Of a stretch of DNA of 34,053 bases, positions 1 through 34,053 are shown in pieces. The first letter of the stretch is position 1. Every line of letters starts with the position of its first letter. Origin of the DNA: a virus; IMG/VR virus record IMGVR_UViG_3300028364_000090, positions 1 to 34,053 of that record; one strand, written 5' to 3'. Made by a program: the position numbers and the translations under genes. Below the pieces are notes generated by a model that was not told the DNA's origin, ran no database searches, and saw nothing but the letters and a program-made list of their open reading frames with translations.

Positions 1-9
1 TTGATCAGC

Positions 10-819
10 TTATTTTTCATAGATATTTACTCCTTTAAACGTTCCTCTAGATGGTATTTTTCCTTGTTTCATGCGATTTATCGTTGCGTGTAAATTTGCT
101 ATACTTGTATTAAATTCTTCTGCTATAGTTTTTAGTCCATATACTTCTTTTGAGGACCCGTTGGGATATTCTATTACATATTGATTAGTATAAGGTAATT
201 TACTAGGATCAATGTTTTTAATCCACGAGTTTTCGCCTGACATTTTTTCTCTTAAAATAGATTTAGTTTTCTCAGTATGCGACTTTCCATAAAACGGATT
301 ATTATCTTTTGTTCTATCTCTACATTTGCCGCAAGTTTTTGCATAATATCCCATTGAACTATTGCAGTCAGGACAAATTTTAATACTCGAACCTTGTTTC
401 CATCTTCCGTTTTTTTCTTTAGATCTTCCAAATTTTTTCTTTTTTTCTTCGCTACTTAAATTTTTTATAGTCTTACTATGAGTTTTTAAAATCTTTTCTC
501 TAATTTTTTCTTTGTCCGGATGTGTTCCTAAAATATTACCGCCATTTGCAGGTGCCATATTATAACCGTTGATGTTTTTATCTAAAAATTTCTGTTCATA
601 TTCTAATAGTTCTTCTCGAGTATTAAAATTAGTTTCTTCTAAAGTTACATAACGAAATATGTTCCCATACTTGTTATAAGTTCTTTGTAGTTGTATATTA
701 TGATGTTTTCTTTTTCCTAAGTCTTGTTTGTGTTGTGTTAGTCTTTTTTCTATATTAAACGAACTACCATAATATCTACGCTGAGTTTTAGTATTTTCTA
801 TATAATATATTCCCTGCAT
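10..819 (-). CDS. GIY-YIG homing endonuclease next to thyA
   Basis: Probable free-standing homing endonuclease of 269 residues that would cut phage DNA and spread by homing. The N-terminus shows the GIY-YIG core (GIYYIEN at residues 3-9, YYGSS at 16-20), with Arg26 and Glu75 where I-TevI has its catalytic Arg27 and Glu75. A CxxC-x10-CxxC zinc-finger-like element lies near residues 149-165. It is followed by a NUMOD3-type segment (NPFYGKSHTEKTK) and a C-terminal helix-turn-helix-like NUMOD1/IENR segment (YGLKTIAEEFNTS). The order catalytic head, zinc finger, NUMOD repeats, HTH matches I-TevI. I-TevI lives in the T4 thymidylate synthase intron; here the gene stands directly after an intact thyA. 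The gene is visibly more A+T-rich than its neighbours, as expected for a mobile gene. Its start is ATG 819 with AAGGAAC upstream, buried in a hairpin. Confidence 0.9.
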   Translation of the reverse strand: MQGIYYIENTKTQRRYYGSSFNIEKRLTQHKQDLGKRKHHNIQLQRTYNKYGNIFRYVTLEETNFNTREELLEYEQKFLDKNINGYNMAPANGGNILGTHPDKEKIREKILKTHSKTIKNLSSEEKKKKFGRSKEKNGRWKQGSSIKICPDCNSSMGYYAKTCGKCRDRTKDNNPFYGKSHTEKTKSILREKMSGENSWIKNIDPSKLPYTNQYVIEYPNGSSKEVYGLKTIAEEFNTSIANLHATINRMKQGKIPSRGTFKGVNIYEK

Positions 820-862
820 TGCTGTTCCTTTCTTTTATTTATCTTATTGAAAGGAACAGCAA
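819..862 (-). promoter_or_regulatory. 14-bp hairpin masking the endonuclease RBS
   Basis: A perfect 14-bp inverted repeat (819-832 and 849-862) with a 16-base loop lies between the thyA stop and the endonuclease ATG. On the minus strand the 3' arm contains the AAGGAAC ribosome binding site and touches the start codon, so read-through transcripts from thyA should hide it. No U-run follows, so it does not look like a terminator. The loop contains a GATAAATA late box. Confidence 0.8.
836..843 (-). promoter_or_regulatory. Late promoter in the hairpin loop
   Basis: GATAAATA on the minus strand is one base from the T4 late box TATAAATA and identical to four other late boxes in this window. Using T4 spacing, transcription would start near 830, inside the 3' arm. 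The late mRNA would then lack the 5' arm but keep the AAGGAAC site, so translation is predicted only from late transcripts. Confidence 0.65.
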
Positions 863-868
863 GAAAAA

Positions 869-1735
869 CTAAACTGCAAACGGCATTTTAATTTCTGGAT
901 GATGTTGATAATTTATTAATTTATATTGACTTGGTGTTGTTTTTATCAACTCATCTAAGTTCGAAAACTCAGGCATTTCTAATGTTGGTCCTGGTAACAG
1001 ATCTCTTTTGAGTTGTTCATTTATTCCTTCTATTTGATTTTGATAAATGTGTAAATCCCCTGAGGTGTGAATAAATTCGCCAACCTTTAAGTTAAGGAGT
1101 TGTGCAAACATATGTGTAAGCAAACTATAACTAGCAATATTGAACGGCAGACCGAGTGGTGCGTCAACTGACCTCTGGTACAGTTGACAACTTAGTTCAT
1201 CGTCTTGAATATGAAACTGAAACAGTGTGTGACATGGCGGCAGTGCCATCACATGTACTCTGTCAGCATTCCATGCACTTACAATGTGTCGTCTACTGTA
1301 GGGATCATGATACATATTTTCCAAAACTTCTGCGATTTGATCTACAAATCCCAACTGTGCATCCCAATTACGCCACTGATGACCGTACACTGGTCCTAGA
1401 TCCTTGACAGTATCTGTGTTAATATAGCCTAAATCTCGAGCCTGTTTGTCAGCGTTAGCAGTCCAGATAGTAGTCTTGCCAACTAATTCTTCTCTTGGCT
1501 TGCCATAGTGTATTTCTGCTAATCTACGCTCGTCACTTGATCCTTCTAAGAACCAAAGCAATTCTGAAACAACTGATCGAAATGCTAATTTTTTCGTAGT
1601 AACTGCTGGAAATTCGTTACGCAAATCAAACCGCATTTGATAGCCGAACACTCCGCGTGTACCTATATTTGTCCTGTCACTACGGTCTTTTCCGTGTTCT
1701 AAAATATATTCAAGAGCATCATGATACTGTTGCAT
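869..1735 (-). CDS. thyA: Thymidylate synthase
   Basis: Methylates dUMP to dTMP using methylenetetrahydrofolate, supplying thymidine nucleotides for phage DNA synthesis. At 288 residues it is full length for the ThyA/Td family. The catalytic cysteine is Cys168 in ALPPCHTLFQFH. The dUMP-binding RRH, the QRSVDAPLGLPFNIASY block and the HIY-N segment are all present, as is the C-terminal KMPFAV. The ATG at 1735 follows AAGGAG and overlaps the end of the dihydrofolate reductase gene by 17 bases. The two enzymes work as a cycle because ThyA makes dihydrofolate, which the reductase recycles. No intron is present, in contrast to T4 td. Confidence 0.98.
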   Translation of the reverse strand: MQQYHDALEYILEHGKDRSDRTNIGTRGVFGYQMRFDLRNEFPAVTTKKLAFRSVVSELLWFLEGSSDERRLAEIHYGKPREELVGKTTIWTANADKQARDLGYINTDTVKDLGPVYGHQWRNWDAQLGFVDQIAEVLENMYHDPYSRRHIVSAWNADRVHVMALPPCHTLFQFHIQDDELSCQLYQRSVDAPLGLPFNIASYSLLTHMFAQLLNLKVGEFIHTSGDLHIYQNQIEGINEQLKRDLLPGPTLEMPEFSNLDELIKTTPSQYKLINYQHHPEIKMPFAV

Positions 1736-2231
1736 TTTTTCTCCTTATCCACTTGGTAACTACACCAAAACTTTTAATTTCTACACTGTCTGGCTCAAAC
1801 TGTGCTGTAATTTCTCTTTTGGGCAGGAATGTATCACAATTGTAATCACTGCCTACGTCATTAAACCACAGTTCGTCAATAACGGGCAAGCAACTTTCTA
1901 TCAACTGTGCACCGCCTATGATCCAAATGTCATCAACGCCAACATATCTAGGTTCAATAACATCTTTAATGATCTTGCACACATCCTCACCACCGTATAC
2001 ACCTTGAGGCTTTGGATTAAAATGTTCCATCCAACTAGACGAAATCACAAGATTAATTCTGTTAGGCAAGGGCTTGCGCGGCAAACTTTCCCAAGTCTTG
2101 CGACCCATTACCACAGCCTGTCCATCAGTACATTCTTTGAACCATTGTAAATCGCCAATGTTTTTCCATGGCAAATCACCGTTCTTGCCAATGCCCCAAT
2201 GTGCATCGTGTGCTAGTATCGCTTTAATCAC
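1719..2231 (-). CDS. frd: Dihydrofolate reductase
   Basis: Reduces dihydrofolate to tetrahydrofolate with NADPH, regenerating the cofactor consumed by the adjacent thymidylate synthase. The 170-residue protein has the family landmarks: the N-terminal Met-20-type loop region [11 protein letters not shown], the cofactor segment [12 protein letters not shown], the INLVISS strand and the IWIIGGAQL motif. The start is GTG at 2231, overlapping the last 8 bases of the ferredoxin gene, with AGGCAAGG just upstream. The order fdxA-frd-thyA with overlaps implies one transcription unit, fed from the gp44 promoter and probably from the promoter inside the insert. Confidence 0.96.
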
Positions 2232-2571
2232 CCTTGCCTGGCTCCTCTGAGAAATATTCCATCTTACCTGCTACACCGTGCCATTGTTCTGCATCAGTGG
2301 GCACATCCTCTGGCCTTACTTGTGTAATGTTTGGCCAAAGCACAGCATACTTAGCATTAAAATCTACCCATTCAGATGCTCCTGGCGCAGTGTCAGCCAA
2401 GATAGCATCAGCAGGACATTCTGGTTCGCACACTCCGCAGTCAATACACTCTGTTGGATCAATTACCAACATGTTCTCGCCTTCGTAAAAACAGTCGACT
2501 GGCTAAGGGCAGACTGAAACACAATCCATATGTTTGCATTTAATGCAAGCATCGTTTACGATATATGTCAT
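2224..2571 (-). CDS. fdxA: FdxA-type 7Fe ferredoxin with in-frame UAG
   Basis: A small [3Fe-4S][4Fe-4S] electron carrier. Reading from ATG 2571 gives 22 residues with Cys9, 12, 17 and 21 ([12 protein letters not shown]). A UAG at 2503-2505 follows, and then the frame continues as [10 protein letters not shown] and 82 more residues including [12 protein letters not shown]. In FdxA-type ferredoxins each cluster takes cysteines from both halves, so neither half alone can work. An internal ATG at 2472 could start only the C-terminal half. The UAG and the next codon form a 6-base excess relative to the family; skipping them gives a normal 113-residue protein. AAGGAGG lies upstream of the ATG. The first 22 codons are a synonymous re-encoding of the fragment at 2914-2985. 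It is either a bypassed gene or a freshly broken one. Confidence 0.75.
2492..2516 (-). other. Candidate 6-nt ribosomal bypass site
   Basis: On the minus strand the codons UGC-CCU-UAG-CCA-GUC occur at 2511-2497. CCU (2508-2506) and CCA (2502-2500) are both proline codons that one tRNA-Pro could read. A hop from CCU to CCA skips UAG and restores [10 protein letters not shown], the normal family sequence. A five-base pairing, CAGUC (2516-2512) with GACUG (2496-2492), would place the take-off, stop and landing codons in one loop. T4 gene 60 likewise has a UAG just after its take-off codon and matched take-off and landing codons. The hop is inferred. Confidence 0.5.
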
Positions 2572-2917
2572 AGTCCGCCTAAGCCTCCTTTATAGGGTTT
2601 CCGACCCTGTCCGGAACATACTGTTGTATGTTTACATAGTTTTTGATACATTCGCTGTAACCTCCAAATCGTTTTTTAGGTTTGTATTTTTCAGCATTAG
2701 CAAGTATTTCTTGCTCTGCTATTGCTATATTATACATTGTATTTGACACAGTGTCAACTATCTCAAATGTATAATGACTTATATACTTTATTCTATCTTT
2801 TACATTGTCTTTTGTTGTTATACCAACTTTGTAAAAGTCTTCGTCTTTGTTATACAACAAGTACAATGTTGCAGGTAAGTCCTTCTTTTCGGGAAATCGG
2901 TCAAAGTAAGTTTTTAC
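2503..2917 (-). mobile_element. Nuclease-bearing insert within fdxA
   Basis: About 415 bp separates the old 5' part of fdxA from the old 3' part. It is flanked by the direct repeat CCAGT (2918-2922 and 2498-2502), which is also the sequence expected at the uninterrupted junction TGC-CCA-GTC. The insert holds almost all of a GIY-YIG nuclease gene, whose first three codons come from the host exon. It also holds a consensus promoter with a 15-base palindrome, a ribosome binding site, and a re-encoded fdxA 5' end finishing in UAG. Exact ends are ambiguous within the repeat. Confidence 0.7.
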
Positions 2918-2926
2918 ACTGGGCAT
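2579..2926 (-). CDS. Small GIY-YIG (T5orf172/MUG113-like) nuclease
   Basis: A 115-residue protein resembling the T5orf172/MUG113 branch of the GIY-YIG superfamily. Visible features are LYLLYNKDEDFYKVGIT (the two core strands), the Arg in VKDRIKYI, the putative metal-binding Glu in IAEQEIL, and the terminal FGGYSECI typical of this branch. No DNA-binding domain is added, so it is compact. Its ATG at 2926 lies inside the truncated fdxA fragment in another frame (ATGCCCAGTGTA), so translation probably couples to that fragment. No good Shine-Dalgarno is seen. Its stop lies 8 bases before the re-encoded fdxA start. By position it is the likely driver of the insertion, in the way MobA sits at the split T4 topoisomerase gene. 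Nuclease activity is inferred from family membership. Confidence 0.75.
   Translation of the reverse strand: MPSVKTYFDRFPEKKDLPATLYLLYNKDEDFYKVGITTKDNVKDRIKYISHYTFEIVDTVSNTMYNIAIAEQEILANAEKYKPKKRFGGYSECIKNYVNIQQYVPDRVGNPIKEA
2729..2757 (-). promoter_or_regulatory. Consensus sigma70 promoter with palindrome inside the insert
   Basis: TTGACA (2757-2752), a 17-base spacer and TATAAT (2734-2729) match the bacterial consensus at 12 of 12 positions. The site lies inside the nuclease coding sequence and reads toward the re-encoded fdxA, frd and thyA. TTGACAC-T-GTGTCAA (2743-2757) is a perfect dyad over the -35 box and could be a repressor operator. Confidence 0.7.
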
Positions 2927-2985
2927 ACACTGACGCAGTCCATGTGTTTACATTTGATACAGGCGTCATTAACAATATAGGTCAT
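2914..2985 (-). pseudogene. Orphan 5' fragment of fdxA
   Basis: The ATG overlaps the gp44 stop as TAATG, and the frame encodes 23 residues ([13 protein letters not shown] through VSVCPV) before TAA. These are the first 22 residues of the ferredoxin plus Val. The fragment is the remnant of the original fdxA 5' end, cut off by the insert. The same 22 residues recur at 2571-2506 with different codons. It still may serve as a translated leader that couples gp44 to the nuclease gene. Confidence 0.8.
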
Positions 2986-3899
2986 TACAATCTCGCAATC
3001 CTAATAAGTGTGGCCGCAAGGTTGATTTCAGGATCTGCTACCAACGCATGATCCACAAGACCCTGCTTGATAATTAATACCGCTGCGTCCTGTTGTTCAT
3101 CATTGCCAAACAATTCAATATTGTCATAGAGCCAACGATAGATTTCGTCCATCTCTTCCGGCAATACTTGACTACAGATAAGTTTACGTGCTTCTGTAAT
3201 TTTACCTGCCTTAAACAGATCAACCATTACAATCTTATAATCACCAGACGCAGCATCTACGTTTTTAGTAGTCAATACACCTGTTTGAGATTCTAGTTGT
3301 ACTGTGTTGATACACTTGCGCAGGTCTGGATAATATGCCTTGACATAGGTATCCAGTGTGTTCAGTTCAAACTCTACGCCTTCTATGATTAGAATTTCTG
3401 CCATACGTGCTGTAAATTCTACCTGATCAATTTTAGCAATGTGCATGTGCTGACAACGACTGTGTATAGCCGGCATAATTTTGTTAGGATAGTTACATGT
3501 TAGAATAAAGCGTACACTGTGACTGTAATCTTCCATCAAGTTGCGCAGCGCAGGCTGTACTGAGTTGATGTTCATATAGTCTGCTTCGTCAATCAGCACA
3601 ATCTTAAAATCACCGAACGGCATAGTTTGACAGAACATAATAAGTTTATCAACCCATTCGATCTTACGTGCTTCTTTAGATCCGTTAGCAATCATAACGT
3701 CACTGTCTTGTACGCCTAGTTGATTGATAAGAATCTTAGCAATAGTAGTTTTACCCAGTCCAGCACTGCCACTTAGCAAGATATGTGGAATACTTCCACT
3801 GTCAATCCAGCCTTTGATCTGTTCACGTTGATTCTCATCGCGGAACACATATCCATCTACTGTTTTAGGTCGGTATTTTTCAGTCCAGAGATCGCGCAT
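2985..3899 (-). CDS. 44: Sliding-clamp loader large subunit (T4 gp44-like)
   Basis: AAA+ ATPase subunit that, with gp62, loads the ring-shaped gp45 clamp onto primed DNA for the phage polymerase. The 304 residues are close to T4 gp44 in length. Landmarks in order are the N-terminal LWTEKYRP signature (residues 4-11), Walker A GSAGLGKT (44-51), Walker B VLIDEAD (101-107), sensor-1-like ILTCNYP (132-138) and the SRC arginine-finger motif (147-149). The ATG at 3899 has GGAG upstream. A perfect early promoter precedes it. The stop codon overlaps the ATG of the truncated ferredoxin fragment. The small subunit gene (62) is not in this window. Confidence 0.95.
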   Translation of the reverse strand: MRDLWTEKYRPKTVDGYVFRDENQREQIKGWIDSGSIPHILLSGSAGLGKTTIAKILINQLGVQDSDVMIANGSKEARKIEWVDKLIMFCQTMPFGDFKIVLIDEADYMNINSVQPALRNLMEDYSHSVRFILTCNYPNKIMPAIHSRCQHMHIAKIDQVEFTARMAEILIIEGVEFELNTLDTYVKAYYPDLRKCINTVQLESQTGVLTTKNVDAASGDYKIVMVDLFKAGKITEARKLICSQVLPEEMDEIYRWLYDNIELFGNDEQQDAAVLIIKQGLVDHALVADPEINLAATLIRIARL

Positions 3900-3930
3900 C
3901 TATTTCTTCTCCATTTAATACTAATATTAC

Positions 3931-3960
3931 ATTATACCCTTGATCTATGCAAGATGTCAA
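3931..3960 (-). promoter_or_regulatory. Consensus early promoter for gp44 unit
   Basis: TTGACA (3960-3955), an 18-base spacer and TATAAT (3936-3931) are perfect sigma70 hexamers in the only sizeable gap of this block. The gene starts about 30 bases downstream, with GGAG as ribosome binding site. It should drive gp44, the ferredoxin region, frd and thyA early in infection. Confidence 0.85.
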
Positions 3961-3979
3961 CTTCTTTTCACCTAGACTC

Positions 3980-4300
3980 TTAGCCCAGATTCTCCATGCT
4001 GTCTTCAGCAATTAGATCACTCCACGTTTTTAATTTTTCAAGTTTTACTGCTACTCTGTTTGATAGTTCGTCATGTGTCATTAACCCATGTGCCACCATC
4101 AATTCAATCATACACAGCACATCGCCTGCTTCTTCAACCAGCTTGATGCGATTAACAACAGCACGTTCGTTATCTTCTAGTGCAGCTTCAACAGTGTCAA
4201 ACTTGCGCATGGTCTTACTACATTGTTGTGTGAGCTCGCCACATTCTTCCATAGTAATAGTCATCAGTTGTTGTAATCTGTTAAGTGGGCTATTCTCCAC
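3980..4300 (-). CDS. MazG-like nucleotide pyrophosphohydrolase
   Basis: A 106-residue all-alpha protein with the MazG-type metal motif: EECGEL near residues 18-23 followed about 35 residues later by EEAGDVLCMIE. Such enzymes hydrolyse (d)NTPs to monophosphates and pyrophosphate; the substrate cannot be told from sequence. It is the second MazG-like protein of the window (the other ends at 5605) and shares little sequence with it beyond the motif. The start is GTG at 4300, favoured by GAGGT upstream, and overlaps the preceding small membrane gene by 11 bases. It is the last gene before the gp44 promoter. Confidence 0.75.
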   Translation of the reverse strand: MENSPLNRLQQLMTITMEECGELTQQCSKTMRKFDTVEAALEDNERAVVNRIKLVEEAGDVLCMIELMVAHGLMTHDELSNRVAVKLEKLKTWSDLIAEDSMENLG

Positions 4301-4484
4301 GTTCGACCTCTTTTCTTAATCTATATGCGCAGTAATCTTTGCTCCACGCTTGCCAAACCATACCTACTGCGAGACCGTACAGCAGGGGTTGCCACCATAC
4401 AGTAGCACTAGCACCACTTATGAAGAAACCTACCATAAAGTCCGCTGCTATCACTGCCAGCACATAATCATACCAACGTATCAT
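4290..4484 (-). CDS. Small membrane protein, two helices
   Basis: A 64-residue protein of unknown function. Two hydrophobic stretches (about residues 7-27 and 31-48) are separated by a short turn. They are followed by a charged tail (KDYCAYRLRKEVERGE), which suggests a hairpin in the inner membrane with the tail in the cytoplasm. The ATG at 4484 follows GGAGTT, one base after the neighbouring stop. It sits in a string of tiny overlapping genes. Holin-like function is possible but has no positive support. Confidence 0.6.
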   Translation of the reverse strand: MIRWYDYVLAVIAADFMVGFFISGASATVWWQPLLYGLAVGMVWQAWSKDYCAYRLRKEVERGE

Positions 4485-4485
4485 T

Positions 4486-4665
4486 TTAACTCCATTTCAA
4501 ACAAAAAAATGTTGCGTGTTTAGGATCTTTGAATAAAACATATCTCAAGCCCTTGAGTCGCCATAGCCCTTCATTGATGGATCCGTATTGGCAATACAGC
4601 CACTCAATAGCTTCCACTTTGCGATCCACGTTAAAGCCTATCTGTTCAAGATCTATCTCAGTCAT
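4486..4665 (-). CDS. Small hypothetical protein (59 aa)
   Basis: Not recognised. The likely start is the ATG at 4665, giving MTEIDLEQIGFNVDRKVEAIEW and ending in FFCLKWS. The acidic first third and the Trp-rich, basic end suggest a small soluble domain. It overlaps the 3' end of the previous small gene by 8 bases, and a purine-rich GAAGAAGAAAG serves as a loose ribosome binding site. A longer reading with a Lys-rich N-terminus is possible but belongs mostly to the overlapping gene in the other frame. Confidence 0.5.
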   Translation of the reverse strand: MTEIDLEQIGFNVDRKVEAIEWLYCQYGSINEGLWRLKGLRYVLFKDPKHATFFCLKWS

Positions 4666-4837
4666 CCTTGCTTTCTTCTTCTTTCTTTTTACGCTTTCTG
4701 TGATAAAATCCTCCAGTGAATTCAATTTCTTCTGAACGCTCACCGTATGATTTTTTATCTACTGTTCCGCCATTATCTAAAAATTCTTTAATCAAGTCAT
4801 TGTCCTCATTGGACATTTTTCTCGGTACAGGGTTCAT
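4658..4837 (-). CDS. Small acidic/basic hypothetical protein (59 aa)
   Basis: Not recognised. The ATG at 4837 overlaps the exonuclease stop as ATGA, which implies coupled translation. The protein begins MNPVPRKMSNEDNDLIKEF. Its C-terminus is very charged (HRKRKKKEEESKDD), giving an alternating basic and acidic tail that may bind nucleic acid or a partner protein. Its end overlaps the next small gene by 8 bases. Confidence 0.55.
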   Translation of the reverse strand: MNPVPRKMSNEDNDLIKEFLDNGGTVDKKSYGERSEEIEFTGGFYHRKRKKKEEESKDD

Positions 4838-5382
4838 CGTGTTACTCCTAGTTGATCGTATGCAATTTGCACTGACTTTGCTTGATGGTAAGCATCTGCT
4901 AGTGCGTGATGTAGATCGGTCTGCATCTTCTTGCGAGGATCACCTTCTTTGAGTACACTGAACAGTGTTCTACTGTCCATTACCTGCCAAAAATTGTAAG
5001 GAATAGGCTTGCCCACACTACGATACATGTCTTCAATAATAGTAAGGTCAAAGCCGTAACCATGCCCCCAAATCTTATCAGCACCCCAAATCCATTTGGT
5101 AAGACTGCCCAGTGCCTGTTCAACAGTCATTACTTCGTTGGAGTTGCTTTGGTCAAATGCTTCTTCCATAATCTTAGGGTCCTGCTTTGCCCACCACGCA
5201 ATAGTTTCATCGCTTGTGGTGCGTCCCAGTCGATCCTGATCGTCAATGCTGATTTTAAAGTAAAGCTCACTATGTGGTTCATCCTTGGTATATGGATTGA
5301 ATTTAACAGCGCCTAGGCTTAGTACTGTGCATTGCGGACGAGTGTCCAGCGTTTCGAGGTCAATCATTACGTGTGTGGTCAT
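4834..5382 (-). CDS. dexA: DEDDh 3'-5' exonuclease (DexA-like)
   Basis: A 182-residue exonuclease of the DnaQ-like superfamily. The metal-binding residues are Asp8 and Glu10 (MIDLET), Asp112 (HGYGFDL), and His158 with Asp163 (HHALADA), which is the DEDDh arrangement. The order and compact length match T4 DexA-like and related phage exonucleases that trim single-stranded DNA or RNA. The ATG at 5382 has AGGAGAA upstream and overlaps the previous stop as ATGA. Whether it acts on DNA or RNA is not settled by sequence. Confidence 0.85.
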   Translation of the reverse strand: MTTHVMIDLETLDTRPQCTVLSLGAVKFNPYTKDEPHSELYFKISIDDQDRLGRTTSDETIAWWAKQDPKIMEEAFDQSNSNEVMTVEQALGSLTKWIWGADKIWGHGYGFDLTIIEDMYRSVGKPIPYNFWQVMDSRTLFSVLKEGDPRKKMQTDLHHALADAYHQAKSVQIAYDQLGVTR

Positions 5383-5543
5383 TTTTTTCTATTCTCCTGT
5401 CCGATGCCTGAAATAATAAGGAATACGTACAGCAAAGGCCAAGCCCATCCTGTTAGGTATCCTGTAATATGTAGTATCATTAGAGCAATCCCTGTTGCTC
5501 CTGTTGTACCTACGCCACTGGTCTGCGGTACTGGTAATTTCAT
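5379..5543 (-). CDS. Small membrane protein (54 aa)
   Basis: Not recognised. A short Thr/Gly-rich N-terminus (MKLPVPQTSGVGTTGATG) leads into two hydrophobic segments, ALMILHITGYL and AWPLLYVFLIISG, and a basic end (QENRKK), suggesting one hairpin or a single long membrane segment. The ATG at 5543 is chosen because AAGGAG lies just upstream. That site is the 3' arm of a hairpin containing a promoter. It is translationally coupled to the DexA-like gene. Confidence 0.6.
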   Translation of the reverse strand: MKLPVPQTSGVGTTGATGIALMILHITGYLTGWAWPLLYVFLIISGIGQENRKK

Positions 5544-5550
5544 AAGAAAA

Positions 5551-5591
5551 CTCCTTGCTTTACAATAATATAGCATATTGTTAGCAAGGAG
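5551..5591 (-). promoter_or_regulatory. Hairpin carrying the RBS and an internal promoter
   Basis: Arms CTCCTTGCT (5551-5559) and AGCAAGGAG (5583-5591) are perfect complements. An inner 6-bp helix (5562-5567 with 5576-5581) extends the stem. On the minus strand the 3' arm holds the AAGGAG of the small membrane gene and is followed by TTTTCTT. It could mask that site in read-through mRNA, or act as a terminator after the MazG-like gene, or both. Confidence 0.65.
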
Positions 5592-5595
5592 TCAA
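5567..5595 (-). promoter_or_regulatory. Sigma70-like promoter overlapping the hairpin
   Basis: TTGACT (5595-5590), a 17-base spacer and TATATT (5572-5567) each match consensus at 5 of 6 positions. Transcription would start near 5560, at the base of the 3' arm. The new transcript would therefore lack the 5' arm and keep a free AAGGAG. Confidence 0.55.
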
Positions 5596-5604
5596 GTAGT
5601 TTTA

Positions 5605-5901
5605 TTAGAGATCAGATTCTTTTACAAAGACGCCATCAATCATTTTGCCTTTGCGATCTTTGATATCGTTATAAGCGGCTGTGAGGCATTGTGTAATAGT
5701 TAGGTTGTTGCGAGTCGCGATATTGATCAGCACCACCATCATATCGCCAATGTCATCACTGATGTCTTTGCCTTTACAGATATTGTCACTGAGTTCGCCC
5801 GCTTCTTGAATCAGTTTCATGTACTGATCTTTGTCTGTACTACCGTCAATTAAGTTGCGATCACGATGCCACTGGGCAATTTTGTTTACTAGTTCTTCCA
5901 C
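5605..5901 (-). CDS. MazG-like nucleotide pyrophosphohydrolase
   Basis: A 98-residue protein with QEAGELSDNI followed by DDIGDMMVVL, the paired acidic helices of the MazG fold, and a C-terminal DRKGKMIDGVFVKESDL end seen in phage MazG-like proteins. It would remove pyrophosphate from nucleotides or alarmone-like substrates; which one is unknown. The start is GTG at 5901, supported by AGAGGA five bases upstream, and overlaps the previous gene by 13 bases. The stop is followed at once by the promoter-hairpin at 5551-5595. Confidence 0.8.
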   Translation of the reverse strand: MEELVNKIAQWHRDRNLIDGSTDKDQYMKLIQEAGELSDNICKGKDISDDIGDMMVVLINIATRNNLTITQCLTAAYNDIKDRKGKMIDGVFVKESDL

Positions 5902-6071
5902 GTTGTTCCTCTTTGGTTAAGTTCAATTTTAAGTTCGTCTATCAACAGTAACATCTTTTGTCGCAACTGTCTATCTTCTGTTATATGATAAGCAGAATTT
6001 AATCTTCCCAGTTTAGATCTGAGTTCAGACGTTGACAAATGATCCAGGATCAACTGTTGCGTGTTCACCAT
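5889..6071 (-). CDS. Small helical hypothetical protein (60 aa)
   Basis: Not recognised. The ATG at 6071 is chosen because AAGGAAT lies eight bases upstream, although this makes it overlap the co-chaperonin gene by 47 bases in another frame. The protein is predicted to be mostly helical. Its pattern STSELRSKLGRLNSAY...LRQKMLLLIDELKIELNQR resembles the 81-residue protein at 7440-7685 in spacing and in the shared KIEL-x-(Q/S)-R ending, so the two may be distant paralogues. Confidence 0.5.
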   Translation of the reverse strand: MVNTQQLILDHLSTSELRSKLGRLNSAYHITEDRQLRQKMLLLIDELKIELNQRGTTWKN

Positions 6072-6435
6072 CTGAATATTCCTTACCAAAGGCAACGCCT
6101 TGAGGCTTTACGTCACTGTACGCAAGAACGCTTTCAGACTCTACCATTCTAATTTCAAAATTACCTTCTGTGGGCGTTTCTATTTTAATGCCTCTAGTCC
6201 AACGACCATGCTCAACAAGAATCCAATCGCCTGTGTTGTAGTTGTCTTTGTTTTCAGGACCTTTGGCATACACACGACACCAGCGAGGATAGATACCTCT
6301 AGTCTTACCATCGTCGTCATTGATAATAAGTCCGCCGTTGGTCTTTTGTTCTCCGAAGTACATATCAGTTACCAGTACACGATTTCCAATAGCACGTACA
6401 CCATCTGTCTTTAGAGCATCGATATTAATTGACAT
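6025..6435 (-). CDS. GroES/gp31-like co-chaperonin
   Basis: A 136-residue Cpn10-fold candidate. It opens with GVRAIGNRVLV, matching the first strand of GroES (PLxDRVLV). Next comes a mobile-loop-like EQKTNGGLIINDDD with the hydrophobic tripeptide that contacts GroEL, then VYAKGPEN and GDWILVEHGRW in place of the GroES VxAVGxG and GDxVLF strands. T4 gp31 replaces host GroES to fold the major capsid protein; the same role is likely here, with host GroEL. It lies behind a late-promoter gene with TAATG overlap, so it is expected late. The C-terminal 40 residues extend beyond standard GroES. Confidence 0.7.
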   Translation of the reverse strand: MSINIDALKTDGVRAIGNRVLVTDMYFGEQKTNGGLIINDDDGKTRGIYPRWCRVYAKGPENKDNYNTGDWILVEHGRWTRGIKIETPTEGNFEIRMVESESVLAYSDVKPQGVAFGKEYSDGEHATVDPGSFVNV

Positions 6436-6845
6436 TATTCACCTTTTTGTGTAAAGTTTCCGTTTTCGTCTTCAATCCAATCTGCGTCGTCTTGAAGTAG
6501 TTCTTGTTCAGCGGCTGTCAACGGTGCTTCAACCACTGCTTTTTTTACTGTTCTACGAGCGACAGGCTTTTCCTGTGCTACTGTTTCTTCAACTGCTTCT
6601 GCTGTTTTAGGCTTCGCTGCTCCGGAATCTGGTCTTGCTCGTCCGGCCTGAGCATAATGTGCCTTTACAATATCTTCTCTTTTGCGAACAATCTTGCCAC
6701 CTGGACCCAGTTCATCACCGCGAGCGTTTACTTTGGCATTGCCAACGGCTGGAGTTAGTTCGTTACGCTTGCGCAGTAGATCCATATCTACTACTTTTCC
6801 ACGCATTGAACGGTGTTGTTTTTTACCTGCTGATACTTTAGACAT
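6435..6845 (-). CDS. Late-expressed marine T4-like conserved protein, probable virion component
   Basis: A 136-residue protein of unknown function. The N-terminal half is basic and looks strongly constrained (HRSMRGKVVDMDLLRKRNELTPAVGN, then NARGDELGPGGKIVRKRE). As I recall, this pattern is shared by marine T4-like phages. The middle is a disordered Ala/Lys/Glu linker, and the end is acidic (QDDADWIEDENGNF). The ATG follows AAGGAG and a GATAAATA late box 24 bases upstream, so it is a late gene. A structural or assembly role is inferred from that only. Confidence 0.6.
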   Translation of the reverse strand: MSKVSAGKKQHRSMRGKVVDMDLLRKRNELTPAVGNAKVNARGDELGPGGKIVRKREDIVKAHYAQAGRARPDSGAAKPKTAEAVEETVAQEKPVARRTVKKAVVEAPLTAAEQELLQDDADWIEDENGNFTQKGE

Positions 6846-6869
6846 AATAATCTCCTTATAATATACGTA

Positions 6870-6877
6870 TATTTATC
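6870..6877 (-). promoter_or_regulatory. T4-type late promoter
   Basis: GATAAATA on the minus strand, followed by an A+T-rich start region and AAGGAG. It overlaps the end of the DnaE-like gene and serves the 136-residue gene and the co-chaperonin. Confidence 0.75.
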
Positions 6878-7430
6878 GTAAGAACTCTCGCCAATCGAGG
6901 CCATATTGGATTGAATCAATGCGATGTACACCAATCAAGTACAGCACATACGATGCGACACTTGATCCACGTCCGACACCCCACACAATGTTGTTCTCAC
7001 GCATAAAGTCTACAAGATAGATCATATAGCGTAGCAGATTGTACATTCCACGTTCGTCAAACTCTTTAAGTTCTTCGTATGCTCGCTCATATTCTATTGA
7101 ATAAAGTACAGACATTGGATCAGTAGCATTTTTCATCGTCATTATTTTGCGCATACACCAATCATCTACGTCAATCCGCTTGTATTCGTCGGGCATAAAC
7201 CACTCTGATTGGCACACACCGTCAAAAGTCTTTTGATCTACATCTAAAGGAATATATGTTTGTAGCGTATCAAAGCCTTGTGCTTCCATAGCACGGTTGA
7301 ACTGTTCTACATCATCACTAGGATCGCAGAGGACCACGTGGCACTTGCCAATGTTGCCACTGTAGATCATATCTATCAGATCACGGTTCGTAAAGCGTAG
7401 GATACCTAGTTCGTCTGTTTTCATTAGCAT
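6873..7430 (-). CDS. DnaE-like fragment (Pol III alpha palm-entry region)
   Basis: A 185-residue protein. Its last 70 residues match the stretch of bacterial DNA polymerase III alpha just before the catalytic aspartates: YEELKEF..GMYNLLRYMIYLVDFMRENNI, then WGVGRGSSVASYVLYLIGV (family GPGRGSAAGSLVAYxLGI) and a Y-x-L-x-W-x-x-FL end. It stops exactly where the family's NPER..PDIDxDF catalytic segment should follow, so it cannot be a polymerase alone. The first 110 residues are not recognised. Starts at 7430 or 7424 are both possible; neither has a clear ribosome binding site. No continuation of the family is found downstream in any frame. Possible roles are DNA binding or host-replisome interference; both are speculation. 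Confidence 0.65.
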   Translation of the reverse strand: MLMKTDELGILRFTNRDLIDMIYSGNIGKCHVVLCDPSDDVEQFNRAMEAQGFDTLQTYIPLDVDQKTFDGVCQSEWFMPDEYKRIDVDDWCMRKIMTMKNATDPMSVLYSIEYERAYEELKEFDERGMYNLLRYMIYLVDFMRENNIVWGVGRGSSVASYVLYLIGVHRIDSIQYGLDWREFLR

Positions 7431-7439
7431 ATATGTAGT

Positions 7440-7685
7440 TTAACTGATATTAATTAAACTGTCAAGATCATTTCCGCCATTATCTTGATATTGTTCTCTT
7501 TGACGTTGAGCAGCAATATCTCGTCTTGAATATAGTTCAATCTTGTAAATCTCTAATATATTTACTATCTGTGATTTTACTTGTGGATTTTGTGATTGAA
7601 AGAATTTGCGTTGGAGTTCCATTACTTTGGCCTCCAACTGAATGTCTGTAAAGGATGATAGGTTATCTATCAAAGGGTTTATCAT
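7440..7685 (-). CDS. Small helical hypothetical protein (81 aa)
   Basis: Not functionally recognised, although proteins of this pattern occur in marine T4-like phages. The ATG at 7685 overlaps the previous stop as ATGA. The body is helical: NPLIDNLSSFTDIQLEAKVMELQ, then a Gln-rich turn and a second helix VNILEIYKIELYSRR, with an acidic Asn/Asp-rich tail ending LDSLINIS. It belongs to the late tail block, so an assembly or structural role is likely. Confidence 0.6.
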   Translation of the reverse strand: MINPLIDNLSSFTDIQLEAKVMELQRKFFQSQNPQVKSQIVNILEIYKIELYSRRDIAAQRQREQYQDNGGNDLDSLINIS

Positions 7686-8287
7686 GTAAACACACCTAGG
7701 TAATTGGCATACACTGTGTTGCCTTGATTCACTGTCCAAAATTCTACAATCACAGGGTTGTCTCTATTGGTCACACTGTCTACAGTCAACGACGCAGGAA
7801 AATTAGCTGATTTTTTAAGAACGCCGCCACCTTCTACAGTAAGAGTCACAGTGTGTATAACACTAGCGTCACCGTCAGCGGCGCTGCCTTTGAATTCAAC
7901 AGTGATTTTAGCATAGCCGTCACGTTGTGGCCAGTCTGCTAGAGCAAAATTGATTGTGCCAGGATTGGCATTATCGTTTAGGTTTAGTGCAATACTTTGA
8001 TAATGACCATTTAGGAAACTGATATTGTCCCCGCTGGTTTTAGTACCAGCATTGAAATATTTTTCCGTAGTTAAAGCAAGATTTGCATCGGCTATGGTAG
8101 TACCATTGAAATCATTTTCTTCATCTAATTTAGCAGTTGAATTTTGTAGCTGTGTAATTTCACTAGCTGCTGTAGCTATTCCTGTTTTGATAATGCTAAA
8201 GTTATCACGAAACCCCTGTGTATCGTTGTCAATACCTGCTACTGGATATGCTCCATCGATTGTTTCACTTATGATCTGACTAGTCAT
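7682..8287 (-). CDS. Late virion/fibre-like protein (201 aa)
   Basis: Probable virion protein. The N-terminus (ISETIDGAYPVAGIDNDTQGFRDNFSIIK) is a recurrent module of marine T4-like structural proteins. It resembles in layout the xDxTGDxxRxxxxKxNxNF modules of the other fibre genes here: a Gly/Asp-rich turn followed by a helix containing NF. The rest is beta-rich, Ser/Thr/Asn-rich and contains no cysteine. The ATG has AAGGAAAAC upstream and a late box 22 bases away. Confidence 0.65.
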   Translation of the reverse strand: MTSQIISETIDGAYPVAGIDNDTQGFRDNFSIIKTGIATAASEITQLQNSTAKLDEENDFNGTTIADANLALTTEKYFNAGTKTSGDNISFLNGHYQSIALNLNDNANPGTINFALADWPQRDGYAKITVEFKGSAADGDASVIHTVTLTVEGGGVLKKSANFPASLTVDSVTNRDNPVIVEFWTVNQGNTVYANYLGVFT

Positions 8288-8308
8288 TTGTTTTCCTTGT
8301 TATAAACA

Positions 8309-8316
8309 TATTTATT
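8309..8316 (-). promoter_or_regulatory. T4-type late promoter
   Basis: AATAAATA on the minus strand (7 of 8 to TATAAATA), 22 bases before the ATG of the 201-residue protein. It lies right after the end of the 1178-residue gene. Confidence 0.65.
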
Positions 8317-8320
8317 GCTG

Positions 8321-11300
8321 TTATATGTTAAATTGATAATTTGCGAACAGAATAAATTGTTCCTGTTGTACGCCTTCTGTTCTTTTTATTATATATCTAT
8401 CAATGTCGTAGTTGATAGATTTTTGATCAAATGCGTTGTTTTTAATGTTAGCTAAAATTCTAGTACCTTCACCTGGCTTACAATAGCAAACTGGTATAGC
8501 AGTCACATAATCAAGTTCTTGAAATCCGTTCTGTGGTGTACGCATCCACAGCGGTAGATAGTTTCTTTCTTTTTTACCTACAGATTCGATGTTGTCTTGC
8601 ATGTGTTCTATGCTTGATCTGTATCTTACGTTGTCTTTGCTGTGGCTTACTTTGATAGCATTGCTGTCTGCTTTAATAGTATTGGCAGGGTTTGGTCTAA
8701 TACGCTGTGGTTCACTGTCACTTCTTTCAAGTGTCACAGTAACATCGCTGGTGTTGAACAGTTCTAATTCAAAATCAGCGTTGTCTACGTTCAGTTCAAT
8801 ATCACCGTCTCTAGTTTCTATTACCAGTTCGTCATTTTCGGCAAATATAAATCTCACATATCCGCCACGTCCGTATATAGGCAGTGCGTCATATCCAGCA
8901 CCTGTTTTGGTTACATCATCTTTAGCAGCATAGAGTAAACTGTCAACAGTGATTCGATTCTGTGTGTTTATTTTAAAGCTGCTGGCAGTCTTGCCTTTGG
9001 TGCTTTGAGCAAAATCTTTGACTTCTATATACACAACTTCATATACAGTTTCATCTGTGCCAGGCTCTCTAGCAACAGCAGTTTTAAATTCTCCCAGAGC
9101 ATACTGTTTTCTACGGTGATTCTTTGCTGAGGCAGATACAAAGTTGCCTACACTTTTAGATTCTATACCAGCATAGACCAACATGTCAAGATTCTTTTGA
9201 ATACCAAACGCTGGATCGCCCAGTCTATAAATTCTGCCGGGTTCAAATACATCAGGGTTGCTGATAAAGTTTCTGTATATAGTTCTTTCAGCATCCTTGA
9301 GCATAGGTCTCATATAGATGTCAGTGTACTCTACATCATCTAGGTCTTCTATTTTGAGAATAAACTGTCTTTCTATCGCAGTGTAACCGAATCTATCACG
9401 TGCTTCTACAGTAAATCTATACTCTCTGTCGAATGTAGTATCGCCCGGCAAACTACCATCCCACGAAACTGTTTTGTTATCAAACGTAGTAAGCCCTAAG
9501 CCATCATTGTTGGCAAACTGTCTTGCGAAACCTATAATTTCGCCATCGTAACGCAGTGTCATACCGTTGGGCAAGTGTCCACGCTTTAGAGTGTAGATCA
9601 TTTTTGTATCTGGTACTGTGGTTTCAGCTTCAACCTTTAGTGTACTGACAAAGTTAGCATTTATTGTGCCCAGATCTATAGGAGTAATCCAGCTGATGTT
9701 GGTGTCAATCTCGCCAATCACACGCAGATCAAAAGTTTTGGTTGTGCTGGGAATGTACACATCATCACGATCTGCTACTACTAAGGTTTCGCTAAAGAAG
9801 TCATTTCTAAACAGAGCAATGCCAATATTACGACCTTGATTTAATTGCCTTGAAAGATTTTTATCAAACTGTATTCTATCTTCGTTGTCTCTCAGCAATG
9901 CTACACGAATCTCTCCACTGTCACCCAATGTTAAAAAGAAACTTCTGATGTTGGAAATTACTCTGCTTCTAGCTGTGCTGGGCACACGTATACGCCAGCG
10001 TGTGCGGTCAACTACTTCAACGTAAGCTGTGCCGCCGTATTCGTTTTCCAATGACTGTTTGGTAGCAGTTAGCCTATCAGCAAGACTTAGTTCATCAAGT
10101 GTTTCAGCAACCTGTGTCCAGTTAGCTAAAATAAAGTTGATTTGTATATTGCCATCTTGGTCTAATACTAGATTGTCATCTTGGTCCAGTTGAGGTGTAA
10201 CACTGTGACTTAGTACACATCTATAGATAAATCCATTGCCTCCCGATTCAGTAGTATAAACAACATAATCACCTACAAAATAGTTTTCGTTAACCTGTAT
10301 ATTTTGTGGAGCACCACTGGGATATATTTCGTCGTTAACCGGATCTAGTTGAGCAACTTCATATTCAATATACGGTGTAATCGAATCTATGATATAAGTT
10401 TCATTTTCTTCAAAACGCAATACTCGCTTGTTGTATTTTTCTTTTTCAGATTCTGTTAGCCTTTGAACAAACATATGATCTTGACCTGTAGTGGCAGTCC
10501 TACTCAACAATAAGCTGATGCTGGGTGCTAGTGTTTGATCTAGGAATATAATATCGTAATCACTGTTTCTACTGTCCACGTTGATCACACGATATTGTCT
10601 ACGTCCTAACAGGATGTCTCTACCGATAAGATCAAATAGATCCTGTACTCCGTCTATGTTGCCAGTAAGATCTACTTTAAATATTTTAAAACTATTCTTT
10701 CCCAGCAGTGTGTCTTCAAAAAAGTTAGCAAATATCTCAACAACTTCAAGGTCTGTGGTTATTCTAGTGACTCTGACTGTGAATTTATAGTCTGTGGTAA
10801 TAGCAGGTTGATAAGGAACATAGCCAACAATTTCACCAGTTTGACTGTCTAGGCTCAGCCCTGGAGGTAATTCGCTAGGTGATGAGTCATTGTTAACACT
10901 TTCTAATGTAAATGTTATAACACCTTCCAGTGTAGGATTATCTATAACGTCTAGGTACAGTGTTACATAGTTATTAGCACGTTTAAATCCTAGATCGCCG
11001 GGCGTTAACCAAGTTGGAGTTCTTACATTAGTAGCGTCAGCACGGAAAACACCTGTGCTTGACTGCATAATAGTGTTATCTGCTTTGAGATAATCATCGC
11101 CCACTACGTATATTCTAAACTCTCTACGTACAAAAGTGTCACCATCTGTTACAGTTACCGCAAACGGATAATATCTGTTCAGCTTGCGTGGATTAGCAGT
11201 TGGCTCATTGTAGTCATAATCTTGTGTATCGTAAAAGAAACTGCTAAATCCGTTAGAACTTAATATACCATAGTCTGCGGGCAATCTACCGTAAGGGGCA

Positions 11301-11857
11301 CGGTCATACCCGCCAGCTTGAAAACGCTTGTCCAAACTCAACAAAGGCTCTACAATACCAAAAAGTCTGCCGTCTTCTGTTAATGTTATGCCCGGCGGCA
11401 GTTCTCCATCATCGTTGGCAATAAAGTAGCTGAGAATGTCACCCGCGGGTAAATCAGTATCTGTAGCAATCAGTTGAAAGTCGATTAATTCGTTGTCCAG
11501 CACATAAAGTGTATCGTTGGGACCCACAGGTAGTAGACCTGGGTTAGTTAGCCACTGTGGATCATCAGGCCCAGTAACAGCTATTTCTATAGTTCTATCT
11601 TCAAATTGATCTTGATAGACAGCTCTCAGCACCACAGTAAATGTTCTGTTGAACGCAACTTCATACACAGTGCCTACTATTCGATTATTTTCTAGTCTAG
11701 TACCGGTAGGCAATTCGCCACTGATAATTTCTAATTCTAGCCCGTTGACATTGGCCAGAGGAAGAATCAGTTCCACTACACTTCTTTCTATCAGTGTGGT
11801 CAATCTCGAACCTGAACTTATGCTCCATAGATTAGAGTTAATAGTATCTTGACTCAT
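8321..11857 (-). CDS. Large tail structural protein with Ig-like (He_PIG) repeats
   Basis: An 1178-residue protein, probably a baseplate- or fibre-associated virion component. At least four copies of the putative-Ig (He_PIG) signature are visible: LPTGTRLENNRIVGTV near residue 50, LPPGITLTEDGRLFGIV near 155, LPPGLSLDSQTGEIVGYV near 330, and LPNGMTLRYDGEIIGFA near 755. Each is followed by a strand of the F-x-V-x-A/V-x-D/R type. Such domains are common in cell-surface and phage adhesins and bind sugars or other virion parts. No protease or lytic motif is seen. The ATG at 11857 follows AAGGAAT and a late box. Marine T4-like phages carry comparable proteins of this size. Confidence 0.8.
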   Translation of the reverse strand: MSQDTINSNLWSISSGSRLTTLIERSVVELILPLANVNGLELEIISGELPTGTRLENNRIVGTVYEVAFNRTFTVVLRAVYQDQFEDRTIEIAVTGPDDPQWLTNPGLLPVGPNDTLYVLDNELIDFQLIATDTDLPAGDILSYFIANDDGELPPGITLTEDGRLFGIVEPLLSLDKRFQAGGYDRAPYGRLPADYGILSSNGFSSFFYDTQDYDYNEPTANPRKLNRYYPFAVTVTDGDTFVRREFRIYVVGDDYLKADNTIMQSSTGVFRADATNVRTPTWLTPGDLGFKRANNYVTLYLDVIDNPTLEGVITFTLESVNNDSSPSELPPGLSLDSQTGEIVGYVPYQPAITTDYKFTVRVTRITTDLEVVEIFANFFEDTLLGKNSFKIFKVDLTGNIDGVQDLFDLIGRDILLGRRQYRVINVDSRNSDYDIIFLDQTLAPSISLLLSRTATTGQDHMFVQRLTESEKEKYNKRVLRFEENETYIIDSITPYIEYEVAQLDPVNDEIYPSGAPQNIQVNENYFVGDYVVYTTESGGNGFIYRCVLSHSVTPQLDQDDNLVLDQDGNIQINFILANWTQVAETLDELSLADRLTATKQSLENEYGGTAYVEVVDRTRWRIRVPSTARSRVISNIRSFFLTLGDSGEIRVALLRDNEDRIQFDKNLSRQLNQGRNIGIALFRNDFFSETLVVADRDDVYIPSTTKTFDLRVIGEIDTNISWITPIDLGTINANFVSTLKVEAETTVPDTKMIYTLKRGHLPNGMTLRYDGEIIGFARQFANNDGLGLTTFDNKTVSWDGSLPGDTTFDREYRFTVEARDRFGYTAIERQFILKIEDLDDVEYTDIYMRPMLKDAERTIYRNFISNPDVFEPGRIYRLGDPAFGIQKNLDMLVYAGIESKSVGNFVSASAKNHRRKQYALGEFKTAVAREPGTDETVYEVVYIEVKDFAQSTKGKTASSFKINTQNRITVDSLLYAAKDDVTKTGAGYDALPIYGRGGYVRFIFAENDELVIETRDGDIELNVDNADFELELFNTSDVTVTLERSDSEPQRIRPNPANTIKADSNAIKVSHSKDNVRYRSSIEHMQDNIESVGKKERNYLPLWMRTPQNGFQELDYVTAIPVCYCKPGEGTRILANIKNNAFDQKSINYDIDRYIIKRTEGVQQEQFILFANYQFNI

Positions 11858-11879
11858 TCGCCATATTCCTTATACAACG

Positions 11880-11887
11880 TATTTATC
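11880..11887 (-). promoter_or_regulatory. T4-type late promoter
   Basis: GATAAATA on the minus strand, 22 bases before the ATG of the 1178-residue Ig-like protein, with AAGGAAT in the short leader. Confidence 0.75.
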
Positions 11888-11893
11888 GGAATA

Positions 11894-12586
11894 TCAGATT
11901 GAACCTAGATCTATGTTAAACGCTGCTGGATTTCCGTATGTTCCTTGATCGACATCTACAGTAGCAGCTAACAAATCTATTATATTAGTAATGGTTAAGC
12001 TGATATTGCCTAGGTCTATGTTATTAAAATAATACGCTGTAGCAGCTGGATCAACACCGTTTACATTTCCAGTTAAATTACCTACAAAACTGCCAGTAGC
12101 AGTTCCTAGATTTAATATATTAAATCCCTGCGCATCTAAATCGCCACCCAGTTGAGGAGTAGTATCTTCTACTATCTCTGATACATATTCGTTGGTAATT
12201 GTTAGAACACTGTTGTTAATGCTGGTACTAATACCAGCACCACCTACAATAGTTAGACTAGCACTGGTATCAAGGACAACACTGCCGCTGTCTGCGTTTA
12301 CAGTAATGTCAGTAACCACATTTGACGCATTGATTACGATTTTCTCATTGTCAGCCGACAGTGTGATATTATCGCCGCCTGCTATTTTCTTAAACTGTAG
12401 GTCGTAGTTTACACGATTAAAAAATACACCTTCGCCCACTGCGCCTAAGTTACTAGCAGTGGTCTGCTCATCATCACGTAGATCAAGTTCTTCAAAGTTT
12501 TGATTGATTTTGACCATTGCTTCACGAAGATCGTCACCAGTTCCGTCGTTTGCTATTTGACCTATATTGATTAATTGTATTGCCAT
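11894..12586 (-). CDS. Short fibre protein with shared N-terminal module (230 aa)
   Basis: Probable tail-fibre or fibre-attachment protein. The first 35 residues (INIGQIANDGTGDDLREAM, then KINQNFEEL) match the N-termini of the 152- and 2611-residue proteins and are likely the part that docks to the virion. The middle has short beta-helix-like repeats rich in Asn, Thr and Val. A segment TPQLGGDLDAQGFNILNLGTA is typical of phage fibre shafts, and LTGNVNGV recurs in the 1027-residue fibre. The start ATG follows AGGAAAC. It lies in the same late operon as the protease upstream. Confidence 0.75.
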   Translation of the reverse strand: MAIQLINIGQIANDGTGDDLREAMVKINQNFEELDLRDDEQTTASNLGAVGEGVFFNRVNYDLQFKKIAGGDNITLSADNEKIVINASNVVTDITVNADSGSVVLDTSASLTIVGGAGISTSINNSVLTITNEYVSEIVEDTTPQLGGDLDAQGFNILNLGTATGSFVGNLTGNVNGVDPAATAYYFNNIDLGNISLTITNIIDLLAATVDVDQGTYGNPAAFNIDLGSI

Positions 12587-12598
12587 CTTTGTTTCCTA

Positions 12599-14842
12599 TT
12601 ATGAAGCTGTGATCGTACCAACCATTGAGCTATGGAATTGACAGATGTAATAGAATGTACCACTGCTACCAACTGTCCATTGAACTGTTCCAATTTGTGC
12701 GCCGTTATTAGTTACACCAGTTGCAGTGCTGCCTGTGCCTGTAACTGCCGCTGTCTTAACATAAAACGGATGTCCGCTGGCATTGACTACAAAGTCTACA
12801 ACATCACCGTTGTTAAATGCCAAGGCTTGGTTATCTCCGCTGACTGAACCGTTTCTATCATTACCAGTTAGTGTATAAGCACTAGCGCCATTGTTTACAA
12901 CATTAATTGTGTAATCTGCGGTGGGGGCAGGCGTAGTACTAGTATCATTAATAGTAATATTTGAGGATGTTGCTACAACAGTACCACTTACACTATCAGT
13001 TCTAATACTCACAGTAAATGTTTCTGGCCCTTCAGTTGAAGCGTCAGCAGATGGAGTTACTGTAAATGTTCCAGCATTGCTGTTAATTACAAAACTACCT
13101 GAGCTAGTACCAAAATCTCCTGCATTAGTAACACTCCAGTAGAGAGTAGTTGCATCTGCTACGTTAGTTGTAGTGATATTAAATACTAATGCACTTCCTT
13201 CGTTAATATTGTTAGCTGCCGGGGTTACTGCATAGGTCGGCGACGGAGCAGCCGCAGGAGGTGCTTCTTCACTGACTGCTGTAGTACCTAATGTTAACTG
13301 TACTGCACTATTAAACTTATTAAATGTAAATCTATTATTACTGCCTAACAAACTTCGTGTATCAGTATAATCTACACTACTAACTGTATCATATATCTGT
13401 GCTGTTTTTGCAGTAGTATTAATATGTGCTAGTGCTTGTGCAGGGGTTGAATTAGGATTAATCTGCAACCACAATGCTAGCATACCTGCAACTTGTGGGC
13501 TAGCCATTGATGTTCCGGTAATATTATTAATTAAGAAGTCAGAGTTTGCAGGGTAAGGATTGTTAAGAGTAGTAGCACCAAATACATTAGTAGTGCTCAT
13601 TGCGCTCATAATATCTGTTCCTGGAGCATAAACACTTACTCCTGGTCCCGTTTCCGAACTTACTGCTTTTTGTTCTAGGCCGCCTACGTGTTCTACGCTG
13701 TCTATGTTACCGACAATATGTGCTTCCTCATCGTACGGACTTGATCCTTTTTGATACTCTACTGATCCTGTATCTGCTGCAATAAAGTTACTGTAATCAT
13801 CTCCGCCCACTACATCAATTTTGTGACTTCTATTACCTGCTGCAATTGTAACGTGTACACCAGCATCAATTAATTCTTGTAAGTCTGTATCTGCTGATGG
13901 TGCTCTAACATTAGTAGCGAATGTGCCGCCGACCCCGCCACTTACAGGGGGTAGACCAAATGCCCAACGTTTAGCAGTAGTGTCAATATCTGTACCTGTT
14001 TTTAAAACGCCACGATATGTAAGATTAGTAACAGTATTATAATATCTTAAATATCCCCAACTCATATTTACTATTGTAGGACGCTTGACACCGGTTGTAG
14101 GGTCCACCGGCTTTGCAAGATGCCATTCCTTAATGCAATCAAAAGCGTATGTGGTACTAGTACCAGTCCCGCTATCGCCAGGACCTTCTAATCCACTAAG
14201 TTTTAAACTATAAATCCTAGCGTTCTTAGCCCAGCCATATGTCTTGCCTGCTACTGTGCCTGCAACATGTGTACCATGTCCGTCAAAGTCTCTATAATAG
14301 TTTGCATTTTGAGCAGGCATTCCTGCAATGCCGCTAGCAGTAGTCCAATCAATTTGCTGTACTCTGCTCACACCGTTAGCATCTTGAAATTCTGGATGAT
14401 CTGCTTGTATACCGCTGTCCATAATAACAACATCAACACCTGTAGCATCTAATGTATAATTATAACCGCCTGTAACAGTTAAATCTGTATAAGGATTTGT
14501 TGCTTCGTTAATTCTACGCATCCCCCAATTTAAAAAATCACCTCGATCTAATGTAGTTTTTGTAAAATTGCCTACTTGTACAGCACGAGTACCAATTCCT
14601 AAACTAGAATCTAATTCTGGTAGCAGTGTTACACCATACACTCTAGGATCAGTACGCAGTACGTCTGCTTCTAGATCAGTTAACATGTAATGTGTATTAC
14701 GCTGTGATGCTGGGCGTGCATTGGCAACTGTAACATCTCTACTGGGAATTGCACCAGCGCCTGTAGCAGCAATCATTTCTGCGTTAAATGCAGCGTAGTC
14801 TACGCCTTTGTTTAAACTTACAATATATTCTTGTTCACTCAT
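12599..14842 (-). CDS. Subtilisin-like (S8) protease with Calx-beta-like and cupredoxin-like C-terminus
   Basis: A 747-residue modular protein in the tail gene block. Residues 1-75 resemble an inhibitor-I9-type propeptide. The S8 domain has a complete triad: Asp142 (IMDSGIQ), His189 (DGHGTHVAGT) and Ser445 (GTSMASPQVAG), plus the oxyanion Asn337 (AAGN). An Ala/Pro linker leads to a Calx-beta-like domain (NEGSALVFNIT..GPETFTVSI). The last 110 residues look like a cupredoxin: His691 (SGHPFYV) and YYICQFHSSMVG with Cys734, His737 and Met740, the ligand set of type-1 copper sites. No signal peptide is seen, so it is probably a virion protein rather than secreted. It may cut itself, other fibres, or host surface protein. 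The ATG follows AGGAAAAT. Confidence 0.88.
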   Translation of the reverse strand: MSEQEYIVSLNKGVDYAAFNAEMIAATGAGAIPSRDVTVANARPASQRNTHYMLTDLEADVLRTDPRVYGVTLLPELDSSLGIGTRAVQVGNFTKTTLDRGDFLNWGMRRINEATNPYTDLTVTGGYNYTLDATGVDVVIMDSGIQADHPEFQDANGVSRVQQIDWTTASGIAGMPAQNANYYRDFDGHGTHVAGTVAGKTYGWAKNARIYSLKLSGLEGPGDSGTGTSTTYAFDCIKEWHLAKPVDPTTGVKRPTIVNMSWGYLRYYNTVTNLTYRGVLKTGTDIDTTAKRWAFGLPPVSGGVGGTFATNVRAPSADTDLQELIDAGVHVTIAAGNRSHKIDVVGGDDYSNFIAADTGSVEYQKGSSPYDEEAHIVGNIDSVEHVGGLEQKAVSSETGPGVSVYAPGTDIMSAMSTTNVFGATTLNNPYPANSDFLINNITGTSMASPQVAGMLALWLQINPNSTPAQALAHINTTAKTAQIYDTVSSVDYTDTRSLLGSNNRFTFNKFNSAVQLTLGTTAVSEEAPPAAAPSPTYAVTPAANNINEGSALVFNITTTNVADATTLYWSVTNAGDFGTSSGSFVINSNAGTFTVTPSADASTEGPETFTVSIRTDSVSGTVVATSSNITINDTSTTPAPTADYTINVVNNGASAYTLTGNDRNGSVSGDNQALAFNNGDVVDFVVNASGHPFYVKTAAVTGTGSTATGVTNNGAQIGTVQWTVGSSGTFYYICQFHSSMVGTITAS

Positions 14843-14856
14843 TTTATTTTCCTATA

Positions 14857-17800
14857 TTATGCTGCTGCTGCAACTGTTACCCATGCGCCGCCTAAGTATA
14901 CTACTAATGTGTTTTTACCATTTGCAGCAGGATCCCATCCTGTGCCGTCTGCAATAACCATCATTCCGTTTACAGGATCTGTTGGTTCTGTGTTTAGAGG
15001 TGTTAGTGTCATCATATCACTAAACATTGCAAAGTTTATCGCGTCAACCATTACACTACTATCGTCAGCAAATATACTACCTACAACATCACCTATTAGT
15101 GTACCTGTGTGCGCACCGTTTGCATTACCTTCTAGTGTTCCGTTAACTGTTGCATTGTGTATTGTTACTGCTTGACTGCGTGTACTGCCTGTAGTACCTA
15201 TTATAACATCGCCTGATGATGCTGTTGCGTTAATTGCAATATTTGCAACGTCTGCAGGATTACCTGGAGTCTTTGGTTCTGTTGTTAATTCAATATAATT
15301 AATACCGGTTTGATCCATTTGGATCTTACTTAATCCGCTATCGTCTGTTCCTGCATTGATATTAATAAACCCGTCAACATTAATTGCTAAATCGTCAGTA
15401 GTATAATTTTCAATAGTAGTTGCTTTAACTACTGTACCCGAAATGCTATTAGACACAACAGGTCCTGTAATAGTACCAGATTGTCCATCAATCATTACAG
15501 TAGAATCGTCTGCTACTACGCTGCCTTTTAAGTCACCTGTTATGCCAGCCTGTGCTTCTATATTACGTACTATAGGCCCAAAGAATCTAATATTGTTAGC
15601 AGTCAAGTTAACAAATGTGTTAGTGCCTTGCGGACCAATACTAATTGCATTACCGTCGCCTGTTGCTGTAGTAATACTAATACTGTTGTCTGCTGTAATT
15701 TCACCTGCAATTAGTGCGGGCAAGTTAACTGTACCGTTAATAGTAGTTGTACTACCAGCATTACCAATTGCAATTGATGTTGCGGCTGATGCACCTATAG
15801 TTAGTGCTGTGTTGTCAATGTTACCTGTTACGTTTGCAGCTAATCCTGTAACTGTTGCTCCTGTAAAGTCAGCAGTTGATCCACTTGCAAAGTCTACAGT
15901 GTTTGTGCCGTTGCCTAGTGTAACAGTGCCACTTGTACCAGTTCCGATATTAACTGCTGCGCCAGCAGCTCCTAATAAAGTTACGCTGTGAGTTGACCCA
16001 ATTGTAATTTGTCCTGTGTCACCATTTACTGCTACGCTTGCATTGCCACCGTTGCCTGTTAGTTGTGCTAACCCACCTGTTGCGTCTATAGTAAAGTCAC
16101 CATCTAATGAACGCATCAAAGCACTTGTAGATGCTGTTATGTTTACACCAGATTGTGATAATAGTATTAAACTTGTACCTTCTACAGTTTGCGTATTAAC
16201 TTTGTCAGCAGTTAATTCATTGTTAACTGCATCAACCATTACAGCACTGTCGTCTGCAAATACACTACCTACAACATCGCCTGTTAAGTTTCCTACAAAA
16301 TATGCACCAGCTTTTGCTTCAAATGCTCCAGCAGTTTTAAATTGAACATAAGGATTTGGACCTGCGTCTAAATACGGCCCAGTGCCCCAAAAGTGCGTTT
16401 CAGCCTGTGATTGAATATATGTATCACTACCGTAAGGATTAATTAGTATACCGTTGCCAGTATCTCCGTCTACACCTGACTTAATCTGTAACGGGCCGCC
16501 TCCGGAGATATTGCTAATTATTGATGCTGTTAATCCTACAGTGGATACACTAGTAGTTGCTTCAAATGTTCCTGCAACTAATGTCTCCGAACCTAGCGTC
16601 CATTTGTCTACACTGTCGTTGTATACAAAAGATACATTAGACACTGTACCTCTATCAATTTCTATACCAGCAGTTGTGTTTGTAACACCAGCGCCTGATT
16701 CGCCGCTGTTGAGTACAATTACGTTGTCGCTGATTGTTGTGTTTGTTGTGTTAACTGTTGTAGTTGTACCACTTACTGTTAAGTTACCTGTGACTACTAC
16801 GTCGTTAAAGTTTGATGTTCCTGTGGTAGCTTCTACATTGCCATTTACATCTTTCCACGCACTGCCTTGATACATTTGCAAACGACTAGTTGTGATGTTG
16901 TAGATTACATCGCCTTCTTGTGCACCAATTGCTAGTTGTTCAGCAGTTGTAACACTAGCAAATCTAAAAGGTACAGCACCATCTATTTTAACTCTGTTTC
17001 CTGCTGTTAAACTGATGTCTGTTGAACTAGAGATCGATCCAATTCCCAGACCTAGACCAGTCTGTACACTTTCAGTTTGTACAGTAGGTACGTTTATAGT
17101 ATCAAAATAACCATTACCAAAACGTCTTGACTCTGTACCTATGCTGCCTTCACCGTTGGTTTCTGGTTCGATGGTGGTTAATATCTCAGTTTGTCCTAGT
17201 TGAACATAGCCGTCGGCTAAAATTACAACAGTTTGTCCACGTATAAAGCCAGTGCCAACGTATTCAGTATCACCTCTAATAACACCAGCAACACCGTCCA
17301 CGATAGCGGTCGAATCGTCAGCAAATACTGAGCCTTTTATATCAGTAGCAAACGGTACACCCTGATCAAAAAGTCCGCCCAGTGCGTCATCTAGGTCTTC
17401 TGTTCTAAGAAATCCGATATCATCTGTAAATTCTGAAAGGAATTGAGGAGCGCCTTGTAGGGCAGCATAACTAATAAATCCTGTAACAGCATCAAAGACC
17501 TTAGTTTCGTTGTTTGTTAGCAAATCACCTTTGAATTCAGTTGCTGTTACTCGACGAAAACCAAGCGCATCAGTGCCTATATCAACTGTATTGTCCACAG
17601 TAGGTAAAATTATTTCGCTAACTTCAATACGTTCTACTTCGATATTACCAATGTCACTGAACGGTCTAAACTCCAGCCCAGTACCATCTTCTTTGACCTT
17701 GACAAAATAGTCAGCAGCCCCTACAAAACTGTTAGGTGTATCAGTTAGATCAGCAAAAGCCTGTGCTACCAGTCGATTTCCGTTTACAGTTATGTCTGCT

Positions 17801-17940
17801 GCGTTGATTGTGCCCAGTGCCGTGATGTCTTGTACATTTACTATCGAACTTTCTCTAAGGTTAAGATTGTCGCCACTAGGCAATTCTTTTATTTTATTAC
17901 CGGCATCAGCGTCTAGTACCAGTGGAAATCTATTTGCCAT
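14857..17940 (-). CDS. Tail-fibre repeat protein (1027 aa)
   Basis: Probable long tail fibre or fibre segment. It is low in charge, rich in Thr/Val/Gly/Asn, and built of beta-helix-type repeats. The motif G-S-V/I-F/V-ADDS followed by a strand ending in VDxxxG occurs four times (DNA near 17335, 16270, 15530 and 15080). A fifth copy lies in the 152-residue gene upstream. An early DLTDTPNSF...DGTGLEF module is shared with the 2611-residue protein. A segment near residue 370 (TTSRLQMYQGSAWKDV) resembles fibre knob sequences. The ATG at 17940 is chosen over a TTG six bases upstream because AGGA precedes it. A late box stands 25 bases away. The C-terminus (VVYLGGAWVTVAAAA) resembles fibre tips. Confidence 0.8.
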   Translation of the reverse strand: MANRFPLVLDADAGNKIKELPSGDNLNLRESSIVNVQDITALGTINAADITVNGNRLVAQAFADLTDTPNSFVGAADYFVKVKEDGTGLEFRPFSDIGNIEVERIEVSEIILPTVDNTVDIGTDALGFRRVTATEFKGDLLTNNETKVFDAVTGFISYAALQGAPQFLSEFTDDIGFLRTEDLDDALGGLFDQGVPFATDIKGSVFADDSTAIVDGVAGVIRGDTEYVGTGFIRGQTVVILADGYVQLGQTEILTTIEPETNGEGSIGTESRRFGNGYFDTINVPTVQTESVQTGLGLGIGSISSSTDISLTAGNRVKIDGAVPFRFASVTTAEQLAIGAQEGDVIYNITTSRLQMYQGSAWKDVNGNVEATTGTSNFNDVVVTGNLTVSGTTTTVNTTNTTISDNVIVLNSGESGAGVTNTTAGIEIDRGTVSNVSFVYNDSVDKWTLGSETLVAGTFEATTSVSTVGLTASIISNISGGGPLQIKSGVDGDTGNGILINPYGSDTYIQSQAETHFWGTGPYLDAGPNPYVQFKTAGAFEAKAGAYFVGNLTGDVVGSVFADDSAVMVDAVNNELTADKVNTQTVEGTSLILLSQSGVNITASTSALMRSLDGDFTIDATGGLAQLTGNGGNASVAVNGDTGQITIGSTHSVTLLGAAGAAVNIGTGTSGTVTLGNGTNTVDFASGSTADFTGATVTGLAANVTGNIDNTALTIGASAATSIAIGNAGSTTTINGTVNLPALIAGEITADNSISITTATGDGNAISIGPQGTNTFVNLTANNIRFFGPIVRNIEAQAGITGDLKGSVVADDSTVMIDGQSGTITGPVVSNSISGTVVKATTIENYTTDDLAINVDGFININAGTDDSGLSKIQMDQTGINYIELTTEPKTPGNPADVANIAINATASSGDVIIGTTGSTRSQAVTIHNATVNGTLEGNANGAHTGTLIGDVVGSIFADDSSVMVDAINFAMFSDMMTLTPLNTEPTDPVNGMMVIADGTGWDPAANGKNTLVVYLGGAWVTVAAAA

Positions 17941-18138
17941 TCTCAAAAATCCTATTGTTTAGTATATTTATCGCATCTTATTAAAGCGTAGCAATCCTAG
18001 TTTGAAAATCAGTAAAATCTGTACTTGCTGCTACCTCTGCTTTTAGTGTAGACAAACTTACGTAACCGGGAATAATACCGTTTACCGCATCAACTAACAA
18101 CGTGCTGTCATCGGCAAATACTGAACCTTGTATATCCT
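15022..18138 (-). repeat. Dispersed GSVFADDS coding repeat, five copies
   Basis: Five copies of a protein repeat of roughly 20 residues, G-S-(V/I)-(F/V)-ADDS-(T/S/A)-xx-(V/I)D-x-(V/Q/I)-x-(G/N/F). They lie near 15025-15090, 15470-15530, 16215-16275, 17280-17340 and 18075-18135. Four are in the 1027-residue fibre and one in the 152-residue protein. The DNA is conserved mainly around the ADDS codons. Confidence 0.75.
17965..17972 (-). promoter_or_regulatory. T4-type late promoter
   Basis: GATAAATA on the minus strand, 25 bases before the ATG of the 1027-residue fibre and just after the stop of the 152-residue gene. Confidence 0.75.
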
Positions 18139-18439
18139 GTACTTCAGCAGCCGCTGCACCATTTACCAGCAACGCACCTGAAGCAGTAACTTCAATTCTA
18201 GCACCATTTAGATATATAAAATCTGCTACATGTAGATCTGTCCATTGTCGTTCGCTGCTGCCTAGATTGTAAGTAGCGTCAATACTAGGCACAAGATCAC
18301 TTGCTGTCTGATCAGGCGCAGCAAAGTTACCAGCATACAACTCATCAAAATTTTCATTTATTTTACGAAACGCAGAACGTAACGGATCACCATCGCCTCT
18401 GTTGGGAGTGGTTCCTAGATCAATTGTTTGTCTTGCCAT
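17981..18439 (-). CDS. Short fibre-like protein with shared N-terminal module (152 aa)
   Basis: The N-terminus (IDLGTTPNRGDGDPLRSAFRKINENFDELY) is nearly the same as that of the 2611-residue protein, so both probably dock at the same type of virion site. The middle (DATYNLGSSERQWTDLHVADFIYLNG) is a beta-helix fibre-shaft signature. One GSVFADDS repeat follows. It reads like the front end of the 1027-residue protein. The two could have arisen by splitting a longer fibre; a late promoter now stands between them. The ATG has AAGGAAAA upstream inside the preceding small gene. Confidence 0.75.
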   Translation of the reverse strand: MARQTIDLGTTPNRGDGDPLRSAFRKINENFDELYAGNFAAPDQTASDLVPSIDATYNLGSSERQWTDLHVADFIYLNGARIEVTASGALLVNGAAAAEVQDIQGSVFADDSTLLVDAVNGIIPGYVSLSTLKAEVAASTDFTDFQTRIATL

Positions 18440-18575
18440 GTGTTGGTTTTCCTTTGCCCACTTGTATTCTCAGTTTTCCTGCTGTAGCAACTACTTGACG
18501 TTGCTGCGTATTTTTTGTATCAGTGCTGGTCTGCGCACCACGTTGAATTAACCTATCTACATACGATTTTTTCAT
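18420..18575 (-). CDS. Small basic hypothetical protein (51 aa)
   Basis: Not recognised. The ATG overlaps the stop of the 2611-residue gene as TAATG, and the 3' end overlaps the next fibre gene by 20 bases, so it is coupled on both sides. The protein is basic and Gln/Thr-rich (MKKSYVDRLIQRGAQTST, ending KGKPTHGKTNN), with no membrane segment. In this position it could be a fibre-assembly helper. That is a guess from context. Confidence 0.5.
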   Translation of the reverse strand: MKKSYVDRLIQRGAQTSTDTKNTQQRQVVATAGKLRIQVGKGKPTHGKTNN

Positions 18576-21500
18576 TAGTGCTTACCTACCACTACTTCTA
18601 TTACACCACGATCTGTGGTTGTTTTGTCTTCTAATGCTTTACCTATCACAGTTCCTACACCGGGTGTGTTGTTTACCATAGCATAACCAGGTATAGCACT
18701 GGCCACCAACATATCACCTTTCTGAACTTTGCCAATCACCTTACATGGAACACGACCTGTAAGCGCAATGCCTGTGACATGATCGCCTTTGAGGTGACTG
18801 TTCATCAAGTGTGCAGGATTTGTAGTCACAACACCAGCTACACGATGTGTGTCTTTTTCGGTATTTATAGTAACTTCGGCTGTGCCACCGAATACTACTA
18901 CAGTACCTGGCTCATAATCTGCATCTGCTAGATAATTTTCTGCCAAGTCAGCGTAGTATGATTCAGTAGCAGTACCACGGAACAGTGTTGCGTATATGTT
19001 AGCATACTTGCGAGAAGCACTGCCTATATCATAAGCATTGTCAGTATCTGGCGTTACTCCTGTTGAGCTAAAAATAAACGGAGTAACACTTGAACTAGTG
19101 CCGCTGTCGCCTGTTACAATAGCTACTTGACCTGTGGTAGTAACACCAGTGCCTGCACCAATTGCTAAACCAGTTGAAGCTGAACCTTTTTCACCTGCTG
19201 CTTCAATAAAGCTAGAATAGATCCAGTCAACAGCCAGTCTGCTTTCACCATTAAGTGTTGATTGGTTTTGTAGAACGCTTTCTGAAACACCTGTGCCAGC
19301 TATATTAACACTGCCGGGTATTTCAACTGTTGGAAATGTGGGCGAAACTCCGCCACTACCGCCAACTGCTCTTAATATTTCACCCTGCGCCGGAGTTTTA
19401 AACACTACAGTTGTAGTATCCAGTGCTAGGATTTCGTATGTACTGTCCCCGCCCAATATTAGACTGTTGGCCTGTACACTGCCATTGGCTCTAGTTTTTA
19501 CTATTGAGTTTACTTCACCAGTTGTGGTCACGTTTGAGATACCGTAAGTACCAGCACCAGTCTTAATCAGTGCTTCGCCTGGATCACTAACCGCTGTGAC
19601 AATAGATGTAAAATCAACATCAGCTAAGCCGCCGCCTTCTTGAATAACTGTGCTAAACGGTATTTGATCAATATCGTTATCTGAACTGTCACCACTCCAA
19701 TTACCCAGAACATTGCCGTCCTGTATACGTTGTATTTTTTTAAGCGGCAATTGACCGTCAGCAATGGTTATCCATCCGTCCGTGTTAGCAAACACAATAC
19801 TATCAAACGCAGCAACGCCTAGGTCTGCTTGACTGATAGATATAGCATTTGATCTAGTTGTAGCTGCGTTAAGATTTAGCTTGCTTTGAGCTATGTTAGC
19901 ACCGGCATTAACATCTGAGTTTACAATACTGTTAGGATTTATTTGGAAGTTTAGTGTAGTAAATCTATCTGTTACTGTGCTTCCTACCACTGTAACTTCT
20001 CTGTTAGTAGTAATCAATATATCACTTGCAGGATTTGCAACACCGTTTGCCCATTCATCGACCGGTCCGTCTATAACTAACCCTTGAGTGCCGCCGATTA
20101 CTCTTATAATATCGGGATCTAGCGATAAGCCTGCAGGCCTACCATCGCTAAATTCACCGGTAAGTGGAGTATATGTAATTTCTACAACTGCTCCTTCAAG
20201 TACTGTGTCTGTTTTTACATCAACTATCAGTCCAGTTGCTCCGGTAATTGTGCCAGAAATTTCGTTCCCTCGCTCAAAAGGACCTCCTACTACACTACCT
20301 GCACTAACAATTAGTTTTTTAAACCCAGTAGCAACTAATAGTTGTCCTACATCGTATTGATTATATTCGACACTGCGCAGATCTTGTATTTCATCTAGAC
20401 CGCCTGCTGCGTTGTCTACATAAGCTTTTGTAGCAGCATCAGATGCTGTTACTGGTGCACTTAGATTAGTGATAGTATTTCCAGCAGCGTTTAGATTATC
20501 TGTCATCGGAACAGCACCGTTTGGAGCAAGTACACCAGGGCCTAATTTATTAGCAACAGGAGCACCTGTTACATCATATCCTAATCGTCTGTTAACATAG
20601 CCACGCACAGCACTTTCTGTTGGTACTGTATCTGAAGCATTATCTACCATTGCCGTGTCAGTACTAAATTCAGTAATAACAACACCGCGTTTGAAGCCTA
20701 GTCCATCAACGTCTGACAGTGCAAGACTTGCACTAAATGTAACTGTACCAGTTCCTTGGTCTACTGCGAAGAATCGACCTACACGGAAAATACCATTTTG
20801 ATCTGTACTCACATAGAACACACGACCTTTACCTTTTTCGATAACTTCGTTAGCTTCCTTCTTCTCGCCTGGCTCGCCAAAAATGACATTTGGATAGTTG
20901 CTTGAGTTGAACCCGCCTGTACCGATATCTAAGAAATCGTGTCCAGTTGCACGACAAGTACTAATATTAACTGTAACACTACCAGTAGCGCCAGCTTTGA
21001 GACCTGCACGTAGAGTAACAAGTTCCGAACCTAGTACTACTGTGCTTGCGATACCAGTTGCGTCTGTTTGGTTAATTGTATCATAATCAACTAGGTCAAC
21101 AATTGCGTATATGTTATCTTCGCCTGGCTCTTCAACTATATTACCTACACCAACACCTCTATAGTTAAACGCATAATGCTTTTTTCCGGCCCATGTCACA
21201 ATAGGTGATTCAATTGTTAATGAGTCCGCTGTCCAACCTGCCGGCCTATTTGCTTCGGGAGTTCTTGCGTTGTTGTTAAGTCTAAATATTTCGTTAGTAT
21301 CTGCTAATTTAATAGCAAGTACTGTGTCGCCTGCTGTTCCACCTTTTGTAGTACCGGTATTTGCCAGTGCAACTTCTTGTGCTTTAGCAGGATCTATAGT
21401 TAATCTAATAAAATCGTATGAACTGTCTAATCCTGCTTGTGAAGTATTAGTAGGCAAATCATCTCCTAAACTGTCACTGGTTAAGAAGCTAATACTTCTA

Positions 21501-24500
21501 TAAACAAAGTCTGGATTTTCATCAAAAGTTAGTGCAGTGCTTGGACGAATAGTTAGTACATCTGGACGAGCCAAATCACTAATAATATGTGTTTGATTAC
21601 GATAATAAACTATACTAGTGTTAAATGGTACAATTTCTAACAGACCATTTGCGCTGAATGTTGCATCGCCTGTACTAAAGTTAAGCTTATAAACCTTACC
21701 ACTATACATTGGAGTACTTGCTTCAACTGCAATAGTACCACTTGCACTTACTTCGGTTACTGCGCCATCTGCTAGTGCAACTGCGTCTATTGTAACTGTA
21801 CAATCGTTTGTAGGCGTTTCGCCACCAAGCTTATCACCAGTTACTACAAATGTATCTCCTACTGTATAGTCTCTGCCGTCTTCTGCTACTTGGAATGTTG
21901 CACGGTATCCCGCATCAATTGTTTTAGTTAGTGTAAATACAAACCCACTTGCACCAGCATTTACTGTAGTTTTAGTATAATCTGATGCACCAAGGTCTGC
22001 GTATTCACCAACTACATGTTGTACAATTTCTGCATTTGCAACTTCATAACGTGCGAATGCAGGACGAGTGGGATGATATATATTAACTTCTGATCTGTTT
22101 GACGGAGCGTCTTGCATATCGTACACATACACCGAAAGTCCTTCAACTGGGTTGTCGTACCCATTAGAGTCTACAATTATCGGGACACTATTTGCTCCCA
22201 GTGCGGTAACTGTAGAGTCACCTGTAATAGGACCAGTAATACTTAATTCATTAGTTGTGTCAAATGCTCCAGAAATATCAGTTATATATAGTACATTGCT
22301 GCCGCCAGTTTGACTTGTTGATACTGCTATCTTACCAACTGCACCAGTAAGTGTTTGTGTGATTTCTTCGCCAGCTTCTAAAATAACAGGACCTGTTAGT
22401 GTAAGAATAGCATCTACATCAAATGCTTTAGCAGGCTGCGTCATATCTTGATATAGTGCAATTGAATCTGGAATCTCATTAGGATCCGACCCTTCGGCAA
22501 CTAGACCAAACTCACCATAACAACTTGATCCCGTTAGTGATCTAATTTCAGCACCGTTTTTAGCATAATAACTAGCGTAGCAGTAGTATGTAAACATGCT
22601 AACCATTTCACTTAGGGCGCCGTTTGCAGCAACTAGTCCGTAACCCAAGTCGTTAACTTGTGTAAAGTCATTGCCTAAGATACTTCTGTTACCAGCTGTT
22701 TGTAGTGTAAGTGGAATTGGAGTGCTGAAGTCGTCCAGATCAACACCGGTTCCTAGTAAACTAGTTAGACCAGTAAATCCTGTGCCGTTGTTTGAGTTTC
22801 TTGACAATATAAGTTCTGCAGTGCCTGCATTTTTATCGTATGCTGTTACTGCGTCAATTTGAAAACGTCTGCCGTCAACGTAAAATGCACTAGGTGTTTG
22901 AGGGCGTCTTACAAATAAACCCTGTGGTTCTGTTGGAGAACCTAAACTTTGAATCCTTAATCTAAATGCATTGCCGTCTACTTTTTCTGTAACTTGTACA
23001 GCCGAGTTACCTACAAACGCATCAACAAACAATCCACCCCTAAACGCTTGTTTATTAAGCGATTTCGAAAAGCTTGAACCAGTTTGAATGTATGGTGATT
23101 TAGTTAGTACTTGGCCTTCTGGATCAAGCACACACATAAATCCACCGTGTCCTTGCACTGTTAGATTTCGCACAATAGTTGCATCGTTCATCAAGAACAC
23201 ATCCATCTCATCGTTTCTCAGTGGAGGATTGTACTCTGCATTAAATGCAAACTTAACGGTATTAATCAAGTTTTGTAACACAACACTAGGACCGTCTATT
23301 ACTCTCCAAAATTCTGCTATCTCTCCAGTGCTGAATGTGCTGCCTGATATATGTTCTTTTGTAGGTGTATAGTAACTTGTTACTCCCAACCCAGTTGTAA
23401 ACTTAACAACATTTCCTAAACGATAGGTTCGGCTCGATTGCCATTGTGCTGGATCGCCGTCGCCATTAAAGTCATCGAACGTAAATTCAGGGCTTACTCC
23501 GTATATTGTAACTGGTGCCAGACCTCTAATAATTCTTTTACCTATTGTGGCAATGTATTCTATGCTTGCAGCTTTTTGTGTTTCTGTACCAGCAGCGACT
23601 GTGCTGGCATTAAACTGGCCCTGAGCTTCTAAACTAAACTCATTTCCACCATTGCGTAGATCTTTAACTAGAGCATCTACGATTGATCCTGCATCTCTAG
23701 CCCATGCAGGTCTAGAATATCCAGCAGATCCGATCAGCGCAGGATATTGATCTTCGACAAAGTTCACTACCTGCTCTTGTATAAATTCTCTATTGTCAAT
23801 CAAAGACAGAGCAGCAGTTTCCCAGTTGCCTATGTTTTCATAACCTTCGCCGATATTTTTTAATTTTTCGGGCTGTGTTAGGTAATGATAACCAAAATAT
23901 CCATCAGCTCTTCCAGTTAAAGGATTTATATATTCAATACCGTTAGGAACATTAGCAATTGTAAATGTAATGCTAGTAGCGCCGCCTGAGCCTAATAGAT
24001 TATCGCTAACAGTTAGTCGTTCACCGTGTTGGAAGTCCTTGCCTGCATTAGTAATTGTGATGTCTGTTATTGCGCCGTCGCCTCCAATGGTAATATCAAA
24101 TTCTGCATCTTTGCCTAATTTATCTGTTGTCCATAAACTTACACTATATGTACCTGGGGTTCTAGATGCATTAGTTTGTGGATCAAATGCAACCGCTTCA
24201 ATATTTGACTTACCTAATATAAGATCATCAAATTCTGCATCTCTATAGAAGAAAGTGTTTGCCCAACGTGACTGTGATACACGCTGCTTTGGACGCACAA
24301 TACAACGTCTAAACTCATCACCTTTGACCGAAACGTTCGCAGGTACACGAATCGGATAATCTTCTTCGTAAATGCCACTTTCAACACGTATAGTGATCTG
24401 TGTTTCTCTTACAATATTTCCGTATTCTAGTTCTTCACCTTCTTCAAATTCAAACGGCTCTAACAGTTGTACTTCAATTTCGTCTGTGGTTGCTACGCTT

Positions 24501-26410
24501 ACTGCTCTATCACCAGCTTCGTATCTATAATCAATAATACGACCAATTGCTCCTGAGTTTTTACCTCTCACTACCTTTCCGGGAATAATATCAGTGTTTT
24601 CCGGATTAGCTTGATCAATAAATCCAAGATTATCATTCGATATGTTGATTTTGTAAGTAGTTTGACCATCAACAATAGCCGGCGCATTTAGTACACCGTC
24701 ATTGATTACGTCAAGAACAATATCAAATTTAGCACCAATAGCTTCATCTGCTGAAGTGTCAGGTACTTCACCTAAATCAATAACCTGTGCAACACGATCT
24801 TGATACAGTATAGATGGTGCTGTGTTTGTTAAGATAAATTGTGTTACCAGTGTCTTAGCATATTCAATACCAGCAATAGTCTGTATACGCTGTGAACCAA
24901 TAGCACGTTGCGCACTTACGTTTGAATAATATCGTATACCAGACCAACGAGATAGATAGTTTGCATTGTTACCCAGCAGCGCATCTAAGCTAACACTGTC
25001 TAGAATATATCCAACATCTCGTTGGCAGATTTCTTTACTATAACTGTTGGCGAAATCAGGGAATGTAGCATCAATATAACCTGTAACTTCTTTGGCTACA
25101 AACTCTTTGTTTTTCAGAATCAATGTTCTAGCATCTATACGTCCTAGGATAGGACTGGCTATGCCAGCTGTAACAATATTTGCAGCGGCAGCACCATTAT
25201 TAAACGTCATAGTCTGCAGGTACGGACCGGGTTCAAACGGTGCAGCTTCTATCAGTTCTTCGGCTTTTTGAGCCGCAGCATTAATAGTACGGAAGGCGTA
25301 ACTAGGAGCGCGACCTTCTTTACCGTCTGGGGTGAATGTTTGTAGATCATTTCCACTGGTACTTACAAATAGGTTTACTTGACTAGATGCAGCGGCATTG
25401 TCTACATACAGTTTTGTAGCAGCCTGTAGGTCATCTGGACCATTTGGAAGACCTGTGCCTGCTAGTTCACCTGGGTGATCAAACAGATTAAGCGCACCAG
25501 TCATGTTGTCGCCCTGACGACGAACTGCACTCTTTCTAGGAATAGCTACATTGCTTAACCAATTGCCCGGCAAACTAGGATCATATGCTGCGTCAGTGAT
25601 AGTAAATGTGCCGGTACCACCACTCAGTAGTATGCGCCCAGTGTTGTTGATAGCATCAGCTTCGCTGTTGTAAAACGCCAGAGTATCACCGTCTACAACT
25701 CGGATAAACACTGAACCTTCGTTGGTTACACCAAATGGTTCTGTTCCTATTGTGCGAAAAATAAATTCAGCACCATTAAACGCATCACTCAGTCCGTGAC
25801 TCGGCGCAACAAAATTACCCAAGCTTAGGCTATTAGCTGTAACTGTGTACTGTGTTGCGCCAACAGGTTCGTCAGCTAGACGTATGCCGCCGCCTGCCAC
25901 TTCTTTTTCTTGATAGTTTCTATCGGCGAAACTTTTGTTAATAACTAGATCGCCTATATCAAAGTCAGTGCCATATACTGAGTTAAAAGTATCAACGGCT
26001 GCTTGACTAACTGTTATACCTGCAATAGGCTGTGTTGCTGCGTTGAGAGGACCGCCCAGTGTTGGTTCTGGATCGTTAGAAACACGAGATACCAGCTGTC
26101 TAACAATCAGCTTACCGTCAACGCTAAAGTCAAAACCAATTGTGTCAACTCCGCCATCCAGTGCATTGTCTGAGGCAAGTTCTAACAAGTTTAATCCACT
26201 ACCATCTGATCTTACTGTGGGTACTTTGTTTTCGTTGCCTTCGTAGGTGTTTGGCGTATCACTTAGATCAGTAAAGCTGATCTGTCCACCGATACCAAAC
26301 ACAGCATATAGTTCTTGAAAGTTATTATTTACTTTGCGAAAACTTTCGCGAATGCTATCGCCAGTACCGTCATTACCTTCTACACCAATGTCAACTTGTT
26401 GTCTTGCCAT
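18575..26410 (-). CDS. Giant tail-fibre/adhesin-like protein (2611 aa)
   Basis: The longest gene here, a probable distal tail or fibre protein. Residues 2-38 carry the docking module (VDIGVEGNDGTGDSIRESF, then NNNFQELY). A DLSDTPNTY...DGSGLNLLE module follows. Two TKxYVD segments (QAATKLYVDNAA, DAATKAYVDNAA) are typical of fibre shafts. Blocks such as RTINAAAQKAEELIE and CQRDVGYILDSVSLD recur in large marine T4-like fibre proteins. The last 120 residues (YADLAENYLADADYEPGTVVVF, then HRVAGVVTTNPAHLMNS, GRVPCKVIGKVQKGDMLV and GVIEVVVG) form a conserved C-terminal domain. It is somewhat like the self-cleaving or chaperone ends of other phage appendages, and no catalytic claim is made. The frame is open throughout. 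The ATG follows GGAGCG, 13 bases after the iscA stop. Confidence 0.85.
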   Translation of the reverse strand: MARQQVDIGVEGNDGTGDSIRESFRKVNNNFQELYAVFGIGGQISFTDLSDTPNTYEGNENKVPTVRSDGSGLNLLELASDNALDGGVDTIGFDFSVDGKLIVRQLVSRVSNDPEPTLGGPLNAATQPIAGITVSQAAVDTFNSVYGTDFDIGDLVINKSFADRNYQEKEVAGGGIRLADEPVGATQYTVTANSLSLGNFVAPSHGLSDAFNGAEFIFRTIGTEPFGVTNEGSVFIRVVDGDTLAFYNSEADAINNTGRILLSGGTGTFTITDAAYDPSLPGNWLSNVAIPRKSAVRRQGDNMTGALNLFDHPGELAGTGLPNGPDDLQAATKLYVDNAAASSQVNLFVSTSGNDLQTFTPDGKEGRAPSYAFRTINAAAQKAEELIEAAPFEPGPYLQTMTFNNGAAAANIVTAGIASPILGRIDARTLILKNKEFVAKEVTGYIDATFPDFANSYSKEICQRDVGYILDSVSLDALLGNNANYLSRWSGIRYYSNVSAQRAIGSQRIQTIAGIEYAKTLVTQFILTNTAPSILYQDRVAQVIDLGEVPDTSADEAIGAKFDIVLDVINDGVLNAPAIVDGQTTYKINISNDNLGFIDQANPENTDIIPGKVVRGKNSGAIGRIIDYRYEAGDRAVSVATTDEIEVQLLEPFEFEEGEELEYGNIVRETQITIRVESGIYEEDYPIRVPANVSVKGDEFRRCIVRPKQRVSQSRWANTFFYRDAEFDDLILGKSNIEAVAFDPQTNASRTPGTYSVSLWTTDKLGKDAEFDITIGGDGAITDITITNAGKDFQHGERLTVSDNLLGSGGATSITFTIANVPNGIEYINPLTGRADGYFGYHYLTQPEKLKNIGEGYENIGNWETAALSLIDNREFIQEQVVNFVEDQYPALIGSAGYSRPAWARDAGSIVDALVKDLRNGGNEFSLEAQGQFNASTVAAGTETQKAASIEYIATIGKRIIRGLAPVTIYGVSPEFTFDDFNGDGDPAQWQSSRTYRLGNVVKFTTGLGVTSYYTPTKEHISGSTFSTGEIAEFWRVIDGPSVVLQNLINTVKFAFNAEYNPPLRNDEMDVFLMNDATIVRNLTVQGHGGFMCVLDPEGQVLTKSPYIQTGSSFSKSLNKQAFRGGLFVDAFVGNSAVQVTEKVDGNAFRLRIQSLGSPTEPQGLFVRRPQTPSAFYVDGRRFQIDAVTAYDKNAGTAELILSRNSNNGTGFTGLTSLLGTGVDLDDFSTPIPLTLQTAGNRSILGNDFTQVNDLGYGLVAANGALSEMVSMFTYYCYASYYAKNGAEIRSLTGSSCYGEFGLVAEGSDPNEIPDSIALYQDMTQPAKAFDVDAILTLTGPVILEAGEEITQTLTGAVGKIAVSTSQTGGSNVLYITDISGAFDTTNELSITGPITGDSTVTALGANSVPIIVDSNGYDNPVEGLSVYVYDMQDAPSNRSEVNIYHPTRPAFARYEVANAEIVQHVVGEYADLGASDYTKTTVNAGASGFVFTLTKTIDAGYRATFQVAEDGRDYTVGDTFVVTGDKLGGETPTNDCTVTIDAVALADGAVTEVSASGTIAVEASTPMYSGKVYKLNFSTGDATFSANGLLEIVPFNTSIVYYRNQTHIISDLARPDVLTIRPSTALTFDENPDFVYRSISFLTSDSLGDDLPTNTSQAGLDSSYDFIRLTIDPAKAQEVALANTGTTKGGTAGDTVLAIKLADTNEIFRLNNNARTPEANRPAGWTADSLTIESPIVTWAGKKHYAFNYRGVGVGNIVEEPGEDNIYAIVDLVDYDTINQTDATGIASTVVLGSELVTLRAGLKAGATGSVTVNISTCRATGHDFLDIGTGGFNSSNYPNVIFGEPGEKKEANEVIEKGKGRVFYVSTDQNGIFRVGRFFAVDQGTGTVTFSASLALSDVDGLGFKRGVVITEFSTDTAMVDNASDTVPTESAVRGYVNRRLGYDVTGAPVANKLGPGVLAPNGAVPMTDNLNAAGNTITNLSAPVTASDAATKAYVDNAAGGLDEIQDLRSVEYNQYDVGQLLVATGFKKLIVSAGSVVGGPFERGNEISGTITGATGLIVDVKTDTVLEGAVVEITYTPLTGEFSDGRPAGLSLDPDIIRVIGGTQGLVIDGPVDEWANGVANPASDILITTNREVTVVGSTVTDRFTTLNFQINPNSIVNSDVNAGANIAQSKLNLNAATTRSNAISISQADLGVAAFDSIVFANTDGWITIADGQLPLKKIQRIQDGNVLGNWSGDSSDNDIDQIPFSTVIQEGGGLADVDFTSIVTAVSDPGEALIKTGAGTYGISNVTTTGEVNSIVKTRANGSVQANSLILGGDSTYEILALDTTTVVFKTPAQGEILRAVGGSGGVSPTFPTVEIPGSVNIAGTGVSESVLQNQSTLNGESRLAVDWIYSSFIEAAGEKGSASTGLAIGAGTGVTTTGQVAIVTGDSGTSSSVTPFIFSSTGVTPDTDNAYDIGSASRKYANIYATLFRGTATESYYADLAENYLADADYEPGTVVVFGGTAEVTINTEKDTHRVAGVVTTNPAHLMNSHLKGDHVTGIALTGRVPCKVIGKVQKGDMLVASAIPGYAMVNNTPGVGTVIGKALEDKTTTDRGVIEVVVGKH

Positions 26411-26423
26411 TTAAACGCTCCAT

Positions 26424-26786
26424 TTATTCCGTAAGTTGTGGAATTTTATCCATATCAAAATTTACACTAACGCCACAGCCACAGCTTGATTTTGCATTAG
26501 GATTTCTTATCTCAAAGTTTGAACCTACTAGACTACGCACATAGTCAACTTCAGTTCCTATCAAAAACATCAAGCTGGTTGAACCAATTACGAATCTACC
26601 ACTGTCAGCTTCTATTATTTCGTCACCGGGATTTAGATCTGAACTATCTGCAACAGTTCCCCAGTCATATTCAAAACCAGCGCAGCCGCCACCTTTTAGA
26701 TTAAGGCTTATAGCATAACAGTTATTTTCTTCGCATAGTTTGTTTATCTGTGCTTTGGCTGTTGGTGTAAGTGTGCAAATGCTCAT
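26424..26786 (-). CDS. IscA/ErpA-like iron-sulfur carrier
   Basis: A 120-residue A-type Fe-S carrier. The three ligand cysteines are in place: Cys35 (GGGCAGFEY), and Cys102 and Cys104 (SSCGCGVSV). Such proteins accept clusters from a scaffold and pass them to apo-enzymes in the cytoplasm. Homologues (HesB-like) are known in marine T4-like phages. Here it heads the tail-fibre operon behind its own late promoter, 13 bases before the giant fibre gene, so it is made late with virion proteins. The phage-encoded ferredoxin at 2224-2571 is one possible client. The stop overlaps no gene. Confidence 0.9.
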   Translation of the reverse strand: MSICTLTPTAKAQINKLCEENNCYAISLNLKGGGCAGFEYDWGTVADSSDLNPGDEIIEADSGRFVIGSTSLMFLIGTEVDYVRSLVGSNFEIRNPNAKSSCGCGVSVNFDMDKIPQLTE

Positions 26787-26799
26787 ATTTTACCTCTTG

Positions 26800-26829
26800 T
26801 TAACAATATTTATCGTATGATTTTATAAT
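26800..26829 (+). promoter_or_regulatory. Sigma70-like promoter for the plus-strand zinc-ribbon gene
   Basis: TTAACA (26800-26805), an 18-base spacer and TATAAT (26824-26829) lie about 20 bases before the plus-strand ATG at 26848. The leader would be very short, and no Shine-Dalgarno is visible. The site overlaps the late promoter that faces the other way. Confidence 0.5.
26807..26814 (-). promoter_or_regulatory. T4-type late promoter for iscA and the fibre operon
   Basis: GATAAATA on the minus strand, 20 bases before the iscA ATG, in the divergent intergenic region. It is the furthest upstream late box of the tail block. Confidence 0.75.
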
Positions 26830-26847
26830 CTTAATGTAAATATATGT

Positions 26848-27135
26848 ATGTTCATAAGAGAATTTACAGAGCAAACCCGGCACGTTAGACGCAGCAAATT
26901 AGGCACAGAACACGAGTATTATCGCAGTTGTACCTATATAGTGTTTCGTTGTGACTGTTGTGATCAAGAATTTTATCGTGCTAGAGGATCAATGGATCCG
27001 AAACGATTAAGCAATAATTATTTTCATGTGTGCTCTAACTGTGATGCTAAACGTTTCGCTCAAAAGAAAGGCATAGAACGCAAGCAGGTTTGGAATCTAC
27101 ACGCCAGCAGCAATATTCCTATCAGCAAATTATAA
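26848..27135 (+). CDS. Small zinc-ribbon-like protein
   Basis: A 95-residue protein, one of only two plus-strand genes here. It has two pairs of cysteines (FRCDCCDQEF near residue 35, VCSNCD near 67) spaced as in a zinc ribbon. It is rich in Arg, Lys and aromatic residues (TRHVRRSKLG, YYRSC, RLSNNYFH), consistent with nucleic-acid binding. No family name can be given with confidence. It runs divergently from iscA and ends one base before the stop of the 24-residue gene on the other strand. Transcription probably starts at the TATAAT at 26824. Confidence 0.7.
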   Translation: MFIREFTEQTRHVRRSKLGTEHEYYRSCTYIVFRCDCCDQEFYRARGSMDPKRLSNNYFHVCSNCDAKRFAQKKGIERKQVWNLHASSNIPISKL

Positions 27136-27210
27136 TTATTTGCCTTTGGAACCAAACTTAGTTGATGCTTTTAGGTTACCTTTTTTCTTAGTTGCCCATG
27201 ATTTAGCCAT
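27136..27210 (-). CDS. Tiny basic peptide (24 aa)
   Basis: An open frame from ATG 27210 encodes MAKSWATKKKGNLKASTKFG and four more residues (SKGK). AGGAA stands just upstream and the start is one base past the stop of the 58-residue membrane gene. The peptide carries eight lysines and no acidic residue. The position, ribosome binding site and biased composition favour a real gene, but its shortness limits certainty. Confidence 0.45.
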   Translation of the reverse strand: MAKSWATKKKGNLKASTKFGSKGK

Positions 27211-27211
27211 A

Positions 27212-27388
27212 TTATTTTTCCTTTTTCCAAATAGTCCATGCTCCGTACGCAATAGCACCATAGGCTACTACTGTGCCGATTGGTTCTATCACAAGATATG
27301 CAACGCCTGCGCCTATCAGTATTGCACCGTCCCATGATGTTCTTTCGCGTACTCTAGCCAGTATCCAATTTTTTGCCAACTCAACCAT
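27212..27388 (-). CDS. Small membrane protein (58 aa)
   Basis: The ATG at 27388 encodes MVELAKNWILARVRERTSWDG, then two hydrophobic segments (AILIGAGVAYLVI, TVVAYGAIAYGAWTIW) and a KKEK end. I recall small proteins with an RERTSWDG start and an AYxAIxYGxWT end in marine phages, without assigned function. A basic head and tail with a membrane hairpin would fit a holin-like or membrane-associated role, unproven. AGAAGAG precedes the start. Confidence 0.6.
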   Translation of the reverse strand: MVELAKNWILARVRERTSWDGAILIGAGVAYLVIEPIGTVVAYGAIAYGAWTIWKKEK

Positions 27389-27418
27389 CGTTTCTCTTCT
27401 CCCTCTACTAATTACTTA

Positions 27419-27426
27419 TATAAATA
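27419..27426 (+). promoter_or_regulatory. T4-type late promoter, plus strand
   Basis: TATAAATA, a perfect T4 late box, 22 bases before the ATG at 27448, with AAAGGAG between. It is the only late box in this window that faces the plus strand. Confidence 0.75.
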
Positions 27427-27447
27427 GATTGTTAAAGGAGATAGACG

Positions 27448-27654
27448 ATGATCACATGGTTAAAAAAACTTTTAGGTACTACTACTCCTGCTGTTGCAGC
27501 ACCTGCTACAATTGCTACTCAGGTAGTTAAAAAAGTGTTGCCAGTAGAAACTAAGCCTACAAAGACAAAAAAAGAAGTCACTAAAAAAGCCCCAGCGGTA
27601 AAAACCGCAGAGGCTCCTAAAAAGCGTGGACGTAAGCCTAAGGACGCGAGCTAA
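27448..27654 (+). CDS. Small basic AT-hook-like protein (68 aa)
   Basis: A Lys/Ala/Pro/Thr-rich, largely disordered 68-residue protein. It has a short amphipathic start (MITWLKKLLG), a run of PVETKPTKTKKEVTKKAPA repeats, and a terminal KKRGRKPK that resembles an AT-hook (R/K-G-R-K-P). Binding to A+T-rich DNA is therefore possible. A perfect late box and AAAGGAG lie upstream, so it is likely made late; DNA packaging or condensation would fit but is inference. Its 3' end overlaps the convergent 95-residue gene by 17 bases. Confidence 0.65.
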   Translation: MITWLKKLLGTTTPAVAAPATIATQVVKKVLPVETKPTKTKKEVTKKAPAVKTAEAPKKRGRKPKDAS

Positions 27655-27925
27655 CTTGATTAATTAGCTGTTCAATACTACGTTCTTGACGAGCCTGCTT
27701 TCGCTCTAATACGGTGAAAGCGGCTCGTGTTTTTTTGAGTTGTTCTTCTAAACTGCGAACATATTCCAGTGTGGGTATTTCTTTGTTAGATCCGTCTTCA
27801 GCAACCATTGTAAAACGATCAACACCCTGCGCTCGTAGACCACCTGCTACACGGTTAGGATTTTTATCAGCCTGGGACTGTGTCTGGCTGGGGCTGCGTC
27901 CATACATCTTGTTGAGATAGCTCAT
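27638..27925 (-). CDS. Late small coiled-coil protein (95 aa)
   Basis: Not recognised. The ATG at 27925 is chosen because AAGGAG lies upstream and a late box (CATAAATA) precedes it; a GTG further up lacks such support. The N-terminus (MSYLNKMYGRSPSQTQ) is polar and Gln/Ser-rich. The middle contains GVDRFTMVAEDGS. The C-terminal half is a heptad-like helix (YVRSLEEQLKKTRAAFTVLE) that predicts a coiled coil. Its first 59 bases and its promoter lie inside the 3' end of uvsE. A structural or scaffolding role is plausible. Confidence 0.6.
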   Translation of the reverse strand: MSYLNKMYGRSPSQTQSQADKNPNRVAGGLRAQGVDRFTMVAEDGSNKEIPTLEYVRSLEEQLKKTRAAFTVLERKQARQERSIEQLINQVSSRP

Positions 27926-28961
27926 TTTGTTTCTCCTTAAAGTATTTATGTAGCTCACTGTTGGCTAAGTTTTTGCATTTTGCCTCGCACATGATATCAG
28001 CTGTATCCAAAAAACTCATTGCCCAGTCGTTAGCTGCTGAGTTAGGATAATAGTCACTGTGTGCTCTAAGCTTCTGTTTCTTATGACCTGCCGCAAGCAA
28101 TGCGGGCATATCGGGCAAACTATCATGTGCAAAGTCTAAGGGTAAATGTTCATTACGACTGTAGCTGTAATGTATAGCCGGACGCACGCCTCTCCAGCTG
28201 TCAATCACACGTAGATATCTATCATCTGTGGGCTGAATGTATTCACCTGTGCGAATCCAGTGATGATGTATGTCGAGAACGAGGGCAAGGTCTCCTTCAA
28301 GTTCAAGGCTTGCGTCGAGTCCCCACGAGTTTTCGTCGTTCTCAATTGTAATAACATTTCGCGCCTCTGGAGATAATCTTGAGAGGACACGTTTGATACC
28401 GGATGGACCTTGTCGACCCGAGATGTGGACGTTGCATTTAAAATCTTGGAATGATCGTCCGTAACCCATGCAGCGGATGAGAGTGGCGTGATATTCAAAT
28501 TCTTCAATGCTCCGTTCTACTATTTCTTCATTGTCGCTTGCAAGTACAGTAAATTGACCAGGGTGCATACTGAGTCGTACATCCAATGCTCTTGCTGCTT
28601 CGCCTACAGCGCCGTAGTGTTTCTCCAAATAAGCAACAACATCAGCACGCTGCCAGTAGTAACTCCAGTCACGCTGTGTATAACAAGGAAGCTGGTTACT
28701 GCCCAGTCTGACCATTCTAAGTTCAGGCGGAAGACTTCCCACATACTCTACTAGTCGTTTTGCTGCGGCTGCGTTGTGAACCATGATGTCCCACAAACGT
28801 TGTTCTGCAACATCCTTACTCTGTCTATTTAACCATTGTACTGTTGTACACTTTTCAGTCAACGGACGTTGAATTTCTTCTAGTACTTTTTTCTTTTGTG
28901 TTTGATCTGGATGTAAAAATTTACACGCAAATCCTATACGTTGTATCGATTGATCTGTCAT
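27867..28961 (-). CDS. uvsE: UV damage endonuclease UvsE
   Basis: A 364-residue TIM-barrel nuclease of the UVDE family that nicks DNA 5' of UV photoproducts and starts an alternative excision repair. Visible family blocks are IQRIGFACKFLH at the N-terminus, SMHPGQFTVLAS, NVHISGRQ, the metal-ligand ITIENDENS, LVLDIHHHW, and HSDYYPN followed by MCEAKCKNLA. The ATG at 28961 is preferred over an upstream in-frame start because the protein then begins at the family's usual position and a consensus promoter stands at 29033-29005. It helps a surface-water phage survive sunlight. Confidence 0.93.
   Translation of the reverse strand: MTDQSIQRIGFACKFLHPDQTQKKKVLEEIQRPLTEKCTTVQWLNRQSKDVAEQRLWDIMVHNAAAAKRLVEYVGSLPPELRMVRLGSNQLPCYTQRDWSYYWQRADVVAYLEKHYGAVGEAARALDVRLSMHPGQFTVLASDNEEIVERSIEEFEYHATLIRCMGYGRSFQDFKCNVHISGRQGPSGIKRVLSRLSPEARNVITIENDENSWGLDASLELEGDLALVLDIHHHWIRTGEYIQPTDDRYLRVIDSWRGVRPAIHYSYSRNEHLPLDFAHDSLPDMPALLAAGHKKQKLRAHSDYYPNSAANDWAMSFLDTADIMCEAKCKNLANSELHKYFKEKQNELSQQDVWTQPQPDTVPG
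27943..27950 (-). promoter_or_regulatory. T4-type late promoter inside uvsE 3' end
   Basis: CATAAATA on the minus strand (7 of 8 to TATAAATA), 18 bases before the ATG at 27925, with AAGGAG in the short leader. It lies within the uvsE coding sequence. Confidence 0.6.
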
Positions 28962-29004
28962 GATATGCCTCTGAGTTTGCCTAAAATTTGTTAGCTTAGT
29001 GTAT

Positions 29005-29033
29005 ATTATAATATCGTTAGCGCCAGTTGTCAA
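29005..29033 (-). promoter_or_regulatory. Consensus early promoter for uvsE
   Basis: TTGACA (29033-29028), a 17-base spacer and TATAAT (29010-29005) are a 12 of 12 match to the sigma70 consensus, 44 bases before the uvsE ATG. The -35 box lies inside the last codons of the glycosyltransferase-like gene. Confidence 0.85.
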
Positions 29034-29820
29034 CCACCCATTGATCCTTACAGTTGTGTGGATTAGGATCGCCGTGAAATACAGCAATACTGGTTTGATC
29101 TTTTACTGTGGGATCTCCCGGTGTTAAAAAGTCTCTAGCGCCTCTAGGTTGATTATCAAAACGGGGCTTGCTGCGCATTTCCCATTTGTAGCTTTGTATC
29201 CATTCTTCAGGCCAGTATTCAAAATTGTTTTTGATAACATAGCGTATCCAGTCTTGATCTCCAAAATGTCTCCTAGTGATATTTTTTGGATCTTTGACGA
29301 AATCTGTGTACACTTGACTGTGCTGACCTGTGGTCAATCTAAATACCGAACTGTTAAACTTGTCATACTTTTTAATAACATATCTGTTAAAGTCTCGTAT
29401 GATACAAAACTTGCCTTCTTCATAGGTAAACAAAGTGTCAATATTTCTAAAGATTATCATGTCTAGATCTAAAAATAGTATAGTACCCCTAAGTCCTAGA
29501 CCAGGGTTAAAAAACATGGGTTTGAACCACCAACCAGTGACCGGCAGTGTGGGCAGCGGTTCTATACGAATGTTAGCATCTATGCCCTGTGCGTTTTCTG
29601 TAAAACAAACAAACTCGTAGTCTATAGTAAGATTACGTTTGACCATCTGATATAAATTGTTTACATATTCTGGTCCGTATTTGTTGCCATATTTTAAACA
29701 GCACACATAGCGATTGATATTTCTCAACGGCGCAGGTGGGATAACAACTGGAGAAGACTTCTCAGCCTTCTCCGTTGCCTTGCGGGCTTTGCGTTCAGTT
29801 TTGGTTTCTTCAACCTTCAT
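29017..29820 (-). CDS. GT-A-type glycosyltransferase-like protein
   Basis: A 267-residue protein that would transfer a sugar from a nucleotide donor. A Lys/Glu-rich start of about 25 residues precedes a GT-A-like core: RYVCCLKYGNKYGPEYVNNL, FVCFTEN, GWWFKPMFF, then FLDLDMIIF with the DxD motif at Asp118-Asp120, and later FHGDPNPH as the closing block. The ATG at 29820 overlaps the QueD-like gene by 11 bases; ATG 29841 is also possible. Neither has a strong ribosome binding site, so translation is probably coupled. The target could be modified phage DNA, a virion protein or host surface sugar. Confidence 0.75.
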   Translation of the reverse strand: MKVEETKTERKARKATEKAEKSSPVVIPPAPLRNINRYVCCLKYGNKYGPEYVNNLYQMVKRNLTIDYEFVCFTENAQGIDANIRIEPLPTLPVTGWWFKPMFFNPGLGLRGTILFLDLDMIIFRNIDTLFTYEEGKFCIIRDFNRYVIKKYDKFNSSVFRLTTGQHSQVYTDFVKDPKNITRRHFGDQDWIRYVIKNNFEYWPEEWIQSYKWEMRSKPRFDNQPRGARDFLTPGDPTVKDQTSIAVFHGDPNPHNCKDQWVVDNWR

Positions 29821-30307
29821 AGATTGCTGAATTTGCGTCATGCTCAAACACTTCTGCACTGACCAAACGCACACTGCTTTCTACTGGATAGCGACTGTGC
29901 TTGTTCTGCTTCATTTCTTCCAACAGTTCTGCCATTTTGTCGTAGCAGATTTTAGCAAACATTTCGCAGCCAACACCTTCTACAATACGCAGATTGATTA
30001 TGCCTTGATCGTTGTATCCACCTGTGATTGCGTTGAGCGACTTGAATGTATCCAGTTGAGGATCATCATATGCAACCACTGTTGTATGGTCAAACATCTG
30101 TTCACTCCACTCTTTGAACAGCTTTAGTCCACCAAAGTCCATGACCCAGTTTCTACTGTCCAGTGTATCAGTCTCAAAGATCAGTTTGATACCAAGTGAG
30201 TATCCATGCAGTAAGCTACAATGACTGTGTGTAGCACGCCACTGACGGAAGCAACAGCTTAATCCTCTGTCAGTACCATATGTTTTAGTCGAATAGTATT
30301 TTGCCAT
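29810..30307 (-). CDS. queD: QueD/PTPS-like 6-carboxytetrahydropterin synthase
   Basis: A 165-residue member of the PTPS/QueD family, which converts dihydroneopterin triphosphate toward 6-carboxytetrahydropterin, the first committed intermediate of 7-deazaguanines. Visible sites are the zinc and catalytic region HSHCSLLHGYS (His27, His29, catalytic-type Cys30, His34), the DFGGL-K strand, the catalytic MFDHTTVV Asp-His, and the C-terminal FEHDANSAIY with the conserved Glu. The usual HGH is HGY here, so one zinc ligand must differ. Other pathway genes (queE, queC, folE) are not in this window. Its own promoter stands at 30406-30378, and AGGAGT precedes the ATG. Confidence 0.88.
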   Translation of the reverse strand: MAKYYSTKTYGTDRGLSCCFRQWRATHSHCSLLHGYSLGIKLIFETDTLDSRNWVMDFGGLKLFKEWSEQMFDHTTVVAYDDPQLDTFKSLNAITGGYNDQGIINLRIVEGVGCEMFAKICYDKMAELLEEMKQNKHSRYPVESSVRLVSAEVFEHDANSAIYEG

Positions 30308-30377
30308 TTTTATACTCCTAGTTTAATGGAGTGTGCGGAATATTTAGAGTGGGTCGAACACATAGTCCACTACAGTT

Positions 30378-30406
30378 AATATACTATATATTACTTATGC
30401 TGTCAA
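30378..30406 (-). promoter_or_regulatory. Sigma70-like promoter for queD
   Basis: TTGACA (30406-30401), a 17-base spacer and TATATT (30383-30378) precede queD by about 70 bases. Short arms ACAGTT/AACTGT (30372-30377 and 30405-30410) flank it. A weaker late-like TCTAAATA lies at 30341-30348, 34 bases from the ATG. Confidence 0.65.
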
Positions 30407-30953
30407 CTGTTAGGTTAGATTTTTTCCAACTGTTGGGCAACTGCCATGCATCTGTTTGAAATATTGTAAACTGTGTTTGTGGAAAGTGTGATACAACCTG
30501 TGCTATTTGATAGATCCAATATCTGGGATCAACTGCACTGTGATCACTGTGTTTGTAGTTTTCGCTGTCTTTGTAAACGTTATTGATTTTGCCGTTGCTG
30601 CTGTAGAGGTCAAATCCAATCAATCCTACTGTAGAACTGAGTGTTGCTCCTAGCAGCACAGCATATGCACCACTGCCCCAATTGAATGGATCATCTGCTT
30701 TTGCAGCGCCTTGATATGGTAAGTTTGGCACAGGTTCTATGTCAAATCTCATATACCAATCAGATCTTGTGTAAACAGTTCTGTCCTCTGTTGCTCCGAA
30801 ACTGATTGCTTCTTTGACCATAGGTCTGTCTACACACACTAGATGTTCAGTATAGCAGTCTCTAAATACTGCATTACATCCTATTTTTGGCATGTTGATT
30901 TTATTTAGATCAATGCCTGATCTGCTTTCTCCATTACCTATTATCAGCATCAT
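30384..30953 (-). CDS. Sialyltransferase/DUF115-like sugar-transfer candidate
   Basis: A 189-residue protein. It opens with LIIGNGESRSGIDLNKI, matching the GNGPS-type nucleotide-binding loop of sialyltransferase-like and DUF115-type proteins. This is followed by IGCNAVFRDCYTEHLVCVDRPMV, a strand carrying an N-x-x-x and a VD pair, and by FNWGSGAYAVLLGA, a second conserved Gly/Ser block of the same families. The exact donor is unknown. It overlaps the upstream membrane gene by 20 bases and stands beside QueD and another glycosyltransferase, which suggests a joint role in sugar or base modification. Confidence 0.55.
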   Translation of the reverse strand: MMLIIGNGESRSGIDLNKINMPKIGCNAVFRDCYTEHLVCVDRPMVKEAISFGATEDRTVYTRSDWYMRFDIEPVPNLPYQGAAKADDPFNWGSGAYAVLLGATLSSTVGLIGFDLYSSNGKINNVYKDSENYKHSDHSAVDPRYWIYQIAQVVSHFPQTQFTIFQTDAWQLPNSWKKSNLTVDSISNI

Positions 30954-31254
30954 CGATTTGTAAATCTTTGCGTATACCTATCACATGTGTTCGAACAACA
31001 TCAATTCTGTCGCCCACTGAGCCTAGCAATTCTGCAAGTGTTTTAATTTTAAAAATTGCCCACCACCACCAAAACACGCCAACGCTGAAAAACACCACTG
31101 CGCCTATTACTATTGCGTAATCATATACGCTGTCCCAACCGAAGAAATGTAGAAACACCAGCACGGCCAGTGCTGTAAAGGGCAGAGTCCAGGCAGCATA
31201 TGCCCACCATCTTACTTGTTTTTTGGTTTTTTTCTTAAAATTATTTTCAGACAT
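30934..31254 (-). CDS. Late membrane protein with two helices (106 aa)
   Basis: Not recognised. A basic start (MSENNFKKKTKKQVRW) leads into two hydrophobic helices (YAAWTLPFTALAVLVFLHFF; YAIVIGAVVFFSVGVFWWWW) and then an amphipathic polar tail (AELLGSVGDRIDVVRTHVIG). This places the tail in the cytoplasm if the basic start is also inside. A perfect TATAAATA and AAGGAG lie upstream. Late timing and membrane location make it a lysis candidate (holin-like), but no lysis gene is next to it. Confidence 0.65.
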   Translation of the reverse strand: MSENNFKKKTKKQVRWWAYAAWTLPFTALAVLVFLHFFGWDSVYDYAIVIGAVVFFSVGVFWWWWAIFKIKTLAELLGSVGDRIDVVRTHVIGIRKDLQIDDADNR

Positions 31255-31272
31255 AGTATGCTCCTTCTATAA

Positions 31273-31280
31273 TATTTATA
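31273..31280 (-). promoter_or_regulatory. Perfect T4 late promoter
   Basis: TATAAATA on the minus strand, 19 bases before the ATG at 31254. The expected start site falls right next to AAGGAG, so the leader is very short. Confidence 0.8.
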
Positions 31281-31308
31281 GGCTAGAGCAAAATAGTTTT
31301 ATGCTGAC

Positions 31309-32178
31309 TTATGAGCCAATCTGTCCAAACGGCTTCCACATACCTGGTGTACCTTCTCTTACACAGATCCAGCCTACATATCCTGTAGGCTTGGGATCGT
31401 TGCTCCAAACAATGTCACCCTTATCATATGTTCCGTTTGTAGGTATTGCGTCAGCAACTTCGAATTTTTTTCCTTGGAATCTCACTGCACCTGATGTACT
31501 AATGTCAACGTCGGGGTTCTTTACATTAACTCCCAACTTACCAATCACAGTGGTCTTTGTTTCAATACTAGTTCCCAGAGTGATATTTCCGTTTTTCGAA
31601 ACTGTCATTCGTGTGGTATCGTCTGTAACAATTTCTAGATCATCTGTGGTCCAATTTCCGATTCTGGTACTAGCACCTTCTACGTCAATTATAAATTCAT
31701 TGTCTAAGCTTGCGATGCTTATGCTAGCATTTGGCGCATCAGTACCAAAGCCTAATCTCTGGGCTGACGCATTGTAAAAGATAAATTCATCTATAGTTAA
31801 ATCACCTTGAGTTGACAAATTGTTAAGAGTGCCAACTTCGGTTAGATAACTTTTTCTTACAGAACTGCCTAATTCATTTTTTCTAAGCACTGGGGTATTG
31901 TCAATGCTATAGTAAGATTCTGAGTTAAGGTCTATAATCTCTGTGGTCCAGATTCTGTCAGGGTTTGCTCTATAAACAAATTGCTTAGTAGCACCAGTGC
32001 CTTTCCAGTGCAATCCTTGGCCATATGGACCTTTTTCGCTCGAACTATTAAAAACAACAGGCTTAGTAGAAATAATTGCTATGTCCTCAACTCTTAGCGC
32101 AGTTTCTACTATCTCATGTATAGAGTCTCCTAAGGCGTTAAGAGCAGACTCTAGTGTTGCTTTTGTTTGTTGTTCCAT
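31309..32178 (-). CDS. Tail-fibre/virion protein (289 aa)
   Basis: Probable short fibre protein. A helical start (TLESALNALGDSIHEIVETAL) is followed by a beta-rich shaft with segments typical of phage fibres: LTIDEFIFYNASAQRLGFG, ASISIASLDNEF, ITLGTSIETKTTVIGKLGV and NPDVDISTSGAVRFQGK. The C-terminal 40 residues (GDIVWSNDPKPTGYVGWICV then GMWKPFGQIG) form a Trp/Gly-rich knob seen at the end of other phage fibre proteins. A perfect late box precedes it. It is separated from the main fibre block. Confidence 0.75.
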   Translation of the reverse strand: MEQQTKATLESALNALGDSIHEIVETALRVEDIAIISTKPVVFNSSSEKGPYGQGLHWKGTGATKQFVYRANPDRIWTTEIIDLNSESYYSIDNTPVLRKNELGSSVRKSYLTEVGTLNNLSTQGDLTIDEFIFYNASAQRLGFGTDAPNASISIASLDNEFIIDVEGASTRIGNWTTDDLEIVTDDTTRMTVSKNGNITLGTSIETKTTVIGKLGVNVKNPDVDISTSGAVRFQGKKFEVADAIPTNGTYDKGDIVWSNDPKPTGYVGWICVREGTPGMWKPFGQIGS

Positions 32179-32206
32179 ATCAGTACCCTATCTATCTTAG
32201 ACAGTG

Positions 32207-32214
32207 TATTTATA
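32207..32214 (-). promoter_or_regulatory. Perfect T4 late promoter
   Basis: TATAAATA on the minus strand, 28 bases before the ATG of the 289-residue fibre protein and just after the stop of the 404-residue gene. Confidence 0.8.
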
Positions 32215-32221
32215 TGAATTT

Positions 32222-33436
32222 TTAATTTACCTTGAGCAGCACGGTATCAGGATTCAGTCGACCACTTAATTTTGTATCAGTAGTTGCGATCTCTTCCATA
32301 AACTTGCGCAGAGCAACTTTGCCAGCACTTTTGAACGCTTTGAGTTGCTCTTCAGGCTTGCGCAGAGTTTTCTGAACACTGAGGCTTTCATCAAAGCCTT
32401 CAATTGTAGTGCCTTTGATACTAAGCCCAGTGCCTTCACGCTTCATACCTTTTGGATCAACATTAGCAGCAACATACTTGCCCAGTTTGCGGGTTTTGAC
32501 ATTGAACACCCAAAGTTCACTTGCTCCCACAACATCAACAGGATTAACACTGGTCAGTTTGTATTTGTCGTCAACCTTGAGATATTTCATCTTGGCAACC
32601 AGTTTGTCTGCGCTCTTAGGTTTAGCAACACGCGGCTTGCGCTTGGCCTTGCTTTGCTCAATCACAAAGTCAAGTGCGTCAAGCAGGCTAGTGATTGCTT
32701 GTGTATACTTGGCGATGTCTGCTTTTTTAAGATGCGCATAACCTTCTTTGAGCTGTGCCCAAAGGTCAGCCTCCAGTTCAGACATCTTTTTAAGTTGACC
32801 CGCAGTGGGCATACGTTCTAAATCTTCAAAGTCAGCCAGTTCATTTTCATAGAATCCTTTGAGCCTACGAGCGTGTGCCTGTGTAACACCAGTACGAGCA
32901 AAGTGCGATTTAAAGTCAAAGCCCATAGGATCAAACTGAGCCTTGTCTAGAACAAAGCCTTCCAGCCACGTTTCAATAGCCTCTGATTGTGCTTCTGCCT
33001 GTTCTGCGATGCGCTCTTGAATTGTAGGAGTGTGAGCATTCTTCTTTGTCTTTTCCTCAGCAGTTTTTTCTTCTGCGAGTTTTTGACCTTCTTCTGCGAG
33101 ACCTTCTACCCACTTGACAATACCAGTCTTGTATGCTTTAGGAATCACTGAGGGATTTACTTCAAGTAGGAAAGCGGTACAGGCCCAATGGCTGTAGTTG
33201 TTGGTTTTCCAGTCAGGCAGTTTGTTGATCGCTGCTACTGTCTTGCGGTCATAGTTGTTGCGGATATAATCCTTGACCTTGTTGGCCCATTCCTTTGATT
33301 CAATCTCATAGTGAACGAAGTGCTTGGCTTTGTTCCAGTTGTCTGTAGGAGCAAGAGCGAAACGATTCACACCACGACGAACTGTGCGAACTGTTTTCTT
33401 TTTGGGTTTGGTTGCTACTTTTGCTGCGCGAGCCAT
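32222..33436 (-). CDS. Hypothetical protein of T4-like marine phages (404 aa)
   Basis: Function not recognised. A basic N-terminus (ARAAKVATKPKKKTVRTVRR) leads to a helical, Trp-containing region (VHYEIESKEWANKVKDYIRN, ACTAFLLEVNPSVIPKAYKT). A Glu/Lys coiled-coil stretch follows (EEGQKLAEEKTAEEKTKK). The C-terminal 140 residues (VDKLVAKMKYLKVDDKYKL-like helices and beta strands, ELWVFNVKTRKLGKYVAAN) look like a separate domain. It contains several KMK and KPR-type motifs suggesting nucleic-acid contact. An early sigma70 promoter stands directly upstream, so it is likely an early gene. Confidence 0.6.
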   Translation of the reverse strand: MARAAKVATKPKKKTVRTVRRGVNRFALAPTDNWNKAKHFVHYEIESKEWANKVKDYIRNNYDRKTVAAINKLPDWKTNNYSHWACTAFLLEVNPSVIPKAYKTGIVKWVEGLAEEGQKLAEEKTAEEKTKKNAHTPTIQERIAEQAEAQSEAIETWLEGFVLDKAQFDPMGFDFKSHFARTGVTQAHARRLKGFYENELADFEDLERMPTAGQLKKMSELEADLWAQLKEGYAHLKKADIAKYTQAITSLLDALDFVIEQSKAKRKPRVAKPKSADKLVAKMKYLKVDDKYKLTSVNPVDVVGASELWVFNVKTRKLGKYVAANVDPKGMKREGTGLSIKGTTIEGFDESLSVQKTLRKPEEQLKAFKSAGKVALRKFMEEIATTDTKLSGRLNPDTVLLKVN

Positions 33437-33465
33437 GTGTATTCCCTCTTTGTTGTGTTAATACT

Positions 33466-33494
33466 GTTATATAGTCAGAATTCGAGATTGTCAA
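33466..33494 (-). promoter_or_regulatory. Sigma70-like early promoter
   Basis: TTGACA (33494-33489), a 17-base spacer and TATAAC (33471-33466) precede the 404-residue gene by about 30 bases. The -35 box overlaps the stop of the 77-residue gene. Confidence 0.75.
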
Positions 33495-33724
33495 TGGCTA
33501 AATTTGAGATGGTAGTAGATTTCGTGTTTTGGGTCCATCTTGGATCTAAATTTCACAGTGTACTGATCAGTAGGCGGGTTATAGAACTTTACAGTTTCAA
33601 TGCCTTGATTATTTTCCAGCAGATAGTTTAACCAAGGCATGTTCCATTTACGCTGAATCCAAGTGCTCAACGGATTGTGGCCTTCAGCATCGTGTCTTTC
33701 AATATCAAATGGAACTTCAATCAA
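33491..33724 (-). CDS. Small hypothetical protein with TTG start (77 aa)
   Basis: Not recognised. It opens at TTG 33724, overlapping the ligase stop as TTGA; AGGTGAG upstream supports this rare start. The protein is aromatic-rich (WIQRKWNMPWLNYLLENN, then TVKFYNPPTDQYTVKF) and acidic-basic mixed, with no membrane segment. It is coupled to the DNA ligase gene, so it may belong to the replication or repair group. Confidence 0.6.
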   Translation of the reverse strand: MIEVPFDIERHDAEGHNPLSTWIQRKWNMPWLNYLLENNQGIETVKFYNPPTDQYTVKFRSKMDPKHEIYYHLKFSH

Positions 33725-34053
33725 AGTTTCTCACCTACTTCAAATCCGCGGAATGTTTTAAAGCGTGGAAAGCGTAGGCTGTAAGTACCGTCTTGATTCT
33801 GCGTTACAGCATCTGCCCTAACTTCAACAAGATTACCAACAACAGCATCCCTAGCATTCCAAAATTGGGATCGCTGATCATCCGAAAAGCCGCCGCCAAC
33901 GTTGACTGTAATATCTTTCCCATCGTCCTGCCCAGCACATACCAGAGCCCCGAGTCGTCCTTCATTGCGTCCTGTTCCTTGTTCAATACCTGTAACCTCC
34001 AGTGTTACTTCAATAAATGGTTTGGCTTTGAGCCAACTGTGACTGCGCTTACA
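33721..34053 (-). CDS. ATP-dependent DNA ligase, C-terminal part
   Basis: A partial gene cut by the window edge; 110 residues are seen, ending at TGA 33721. The sequence is the OB-fold domain of an ATP-dependent DNA ligase: FIEVTLEVTGIEQGTGRNEG, then RLGALVC, VNVGGGFSDDQRSQFW, GNLVEVRAD and RFPRFKTFRG, which match the conserved strands and the terminal RFPRF-type motif. The enzyme seals nicks during phage replication and repair. The nucleotidyl-transferase part with the active-site lysine lies outside. Which ligase subgroup it belongs to cannot be told from this part. Confidence 0.85.
   Translation of the reverse strand, partial: CKRSHSWLKAKPFIEVTLEVTGIEQGTGRNEGRLGALVCAGQDDGKDITVNVGGGFSDDQRSQFWNARDAVVGNLVEVRADAVTQNQDGTYSLRFPRFKTFRGFEVGEKL

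Follow-up and report, generated by a model that had tools for sequence, protein, structure and literature searches.

Two kinds of described system are among the closest to the locus studied here. In the phage homing endonucleases I-TevI, I-TevII, I-TevIII, SegB and Aeh1 MobE, an RNA structure hides the ribosome binding site (RBS) in read-through transcripts and a late promoter gives an RNA without the 5' arm of that structure (PMC2988022). In fungal mitochondria, mORFs have been described in atp6, atp9, cox2 and nad3 (Allomyces, Glomus); each consists of a foreign carboxy-terminal coding piece and an endonuclease ORF placed in the gene; the native 3' end remains behind them, and one of these mORFs is of the GIY-YIG type (PMC3630166).

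The locus compared with them lies in a 34,053-nucleotide stretch of viral DNA, hereafter the window (the whole of the stretch analysed, IMG/VR record IMGVR_UViG_3300028364_000090). The region between its thyA gene and the adjoining endonuclease gene is probably the control region of a mobile cassette made up of an I-TevI-like endonuclease gene, a late promoter set in a hairpin, and a substitute for the 3' part of thyA; the cassette would be expressed late and replace the tail of its target gene. The endonuclease gene and the domains of its product are located as follows.

10 to 819, minus strand: free-standing GIY-YIG homing endonuclease gene, 269 amino acids, a relative of I-TevI
559 to 816, minus strand: GIY-YIG catalytic domain, residues 2-87 (PF01541, E 5e-7; PDB 1mk0/1ln0 by profile and by fold)
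286 to 342, minus strand: I-TevI-type zinc finger and then a NUMOD3 motif, residues 160-178, just below the curated cut-offs
13 to 234, minus strand: C-terminal DNA-binding module, about residues 196-269, common to HNH-type endonucleases at the same thyA site

The GIY-YIG domain was recognised with 30.3 bits against a cut-off of 22.6, while the zinc finger (25.1 bits, cut-off 27) and NUMOD3 (19.5, cut-off 20.4) were both slightly below theirs. The profile of the endonuclease family matched the catalytic as well as the DNA-binding structure of I-TevI (PDB 1mk0, 1.5e-16; 1i3j, 1e-11). Since the AlphaFold model was moderate (pLDDT 70.6, pTM 0.33), only its catalytic-domain match was used, which was found to be with 1ln0 (Foldseek, E 1e-6). 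I-TevI of the T-even td introns is among the best annotated phage relatives, with about 41% identity over residues 3-196, and no relatives were found in the bacterial genomes searched. The enzyme thus appears to be an I-TevI relative of the GIY-YIG homing type, and it is predicted to cut the endonuclease-free allele. Its C-terminal DNA-binding part was not matched by the I-TevI DNA-binding Pfam model. HNH-type nucleases encoded at this thyA end in L004, L182, L183 and L186 were found to share the module of about 75 residues, and its presence in both the GIY-YIG and the HNH forms suggests that it sets the thyA target. In these four contigs (4743-5315 in L004) an HNH-type N-terminal domain precedes the module, the nuclease being swapped and the target module kept. 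In L117-L119, another NUMOD3-bearing middle was found in place of the zinc finger.

The target gene itself was found to be a mosaic, in which the following parts can be distinguished.

869 to 1735, minus strand: thyA (thymidylate synthase), an intron-free mosaic gene in one uninterrupted 288-codon frame
872 to 1195, minus strand: last third of thyA, a putative cassette-borne co-conversion tract with its upstream limit near 1145-1195, placed by sliding identities and trees
872 to 922, minus strand: replacement thyA tail, KLINYQHHPEIKMPFAV (17 codons), the native type being KLINYxPMDSIKAPMAV
1 to 11, minus strand: probable start of the displaced original thyA tail, AAG CTG ATC AA (K-L-I-N/K), cut by the contig end

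The endonuclease gene had been described in the initial annotation as free-standing and without an intron, and this holds: no Rfam family was matched in the window, neither a group I intron nor any other known RNA, and the thyA frame is single and uninterrupted. It had also been placed next to the same target gene as that of I-TevI. The gene does adjoin thyA, but its insertion point lies within the last ~17 codons and does not correspond to the td intron site; a replacement tail comes with it.

Compared with the endonuclease-free L008, the window thyA was found to be 76-94% identical over the first 540 nt and 57% over the last 216 nt; in comparison to L002 and L091, the identity rose from 67-78% in the first part to 80-87% in the last 216 nt. 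In the tree of thyA nt 1-540, a clade of the endonuclease-bearing genes was rejected (p-AU 0.026) and the window was sister to L008 (100/99), while in the tree of nt 592-822, which leaves out the tail, the endonuclease-bearing set formed a clade (100/100). The tail before the endonuclease gene reads NYQHHPEIKMPFAV, against NYxPMDSIKAPMAV in endonuclease-free relatives. By these sliding identities and trees, the last third of the window thyA is foreign, a 3' coding piece fused in frame to the resident gene. Moreover, the endonuclease DNA of the window and L002 is 89% identical, far above the first two thirds of their thyA, as would be expected of a moving element. L007 has a cassette-type thyA tail and groups with the endonuclease-bearing set. 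This tail is kept without an endonuclease, so L007 looks like the scar of an endonuclease loss.

The GIY-YIG relatives examined are located at the thyA 3' end. Ten relatives (L002, L091, L112, L114, L118, L119, L139, L185, L186 and L187) were found to retain the displaced original thyA tail behind the endonuclease; an eleventh, L183, retains only its first bases. The displaced tail reads, up to its stop codon, KLIGYIPMDSIKAPMAV in L002, YNPMPSIKAPMAV in L091, RLDGYESLASIKAPMAV in L112, GYQSLASIKAPMAV in L114, GYNCHPPIKANMAV in L119, GYQSHGTIKASMAI in L187 and RQIKAIMAV in L186, and in L002 this stop overlaps the ATG of the next gene. The tail of the window itself is limited to 11 bases because the contig ends there, 9 bases past the endonuclease stop, so that the 11-base reading includes two bases of the stop codon; these bases are in register with AAA TTA ATT GGG (KLIG) of L002.

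Local tandem duplication of thyA 3' ends, with the common 3' ends inherited vertically, would also give two tail copies, and the two copies do always adjoin. This explanation is highly improbable, as the two tails of L002 are strongly different (KLINYQHHPEIKIPFAV vs KLIGYIPMDSIKAPMAV), the displaced copies match endonuclease-free relatives whereas the upstream copies match other cassettes, the phylogeny of the 5' part of thyA is not that of its 3' part, and the two tail copies of L139 flank an inverted endonuclease. Owing to the displaced tails in the relatives and the foreign last third of the window thyA, a tail-replacing homing cassette is very likely in the family, and there is good reason to expect one in the window.

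Some of the relatives have rearranged arrangements of their own. In L118 (4750-6100), about 60 codons of thyA precede the endonuclease and a longer C-terminal thyA piece lies behind it, and this thyA is probably broken. In L139, a 290-kb phage contig, the inverted endonuclease (~2800-4100) lies within the thyA 3' end. In L185 (2425-3270), the endonuclease frame continues in frame into the displaced thyA tail, giving a fused C-terminus that ends in HPQIVAKMAV.

For the tail-replacing cassette, the following course can be speculated. The endonuclease would cut endonuclease-free thyA about 17 codons ahead of the stop, close to the codons K-L-I-N-Y, and in the repair of the double-strand break the cassette would be copied in along with up to ~300 nt of the thyA sequence upstream. 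The carried tail would restore thymidylate synthase and, because it changes the 3' half of the site, should protect thyA, probably leaving it uncuttable. Behind the endonuclease gene the old thyA tail would persist, and the next gene would have it as its start region.

The sequence between the thyA stop and the endonuclease start codon contains a hairpin, the parts of which are given below.

849 to 862, minus strand: 5' arm of the RBS-masking hairpin, TTGCTGTTCCTTTC, starting 6 nt past the thyA stop and identical in L002 and L091
833 to 848, minus strand: hairpin loop, AATAAGATAAATAAAA, 16 nt in the window, 11 in L002 and 15 in L091
836 to 843, minus strand: candidate late-promoter octamer GATAAATA in the loop, with the transcript start predicted at ~830 by T4 geometry
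819 to 832, minus strand: 3' arm, GAAAGGAACAGCAA, which includes the Shine-Dalgarno AAGGA (830-826) and ends with the A of the ATG

On the minus strand the order is the thyA TAG (871-869), TTTTTC, TTGCTGTTCCTTTC, AATAAGATAAATAAAA, GAAAGGAACAGCAA and TG. The claims that a perfect 14-bp stem masks the RBS and abuts the start codon, and that GATAAATA lies in its loop, can both be read directly from the sequence: the two arms are 100% complementary over 14 bp, and the endonuclease ATG contributes its A (819) as the last paired base. Folding 101 nt of the plus strand gave z = -4.5, and the minus-strand fold returned the same stem. The stem is not due to chance: when the 100 nt upstream were dinucleotide-shuffled 1500 times, no stem reached 14 bp and the longest perfect one was 11 bp.

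The predicted masking is strong. Opening positions -15 to +3 of the endonuclease start would cost 17.2 kcal/mol. In 28 control genes with late promoters, drawn from the window and two related phages, the mean was 5.6 and the maximum 13.8 kcal/mol; the predicted cost for I-TevI of phage TuIa, 14.5 kcal/mol, is also below that of the window. In the predicted fold of the read-through transcript, the Shine-Dalgarno has a mean unpaired probability of 0.00 and a pairing probability near 1, and the mask was lost in 300 of 300 predictions in which the upstream sequence was replaced by shuffles. The proposal that read-through transcripts from thyA should be translationally silent for the endonuclease is supported by these predictions. 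A related arrangement was seen in L089 (~380-440) and L107 (~1165-1225), where a 92-aa ORF has a 16-bp hairpin adjoining its ATG. This hairpin includes a promoter of the sigma-70 type, with TTGACA in the 5' arm, a 17-nt spacer and TATAGC in the loop. The predicted opening cost is 21.5/19.8 kcal/mol for read-through and 3.0/7.1 kcal/mol for transcripts from the hairpin's own promoter, which is the logic of the window hairpin with a host-type promoter.

The octamer in the loop was examined together with its counterparts in the window. Ten NATAAATA octamers lie on the coding strand and one on the opposite strand; nine of the ten sit 16-28 nt before a start codon. In the two closest related contigs, GATAAATA precedes an ATG more often than the reversed pattern does (10 vs 2 and 11 vs 3). 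Judging from these counts, the phages of this group do use GATAAATA as a late-promoter motif. The copy at 836-843, proposed in the initial annotation as a late promoter, is a credible one because octamers precede start codons and are enriched before ATG in the related contigs. It is the sole late-type octamer among the early-type genes of the window (thyA, DHFR, clamp loader), while the other coding-strand octamers serve genes in the structural region above 6845, nearly all of them at 18-28 nt from a late-region start codon. Between the ferredoxin-like and clamp loader genes, a 115-aa ORF without a Pfam match was also noted (2579-2926, minus strand).

In T4 late promoters, the transcript starts about 6 nt after the octamer. 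By analogy with this geometry, the late transcript is expected to start near 830, as had been suggested, and the promoter sequence is positioned such that the late RNA would be without the 5' arm. The predicted leader is open, is about 11 nt long and has its Shine-Dalgarno at the 5' end. The octamer-to-start distance is the shortest among the late promoters of the window, and this very short leader is a weakness that counts against late-promoter control. In the mechanism proposed here, early and middle read-through transcripts would fold the 14-bp hairpin and no ribosome would load on the endonuclease gene, whereas transcripts from the promoter in the loop would be without the 5' arm, so that the endonuclease would be made late. 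Expression restricted to late infection by means of the hairpin is favoured by us with some reserve.

The two halves of this device were found to differ in their conservation. The same stem, with both arms identical, is present in L002, whose endonuclease is 86% identical to that of the window, and in L091, L101, L109 and L110, where the endonuclease is a deleted remnant. Between the window and L002 the stem is unchanged over 27 nt, while third-codon positions of the endonuclease are 81% identical (P about 0.003). At the octamer position, GATAAATA of the window is replaced by GATAGATA in L091 and GATAAAGA in L002. The hairpin and late-promoter device therefore stands in the window, but its octamer is damaged in both relatives that share the hairpin, and the promoter half is not conserved within the lineage. 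The loss of the octamer fits the dead endonuclease gene of L091; it does not fit L002, where the gene is intact.

The combination seen in L002 leaves room for another reading, in which the hairpin is a translational attenuator coupled to thyA. It would lower the endonuclease output and be partly opened by ribosomes finishing thyA, the octamer being incidental. The stem and the 6-nt spacing from the thyA stop to the 5' arm are identical in all three hairpin phages and the octamer is not, and the overlap (ATGA) between the td stop and the endonuclease start in T5-like relatives points to coupling in the family. We nevertheless consider such coupling unlikely, as the octamer of the window has the form that this phage prefers and stands at a workable distance, and a terminating ribosome would probably open no more than roughly the outer third of the stem and leave the Shine-Dalgarno part paired. 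Further, an intact octamer was found in the more distant relatives (L003, L111-L122; ~50-61% identical), in all of which the endonuclease lies directly behind thyA: [TC]ATAAATA ends 18-31 nt before the ATG in 11 of 11 distinct GIY-YIG relatives from outside the clade. Among endonuclease-free thyA loci, an octamer within 65 nt of the stop was found in 4 of 51, and these four are one lineage (L059-L064) with the octamer ~50 nt past the stop.

The hairpin could also serve thyA, by protecting the 3' end of its mRNA or ending transcription, with no role for the endonuclease. It begins close behind the thyA stop and persists in L091 with the dead endonuclease, although the decay of that gene looks recent. 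Neither strand has a U-run and no terminator-like site was found at the hairpin, endonuclease-free thyA loci are without it, and the stem adjoins the endonuclease start codon exactly; a role for thyA is thus very unlikely.

Late-promoter control of a masked RBS is the reading retained for the window. Among the relatives, predicted masking is within the control range in most cases and moderate in L114 and L120. Since the octamer is found in 11 of 11 distant relatives and strong masking is confined to the window lineage, the late promoter appears to be old and general and the strong hairpin a lineage-specific addition. From the folds alone the hairpin design seemed to be common to many relatives, but this impression failed the shuffle test, and the hairpin as a general family trait was rejected, as only the window lineage stands out. 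A pattern search for the hairpin core gave matches mostly at unrelated loci.

These outcomes imply that a free-standing selfish gene needs no self-splicing intron to enter the interior of a conserved gene when it brings a copy of the piece that it breaks. This would be a second route, besides introns, from a free-standing to a gene-embedded endonuclease. The cassette would account for mosaic thymidylate synthase genes in phages, and its full, decaying and lost forms offer a natural series for testing homing cycles. The T4 control device with its hairpin would also be extended to an uncultured phage group.

In comparison to I-TevI of the T4 td intron, the window has a homologous GIY-YIG nuclease with a zinc finger and NUMOD3 and the same association with thymidylate synthase; the cassette is, however, without an intron and is inserted near the thyA stop rather than at the td intron site. 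The initial annotation held that the two are controlled in the same way. The logic is documented for I-TevI (PMC2988022), but in I-TevI of TuIa the octamer forms the 5' arm, whereas in the window it lies in the loop. Aeh1 mobE and T4 segB are likewise free-standing endonuclease genes with an RBS hairpin and a late promoter (PMC2988022). They differ in that mobE is an HNH gene within nrdA and segB lies among tRNA genes, and the review makes no mention of a carried gene tail (PMC2988022). In the T5-like phages SP01, Gostya9, SelmaRatti and Kenya-K36, a related endonuclease (34% identical over 94% of its length) immediately adjoins the 3' end of thyA/td, and no hairpin, late octamer or displaced tail was seen there. 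SP01 and Gostya9 have this thyA-linked endonuclease in intact form, and Salmonella phage SP3 (L148, 3334-3592) has a remnant of it with an internal deletion.

No description of tail-replacing cassettes in phages was found in the literature search, which lay mostly outside subscription journals. On balance, we are inclined to think that phages harbour a distinct class of homing cassette inside intron-free thyA, a counterpart of the mORFs not described before, with a replacement tail, the old tail serving as the start region of the next gene, GIY-YIG and HNH nucleases swapped on one thyA-recognising domain, and the nuclease off until late. Like the mORFs, it pairs a foreign 3' piece, here of thyA, with an endonuclease gene, and the native tail lies downstream in the relatives. 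Unlike them, it is found in phages and not in mitochondria, its thyA-specific C-terminal domain is common to GIY-YIG and HNH forms, and it has its own late promoter, with a strong RBS-masking hairpin in the window lineage.
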